Of a stretch of 25,892 nt of DNA, positions 1-25,892 are shown piece by piece. The stretch's first letter is position 1. Every line of letters starts with the position of its first letter. The translations under genes were made by a program, and so were the position numbers. The stretch is taken from IMG/VR virus record IMGVR_UViG_3300034279_000393, positions 1 to 25,892 of that record; one strand, given 5' to 3'. The notes below the pieces were generated by a model. It saw only the letters and a list, made by a program, of their open reading frames with translations, was not told where the DNA came from and ran no database searches. This DNA is from a virus.

Positions 1-1
1 A

Positions 2-355
2 ATCATTGAGTGGTCGCCTGAGAACTTCAAGATCGTGGCAGAGGCTGGACAGCCAATAAACGTAACTGTCGCACGGATTAAGAAGCGCGATGACTGCTCC
101 GTTGAAAGTTTTACCCCAAGCATTCGTGATGCGGCGGGTATGGTGCATGAAGCAACCACCACAGCCAGCAGGTTCAGCGGCCCCGCAGGCCCAGAGATTG
201 ATACATTTACGTACCAGTTGACAATGGTTCAAAAAGAGAAGATTGCCAGCGGCAAGGCAACTTTGTTGGCAACAATCAAATACAAATGTCCAGAAGGGGA
301 GCGCGTTGTGCAGTACCCCCGCCACCCCAATTTAAGTTTCGACCTGAAAGGCTAA
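2..355 (+). CDS. Hypothetical protein, 5' end cut by window edge
   Basis: The reading frame is open from base 2 to a TAA at 353-355, so the GTG at 35 is probably not the real start and the gene very likely begins upstream of the window. The visible 117 residues are soluble-looking, with beta-rich alternation and no membrane segment. Two cysteines, one in a DDCSVE stretch and one in YKCPEG, could form a disulfide, which would fit an exported or periplasmic domain whose signal or anchor lies outside the window. It sits immediately before the holin-like gene (3-base gap), so a role near lysis, for example a spanin-like or envelope protein, is possible but purely positional. I do not recognise the family. 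Confidence 0.7.
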   Translation: MIEWSPENFKIVAEAGQPINVTVARIKKRDDCSVESFTPSIRDAAGMVHEATTTASRFSGPAGPEIDTFTYQLTMVQKEKIASGKATLLATIKYKCPEGERVVQYPRHPNLSFDLKG

Positions 356-358
356 AAA

Positions 359-865
359 ATGCTAACCCTGTTCTCATCCCTCATCAGCTTCCTCATGGGC
401 GGCTTGCCCAAAATCCTTGAATTCTTCCAAGACCGGGCCGACAAGAAGCATGAGCTTGCCCTTGCGGCCATGCAGACCGAACGGGAACTAACCTTGAAGA
501 AAGCTGGCCTGGAAGCGCAGGAACGGATTGAGCATATCCAGACCGAGCAGATTCAGATCAACGCAGAGGTCACCAACGCCCAGACCGCAATGCAGGAGCG
601 CCAAGCTTTGTATGCACACGATGTAGCACTGGGTCAAGGGGCCAGCACTTGGGTCATTAATATGAGAGCCGCCACCCGTAGCGTCATCACCTACGGCATG
701 TTTGCCATGTTTATGTTTGTTGAGATTTTTGGCTTCTACTACGCATGGCACACCAACGTGGAATTTACCGTTGCGCTGGACAACCTGTGGGACGATGAAA
801 CCCAGATCATCTGGGCGTGTATTGTGTCGTTCTGGTTTGGCGGCCAAGCTTTTAAATCCAAATGA
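359..865 (+). CDS. Putative holin (three hydrophobic segments, central coiled coil)
   Basis: This 168-residue protein has a hydrophobic or amphipathic N-terminus (about residues 1-22), a charged, heptad-like Glu/Gln/Lys-rich stretch (about 27-90) and two C-terminal hydrophobic segments (about 105-128, rich in Met and Phe, and 147-165, ending in FWFGGQAF). The arrangement recalls the family of three-TM holins described for gene-transfer-agent release, whose C-terminus has a similar aromatic WFG pattern; that is recalled similarity, not a search. Its stop overlaps the endolysin start by four bases (ATGA at 862-865), which strongly supports a holin role: it would form inner-membrane lesions that release the endolysin. 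An AAAGG ribosome site lies just before the ATG at 359. A structural membrane protein is the main alternative. Confidence 0.65.
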   Translation: MLTLFSSLISFLMGGLPKILEFFQDRADKKHELALAAMQTERELTLKKAGLEAQERIEHIQTEQIQINAEVTNAQTAMQERQALYAHDVALGQGASTWVINMRAATRSVITYGMFAMFMFVEIFGFYYAWHTNVEFTVALDNLWDDETQIIWACIVSFWFGGQAFKSK

Positions 866-1338
866 ATCTCAGCCCAGAGGCCATCAAGGTCATCTGCCAC
901 CATGAGGGCATTCGGTTTAAACCATACCGTTGCCCAGCCCTGCTTTGGACAATAGGAGTTGGACATGTACTTTACCCAGACCAAGCTAAGATACCAATGG
1001 ATCAAAGAGGAGCTTACCCGCTTCGCCCAGAAGATAGCCGGGTTTTTTCAAAGGACGAAGTAGATGGGATTCTCAGAAGCGATCTTGCAAGGTTTGAGCG
1101 TGGAGTGGCTCAGTTCTGCCCCGTTTCCCTTACACAAGGTATGTATGATAGCCTTGTTAGCTTTAGTTTCAATGTCGGTCTTGGAACACTCCAGCGTTCG
1201 ACGCTTCGTCAAAAGCTGCTTCGGGGCGATAAAGCGGGTGCTGCGGAAGAACTCTTGAAGTATTGCATGGCTGGTGGGAAAATACTCAAAGGGCTGCAAA
1301 ACCGTCGGATTGACGAACGCGCCATGTTCTTGTCATAG
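862..1338 (+). CDS. Endolysin, T4-type lysozyme family (GH24)
   Basis: A 158-residue muramidase expected to cleave the N-acetylmuramic acid-N-acetylglucosamine bond of peptidoglycan during lysis. The N-terminus has HHEGIRF with the catalytic Glu at position 15, Cys at 24 and Thr at 30 in WTIGVGH. This is the E-8aa-C-5aa-T spacing of canonical phage GH24 endolysins, where the middle residue may be Asp or Cys. Later NVGLGTLQRSTL and the GGKILKGLQNRR region match the substrate-binding C-terminal lobe of the family (GLxxRR). There is no signal peptide or SAR anchor, so it should need the upstream holin for access to the wall. The start overlaps the holin stop (ATGA), indicating translational coupling. 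Family assignment is firm; the catalytic Cys is the only variation. Confidence 0.92.
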   Translation: MNLSPEAIKVICHHEGIRFKPYRCPALLWTIGVGHVLYPDQAKIPMDQRGAYPLRPEDSRVFSKDEVDGILRSDLARFERGVAQFCPVSLTQGMYDSLVSFSFNVGLGTLQRSTLRQKLLRGDKAGAAEELLKYCMAGGKILKGLQNRRIDERAMFLS

Positions 1339-1346
1339 GAATCAAA

Positions 1347-3677
1347 ATGCCCTTACAGAAACTTGCATTCACGCCGGGAACCAACCGAGAAAGCACCAAC
1401 TACGGCAATGAAGGCGGTTGGTATCAAACCAACAAGGTGCGCTTTCGTTCTGGTCTGCCAGAAAAGATTGGCGGTTGGACAAAGGATGCGGGCATTCTAT
1501 CCACCGACATTGCCAATGTGACTACCAGTATTGCGTACCCCACAACTGGCACGTTATGGGGTGTTTGTCGTTCCTTGTGGAACTGGGTTACCTTGTCTGG
1601 GTACAACCTGCTTGGTCTGGGCACCAATCTCAAGTACTACATCCAAAACGGTACAGGTGGACTGTTCTACGACATAACGCCAATAACAGGCATCCCCCCT
1701 GCCGCAATTAGCGTTGCTTCAAACGCATTCACCACGACTGCCTCTTCATCAGGCACTGCACGGTATGTGACTGTGACCTGTAACGTGTCGGGTTACAACG
1801 GGCAGACAAACGACTTTGTAACCATCTCAGGGGTGGCCAGCGCAGTTAACGGCATTCCTGCGGCAAACCTCAATGCTGAGTTTCAAATTACATACGTCAG
1901 TAGCTCTACATTTACCATACAGGTCTATGTCTCATCGGCTGTTACGGTGACTGCTGGCACAACGGGCGCGGCTGCTTTTGCAGTGCAGATTTCAACGGGT
2001 GGCGATGTATACACCGTTGGCGTAGGCTGGGGTTCTGGTGGGTGGGGTGGCTCGACTGGCCCCAGTGTTGCTACCGCACTAACTTCAGCTATTACTAGCA
2101 CAACTTCTACTGGGGCTATTAGCGTCAGTTCCACAACCGGGTTTGCGGCCAGCGGGAACATTGTTATTGACACTGAAATTATTACGTACCCGTCTGTTAC
2201 TGCTACCACCTTTGCATCTCCTGTGGTTCGGGGGGTTGGTACTACGGCGGCAACACACACGGTTGGAACACCTGTATATCAGTATTCATCCACTGCTACA
2301 GGCTGGGGCGCTGCTGCTCCTATAGGTTTTGGTATTGGGCTGCAATTGCGTACTTGGAGTGAGTCAAACTACGGCCAGAACTTGGTGTTAAATCCTCGTG
2401 GTGGGGCAATCTACTACTGGGTTGCAGATGCAACACCTACCATTTTTAATAGGGCGCAGGTAGTTTCCGCTTCCAACACCAATACCCAAAATAGTATTGC
2501 TTACTGGGATGCAGATTCGACATGCCCCACGGTGTGTAACTTTGTGTTGGTATCCGACTCAAGCCGATTCACAATTGCTTTTGGTACGAATGACCCTACT
2601 GGGGTATATGCCACGGCAGCACTTGACCCCATGCAGATTCGATGGTCTAACCAAGAAGATTTGTTGACATGGACTCCCGCTATCACCAACCAAGCAGGGG
2701 ATTACCGACTGAGCCACGGCTCGGCCATTATCATGGCCCAGCAGACACGCCAAGAGGTTTTGGTGTTTACTGATTCAGCCATTTACTCTATGCAATATAT
2801 TGGTCCGCCCTACGTGTGGAGCTTCCAGATTCTGGGGGACAACATCTCTATTGCTGGCCCTAATGCTGTGGCAACTGCTACCAACATCACGTACTGGATG
2901 GGACTAGATCAGTTCTACCAATACTCTGGTAGGGTGGATGTTCTGCCGTCTACGCTACGGGAATATGTGTTCACCGATATAAACAGAACACAGTCTTTTC
3001 AAATTGTGTCAGGTACAAATGAAGGCTACAACGAGGTTTGGTGGCAGTACTGCTCTTCTACGTCCAACGTAATTGACCGTTATGTAATCTACAACTACAA
3101 AGACAATGTTTGGTATTACGGCGATTGGGCAAACTACAACGGCGCGTATCAAGGCCGTACAGCATGGCTGGATAGTGCGTTGCGTGCCTCCCCAATGGCT
3201 ACAGCTTATGGCGTTGCTGGCGGAAGTTCAAACGCAATTCTTGTTTACCATGAGAGTGGTGTGGATGATGGTACGGTCAACCCAGCGGTTCCCATTGTGG
3301 CCAATGTGCAGTCTTCCGACTTTGATATTGGGGACGGCAACAACTTTGGGTTTGTGTGGCGCTTGATTCCTGACCTGACGTTTGACGGCTCCAGCGTAAA
3401 TACTCCAACAGCGTATTTCACAGCCATACCCCGAACTTTCCCTGGCGCGGCATACGGAAGCTCAAACAACCCCGCAGTGCAAAGCACCCAGAACTATCAG
3501 AACCAGATTACGTACAACGTGCAACAGTTCACCCAACAGATATACGTGCGGATTCGTGGGCGGCAGATGGCATTCAAGGTAAGTTCTGGGACCACGGGGT
3601 CAACGACAGACGGGTTGGGGGTGCAGTGGCAACTGGGCGCTCCTCGCATTGACCTCCGTCCTGACGGCAGGAGATAA
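1347..3677 (+). CDS. Large tail protein, nozzle/stabilisation type (T7 gp12 / P22 gp10-like role)
   Basis: A 776-residue virion protein. The opening segment, MPLQKLAFTPGTNRE followed by NEGGW and KVRFRSGLPEKIGGW, is the recognisable start of large tail proteins in many podoviruses that occupy the place of the tail nozzle or stabilisation protein. The size is close to T7 gp12 (about 794 residues). After the head segment comes a Thr/Ser/Gly/Val-rich stretch (about 125-310) that looks like inserted beta-sandwich domains. The remaining half is rich in Trp and Tyr, with repeated YW/WYY patterns typical of beta-propeller-like tail proteins. There is a small gap after the lysin with AGGA before the ATG. 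The stop abuts the next start. The virion role is well supported; the exact homologue (gp10 or gp12) is inference. Confidence 0.75.
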   Translation: MPLQKLAFTPGTNRESTNYGNEGGWYQTNKVRFRSGLPEKIGGWTKDAGILSTDIANVTTSIAYPTTGTLWGVCRSLWNWVTLSGYNLLGLGTNLKYYIQNGTGGLFYDITPITGIPPAAISVASNAFTTTASSSGTARYVTVTCNVSGYNGQTNDFVTISGVASAVNGIPAANLNAEFQITYVSSSTFTIQVYVSSAVTVTAGTTGAAAFAVQISTGGDVYTVGVGWGSGGWGGSTGPSVATALTSAITSTTSTGAISVSSTTGFAASGNIVIDTEIITYPSVTATTFASPVVRGVGTTAATHTVGTPVYQYSSTATGWGAAAPIGFGIGLQLRTWSESNYGQNLVLNPRGGAIYYWVADATPTIFNRAQVVSASNTNTQNSIAYWDADSTCPTVCNFVLVSDSSRFTIAFGTNDPTGVYATAALDPMQIRWSNQEDLLTWTPAITNQAGDYRLSHGSAIIMAQQTRQEVLVFTDSAIYSMQYIGPPYVWSFQILGDNISIAGPNAVATATNITYWMGLDQFYQYSGRVDVLPSTLREYVFTDINRTQSFQIVSGTNEGYNEVWWQYCSSTSNVIDRYVIYNYKDNVWYYGDWANYNGAYQGRTAWLDSALRASPMATAYGVAGGSSNAILVYHESGVDDGTVNPAVPIVANVQSSDFDIGDGNNFGFVWRLIPDLTFDGSSVNTPTAYFTAIPRTFPGAAYGSSNNPAVQSTQNYQNQITYNVQQFTQQIYVRIRGRQMAFKVSSGTTGSTTDGLGVQWQLGAPRIDLRPDGRR

Positions 3678-4319
3678 ATGGCAACTAACATAATCACCAA
3701 CCGCTATCGGCCTGTCGTAGCGCCGCGCCTGCCGTCCGCTCCGCAGGAATACAACGCCCAATACCAAGAGCAGTTTATGAACATCTTGCGGTTGTACTTT
3801 AACCAGCTTGATAGTTTGTTGGGCGTTGTGGTGGGGGATAACGGGGGACGGTTTGTTCAGTTCCCTTACGGAGCATTCCACGACACTACAACACAATCGG
3901 CGGCGGCAACAGGCACGGCGTATACAGTTACATTTAACTCTACTGGTCTAAGTAACGGCGTTGCTATAGGGTCGCCAACATCAAAAATTACTGTTACAAA
4001 TGCAGGCATCTACAACTTCCAGTTTTCCTTGCAGCTTGATAAGGCATCTGGTTCCGCAGGGCACGCTTACATTTGGGCGCGGATAAATGGGGTAGACGTT
4101 GCGTATTCCGCCAGTGAAATGGCTGTTCAAGGAACCGTAGCAGAAAACATTGCAGCTTGGAATTTTGTGTTATCTATGCAGGCGGGGGACTACTTTGAGC
4201 TGATGTGGAGTGTGGATGACACCAACGTCCAAATTAAGGCTGTTGCGGCAGCGGCTCCAGTCCCGGCTATTCCCTCGGCAATCTTGACTGTCACATTTGT
4301 CTCGGCGCTCTCAACATGA
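3678..4319 (+). CDS. Putative tail fibre/knob protein with C1q/TNF-like jelly roll
   Basis: This 213-residue protein begins directly after the stop of the tail gene, with AGGAG at 3669-3673 as ribosome site. Residues 1-65 are polar with NAQYQEQFMNILRLYFNQLD, a likely short helix or trimerisation/anchor segment. Residues 75-213 alternate beta strands in the pattern of C1q/TNF-type jelly rolls: FNSTGLSNGV, then ITVTNAGIYNFQFSLQL, then IWARINGVDV, then AWNFVLSMQAGDYFELMW and a final strand ILTVTFV. The motif of a strand ending in AGxYxFxxS, followed later by AGDYFEL, is characteristic of this fold. A trimeric receptor-binding tip or a head/tail decoration is therefore inferred. It is short for a complete fibre, so it may attach to another protein. 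No enzymatic residues are visible. Confidence 0.6.
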   Translation: MATNIITNRYRPVVAPRLPSAPQEYNAQYQEQFMNILRLYFNQLDSLLGVVVGDNGGRFVQFPYGAFHDTTTQSAAATGTAYTVTFNSTGLSNGVAIGSPTSKITVTNAGIYNFQFSLQLDKASGSAGHAYIWARINGVDVAYSASEMAVQGTVAENIAAWNFVLSMQAGDYFELMWSVDDTNVQIKAVAAAAPVPAIPSAILTVTFVSALST

Positions 4320-4350
4320 TACCATTTGAACAATTAACCAGGAGTACGCT

Positions 4351-5505
4351 ATGAGCGGTGGCGGCGGATTCGACCCCGGCAAAGAGCTTGCCAACCTTGA
4401 CAAAAGTTTAAGCCTTTCACAGAATGCGCCGCTGATTGCAGCGGCGACTGCCATGTATTTTACTGGCGGGGCTCTTGGCGGGGAGACGCTTGCTGGAGCA
4501 GGGACGGCGGGCGCGGGAGCCGGGGCTGCTGGTGCTGGGACTGCGGCTGGAGCACTTGCTGCCGACAGCGCGTATTTAGCTGCCTCTGCGTTAACACCGG
4601 CTCAGGCTGCTGCCGCTGCTGCTGGATCAGTTGAGGCGTCTCAATTGGCGGGACTTGCAAGTTTGGCCCCCGCCGCTCCCGCCGCTGCGGCTAGCGCCCT
4701 TCCCGCCGCTGGTGCTGCTGGTGTTGATGCCATTGGGTCTGGGATAGCTACTCCCTATGTGGGCGGGCAGGCGGCGATGGTTCCAAGTGTTGCGGCTCCC
4801 GCCGCTCCTGGCGGTATTGCAGGCATGGCAAACTCCGCCGCTAACTGGTACGGCGGACTCCCCGCCGTGGCCAAATACGGCATTCCCCTGGCGGCTGCGG
4901 CAATGCTGGCAGACCGCAAGAGTCCCTATCCCGAAGCCCCGCCGTATGACGGCCCGTTGAACAAGCTCAAGTACGACCCAGACCGCTACAAGCCGCTTGA
5001 AGTCAAGCCGCCTACCCCCTACACTCCGGTGTACAAAGACTACCGCAACATGGCTGGCGGCGGGCTTACAAGTATTGGAGAACAAATAAAGCGGCTTGCA
5101 CAAGAACAAGAACAGGGAAAGTACGCCACCCCCCCACTGAGCTACGACCCTGCCCGGTATGACGCTGAAGCTGGCACAAAGATGGTTGCCCGGCCCGGTA
5201 TGGCTGGTGGCGGTTTGGCCGATCTTGGCGGTTATGCCGACTACGCTCGTGGTGGGCGCATGCTCAAAGGCCCAGGAGACGGCATGAGTGACAGCATCCC
5301 CGCCACCATTGCAGGCAAGCAACCCGCCCGGTTGGCCAACGACGAGTTTGTGGTTTCTGCCGATGTGGTGTCGGGCTTGGGTAACGGCTCATCGGACGCT
5401 GGGGCCAAGCAGTTGTACAAGATGATGGACCGGGTTCGCGCCGCCAGGACAGGTAAACAAGCACAGGCCAAGCAGATCAACCCGACCAAGTACATGCCAG
5501 CATGA
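4351..5505 (+). CDS. Ala/Gly-rich virion protein, possible internal/ejection protein
   Basis: A 384-residue protein preceded by a clear CAGGAG site. Residues about 30-195 are dominated by Ala and Gly with a hydrophobic character, including segments that could insert in a membrane. Residues 200-260 are Pro/Tyr/Lys-rich. The C-terminus carries GPGDGMSDSIPA, then PARLANDEFVVSADVVSGLG and a basic helix with MMDRVRAARTG. I recall this C-terminal block from structural genes of uncultured phages, without a known function. Its position between the tail genes and the Gln-rich internal-protein candidates suggests a virion component, perhaps one released with DNA. The stop overlaps the next start by four bases (ATGA). 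The low-complexity GCC/GCT-rich DNA at 4480-4760 reflects the Ala runs. Confidence 0.6.
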   Translation: MSGGGGFDPGKELANLDKSLSLSQNAPLIAAATAMYFTGGALGGETLAGAGTAGAGAGAAGAGTAAGALAADSAYLAASALTPAQAAAAAAGSVEASQLAGLASLAPAAPAAAASALPAAGAAGVDAIGSGIATPYVGGQAAMVPSVAAPAAPGGIAGMANSAANWYGGLPAVAKYGIPLAAAAMLADRKSPYPEAPPYDGPLNKLKYDPDRYKPLEVKPPTPYTPVYKDYRNMAGGGLTSIGEQIKRLAQEQEQGKYATPPLSYDPARYDAEAGTKMVARPGMAGGGLADLGGYADYARGGRMLKGPGDGMSDSIPATIAGKQPARLANDEFVVSADVVSGLGNGSSDAGAKQLYKMMDRVRAARTGKQAQAKQINPTKYMPA

Positions 5506-5915
5506 CGCTCACTGTCCAGCATGTCCCGCAACAGTACACCGCCCAGACTTGGCCGTTGGTGGAGAAATTCATCGCTGCAACAGAGAAGTTTGGCGGGGAT
5601 GACTACTCGCTTGAGCAGATCAAAATGTACGTCACGCTGGGACATTGGACGTTGTTAGTGGCCACTGACGAAGACAACCAGCTTCACGGGGCAATGACAA
5701 TCGCTTTTCAAAACTACCCCAACGACAGGGTGGCGTTTGTGACTAGCGCAGGGGGTGCAGGGATTGTCAATGAGCCAGTACTGGATCAGTTAAAGGCGGT
5801 GTTGCGCGGCATGGGCGCTACCAAGATTCAAGCGGGCGGGCGTCCAGCAATGGTTCGCCTGCTGGAGAACCAGGGATTTACACGGCGTTATACCGTGGTT
5901 GAAACAAAGATATGA
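5502..5915 (+). CDS. GNAT-fold protein, T7 gp13-like position and size
   Basis: A 137-residue protein with the layout of a GNAT acetyltransferase: N-terminal helices containing WPLVEKFIAAT, a central strand WTLLVATDEDNQLHGAMTI, and a C-terminal helix plus strand RPAMVRLLENQGFTRRY as in the acetyl-CoA domain's last motif. The usual Q/RxxGxG/A pyrophosphate loop is not clearly present; VTSAGGAGI is only a loose substitute, so catalysis is doubtful. T7 internal virion protein gp13 is also about 138 residues and, as I recall, belongs to the GNAT-like clan. This gene stands between the tail genes and the internal-virion candidates, as gp13 does. It may therefore be a morphogenesis factor rather than a host-modifying enzyme. 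The start overlaps the upstream stop (ATGA), and no separate ribosome site is obvious. Confidence 0.65.
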   Translation: MTLTVQHVPQQYTAQTWPLVEKFIAATEKFGGDDYSLEQIKMYVTLGHWTLLVATDEDNQLHGAMTIAFQNYPNDRVAFVTSAGGAGIVNEPVLDQLKAVLRGMGATKIQAGGRPAMVRLLENQGFTRRYTVVETKI

Positions 5916-5925
5916 GGGCACTGTG

Positions 5926-7554
5926 ATGTTCAAATTTACCGACATACTCGACTTTTTTATGGGGCCACGCTTGTACATGGGCGGGGGTGGCGGCGCTCCT
6001 CCGCCTACACAGACCACGGTGTCCAACACAAACATCCCTGAGTATGCGCGTCCATACGTAGAGACGATGCTTGGCACAACCCAGCAGCAGTTGTACAACT
6101 ACGAGACAGACCCGACCACGGGGCAGAAATACGCCACTAGCATGAAGGGCTACACGCCGTTCAGCGAAGACCCATCCAAGTACGTTGCTGGGTTCAGCCC
6201 CATGCAGGAGCAGTCGTTCAGGGGAGCCGCCAACATGGGCACATCTCCCCAGTTGGACACGGCGTCGGGTATTGCGGGCTTGGCAGGACAACGCGCTATG
6301 GGGGCAAGCTACGACGCAGGGCAGTTTGGCAATCAGTTCCAAGCGCCCCAAGACTATCAAACCGGGCAGTTCAACTCCCAACAAGTCAATGCACCGCAGT
6401 TGCAAGACTTGCAAATGCAAGGCCCGGCTAATGTAAACGCGCCCAACTTGCAGCAGTATCAGATGGGGCCTGCCGAGCGTGTCAGCGCAGACAGCTTTAA
6501 CCAACCTGGAACTGCTAACCAGTTCATGAACCCCTACATGCAAAATGTAGTGGACATCCAGCAACGCGAAGCCCAGCGTCAAGCCGATATTGCAGGCACC
6601 CAGCGTGCTGGTCAGGCGGTTCGTTCTGGCGCATTTGGTGGCTCCCGTGCAGGGTTGATGGAAGCTGAAGCCGCACGTAACTTGGCCACGCAAAAGGGCG
6701 ACATCCAAGCACAAGGGCAGAACGCCGCGTTCCAAAACGCGCAACAGCAATTTAATGCCGAGCAAAACGCACGCATGCAAGCAGCGTTAGCCAACCAAGG
6801 CGCGGGTCTTACTGTGGGTCAGCAAAATCTTGGCGCTCAATTGGGCATACAGCAACTGGGTTCAGGTCAAAACCTGCAAGCGCAGTTGGCCAATCAAGGC
6901 ATGGGGTTCAATGTTGGCCAGCAGAATCTGGCTTCGCGTTTGCAAACCCAGGGGCTTGGCTCTGGACAAAACCTCCAAGCACAACTGGCCAACCAGCAGC
7001 AAGGTATGAACGCGCAACAAATGCGTGAACAGTCCCGACAGTTTGGCGCAGGTCAGGGCATGACCGCCGCACAGCAACGCGCACAGTATGGGTTGGCTGG
7101 CCAGCAAGCCGGGGAGCAGTCTCGCCAGTTTGGTGCAGGCTACGGCATGCAAGGGTTGCAGACCGGGCTGCAAGCCGCTGGTCAGTTGGGTCAGTTGGGC
7201 CAGACGCAGTACGGCCAACAGGTTGGCAACATTAATTTGCAGAATCAGTTGGGCGCTCAACAGCAAGCGCAGCAGCAAGGCATCTTGAACCAGCAGATTC
7301 AGAACTACGCCATGGCGCAGCAGTACCCCCAGCAGCAGTTGGCCTTTATGAGCAACATGCTGCGCGGCTTGCCGATGCAGTCCACCAGCACCAACATGTA
7401 CCAAGCCGCCCCCAGCAACGTGTCGCAGTTAGCAGGTCTGGGCATGGCAGGTTATGGCTTGAGCAGAATGGCAGGTATGAAAAAGGGCGGCAAAGTTAAA
7501 GCCAAGCAGCGCCCAGCAGGTCTGGCTGAGCTGGCACTCTCCAAAATAGGGTAA
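5926..7554 (+). CDS. Gln-rich internal virion protein candidate with tandem repeats
   Basis: A 542-residue protein. The frame extends upstream to a TTG at 5899, but the ATG at 5926 follows a GAGGG site (5914-5918) at good spacing and avoids overlap with the GNAT gene, so it is preferred. Residues 20-30 are a GGGGG/APPP stretch; residues 180-460 are extremely rich in Gln, Ala, Gly and Asn. Within this lie two exact-length 33-residue repeats (LANQG, VGQQNL, LGSGQNLQ) and a 29-residue repeat (EQSRQFGAG). The C-terminus is Met/Gly-rich and then basic (MKKGGKVKAKQRP). The composition and position resemble ejection proteins that line or extend the DNA channel, such as T7 gp14/gp15 types, but sequence identity to any is not claimed. 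No enzymatic motif is seen. Confidence 0.6.
   Translation: MFKFTDILDFFMGPRLYMGGGGGAPPPTQTTVSNTNIPEYARPYVETMLGTTQQQLYNYETDPTTGQKYATSMKGYTPFSEDPSKYVAGFSPMQEQSFRGAANMGTSPQLDTASGIAGLAGQRAMGASYDAGQFGNQFQAPQDYQTGQFNSQQVNAPQLQDLQMQGPANVNAPNLQQYQMGPAERVSADSFNQPGTANQFMNPYMQNVVDIQQREAQRQADIAGTQRAGQAVRSGAFGGSRAGLMEAEAARNLATQKGDIQAQGQNAAFQNAQQQFNAEQNARMQAALANQGAGLTVGQQNLGAQLGIQQLGSGQNLQAQLANQGMGFNVGQQNLASRLQTQGLGSGQNLQAQLANQQQGMNAQQMREQSRQFGAGQGMTAAQQRAQYGLAGQQAGEQSRQFGAGYGMQGLQTGLQAAGQLGQLGQTQYGQQVGNINLQNQLGAQQQAQQQGILNQQIQNYAMAQQYPQQQLAFMSNMLRGLPMQSTSTNMYQAAPSNVSQLAGLGMAGYGLSRMAGMKKGGKVKAKQRPAGLAELALSKIG
6781..6978 (+). repeat. Tandem 99-base repeat inside the Gln-rich virion gene
   Basis: Two adjacent in-frame units (6781-6879 and 6880-6978) each encode 33 residues with the pattern A-x-LANQGxG-x-x-VGQQNL, then LGSGQNLQ at the end. 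A third, shortened copy begins at 6979 with AQLANQQQGM and then diverges. The copies differ at synonymous sites (for example the LANQG and GQNLQ codons), so the repeat is not very recent and protein-level selection is plausible. Heptad-free but Gln/Leu-rich periodicity would suit a repeated helical hairpin. Confidence 0.8.
7027..7140 (+). repeat. Second in-frame repeat, EQSRQFGAG copies 87 bases apart
   Basis: EQSRQFGAG is encoded at 7027 and again at 7114, an offset of exactly 29 codons; the following residues keep a GxGM pattern. Codons differ between copies (gaacagtcccgacag against gagcagtctcgccag), so these are diverged duplications rather than assembly artefacts. It directly follows the 33-residue repeats, so the central domain is built from at least two repeat types. 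Confidence 0.7.
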
Positions 7555-7563
7555 GGAATATTC

Positions 7564-9291
7564 ATGATTAACGTCAACCAGATTACCGCCCAAATGGCGC
7601 GGATGTCCGACCAAGCGTTGCAGCAATACGCGGCTATGCACAAGGCCGACCCCTACACGTTGTCGTTGGCGCTGTCTGAGTCCAACCGCCGTAAAGAGAT
7701 GCGTCAGGGTGCACAGGCGGGGCAGCAACAGCCGCAGCCTAAAGTGGTTGACCAAGAAATTGCGCAGATGGGGCCACAAATGCCGCCCCAACAAGGGATG
7801 CCACCGCAAGGTGCGCCGCAAGGCACGCCGCCACAACAGCTTCCAGAAGACAGCGGTATTGGTCAGCTCCCGGCACCTAATATGCAGCGCATGGCTACTG
7901 GTGGCATCGTTGCTTTTGAAGAAGGCGGAGAAGTTCCCCGGTTCCGAGTTGGGGGCCAGCCGCAGGGGTACTCACACGGTATGGTTGACCCCAGCGGACT
8001 TTTTGGTGTACACCCGGAATCTTTGGCTTATGACCAAGCACGAGTTGAAGAAATTCTTGCGCGTAGAAAAGCTGCGGAGAGAGCGGCCCAAATTAAATTT
8101 CTTGAAACTGCCGCACCCGATACTGCACAAAGAATGAAACAAGAAGATGCGGCGCGTCTCCAACAATCCACTGCTCCCGCGCCTGTCCCCCGCGCTGCTC
8201 CCGCAGCACCCCCGCTTCCAGCCACGCCTGTTCCCGGTGCTACCCCGGCAAGAGGAATAAAACCCGGCGGCGGTCAAGGACTGAATCCCACCGTTGGCGG
8301 CGAAGGGCTGATGGCAGACATCCCTGGCCTGACTCAGACCGCTACAGGCACTGCAAAAGAGTTTCAAAATATGCGTGACCAGTTTGGCGAACCCACTGTG
8401 TCGCAAGCAGTGCAAAACAAAATTGGCACGTACACACTAGCCCGCGAAACAGACGCCAAAGCTGCACTCGATGAAATCAAAGCCGATCAAGCCAAGCAAG
8501 GCTTGGGCATGGAAGCCGTCGAAAAAAGAACCAAAGAACGGGGAGAAAAGTTGAGCAAACGCGAAGCTGATCTACCTGGGTTGGCCATTTTCCAAGCAGG
8601 ACTTGCCATCATGTCCGGGGAATCTCCGCACGGGCTGGTCAACATTGGCAAGGGTGCGGGCGTTGGGGCCAAGGCCTACACCGAAGGGTTGGATAAGTTG
8701 GAGGCGTCTCGTGAAAAACTGGACGAAGCCTTTGACAAGATCGACATGTTCCGTCAAAACCGTGCGGACATGAACGCCAAAGAAGTCCGCGCTGCCCAGA
8801 AAGACATCCGCGCTACCAGGACAGAAGCTGAAAAACTGGGGTTGGACGCGCTTCAAAAAGACGGCGATATGAACCGGGCAGATTCACGGGTTGCGTTTGG
8901 CGTAATGTCGGAAAACCGCGCCAAGATGTACGACATCAATGCAAGAGAGCGAATGGGGCTAGCTCAAATTTCTGCACAAGAAAGAATTGCAGCGAAGCAA
9001 GCGGAAACGGCAAGACTGAGTTCCCCTCTCCACATGTACCAACAGCTTGGTAATGAGCCCGAAGGAAGCCCGTTACTTAAAGGTTTTGGGCTGTTCAAAG
9101 AAGCGGACAAGGTACCTATGCTGTACAAAGCCTACACATCACAAGCCGCAGACCCCTTGAAGGGCGGTGAGTTCATGGCCCGGTACCCCACGTTTGCTGT
9201 GTATATGGCAGGTATGGGCGGTGCTGGCGGAAGCAGTTTTGTCGCACCCCCTGCAAATGCCCCTGTACTAAGAGCGCCGGGTCAGCGATAA
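7564..9291 (+). CDS. Internal virion/ejection protein candidate, Gln/Pro-rich then helical
   Basis: A 575-residue protein with AAGGA just before its ATG. Residues 1-50 are helical (MARMSDQALQQYAAM). Residues 55-105 are Gln/Pro-rich, then comes MATGGIVAFEEGGEVPRF, a Gly-rich amphipathic block that I recall from structural proteins of uncultured podoviruses. A Pro/Ala linker follows (about 200-235). The rest (about 265-510) is mostly charged alpha-helix with a short hydrophobic segment LAIFQAGLAIMSG near 340. The C-terminus is Gly/Ala/Pro-rich. Lying between the repeat protein and the giant protein, it fits a mid-size ejectosome component (T7 gp15-like position). No catalytic motif is visible. 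Function beyond a virion role is unknown. Confidence 0.6.
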   Translation: MINVNQITAQMARMSDQALQQYAAMHKADPYTLSLALSESNRRKEMRQGAQAGQQQPQPKVVDQEIAQMGPQMPPQQGMPPQGAPQGTPPQQLPEDSGIGQLPAPNMQRMATGGIVAFEEGGEVPRFRVGGQPQGYSHGMVDPSGLFGVHPESLAYDQARVEEILARRKAAERAAQIKFLETAAPDTAQRMKQEDAARLQQSTAPAPVPRAAPAAPPLPATPVPGATPARGIKPGGGQGLNPTVGGEGLMADIPGLTQTATGTAKEFQNMRDQFGEPTVSQAVQNKIGTYTLARETDAKAALDEIKADQAKQGLGMEAVEKRTKERGEKLSKREADLPGLAIFQAGLAIMSGESPHGLVNIGKGAGVGAKAYTEGLDKLEASREKLDEAFDKIDMFRQNRADMNAKEVRAAQKDIRATRTEAEKLGLDALQKDGDMNRADSRVAFGVMSENRAKMYDINARERMGLAQISAQERIAAKQAETARLSSPLHMYQQLGNEPEGSPLLKGFGLFKEADKVPMLYKAYTSQAADPLKGGEFMARYPTFAVYMAGMGGAGGSSFVAPPANAPVLRAPGQR

Positions 9292-9349
9292 TATTTTCTG
9301 TGCGCAACCCCAACGCCGTCGCACGGGCAACACAATTTGAGTGACAGAC

Positions 9350-12300
9350 ATGGCCAACTACATCCGCTTGCCCAACGGCGCGTACTATGAAGCTACAGAA
9401 GGACAGTCCCCTGCGGATGCCTTTCGAGACGCATATAAGTACTTTCCACAAGCGTTTGGTGTAGAAGCCCCAGCCCCCACAACTAAAAGCGGTCTGGGCG
9501 GGGCGTTTGGTAAGGGGCTTGAGTCACTTCTGTCCAGCGGACAGACCGCCGCAGAATCCCTGATGGGGTCTCCCGAGGAAGCGGCCAAAAGCGCATTGGC
9601 ACGCGGAGAAGCTCGGAGTAAAAAATACGAAGAGCAGGTCAGTTGGGATAAGGTCAAGAAGGCATACGAAGAGCAAGGCGTCTTTTCTGCCGCCAAGGAA
9701 GCGCTGGGCCAAGTCCCCGCAGCCATTGCTGAACAAGCGCCCAACATAGCATCGACACTGGGCGCGGCCCGGTTGGGCGCAACAGCAGGCTCCGTCTTTG
9801 GCCCGGTCGGCACGATTGTTGGCGGCGTGGCAGGCGCAGCCGCCCCGTCTTTAATCTCCCAGTTTGGCGGCAACATCGAGCGCCAAGCCGCTGAACAGCA
9901 GGCCAGGGGAGAAACGCTCAACATTGACCGAGGTGCGGCAGCAGCCGCTGCTTTGCCCCAGGCTGCACTGGATGTGGCCGGGACGTTCATTCCTTTGGGC
10001 GGGCAGCTTGTAAGCAAACTGACAGGAATACCCGTCAAAGCGTTGACGATTGGAGCAGGCAACGCCACCAAGCTGGCCGAAGAGCGTTTGCTTGCAACCT
10101 TGGCCAAAGGCACCGCCGTTGGCGCAGTAGCTGAAATCCCCACGGAAATTACCCAGCAGATGCTAGAGCGTGCACAAGCAGGGTTGTCTCTCACAGACAG
10201 CGATGCGTTGGCTGAATATGGCAGGACTGCATACCAAGTTGGTCTGCTGGCCCCTATTGGCGGGGCTGGCCGATTGTCTGAGCGCGGTGCTGCACGCGAC
10301 ACTGTGGCCAAACAAAAAGCGGACGAAGCCGCCCAGGCCGCGCAAGAAGCCGAAGCTGCCAAGAATGCACCAGAAGCACTGATTGCTTTGGACGATCAGT
10401 ACCGGGCTGCGGCTGCACAGCGCCAACAACTTGAAGCATTGGTTGCAACCAAGCCCACCAAGGCCTCCACGGTAGAAGAGAAGAAGGCATATGTTGCGGC
10501 CAAGCAAGAGCTGGCCAAGTTCAACAACGAGTTCAAACCGCTGGAAGCCGAATACCAGCAGCGCAAAGAAGCGATTGACGCGTTGTACGCACAGCAAGCG
10601 GCGCAGATGGAAGCTGAGACAGCCGGGGCACAGCCAACCGCTGCACAGGCAATCCCCAACGCTACCGCACTACCGCCCGTCACCAAGCTGATGGACCAGT
10701 TAAGTCAAATACGCACCCAGATCGACACGGTTGAAACTCAGTTGGCCGCAGGCCCAAGCATTGAAGAGCAAGAACAACTCCAGGCCCAGCGCCAAGCGTT
10801 GCTCCCTCAACTGGAGTCCTTGGGCGCGGTGGTAACTGAGCGCGGGGGTGTGGCAGCGTCCGAGAAAGAGTTCCTGGGCGAACTCAAAGCCGCAGAAAAG
10901 AAACGCCTTGAGTTGTTGGCCAAGGGGGACTTCGACGCTGCCGCCCAGCAAGTCACTAAGGTCAAGCAGCTTCAGGCCCAAGTCCCGCTGTTTGAAACCA
11001 TGCGCACGTATCAGCAGACGCAACCCGGCGAGACAATGGCGCTGTTCTCCCAAGAGCAAGCACCCACTCCAGCACCCCAAGTCACTGAAGCGCCTGAAAC
11101 CACAGTGGTTGAAGCAGCCGCGCCTGCCGCACCAGAGCCAAAAGAACCCGCCAAAGTACAGGCGTTGCAAACCAAGCTGGACGAAGCCAACGCTGCGCTG
11201 CCCACACTGGCCAAGGCTGGGGATGCTGCCGCACTGTCCAAGCAGACCGACGACATCAACAAGATTGAAAATGAGTTGGCCACAGCACAGAAGAAGCCCC
11301 GCACGGACATCTTTGATTTGTTCAGCCCCGCCAACATTTTGCGCACTGCCGTACAGAACAACGACCAGAAACTGATAGCCACCATCACGGACGTAGAAAA
11401 CAAGAAGACCAAAACTGCCGCGTTGGATAAAGCCGCTGATGAGCGCACCCGTGTTATGCGTTTGTTGGACGAGCGGTTGGGGCTTGGCGGGGAAGAGCTG
11501 GTTAAGAAACCGATTGAACCGGGGCTGCGGCTTCAAAGCGTGCGCCGTACTCGCACGCCGTTGTTTGAATCTTTTTTTGACACCAGAGCAAAAGCTAGAT
11601 TTACAAACGGCACGAACTTTGAAGTTATTGAGAAAACCAAAACAGATGAAGATGGCAACGTCGTTTTGGACAAGGACAACAAACCCGTAACGGAAAAGAT
11701 CAAGTTGCAAGACATCTACGACAAAGGCGGTGCGCCTGCGGTCGAGTATGAAATGGTCACGCAACAGATTGAAGACCTGAAGAAGCTGGTGGAAACGCGC
11801 CAGCGCAATGCCAAGAAGTCTTTGTTGGCACAAGCCTACGATTTGGCAGCGGAGCATGATGCGCTTACTGCGCAAATGGCGGCGCGTGAAGGAAAAACCA
11901 ACGTGTTCCTTCAGCGCAAACTTGACGCTGCGCTCAACAAATACAACATGGTGTTAGGCAAGATTGCCCCTGTGCGTGAGCAAATCATCAAGTTGCACCA
12001 AAGCCTGTACGAGACAACTCCCATTAAACCTGTTGTAGAAGAACGGGGACGGTTGCAAAAAGAAGAAAACGAACGCCGCCAAGCCACCGCAGCCGCTGTT
12101 AAAGCAGGCACAGCCAAGACCCCGATGTCACGCACGGCACAGACAGCCGCCCGGATTAACCGGGGGGATGTGCGCAAGGAAGCCGAAACGTCTGAAAAGC
12201 TGCGCAATCTGGCCATGGAGTTGGGCCGTCAAGAGCCGGGGTACAAGGCGATGCTACAGCAGCGCAAGAAGCGGCTGGATGCGTTGGTTGCCCGGTATGG

Positions 12301-15300
12301 CAAGGACGACGATGCGGTCAACGATTTCAAAGCCGTGGTGCGCGAAGAGATGGAAGCCAAGGCGCTGGAGTTGGGCAAAACAACGCCTGAATACAAAGCC
12401 ACGCTGAAGGAGCAGATTGCCTACTTTCAAGAAGTGCTACCCACAGCAGGCAAGCAAGTTGCCGCAAGTAAGCGCACACCTCAAGTTACACGCAAAGCCA
12501 CTGGTGCACCCAAAGAGTTGCGGGTTGCTGGTAGCCGCATGTCTGATAAAGAGATTGAGCAGACGATCAAAGACAGCGAAGCAGGCACAGCTTTCCGCGT
12601 TCGGTCCGCACCCGGTGAAAGCATTGACCCCGCCCAAGCACAAGCATTTATCGACAAAGTGCAGGCAGGATTGCCAGAGAACGTCAAGTTTGTGTACGCC
12701 GCCGACCCCGGCAAGATTTCCCTTGGTTTGCTTACGCGCATGTCTCAAGAAGGGATTGATCCCACGGACGCCATGGTGCAGGGCGCGGTATTCAGTGATG
12801 GCACGGTCTTGATCGTTGGCAACCAGCACACAGACCTCAAGGACTTGGAAGCCACCGTGGCCCACGAGTTGTTTGGCCATTACGGCATCGACACAATGAT
12901 TGGGGCCAAGCGGTTGCAAGAGTATGCCAACAAGACTGATTTGCTAAAACTGGCCGAGGACATTGGCGGAGCTGACCTGTTGGCCGAGATGCAGCAAGTA
13001 GCGGCATCCAACGCCGCCTTGGGCCGCAGCGAAGAAATCCAAAAGCTGCAAGTGTTGCGCGAGATCATTGCGCACACGGAAGAAACGCGGGTCACCGAGT
13101 CGTTCCGTCAAAAGGCTGGGCGCTGGCTCAAGGAGTTGGTCGGTATGGTTCGCGCAGCCCTGCGCGACATGGGCTTTACTGACATGGCCGCGATGTCCAA
13201 CTCGGACATTTTCTACGCACTGAAGAAGTCTCGCCAAGCGTTTGCTGACAGGAAGATTGGGCCGTATCGCGCTGCTGATGGACAGATTGCACTCCGCACC
13301 CGCAAAGAACCCGTGACGATTGGCTCATCCCTGACCGCCACCCAGGCCAGCGTAAAAGACCGCCTGCTTGGGAACTTCATGGGGTTGACCGGGCGTGTGC
13401 AGCTTGTTGACCAGCACGCCGCTTTGTCTGAGGCGCTCAAGCAAGGCTTGACCAAAGGGCAGATCACTTCTCTAGAAGCAGGCAACGCCGAATACTCCTT
13501 GCGGTTTGGCCAGCAAAACAGCCAGTACGCCGGGCAGTTCTTGACCAATGGCGCTGTTGAACTGGTGGCCAACAAGACTCCCCAAGGCGTTGAATATGTC
13601 TACAAAAGTAAGCCCGGCGTCAGCATGATTGATGTGGCCAAGGCGTTTGCCAAAGCCAATGTGGGCAATGATGCCCAGACCGAAGCCATGGCTACGTTGT
13701 ATCTGGCAGGCAAACGTGCGAAGCAAGTGGGTTGGGAAAAGCTCAACTTCGACGCAGACAAACTGGCCGCCATCAAAGCCGATTACGCGCAATTGATGGC
13801 AGTGCTCAACGCCAACCAGCCTGCCAAAAATGCGTTTGAAGACGGCTCTAAGCTGTATCAGAAATACAACGCCGGGTTGCTGGACTTTATTGTGCAGACA
13901 GGCGCACTCAAGCCCGGTAAAGCAGCCGAACTCAAAGCAATGGAGTACGTGCCGTTCTACCGGGTAGACCGCGAAGGCAACGTCGATTTGATGGTAGACA
14001 AAGAAACGCCTGTGCGCATCTCCAACATCAAGGATGAACCGCAGCTCAAAGAGCTTGTGGGCGGCAACACGCAGATTCTGCCTTTGTTTACCAGTTCGGT
14101 TCAGAACACCTTCATGCTCACACGCATGGGCCTGCGCAATCAAGCCATCAAGGAGTCGGCGTTTGCCCTGCGCAAGATCGGTATTGCCAGCCGCGTTGCT
14201 CCCGGCAAAGGCCCCGCTGGCACGCGCAATGATGTTGTGCGCTTTAAAAAGAACGGCGAAGATCACTACGCGCTGATCGACACCGACTTGTACGGCATCC
14301 CCGCCGACTTGATTGTCAAGGGCATGGAAGGCATCAAGACCACCATCCCGGCAATCGTCAAGCTGATGGGCTACCCAGCGGATGTGCTGCGTAAGTTTGT
14401 GACACGCAACCCCACATACGTTTTTCGTCAAATGGTGCGCGACCCCCTGAATGCTTGGCTGACTACAGGTACTGATGCCACTCCTGTGCTCAGCGCAATG
14501 AAAGAGCTTGGCAAAATGGTTGCAGGCCGCAGCGAAACAGAAAAGGCGCTTATGGCATCTGGCGCAATCAGCAGCAATGTCTTCACAGGCGACCAGCGCG
14601 ATATGTCCAAGTTCTTGGCTGACATTGCCGTAAACAAATCTGGTTGGGAAAAAAATCTGGCCAGAGCTGATGTTTTTGCAATGCGGGCAGATGCCGCTAC
14701 CCGCGCCGTGGTGTACAACGACTCCTTGGCCAAAGGCATGACGGAGCAGCAGGCATTGCTGCGCACCTTGGAGTCCATGAACTTCAGCCGCAAGGGGTTG
14801 TCGCCCAGCATGCAGATGCTGTCCACGATGATTCCGTTCTTCAACGCACAGATTCAAGGCTTGGATGTTTTGTACCGGGCGTTCAAAGGCCAGATGCCGT
14901 ACAGCGAACAACTCAAAATTAAAGAGAAACTGTACGCACGCGGCATGATGTTGGCGGTGGGCACGATGGCTTACGCCGCTTTGATGAGCGACGACGAAGC
15001 ATACAAACGCGCCAAACCCGAAGAGCGCTACGGCAACTGGTTTGTGTACATCCCAGGCGTGTCGGAACCTGTGCGCGTGCCAATCCCGTTTGAATTGGGC
15101 TACCTGTTCAAGTCACTGCCAGAGGCGATATGGAACGTGGCCCAGGGCGACGAGAAGGCAAGCAAAGCTGCGGCGGGAATTGGCAAGTTGCTTGCCCAGA
15201 CCAACCCGTTTGCGTTGCCGCAAGCTGTCAAGCCGCTGACCGAGGCGATACTGGGTAAATCGTTCTACGGCGGCGACATCGAGTCCGTGCGAGAAAAAGG

Positions 15301-15877
15301 GGTGCTGGCCACCGACCGCTACCGCGACAGCAGCACCGAGATTGCCAAACTGATTGGAAGCGTCACAGGTGAAGCTGGCGTGAGCGCGATCACCATTGAC
15401 CACCTGATTCGCGGATACACCGGGCCGTTGGGGATTGCATTGATGTCCTTGGCCAACCCGATACTGTCCCCCAGTGAGCGCAGTGATATTGCCACGCCTT
15501 CTGCCAAGCCCAGCAAGCTGCCGTTCATTGGCGGTTTGTTCCAGCCCGTTCAAGGCCGGGGCACCATTGACGAAGCCTACGACCGCATGGAAGAACTCAA
15601 GCAGATCAAGGGCACGTTTAACAGTATGGTCGAGAAAGGCCAGCGTGCGGAAGCCAAGGAGTTTGCTCAGCGGTACTCAACTGAGTTGGCACTGGCCACC
15701 ACATCCGGGCAAGTGCAAAAGGCACTGGGCGAAATGGCCAAGCAAGAGCGTGCGATTCGCGCATCCCCCAACCTGACCACTGAGCAGAAAGACGCACAGT
15801 TGGAAAAGCTGGACAAGCTGAAAACGAACTACGCTCGAAAGTTTATCGAGGTAGCCGATAGAACCAAACCCCAATAA
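9350..15877 (+). CDS. Giant internal virion/large polyvalent protein with zincin motif
   Basis: A 2175-residue protein. The ATG at 9350 is preferred over GTG 9341 because GAG at 9339-9341 gives a weak ribosome site at normal spacing and the N-terminus then reads MANYIRLPNGAYYEATEGQ. Regions in order: N-terminal motif (1-37); Gly/Ala-rich hydrophobic zone (about 135-235, a glycine-zipper-like membrane candidate); long charged coiled-coil and Ala/Gln/Glu-rich region (about 300-1090); an HELFGH zinc-binding motif (H1172, E1173, H1177) followed by REIIAHTEE, where E1238 could be the third ligand; a WLKELVGMVRAALRDMGF helix; and a C-terminal half with RNPTYVFRQMVRDPLNAW near 1686, resembling large polyvalent protein-associated domain 38. 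As the last, largest gene of the virion block it corresponds to T7 gp16: a protein ejected into the cell envelope. Peptidase activity is inferred. Confidence 0.75.
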   Translation: MANYIRLPNGAYYEATEGQSPADAFRDAYKYFPQAFGVEAPAPTTKSGLGGAFGKGLESLLSSGQTAAESLMGSPEEAAKSALARGEARSKKYEEQVSWDKVKKAYEEQGVFSAAKEALGQVPAAIAEQAPNIASTLGAARLGATAGSVFGPVGTIVGGVAGAAAPSLISQFGGNIERQAAEQQARGETLNIDRGAAAAAALPQAALDVAGTFIPLGGQLVSKLTGIPVKALTIGAGNATKLAEERLLATLAKGTAVGAVAEIPTEITQQMLERAQAGLSLTDSDALAEYGRTAYQVGLLAPIGGAGRLSERGAARDTVAKQKADEAAQAAQEAEAAKNAPEALIALDDQYRAAAAQRQQLEALVATKPTKASTVEEKKAYVAAKQELAKFNNEFKPLEAEYQQRKEAIDALYAQQAAQMEAETAGAQPTAAQAIPNATALPPVTKLMDQLSQIRTQIDTVETQLAAGPSIEEQEQLQAQRQALLPQLESLGAVVTERGGVAASEKEFLGELKAAEKKRLELLAKGDFDAAAQQVTKVKQLQAQVPLFETMRTYQQTQPGETMALFSQEQAPTPAPQVTEAPETTVVEAAAPAAPEPKEPAKVQALQTKLDEANAALPTLAKAGDAAALSKQTDDINKIENELATAQKKPRTDIFDLFSPANILRTAVQNNDQKLIATITDVENKKTKTAALDKAADERTRVMRLLDERLGLGGEELVKKPIEPGLRLQSVRRTRTPLFESFFDTRAKARFTNGTNFEVIEKTKTDEDGNVVLDKDNKPVTEKIKLQDIYDKGGAPAVEYEMVTQQIEDLKKLVETRQRNAKKSLLAQAYDLAAEHDALTAQMAAREGKTNVFLQRKLDAALNKYNMVLGKIAPVREQIIKLHQSLYETTPIKPVVEERGRLQKEENERRQATAAAVKAGTAKTPMSRTAQTAARINRGDVRKEAETSEKLRNLAMELGRQEPGYKAMLQQRKKRLDALVARYGKDDDAVNDFKAVVREEMEAKALELGKTTPEYKATLKEQIAYFQEVLPTAGKQVAASKRTPQVTRKATGAPKELRVAGSRMSDKEIEQTIKDSEAGTAFRVRSAPGESIDPAQAQAFIDKVQAGLPENVKFVYAADPGKISLGLLTRMSQEGIDPTDAMVQGAVFSDGTVLIVGNQHTDLKDLEATVAHELFGHYGIDTMIGAKRLQEYANKTDLLKLAEDIGGADLLAEMQQVAASNAALGRSEEIQKLQVLREIIAHTEETRVTESFRQKAGRWLKELVGMVRAALRDMGFTDMAAMSNSDIFYALKKSRQAFADRKIGPYRAADGQIALRTRKEPVTIGSSLTATQASVKDRLLGNFMGLTGRVQLVDQHAALSEALKQGLTKGQITSLEAGNAEYSLRFGQQNSQYAGQFLTNGAVELVANKTPQGVEYVYKSKPGVSMIDVAKAFAKANVGNDAQTEAMATLYLAGKRAKQVGWEKLNFDADKLAAIKADYAQLMAVLNANQPAKNAFEDGSKLYQKYNAGLLDFIVQTGALKPGKAAELKAMEYVPFYRVDREGNVDLMVDKETPVRISNIKDEPQLKELVGGNTQILPLFTSSVQNTFMLTRMGLRNQAIKESAFALRKIGIASRVAPGKGPAGTRNDVVRFKKNGEDHYALIDTDLYGIPADLIVKGMEGIKTTIPAIVKLMGYPADVLRKFVTRNPTYVFRQMVRDPLNAWLTTGTDATPVLSAMKELGKMVAGRSETEKALMASGAISSNVFTGDQRDMSKFLADIAVNKSGWEKNLARADVFAMRADAATRAVVYNDSLAKGMTEQQALLRTLESMNFSRKGLSPSMQMLSTMIPFFNAQIQGLDVLYRAFKGQMPYSEQLKIKEKLYARGMMLAVGTMAYAALMSDDEAYKRAKPEERYGNWFVYIPGVSEPVRVPIPFELGYLFKSLPEAIWNVAQGDEKASKAAAGIGKLLAQTNPFALPQAVKPLTEAILGKSFYGGDIESVREKGVLATDRYRDSSTEIAKLIGSVTGEAGVSAITIDHLIRGYTGPLGIALMSLANPILSPSERSDIATPSAKPSKLPFIGGLFQPVQGRGTIDEAYDRMEELKQIKGTFNSMVEKGQRAEAKEFAQRYSTELALATTSGQVQKALGEMAKQERAIRASPNLTTEQKDAQLEKLDKLKTNYARKFIEVADRTKPQ

Positions 15878-16031
15878 GGGCGTGGCGGATGCCCGACACA
15901 GCGCGGGCATCCTTCAATCTGCACTTAACCGCTTCGCGCAGTCCTTCCTCGCGGATGCGTTCCACATCGAGGCAGGGGACAAAGAACCCCTGCCCCCGCT
16001 CAAGCTGCGGCCATGGATAGTGGATCGTCAT
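15843..16031 (-). CDS. Small conserved-looking phage protein across the convergent junction
   Basis: A 62-residue frame starts at ATG 16031 inside the end of the primase gene (32-base overlap) and stops at 15843 inside the end of the giant + strand gene (35-base convergent overlap). It reads MTIHYPWPQLERGQGFFVPC, a helix with REEGLREAVKCRL, and a final strand IGVWFYR. This is a compact, plausible small fold, and I recall short phage proteins with a GxxFFVP motif followed by a helix and a final strand. By hand count 42 of 62 codons end in G or C, like the neighbouring genes. GGAAG precedes the ATG by only one base, a poor ribosome site, so coupling to the primase gene is likely. Function unknown. 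The alternative is that the junction is merely a terminator region. Confidence 0.6.
   Translation of the reverse strand: MTIHYPWPQLERGQGFFVPCLDVERIREEGLREAVKCRLKDARAVSGIRHALIGVWFYRLPR
15887..15912 (+). terminator. Perfect 9-bp hairpin after the virion module
   Basis: GGATGCCCG at 15887-15895 is an exact inverted copy of CGGGCATCC at 15904-15912, with an 8-base loop. It begins 10 bases after the TAA of the giant gene and is followed by TTCAATCT, a weak U-rich tail. This is the best candidate for ending + strand transcription before it reads antisense into the replication genes. It also lies inside the small - strand gene at 15843-16031, so it must be tolerated there. Confidence 0.5.
15971..15994 (-). 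terminator. Perfect 8-bp hairpin just after the primase stop
   Basis: GGCAGGGG at 15971-15978 pairs exactly with CCCCTGCC at 15987-15994 around an 8-base loop. Read on the - strand it starts five bases after the TGA of the primase gene (16000). No U-run follows, so it may weaken rather than end transcription. In the small gene it encodes the GQGFFVPCL segment, so the symmetry could partly be a coding coincidence. Confidence 0.35.
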
Positions 16032-18894
16032 CTTCCAAGTCGGTTACGGGTCTGCTGATCTTGAGCACGGACACACGCATCTGCGGCCCACGGGTTTTTG
16101 CAGTCAAGTCCTTCTTCGGCATGGGAGTGACCGCACACTCCATACCCAGCTTGCGTTTGAAGTCGGCGTAGCCGTAGCTCATGCTGGCGCAGCAAGCCTT
16201 GAGCATGCTCTCCTCAATGTAGTAGTCGATGTACCCCGGCGTGAAGCCGTGCTCGACCCGGCCCATGATGCTTGAGCGCGTGATGGACTCATCCACCTCC
16301 TTGCCGTTGCCCAGTTCTGCCAGGATACGACCACGCTCAATTTGCTTGACGATGATGAACTTGCCGTAGTTGTCGCGGGTATAGGCGTTGAGCACATCCT
16401 CTGCGGTGCGGGCGTTGCCCTTGACGTTGCCGCGCATGGTGTCGATCACCTTGTGCAAGCGCTCGATGATTTTTATCATGGGGATGTCGATCACACCAGC
16501 GTGCTTGCTGTTAATCATGACCCCGGCAGCGATGATGGTGCCAATGCCTGCCATCCAGAAGCGCTCGTCATTGGTGGCGTTGAACTCCTTGTACGCGGTG
16601 CGCACAGTGTCGGGCACAAGTTTGGCCAGGAAGTCTACGTTCTTGGCCATGTAGTCCACGATGATGTGCCCAGCCACGCCGTAGTTGTGCTGCAAGGACT
16701 TGACGATCTCGATCTCGTGCGGCTCCCAAGTCAGGGGCTGGTCCATGATGAACTCCAACAGGCGGCGCAGTTCGCCCTCAGACGCATGCTTGCGTGCCCC
16801 GGTCAGCATATCCACGGCGTGGGTGTTGGACGACATGATCGCGTTGGTCATCCAGGTGGACAGGTTCAAGCGCTCTTTGTTGGACCCCGACTCCATGCGC
16901 TCCTTGCCCCGGCCCTCGGTCATGTCCAGCAAGAACTCAGGGAACCACTCGAAGTCCTTGCGGTTCTTGGCGGTGATCTCGTCCGTTATCAGGGCGAAGC
17001 TGTTGAGCAGACCCAGGCGCTGTTGCATGGCGACAGGCGATGTGCTCTTGCCCGTGCGGTAGTGGGTGGGGTGGCCCCAGACTGAGGCGGCTGCTTCCAG
17101 CGCCAGCGTCTTACCCGTACCTGACTCAGTAGAGCCGCAGTGGTAGGTCATTCCGTACATGCCAGTGAAGCGCATGAGTGGCGCTCCAATACCCGCAAGC
17201 ATGATGGCCAAGTGGTCGTACATCTCCTTTTGGATGAGCAGGTTCACAAAATTGCGCCATGCTTCAATCGTCCCGGTTGGCTTGGTGTTGGCCACGATGT
17301 TCTCAAGCCCTGGCATGGGCACCGAGATGGGCGTGCCCGTGGAGTAAATCTTGCCTGCGTATACGATGGTGTTGTCGTCTTGCCAGCCGTAGTTGGCGGG
17401 GACTTTGACGGCGGCTTTTCCTGTGCTGGATTCTTCCACGGCTGCTCTCACATATGAAAATAGGTTTGCGTCATTGCCCGAACCGAACGCTGCGATGATG
17501 TTCTGGGTGGCTAGGGCTTTGACAGTTTCGTCTTTGCTCACCACGGCCTTTTGCGCCATGGTGATGGTTGCAGGCCCGTCTGGCCTGAGTGCAAGCATGT
17601 GAACAATGTGTTCACCGCCGTTGTTGAGAATGTCCACTACGAACAGGTCGTATGGCAGTATGAGTACAGGCTTCTTTACTTTGTTTCCTTCTGCGTCTTC
17701 AATCTCCTTGTCAATATATACGCCGCCCTTGGTCCCGTATGAGTAGCCCCGTGGCGGCGTGGGGCGCAGGACTTTTTTTACTTCAGCCGCAATACCGCTG
17801 GCTTCGGCAGGCATGACCACTTCGATCTCTTTGGCCTGGGTCTCAAGCTTTACTTCGCGTCCGAGTGCAAGTGGGTTGGTGATTTTTCCAAAGAACTGAC
17901 ACCGGTCGCAGACCCCTGGGTTCTCGCTATCGAACTTGACGCAAGGGTACGGCCCTTTGATCTCACGCAGCTTTTGCTCCATGCGGTCTTGGGGGTAGGG
18001 GTGCAGGTTTGACAGCCATGCCGCTGCCTTGCCGCCGTCCTCACACTTCTGGGCGATGCTCAACCACCCACGCCACAGCGGCTCCATGCCGTCTTCCTCG
18101 GCGTTCTCAACAAAGTGCTTGAGCTGGGCGCAGCCGTTGCCTGCCTTGGTCTTGACCAGAATGTTCTTGAACTTGGTCACGCTGTTCTCAAACATCTTGG
18201 CCGTGGTCGCTGTCGGTACTGGGGCGGCATCGGGACGCTTGCCCGGCAAGTCCAGCTTGGCTGGTTGCACCGCCTGGATGACCAGCTTGCTGACTATCAT
18301 GTCGGACAAAATATCAGGGTCGAACACAGCGCCTTCGGTCATCAGCTTGACTTCCCGAGGGGTTGGGTACTTCTCCTTGAAGTTGCGTGTGCCTGGGATG
18401 CGCAGCACCCTGGCAGCGTCCGCCGTGACGGTCATGTCGATGTTGAGCTTGCACTGCTTGCACAACCGCTTGAAGCTCTCGGCGATCAGCTTCCACTCGT
18501 CCTTGGGCAGCGCCTTGGTGAAGGGCCAGTAGCAGTGCAAACCGCCGCCAGATGCCACCACCCAGGGCATGCCCAGTTCTTCAAGCCCGGTCTCCACCAG
18601 AAAGGCGTGCAGTGCCAGGGCCGCTTGCCGCTTGGATGCGTAGCCGTCCATGTCGATGAACAAGGACTTAACGAAGGCGGCGTTCTCAGCCTTGCGGCTG
18701 GTGTTGTTCTCAAATGTAGCCAGGGCGAAGAAGACGTTCTTCTCCTCATCGACCCAACGATCTACGGTGGGGTAAAACTCCTCAAGCGCTGTGACATAGA
18801 TGTGCTCCTTTTGTTTTGTTGATAGCTCTGCCGCACAGTAGTACCCGTATTCCGGGGACGGCAAAACGACCGCTAGAAATTCAAGCGGGGTCAT
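16000..18894 (-). CDS. AEP-type primase fused to DUF927-like superfamily 3/AAA helicase
   Basis: A 964-residue replication protein. The N-terminal primase domain shows archaeo-eukaryotic primase motifs: FIDMDGY (D81, D83), SGGGLH (H120) and an acidic NIDMTVTADAARVLRIPGTR block (151-170) ending in NFK. Next is a cysteine-bearing linker with C318, C329 and C332 (plus C255), resembling the zinc-binding segment of phage primases. The C-terminal half matches the DUF927 type: KGGVYIDKE near 390, Walker A GSTESGTGKT (587-596) and Walker B ALITDEI (634-640). It should synthesise primers and unwind DNA at the phage fork, working with the family A polymerase and the ssDNA-binding protein encoded on the same strand. 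AAGGA precedes the ATG. Fusion of primase and helicase in one chain is common in phages and plasmids. Confidence 0.85.
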   Translation of the reverse strand: MTPLEFLAVVLPSPEYGYYCAAELSTKQKEHIYVTALEEFYPTVDRWVDEEKNVFFALATFENNTSRKAENAAFVKSLFIDMDGYASKRQAALALHAFLVETGLEELGMPWVVASGGGLHCYWPFTKALPKDEWKLIAESFKRLCKQCKLNIDMTVTADAARVLRIPGTRNFKEKYPTPREVKLMTEGAVFDPDILSDMIVSKLVIQAVQPAKLDLPGKRPDAAPVPTATTAKMFENSVTKFKNILVKTKAGNGCAQLKHFVENAEEDGMEPLWRGWLSIAQKCEDGGKAAAWLSNLHPYPQDRMEQKLREIKGPYPCVKFDSENPGVCDRCQFFGKITNPLALGREVKLETQAKEIEVVMPAEASGIAAEVKKVLRPTPPRGYSYGTKGGVYIDKEIEDAEGNKVKKPVLILPYDLFVVDILNNGGEHIVHMLALRPDGPATITMAQKAVVSKDETVKALATQNIIAAFGSGNDANLFSYVRAAVEESSTGKAAVKVPANYGWQDDNTIVYAGKIYSTGTPISVPMPGLENIVANTKPTGTIEAWRNFVNLLIQKEMYDHLAIMLAGIGAPLMRFTGMYGMTYHCGSTESGTGKTLALEAAASVWGHPTHYRTGKSTSPVAMQQRLGLLNSFALITDEITAKNRKDFEWFPEFLLDMTEGRGKERMESGSNKERLNLSTWMTNAIMSSNTHAVDMLTGARKHASEGELRRLLEFIMDQPLTWEPHEIEIVKSLQHNYGVAGHIIVDYMAKNVDFLAKLVPDTVRTAYKEFNATNDERFWMAGIGTIIAAGVMINSKHAGVIDIPMIKIIERLHKVIDTMRGNVKGNARTAEDVLNAYTRDNYGKFIIVKQIERGRILAELGNGKEVDESITRSSIMGRVEHGFTPGYIDYYIEESMLKACCASMSYGYADFKRKLGMECAVTPMPKKDLTAKTRGPQMRVSVLKISRPVTDLEDDDPLSMAAA

Positions 18895-18908
18895 GGATGT
18901 CCTTCGGC

Positions 18909-19094
18909 TTATTTGAACAGGTCGATTTGCTGTGGGTCTTTGGGTGGGTACTCGTCGCTGGGTGCCAGCGCTGTGAAGCGGCGTAGCAATTCAAGCTGCC
19001 ACTCGCGGGGCATGCTGTTGTGCGAGTCCAGTTCGTCCGCCGCAATGCGGATGAGTTCGCTGTTGGTCAGGGTTCGAGGTTGTAGTGTGCGCAT
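18909..19094 (-). CDS. Small hypothetical protein, 61 residues
   Basis: A short, mostly helical protein containing TNSELIRIAADEL, MPREWQLELLRRF and a C-terminal PQQIDLFK. The frame starts at ATG 19094, overlapping the end of the HTH gene (stop at 19067) by 28 bases, and ends 14 bases before the primase start, so it sits tightly in the replication operon. An internal methionine at MPREW could be a later start, but the preceding helix looks part of the same fold. I recall similar small proteins in other phages without a function. No catalytic or metal-binding residues are visible. Confidence 0.7.
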   Translation of the reverse strand: MRTLQPRTLTNSELIRIAADELDSHNSMPREWQLELLRRFTALAPSDEYPPKDPQQIDLFK

Positions 19095-19345
19095 ATTTTT
19101 CTCCAGGCGTCATCGGCTGAGTGGGCGGTTTGTAGGAATTTCAACATGGTCTCGACCCGGAACTCATAGGCGGGGAAGATGTCGCCACCCTCAAACCAGT
19201 TGTAGACAGTCTGGCGCGACACCCCCAAGGCTTTGGAGATACGCACGACCGAGAAGTTGTGATGCGCGGCCCACCGCCCAAGCTGATTGCCTTGAGTCTT
19301 GGGGGCACGCATGATCGCGTTAATTGTTTTTTCTGAGTAGGCCAT
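19067..19345 (-). CDS. HTH DNA-binding protein, putative phage regulator
   Basis: The frame is open to 19393, but the ATG at 19345 is chosen because the extra 16 residues would read through the cUUCGg hairpin after the upstream gene. The resulting 92-residue protein contains a helix-turn-helix: LGRWAAHHNFSVVRISKALG as first helices and GVSRQTVYNWFEGG as turn and recognition helix, in the manner of Xre/Cro-like or transposase-type HTH units. The C-terminal part EFRVETMLKFLQ is helical. No clear ribosome site precedes the ATG (TGTATTAACG), so translation may depend on the hairpin or on coupling. A transcriptional role inside the replication operon is likely; its operator is not identified. Confidence 0.75.
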   Translation of the reverse strand: MAYSEKTINAIMRAPKTQGNQLGRWAAHHNFSVVRISKALGVSRQTVYNWFEGGDIFPAYEFRVETMLKFLQTAHSADDAWRKICAHYNLEP

Positions 19346-19352
19346 CGTTAAT

Positions 19353-19372
19353 ACAGGGGCCGAAGCCCCCGC
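19353..19372 (-). promoter_or_regulatory. cUUCGg tetraloop hairpin between ssDNA-binding and HTH genes
   Basis: Read on the - strand, GGGGC-TTCG-GCCCC forms a five-pair GC stem closed by the exceptionally stable C(UUCG)G loop, extendable by three outer pairs including two G-U. It begins six bases after the TAA of the upstream gene and ends eight bases before the ATG of the HTH gene. There is no U-run, so full termination is unlikely; message processing, 3'-end protection or control of the HTH start fits better. Confidence 0.55.
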
Positions 19373-19377
19373 TGGTT

Positions 19378-20343
19378 TTACTCGTCGTCCCAATCAGCCA
19401 CAACAGATGCCAAGTCTTTCTTACCGGGCACAGCACTGGGCTTCTTCTCTTCTTTCTTCACAGTCGGCTCCTCGTCCGCGTCCGCTACGGGCTCGGTCTT
19501 GGGCTTCTTGCTGGCCTTGGGGGCGGGAGCAGGTGCTTCGTCCTCTTCTTCAGCAACGGGAGCAGGCGCAGCCTTGGCCGCTTTGGGCGGTGTGCCGCCC
19601 AGGGGGTTGGCAGGAGCTACGCTGTCTTGTGCAGCCACGTTCATCACCACCGCACGCTTGGCATCTTCGGACTCGCCTTGCTTGGTAGCTTCGGCGTACT
19701 CCTCATCGGTCAGCCAGCGCATGGCTTTGAAGAACAACTTGGGCGCTTCGGCCTTGGTGTCAAACTTCATGCGGGTCACAACGGTGCTGGGGTCAACACC
19801 CTGGGCCACCAACCAGCGGGCATACGCCTGCAATGGGCGGTCTTCGCCAACTTCCTTGCCGAACAGCGAGGTGGCAGGCAGGGCCAACTGCTTGACTGAA
19901 CCCTCGATGTCGTTGGCCAGCACCACAGCAAGGCGCTGTTGGTAGCGGCAGGCGCGGCTGTTGCCTTGACCTGAACCCGCGATGTTCTGTGTGCAGCCGT
20001 TGCAGGTGTCGGCCTGGGGGTTCTTGGACTTGGCGTCTGGGGTCTCGCCATCATTGCTCCAGCAGTCGGGGGACGCTGCGGTCTCACCGTCATACTTCTT
20101 CATGTAGAAGGTACGGGCGACTTTGGGCGCGGCCTTGACGATCACCACATCGAGGTAGCGCTCCTCAATGGCGGCGATTTCTTTACCGCCTGACAGCAAA
20201 CGAAACACACCACCTTTGATGGAGATGCGCTCACCTGACTGGCCAGCACCACCGCCTGCAAGGGCTTTGGCAATATCGGACAACTCACCTTTGCGTGCAA
20301 AGGACGGGACTTGGGAAGGGTTGAAAAGAGCTACGTTGCTCAT
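19378..20343 (-). CDS. Probable single-stranded DNA-binding protein with acidic tail
   Basis: A 321-residue protein starting after CAGGAG. Residues 35-80 (GGVFRLLSGGKEIAAIEERY, then VIVKAAP) look like OB-fold strands. A cysteine group C94, C114, C117 and C132 could bind zinc. Residues about 245-310 are a flexible Ala/Pro/Glu/Lys linker, and the last residues are DWDDE. An acidic aromatic C-terminal tail is the hallmark of SSB and T7 gp2.5-type proteins, where it contacts polymerase and helicase. Placement between a coiled-coil protein and the primase-helicase supports a replication role: coating unwound template DNA. The OB fold is inferred from pattern only. The low-complexity linker explains the skewed base composition at 19430-19600. 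Confidence 0.7.
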   Translation of the reverse strand: MSNVALFNPSQVPSFARKGELSDIAKALAGGGAGQSGERISIKGGVFRLLSGGKEIAAIEERYLDVVIVKAAPKVARTFYMKKYDGETAASPDCWSNDGETPDAKSKNPQADTCNGCTQNIAGSGQGNSRACRYQQRLAVVLANDIEGSVKQLALPATSLFGKEVGEDRPLQAYARWLVAQGVDPSTVVTRMKFDTKAEAPKLFFKAMRWLTDEEYAEATKQGESEDAKRAVVMNVAAQDSVAPANPLGGTPPKAAKAAPAPVAEEEDEAPAPAPKASKKPKTEPVADADEEPTVKKEEKKPSAVPGKKDLASVVADWDDE

Positions 20344-20358
20344 AGGTTTCTCCTGGGG

Positions 20359-20763
20359 TTACTTGGAAGGTTTGCGAACGGAAATGTCGTACTCGTGCAT
20401 GGAGTTGAGTCCAGGCGGGAGTTTGCCGGGGTTGTCTTCAAGGAACAGTTTCATGTTGCCTTGATGGATGCGCCGCTCGAACAAGTCGATGGCGTCTTCG
20501 GTCTTGACAAACTCCTTGAACGAATCCCAGTCGTCTGTCGAATACCGTGTCTTGATGCTCATAATCACCGTGCCTTGCGGCGTGTTGACTGAGCTTGCGC
20601 CGAGCGTCTTGAGATGCTCTTTCATCGCGTTCTTGATCTCATCTTGCTGTGCCTTGAGCAGTTCGACTTGGGTGTCGTACTCCTGTGTCAGCACAGCGAT
20701 GCGGTCACGAATCTTGCGGTAGACCCTCGCCAACTTATCGAGGGGAACTGCTTCATCACTCAT
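20359..20763 (-). CDS. Conserved-looking phage protein with N-terminal coiled coil
   Basis: This 134-residue protein begins at ATG 20763 after AGGAG and ends 15 bases before the ssDNA-binding gene. Residues 8-50 form a charged helix with KLARVYRKIRDRIAVL and a KAQQDEIKNAMKEHL repeat, likely coiled coil. Then SSVNTPQGTVIMSIKTRY and DDWDSFKEFV form strands and a helix, and the end reads PPGLNSMHEYDISVRKPSK. I recall this pattern as a frequent uncharacterised protein next to phage ssDNA-binding genes. A recombination or replication accessory role is suggested only by this neighbourhood. It is the first gene after a candidate promoter. Confidence 0.7.
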   Translation of the reverse strand: MSDEAVPLDKLARVYRKIRDRIAVLTQEYDTQVELLKAQQDEIKNAMKEHLKTLGASSVNTPQGTVIMSIKTRYSTDDWDSFKEFVKTEDAIDLFERRIHQGNMKLFLEDNPGKLPPGLNSMHEYDISVRKPSK

Positions 20764-20796
20764 CTACTTCTCCTGTTTTTTTGTCTAAGGTTGGAC

Positions 20797-20824
20797 ATGG
20801 TACACAGATTTTTTGGCTTTGCAA
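20797..20824 (-). promoter_or_regulatory. Candidate sigma70-like promoter before the 134-residue gene
   Basis: In the 67-base gap after the helicase gene, the - strand has TTGCAA (20824-20819), a 16-base spacer and TACCAT (20802-20797), with an A-run in the spacer. It is the only sizeable non-coding gap of the replication module and would drive the genes from 20763 down to 15843. The hexamers are imperfect, so this remains a prediction. Confidence 0.35.
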
Positions 20825-20830
20825 CTCCTT

Positions 20831-22390
20831 TCAAGATTTAATTTCGTGGGTGAACATATCGGTCAACAGTGAGTTGTCGCTCACTTTGCCGCCAAGGGCT
20901 TTGAACATCTTCTTCTCGATGGGGCTACCCTCGATGTGGATGACGGTTACCTTGTCTGAGTTCTGTCCCTTGCGGTCAGCACGGGCTATGCACTGGATGT
21001 ATTGCTCCACGCTCATCAGCGGGCCGTAGAACACCACAGTGTCGGCAGCAGTCAAGGTAATGCCGTGCGCTGTAGCCTGGGGCTGCATGACCAGCACACG
21101 GGGGTCAGGTGTTTCTTGGAAGCGGCGGATGATGTCAGCGCGTTTGCTGGCTGTCACGCCACCATGGATGCACTCAGCGGCGATGCCCTTCTTGAGCAGA
21201 TGCGTGTGGATGCCGTCGATGCTCGAGCGAAACAGCGCAAAGATCAGTACCTTGCGGCTGGTCTCCTCCAGAATTTCTTCCAACACGCCAAGGCGAGGAG
21301 CCGAATCAAACTCAACCACTTCCTTGTCATCGGTGTACGCCGCCCCGCAACTAATTTGCAACAGCTTGCTTACCGCTGTCGCCGCATTGACCGCGCTGAT
21401 CGTCTCGCCTGCGGCTTGCACCACCATGCGCTCTTTGAGCATGTTGTAGTACTTGGCTTGCTGTGGGGTCAGCGGCACTTCGCGGGTTGTGGTCAGCACG
21501 GGCGGCAAGTCCAAGCACTGCTCTTTGGTGAAGCGAATGGCGGGCTGTAGTGCCTCATGCACGGTGTCCTTGGCGTCTGCCTTGGGTGCCCACTTGAACA
21601 TGGTCATTTTGTTCATTACTTTGTCGCGCCATGCTGTGAAGAACTTGGGTACACCATCCGGGTTGACCAGCTTGGCCAGACCATAGGCATCCACAGGCGA
21701 CTGCGATGCGGGTGTGCCCGTCATCATCCACAAAAAGGTGTTGGGCTTGATGATGGATGCCAGTGACTTCCAGCGCCGTGTGCTGACGGTCTTGTATGCG
21801 TTGGCCTCATCAACGATCACCAGATCAAACTTGCCGTTGGAGTTGATCTCATCGGCTATCAGGTTCAACCCCTCGTAGTTGGTGATGACGATCTCGTAGT
21901 TCTGCTGAATCATCTCGATGCGCCTGCTAGCCTGGGGATGGTGCGCGACTATGGCCGAGCGATGGATGATGCTATTGCTGATGTCTCCCACCCACGCTGA
22001 CTGCATGATCGACAGGGGGCACAGTATCAACACGCGGCGCACTTCACCGCGCTGCATCAAGTAGTCCGCTGCCCACAGTGCGGATAGCGTCTTGCCTGTG
22101 CCGGGTTCCGAGAACACGAATGCGCGGCGGTGTAGTGTCAAGAAGGCAGCGGTCTCGACTTGGTGGGCCATGGGCTTGTAGCGCCCAGGCCAGGGGTACT
22201 TCCTCACGATGGGCGAGGGTACATCTTTGACACCGAGGTTCTTCAACACTCGCGCCTCATCCAACCCCCAATAGACTGCAACATCAAAGCCACCATCTGT
22301 GCGAGGCATGACTTTGTGCTTTGGAATGATGCAGTACTTGTTGGGGTTGCGGGTAGTGAACAGCAGTGCTTTGTTGTCTATGATTTGCAT
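20831..22390 (-). CDS. SNF2/superfamily 2 DNA helicase
   Basis: A 519-residue ATPase of the SNF2-like SF2 group. Visible motifs: MAHQ (74-77, Q-motif-like), Walker A SEPGTGKT (94-101), motif Ia LILCPLSIMQSAW, motif II IVDEAN (192-197, DEAN in place of the usual DEAH or DEAD), motif III TGTP (224-227), motif V with TAADTVVFYGP and motif VI QCIARADRKGQ (466-476). The family moves along double-stranded DNA and remodels forks or protein-DNA complexes; phage members act in recombination or replication. GAGAAG precedes the ATG at 22390. It follows a nuclease and an HNH protein in one operon, which suggests joint work in recombination-dependent replication or repair, by inference. The motif set is complete, so it is likely active. 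Confidence 0.9.
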   Translation of the reverse strand: MQIIDNKALLFTTRNPNKYCIIPKHKVMPRTDGGFDVAVYWGLDEARVLKNLGVKDVPSPIVRKYPWPGRYKPMAHQVETAAFLTLHRRAFVFSEPGTGKTLSALWAADYLMQRGEVRRVLILCPLSIMQSAWVGDISNSIIHRSAIVAHHPQASRRIEMIQQNYEIVITNYEGLNLIADEINSNGKFDLVIVDEANAYKTVSTRRWKSLASIIKPNTFLWMMTGTPASQSPVDAYGLAKLVNPDGVPKFFTAWRDKVMNKMTMFKWAPKADAKDTVHEALQPAIRFTKEQCLDLPPVLTTTREVPLTPQQAKYYNMLKERMVVQAAGETISAVNAATAVSKLLQISCGAAYTDDKEVVEFDSAPRLGVLEEILEETSRKVLIFALFRSSIDGIHTHLLKKGIAAECIHGGVTASKRADIIRRFQETPDPRVLVMQPQATAHGITLTAADTVVFYGPLMSVEQYIQCIARADRKGQNSDKVTVIHIEGSPIEKKMFKALGGKVSDNSLLTDMFTHEIKS

Positions 22391-22403
22391 TCGCTTCTCG
22401 GGT

Positions 22404-22514
22404 TTATTTTTTTCCTAACGCCAACGCTTGTTCCCAAACGAAGCGGGCTACGTTGTAGCCTATGAGCTTTTGCTCTGAGACCGTGAGGGTCTTCCACCAT
22501 TCCTCGAATGTCAT
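22404..22514 (-). CDS. 36-residue microprotein
   Basis: A very short gene whose ATG (22514-22512) overlaps the TGA of the HNH gene in an ATGA, with AAGGAGA at 22527-22521 as a strong ribosome site. It encodes MTFEEWWKTLTVSEQKLIGY followed by NVARFVWEQALALGKK and stops at TAA 22404. The amphipathic helix with two Trp and a WEQALALG end reads as a folded small protein, and I recall similar short Trp-containing proteins in phage operons. The good ribosome site and the exact fit between two genes are the main evidence. Function unknown. Confidence 0.65.
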   Translation of the reverse strand: MTFEEWWKTLTVSEQKLIGYNVARFVWEQALALGKK

Positions 22515-22744
22515 TTGTTGTCTCCTTGGTTGGCCTTCTTAGCACGCAACCGCAGGTTGCCCGGTACTGACTTGCCGCCCTTGCGCAGCGGCTTGATGTG
22601 GTCAATGTCCTTGCCAGTGCGGGCGATGCCCTTCTTGTCATACTCACGCCGAGCGCGTTGGCGTTCGTGCTGATCGGAGTCAGGGCCAGACCTGCCCGTT
22701 TCCAAATCGCGTTTGTATATAGCTTTGTAGTTGCGGGTTGCCAT
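22511..22744 (-). CDS. HNH-like endonuclease domain protein
   Basis: The ATG at 22744 is preferred over an upstream start at 22777 because AAAGG lies seven bases ahead and it reduces overlap with the nuclease gene. The 77 residues begin MATRNYKAIYKRDLETGR, continue with a basic Arg/Glu helix, then DIDHIKPLRKGGKSVPGNLR and KKANQGD. DH at the first strand, a GG loop, NL and a distant N match the beta-beta-alpha metal HNH fold (His general base, Asn/His metal ligand). Such small phage proteins are usually annotated as HNH endonucleases; nicking near the origin or during packaging is possible. There is no zinc-binding Cys pair. Confidence 0.72.
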   Translation of the reverse strand: MATRNYKAIYKRDLETGRSGPDSDQHERQRARREYDKKGIARTGKDIDHIKPLRKGGKSVPGNLRLRAKKANQGDNK

Positions 22745-22754
22745 GGTTTGCCTT

Positions 22755-23420
22755 TCAGTGTTTAGGGTTGAACTCACATGATCTCACAGGGCACCAGCCG
22801 CACAGCGGGGTGCGCGTTGGGTTCCATACGCCTGTGGCATAGCAGGACTCCAGCTTGGCCACACGCTCACGATAGCGCCACCACTCAGCCTCGGTCTCGT
22901 CCACGGCCATGGTGTGTTTGACCATATCGTTCTTGACCACGAACAGCAGCGCTGAACGCACCTTGCGGATATGGGGGAAGTGCTTGAACACCATGAGGGA
23001 CATGAGCTTTAGCTGGTCACGATCTGGGTACTTGTTGTTGCCCGTCTTGTAGTCCAGCACCGAGGCGGTCAAGTTGTCGTCGTCAATGATGAGCAAGTCA
23101 GCGATGCCCCGCACCCAGCGCTTGGGTTCGTTGAAGGAGCACGGCTGCAAGTCCGGGGTGATGCCCATCTCGTACTCGCACAGCTTCCTCCCCGGTTTGG
23201 CCAGGAGCGCATCAAGCACCGCCGTGGCGTAAGCAAACTCAGGGGGCAGCGGTGTGCCGTCCCGAATGTAGACTTCAGCCGCTGAGTGAAAGCTCGTGCC
23301 GTAGCGCGTGGCCTCCGTCTCTTGGAACGGATAGTTGTTGAGCACCTTGACTTCGTGGTGCCTGCGTGCGCACCCTTCGAAATCCTTGAGAGCACTGTGG
23401 CTCCATGTCACCTTAGCCAT
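22755..23420 (-). CDS. Cas4/RecB-like PD-(D/E)XK exonuclease with four-Cys signature
   Basis: The true start is ATG 23420, preceded by AAAGGA; a longer open frame to 23594 overlaps the next gene and is rejected. The 221 residues show SHSALKDFEGCARR (C17) at the start, GTSFHSAAE (H45), GIADLL (D108) and VLDYKTG (D123, K125), which together form the PD-(D/E)XK nuclease core. C207, C210 and C215 at the end in CGWCPVRSC complete a one-plus-three cysteine pattern typical of the iron-sulfur cluster in Cas4, AddB and Dna2. It should digest DNA ends, possibly to generate 3' single strands for recombination with the helicase and ssDNA-binding protein. No CRISPR genes or arrays accompany it. Confidence 0.85.
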   Translation of the reverse strand: MAKVTWSHSALKDFEGCARRHHEVKVLNNYPFQETEATRYGTSFHSAAEVYIRDGTPLPPEFAYATAVLDALLAKPGRKLCEYEMGITPDLQPCSFNEPKRWVRGIADLLIIDDDNLTASVLDYKTGNNKYPDRDQLKLMSLMVFKHFPHIRKVRSALLFVVKNDMVKHTMAVDETEAEWWRYRERVAKLESCYATGVWNPTRTPLCGWCPVRSCEFNPKH

Positions 23421-23646
23421 TTGCTTTCCTTTGTTCGCGGCACTTAACAACATGAGGACCTGCGTGGCCGTAGTACCCGCCGCAGATGTTGTCGCCTGAT
23501 CGACCCACGCACGCAACAAAGCCAGTAAGTGGACATTCTTCTCGATGCGTAGGCGTGCACCCCTCACTGCCGTAGTCTGACACGGCCACCGCATAGAAGC
23601 GCACGAACACTGGTTTGTCGTCTTCGTAAATTACTTCGTGAATCAT
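23413..23646 (-). CDS. Small Cys/His-rich protein, possible zinc binder
   Basis: The ATG at 23646 is chosen: it forms TGATG with the stop of the upstream peptidase gene, whereas the open frame's preceding TTG has no advantage. The stop overlaps the nuclease start by eight bases. The 77-residue product contains C30, C38, C46, C55 and C69 with H61 and H65 in CGGYYGHAGPH, suggesting one or two metal sites. The first 25 residues form a beta hairpin (VIYEDDKPVFVRFYAVAVS). I recall CGG-x-GHxGPH-type motifs in short phage proteins but no function. Confidence 0.65.
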   Translation of the reverse strand: MIHEVIYEDDKPVFVRFYAVAVSDYGSEGCTPTHREECPLTGFVACVGRSGDNICGGYYGHAGPHVVKCREQRKANG

Positions 23647-23963
23647 CAAAATCTCGCAGTCTCTATTGCTTTGGTCAAGCGGTTGGCGAACCGGGTCACG
23701 AAGCGTTCGTTCTTGTTCAAGCTGTCCTCGCCCATGTCGTGCAAGATGGCGTGCACCACCTCGTGCCAGAAGGTGTCGTGGACTTCGGTGGGCTTGTACA
23801 CACGCCCGGTGCTGTTGCTCTTGAGTCCGATCTTGATGTTCCTGTCGGGGTAGTACGTGCGCCCCATCAGGTTCTTCTCGATCATCGCTTCGACAACCTC
23901 AACCGAGTATGTCCTGCTGCCTACGCGCATCTTGCGCGGTATCTGTCTGTGCTTTACTGTCAT
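23646..23963 (-). CDS. Small zinc metallopeptidase-like protein (SprT/ImmA-type)
   Basis: A 105-residue protein with a strong AAGGAG site before ATG 23963. It has a short N-terminal beta region (MRVGSRTYSVEVVEAM) and then WHEVVHAILHDMG, an HExxH zinc-binding helix (H67, E68, H71). E86 in NKNERFVTRF is a likely third ligand, as in gluzincin/ImmA-like enzymes. The length suits a minimal peptidase domain. In phages such genes may act on host regulators or on DNA-bound proteins, but the substrate here is unknown; its place directly after the polymerase gene suggests early expression. An ImmA-like role in lysogeny is less likely because no repressor or integrase is visible in this window. Confidence 0.78.
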   Translation of the reverse strand: MTVKHRQIPRKMRVGSRTYSVEVVEAMIEKNLMGRTYYPDRNIKIGLKSNSTGRVYKPTEVHDTFWHEVVHAILHDMGEDSLNKNERFVTRFANRLTKAIETARF

Positions 23964-23972
23964 TGCTTCTCC

Positions 23973-25892
23973 TTAATTTTTTGCTAACCCATAACGACGG
24001 TGCGCACCACCGTCAGCGGCCAGGGGTATCCCCGGCAAGTACTTCGGCTCCATAGTCATTTGCGCCAAGACCCATGTCTTAGCGGTGGCTACTTCATCGT
24101 CAGGCACCACGGCGATCAGCTCGTCATGCACTGTCCCTTTGACTGGATACTGTTTTGCTACGCGAAGCATCCCGTCTGTCATCACACATCTTGCTACGCC
24201 CTGCGTGACGTTGTTCGTTATCTTACCAGCATATAGCTTGGTCTGGTCGGGGCCGTAAACCCACTGCACCCGGCCCTTGTCATCCTTGAGGGGCTTGAGA
24301 TCAGGATACAACAAACTCATACCGCTTGGCAAGATGATCTCCCCCTTCTTGAAGGTCAGGCACTTGTGCGTGTACTCCTTGCCGTTGTACAGGCTGCGCT
24401 CGATGAGTTGGCCAAACAAGTCCCACATCTCTACGACAGGTGCGGCGGTTGCCCGGTAGATGTCGATGATCTTCTTGGCCGCAAGGCAGTGCACCAGCAG
24501 TTCCTTGCTCGTGCAGATGCGGGGGATTTCCTCCAGCTTCGTGACGTTCTCATCCCAGTCTAGGAAGCGTTGCGCATATTCTCCGTCCACGCCCAGTGCT
24601 TTAGCAAACTCTTTCGAGTAGCGAACTGGGGGGGCCCCAAGGAATCCCGTAAGAAGCTGTGACGCGAACGATGCCCAGCCCAGACCATAGCCGCAGCCCA
24701 GTAACGCGCTTTTTGCAGACTGCCGCAGGTCTGGATGAGAATCCTTAGTAAGCCCGGGTATGTTAAACATCTGACTTCCGAATGCCGCGTAAGGGTCACC
24801 TCCAGCCCGGAAGATGTTGAGCATATCATCGTAGTCGGCCAGCCACGCGAGTACTCGCGGCTCAATCTGCGAGAGGTCGCCGACAACGAGTTGGTAGCCA
24901 TCGGGAGCCATAATCGCTTTACGTAAGAACGACTTTCGCTTGAGGTTTTGCATGTTGATGGCACTGCCCTTGGCCGCTGTCCACCTGCCAGTCTGAGCAC
25001 CGTAGTACGAAAGCGGAACCGGGAGCGGGCCGCGCTGGCTGATGTCCAAGAACCGCTGTGCCCTTGTGCGTTCGGTTGTTGATTTGACTTTGAGACGCGC
25101 TTCGCAAAGGAGCGCAACATCTTCGTTCGAGCCATTGAGGAGGGCTTGGAAGAGAGCATCGTTTTTTGCCAGGGCAAGCGTTTGCTTGCCTGTGGTCTTA
25201 CTGATTTTTGTCGGGGGTGTAACGCCAAGGCCTGTAAGAATCTGCGCAAACTTAGGGTTTGACGCCAGTTCAGACTCATTGATGTTAAGACGTTGTAGGA
25301 GCGCTTCACGTATGTTTCCTTCTTCTGTCAATGCTTGTATCAACATCTTTTGGTCAAGTTGCAACACTGGTCGTGTGTACATTTTGAGCGTCATGTCAAT
25401 AAGGTGTAGTTCCGATCTAGGGTAGCCCGCCGAGAGTCTTTCGAATATTTGTTCGCAGAGATATACGTCGTGCTGACAATACTCAGCAAGTTCTCTTTCT
25501 GTCTCAGGCTCAAGGACGGCCAGTCCATCGGTACTATGTACGGCTCTCCCTTTGGGGGGAAGACCAAAATCTCCTGCCAGTTTGGCGAGGGAATTGCCAA
25601 CTTCCACGCCGCGTAAAGCTCTTGCCATTGATAGGGTGTCGAAGATGAAGACGGGGTGACAGTCATATCGCCACTCAAGGATGGAAATATCGAATTGGGC
25701 GTTATGTGCAAGCACGGCGGTTCGTCCCCAGTCGATGCCAGAAAAGTACTCAGATAAATCTGGTCCTCTAACCCATTCAATCGGCTCGTCGCTTCCGAAC
25801 TCATGTGTACAGGCTCCGAAAGCCACGAACTTATTGTCACGTATGTACTCCTCTGTTGTCATCTTGGACAGCGTGTAGTCCTTGCTACTCCA
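23973..25892 (-). CDS. Family A DNA polymerase with 3'-5' exonuclease, 5' end cut
   Basis: The frame stays open to the window end upstream of ATG 25862 (reading WSSKDYTLSK), so the gene is partial at its 5' end and the first exonuclease acidic motif lies outside. Numbering from ATG 25862: exonuclease motif HNAQFD (53-58), DTLSMARAL (75-83) and YCQHD (128-132); then TGRW and NMQNL; polymerase motif A GDLSQIEPR (D329, E334), motif B RQSAKSALLGCGYG (K384, Y392) and motif C VHDEL (D580, E581). All catalytic residues in view are present, so it should be the replicative phage polymerase with proofreading. A 5'-3' exonuclease domain is not seen. Synonymous base use seems to differ between the two halves (see findings). 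Confidence 0.93.
   Translation of the reverse strand, partial: WSSKDYTLSKMTTEEYIRDNKFVAFGACTHEFGSDEPIEWVRGPDLSEYFSGIDWGRTAVLAHNAQFDISILEWRYDCHPVFIFDTLSMARALRGVEVGNSLAKLAGDFGLPPKGRAVHSTDGLAVLEPETERELAEYCQHDVYLCEQIFERLSAGYPRSELHLIDMTLKMYTRPVLQLDQKMLIQALTEEGNIREALLQRLNINESELASNPKFAQILTGLGVTPPTKISKTTGKQTLALAKNDALFQALLNGSNEDVALLCEARLKVKSTTERTRAQRFLDISQRGPLPVPLSYYGAQTGRWTAAKGSAINMQNLKRKSFLRKAIMAPDGYQLVVGDLSQIEPRVLAWLADYDDMLNIFRAGGDPYAAFGSQMFNIPGLTKDSHPDLRQSAKSALLGCGYGLGWASFASQLLTGFLGAPPVRYSKEFAKALGVDGEYAQRFLDWDENVTKLEEIPRICTSKELLVHCLAAKKIIDIYRATAAPVVEMWDLFGQLIERSLYNGKEYTHKCLTFKKGEIILPSGMSLLYPDLKPLKDDKGRVQWVYGPDQTKLYAGKITNNVTQGVARCVMTDGMLRVAKQYPVKGTVHDELIAVVPDDEVATAKTWVLAQMTMEPKYLPGIPLAADGGAHRRYGLAKN

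Follow-up and report, generated by a model that had tools for sequence, protein, structure and literature searches.

The largest gene of the window (the whole stretch of viral DNA that was analysed, 25,892 nucleotides, IMG/VR record IMGVR_UViG_3300034279_000393) encodes a protein of 2175 amino acids, designated P0001 (9350..15877, + strand), which on the evidence of its open frame and of Pfam and PHROG matches is an LPD38 polyvalent protein and a probable ejected internal virion protein. We consider it reasonably probable that P0001 is packaged in the capsid of a short-tailed phage and ejected, and that it bears an exchangeable zincin which acts during or just after ejection, most likely on P0001 itself.

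The frame of P0001 runs from an ATG at 9350 to a stop at 15877 with no internal stops, in agreement with a preliminary description of this DNA, which had named it the largest gene of the window. The domain-38-like polyvalent C-terminus proposed in that description was confirmed by Pfam: LPD38 (PF18857) was matched at residues 1882-2060 (14993..15529, + strand) over the full model (positions 1-189), with an E value of 4.5e-31 and a score of 108.8 bits against a cut-off of 27. A PHROG match was also obtained (phrog_18222, residues 1453-2044, E=3.7e-29). LPD38 forms the core of a conserved, mostly helical C-terminal module (residues 1437-2175; 13658..15874, + strand), recognised by alignment, profile and model; 53 sequences were aligned over this module, the identity of relatives being 41-72%, and its profile matched all ten of the cultured LPD38 proteins examined. 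Neither by sequence nor by fold could the module be matched to a solved ejection protein or to any other PDB entry, the Foldseek search of its model (pTM 0.43) giving nothing significant. Near the N-terminus, the glycine-zipper-like zone of the preliminary description was recovered as a Gly-rich hydrophobic stretch (residues 143-215; 9776..9994, + strand; hydropathy peaks of 1.36 and 1.35) with two GxxxGxxxG runs (residues 143-151 and 154-162), which may insert into the membrane. No lytic domain was found in P0001 with Pfam, and no cargo domain was detected in it.

The putative zincin cassette occupies about residues 1055-1325 (12512..13324, + strand), its boundaries in P0001 having been carried over from the segment replaced in a pair of relatives (L114/L161, described below) and its fold being that of an AlphaFold2 model. 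Its motif, HELFGH (residues 1172-1177; 12863..12880, + strand), which comprises two predicted zinc-ligand His and a predicted catalytic Glu, had previously been named HExxH. This name had to be corrected: with His at i and i+5 the motif is HExxxH, one residue longer than the canonical zincin motif with His at i and i+4, and no HExxH turned up in a regular-expression search of P0001 and the four relatives collected first. Despite the extra residue, HELFGH remains a zincin-type site. The only residues invariant over the 280-amino-acid HExxxH domain in 42 HExxxH-class relatives were H1172, E1173, H1177, E1238 and one Ala; the class was assigned by the motif residues, no complete protein was left out for absence of the motif, and neither E1238 nor the Ala played any part in the selection. 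The importance attached beforehand to a Glu at 1238, downstream of the motif, was thereby upheld, and this residue (13061..13063, + strand; invariant column E166 of alignment A4) is the predicted third zinc ligand. The H, E and H residues of the HELFGH type were also kept in cultured phages, so that the two His and the Glu by which HExxH and HExxxH zincins are recognised are conserved. It had been proposed that free variation of the motif residues among relatives would tell against a zincin; since the key residues are invariant, the assignment is not refuted on this count.

An AlphaFold2 model was built for residues 1073-1352 from an alignment of 42 sequences (mean pLDDT 78; 80-96 in most core blocks). 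The elements were found to be, in order, an N-terminal helix, three strands, a helix bearing HExxxH (model positions 91-106) and a second helix bearing the Glu (156-173), which is the order described in the polyvalent-protein account of Iyer et al. (PMC5512222). Both His (positions 100 and 105) lie on the first of these two helices and E1238 (position 166) lies on the second, as is required of a third ligand. As regards the convergence of H1172, H1177 and E1238 that had been suggested as a check, the placing of the residues on the helices agrees with a zincin, and the approach of E1238 to the two His is predicted from the topology. The model supports a zincin-like fold for this domain of P0001, with H1172, H1177 and E1238 as predicted ligands. 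With the zincin model, too, Foldseek returned no significant match from the PDB. Among viral models the best Foldseek matches were large phage proteins, of which several bear the name large polyvalent protein (best E=6.5e-8). The HExxxH profile had no significant match among solved structures in the PDB, and no confident Pfam family was obtained for the zincin from single sequences or from the alignment, the weak matches of these to zincin-like Pfam families (E 0.003-0.06) not being taken as proof.

Conservation was judged on relatives fetched by patterns of the C-terminal LPD38 module only, with the motif unused; an earlier set of relatives was left out of this judgement because it had been collected via the motif. 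The set consisted of the 80 viral-contig loci most similar to the window, of which 62 were complete. HE-x(2,3)-H was present in all 62 complete relatives, whereas composition-preserving shuffles gave 0.75 of 62. For 50 of these relatives its place was about 1,000 residues from the C-terminus, at -1045 to -960 (0.04 in shuffles). Among the proteins of more than 1,100 amino acids, 73 in number, a single one had no motif; this was L101 (1537 amino acids), whose 5' end is cut, and in its close relative L103 the motif lies at -1850, beyond the point of the L101 cut. As the 80 loci are those closest to the window, ten cultured phages with LPD38 proteins were also examined. The motif was found in eight of these, near -1000 (at -1252 in CF418P1), and was not found in the LPD38 proteins of Bacillus phage Pascal and Pelagibacter phage HTVC034P; the zincin motif is therefore not essential to every LPD38 protein. 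Thalassomonas phage BA3, Vibrio phage 1.183.O and VvAW1 showed another HExxH type, in which HEMAH precedes EGFAEF. Cultured relatives carry the zincin close to the LPD38 module, behind recognisable cargo domains such as InPase, helicase/methylase or ParB. Since a zincin fills the slot in nearly all long LPD38 relatives, the arrangement is, as judged from sequence, not special to P0001. A scan of genome_contigs for relatives returned only five distant loci and no host.

The occupant of the slot was found to change repeatedly. On a tree of the C-terminal module, made by a quick method, 13 changes of motif class were counted by parsimony, and no fewer than 11 switches between the HExxH and HExxxH classes are needed to account for the starred branches. 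In the pair L114/L161 identity is mostly 55-90% in the flanks and 15-25% in the zincin segment, with HEVTH against HEVAGH, while in the pair L150/L147, with flanks mostly 80-96% identical, a HEVAGH zincin is exchanged for a HEVGVH zincin together with about 450 extra residues. As read from the alignments, the differences in both pairs are whole-cassette replacements and not single-residue insertions, and because the cassette was replaced between conserved flanks in two pairs, with flank identity mostly at 70-96% over the two, the slot appears to be obligate and its occupant exchangeable. The roughly 450 extra residues beside the zincin of L147 (residues ~1911-2373) looked ADP-ribosyltransferase-like by eye; the only Pfam match in L147 at E<=0.001 was to LPD38.

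When the profiles of the two classes were compared, the probability of a link between HExxxH and HExxH was 66% for the best subgroup and 4% for the main subgroup, which holds the window; homology of the classes over the motif is thus weakly supported. The strong full-length profile match between the classes falls in the linker after the zincin, and for this reason a one-residue insertion leading from HExxH to HExxxH is not claimed; the whole cassette differs in both clean swap pairs.

The HExxH-class profile matched the tetrameric ejection protein (TEP) gp48 of PhiM1 (8VB2 chain A; residues 381-515, E=1.8e-6) and, among other structures, an internal virion protein (9sfn, 1.4e-5); a weak match was to gp10 of 23sg (0.019). 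HExxH and the downstream Glu are kept in each of the three. As the HExxxH profile of the window misses solved structures, the link to the ejectosome is drawn from the shared slot and the HExxH-class relatives. Like P0001, PhiM1 gp48 is a large ejectosome protein and carries its motif, HEAAH near chain residue 385, with a downstream Glu; unlike P0001, it has HExxH, is 1263 amino acids in length and showed no match to the C-terminal module. In the PhiM1 paper residues 268-528 are called endolysin/exotransglycosidase-like and the words peptidase and protease are absent; the profile match suggests that this 'endolysin-like' domain may have been wrongly named. The virion RNA polymerase (vRNAP) of N4, which has HELVH at 2228, also matched the HExxH-class profile (domain iE 2.9e-4). 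A 2025 preprint (PMC12633501) assigns to C1 of this protein an HExxH motif of the kind seen in zincins and describes the C2 that follows as large, helical and lacking known homologues; it was the only literature found to link ejection proteins with a zincin. N4 vRNAP is similar to the LPD38 zincin proteins in being an injected giant with cargo, an HExxH domain (C1, 2124-2375) and the large helical C2; it differs from P0001 in having RNA polymerase as cargo and HELVH as motif, and a relationship of C2 to the LPD38 module was not detectable (E=0.13).

HEXXXH polyvalent metallopeptidases and LPD38 are already known, the HEXXXH variants having been described in 2017 in the account of Iyer et al. 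(PMC5512222). P0001 resembles these in its HExxxH, its downstream Glu, its predicted three-stranded zincin core and its nature as a large phage polyvalent protein. In contrast, the near-obligate slot on the LPD38 side and the repeated class switching measured here were not found in the available part of that account, and the present analysis adds the slot rule, a count of the switches and the match to PhiM1. An HExxxH site is workable, since in dipeptidyl peptidase III (M49) both HEXXH and HEXXGH enzymes occur naturally and coordinate zinc in a similar way (PMC5805324). The likeness of HELFGH to the HEXXGH hexapeptide and downstream Glu ligand of that enzyme is one of analogy only, as PDB and Pfam profile searches revealed no similarity to M49 by which P0001 could be placed in the family.

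Upstream of P0001 are a lysozyme gene, a gene for a virion structural protein (phrog_3287) and small tail-like genes, followed by genes for proteins of 551 and 575 amino acids. The 551-amino-acid ORF (5899..7554, + strand) encodes a probable DNA ejection protein, 12 of 17 aligned relatives matching phrog_4287 ('DNA ejection protein'; best E=1.3e-18), although the copy in the window scored below threshold against it. The 575-amino-acid protein (7564..9291, + strand), directly upstream of P0001, is by its conserved position a probable partner virion protein; the relatives sampled lie 60 bases or less from the LPD38 gene, and the protein itself had no significant match in Pfam, PHROGs or the PDB. 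For each of the two proteins there were 53 ORF hits to relatives that precede an LPD38 gene in other viral contigs, and profiles of both gave nothing significant against the PDB. P0001 is thus co-encoded with a probable ejection protein after tail-like genes, with a virion structural protein upstream. In pelagiphage HTVC034P the LPD38 protein is encoded after tail tubular B and an internal-virion-protein-like gene and before a tail fibre gene, and the T7 ejection proteins follow a similar gene order. Mass spectrometry of purified virions identified 51 unique peptides of JC1 gp69, a Bcep22-like LPD38 protein of 4515 amino acids (PMC9144972). The presence of LPD38, a neighbour belonging to a DNA-ejection-protein family and the finding of JC1 gp69 in virions all support the ejection-type protein of the preliminary description; by analogy, P0001 itself would be packaged in virions and ejected.

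P0001 would leave the capsid with the DNA, in a position equivalent to that of T7 gp16. Its N-terminal half, with a Gly-rich zone for the membrane and a variable region of some length, would be joined to the conserved C-terminal LPD38 module. This module, of about 740 residues, probably serves to dock P0001 in the virion or ejectosome. The exchangeable, catalytically competent HExxxH cassette would lie between the halves, and in it zinc would be bound by H1172, H1177 and E1238 and water activated by E1173. The protease would most likely be active during or just after ejection, and the first choice of substrate is P0001 itself, cut in cis near the junction of the halves; zinc binding, peptidase activity and cis cleavage are all inferred. 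Self-processing fits best with the fixed junction position, the near-constant occupancy and the indifference to zincin class. According to PMC5512222, N4 vRNAP is packaged unprocessed, so any self-cut would come late; this lack of processing counts against cis cleavage, as does the keeping of a zincin by P0001, in which cargo was undetected.

The preliminary description had suggested that the peptidase could act on the cell envelope or host defence proteins; self-processing appears at least as likely. A host target is the main rival: the zincin would be an injected effector cutting host defence or envelope proteins at entry, and class switching would reflect an arms race over targets or inhibitors. 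In its favour, zincin classes have replaced one another repeatedly at a single site, likely effector or anti-restriction domains occur in other relatives, and the role is allowed by PMC5512222. Optional effectors should, however, be absent somewhere, yet no complete relative lacked the motif, and the junction position is mostly fixed; this explanation is accordingly considered possible and somewhat unlikely. That the domain is a structural or metal-bound packaging scaffold, with catalysis irrelevant, is improbable: although the N4 region including the MPTase is needed for encapsidation (PMC5512222), and the zinc-ligand geometry comes from predicted topology, the predicted general base E1173 is invariant along with the ligands, and wholesale replacement of the zincin preserves the active-site pattern and not the rest of the domain. 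Degradation of the cell wall or envelope for passage of the ejectosome, in the manner of the lytic domain of T7 gp16, is quite improbable. T7 gp16 has a peptidoglycan-cutting domain, the PhiM1 TEP domain covering the matched zincin has been called endolysin-like and P0001 is without a detected lytic domain, but the PhiM1 profile match is to a zincin and not to a lysozyme, Burkholderia JC1 gp69 comes with an LT-like domain in any case, and peptidoglycan would be an unusual substrate for the zincin fold.

Beyond P0001, the ejected giants of short-tailed phages may share a near-obligate protease slot on the LPD38 side, refilled with zincins by recombination and needed for entry whatever the class, the PhiM1 'endolysin-like' domain being likewise a zincin; this is put forward tentatively, at slightly less than an even chance. 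Zincins are the commonest domain reported for polyvalent proteins (PMC5512222). A nearly always filled slot with exchangeable enzymes provides natural swap pairs for separating cis cleavage from host targets, and coliphage PTXU04, whose protein has the motif HEIIVH, N4 and PhiM1 are cultured models for this comparison.

Three minor features were also observed. In L127, L128 and L129 the zincin contains an insert of about 115 residues between HEAVH and the downstream Glu region, which starts with a Tat-signal-like stretch (SRRAFLQTTAAVAGATKLG) and after which the zincin resumes; L124 is without the insert. A 213-amino-acid protein of the window (3678-4316, + strand) had minor tail protein PHROG matches and a weak BclA_C/C1q-like match (E=0.002, below cut-off). 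The opposite strand of the window holds a replication module, in which a 105-amino-acid protein (23646-23963, - strand) combines HEVVH with weak SprT-like similarity (E=0.0057, below cut-off) and is possibly a second zincin of the same phage.
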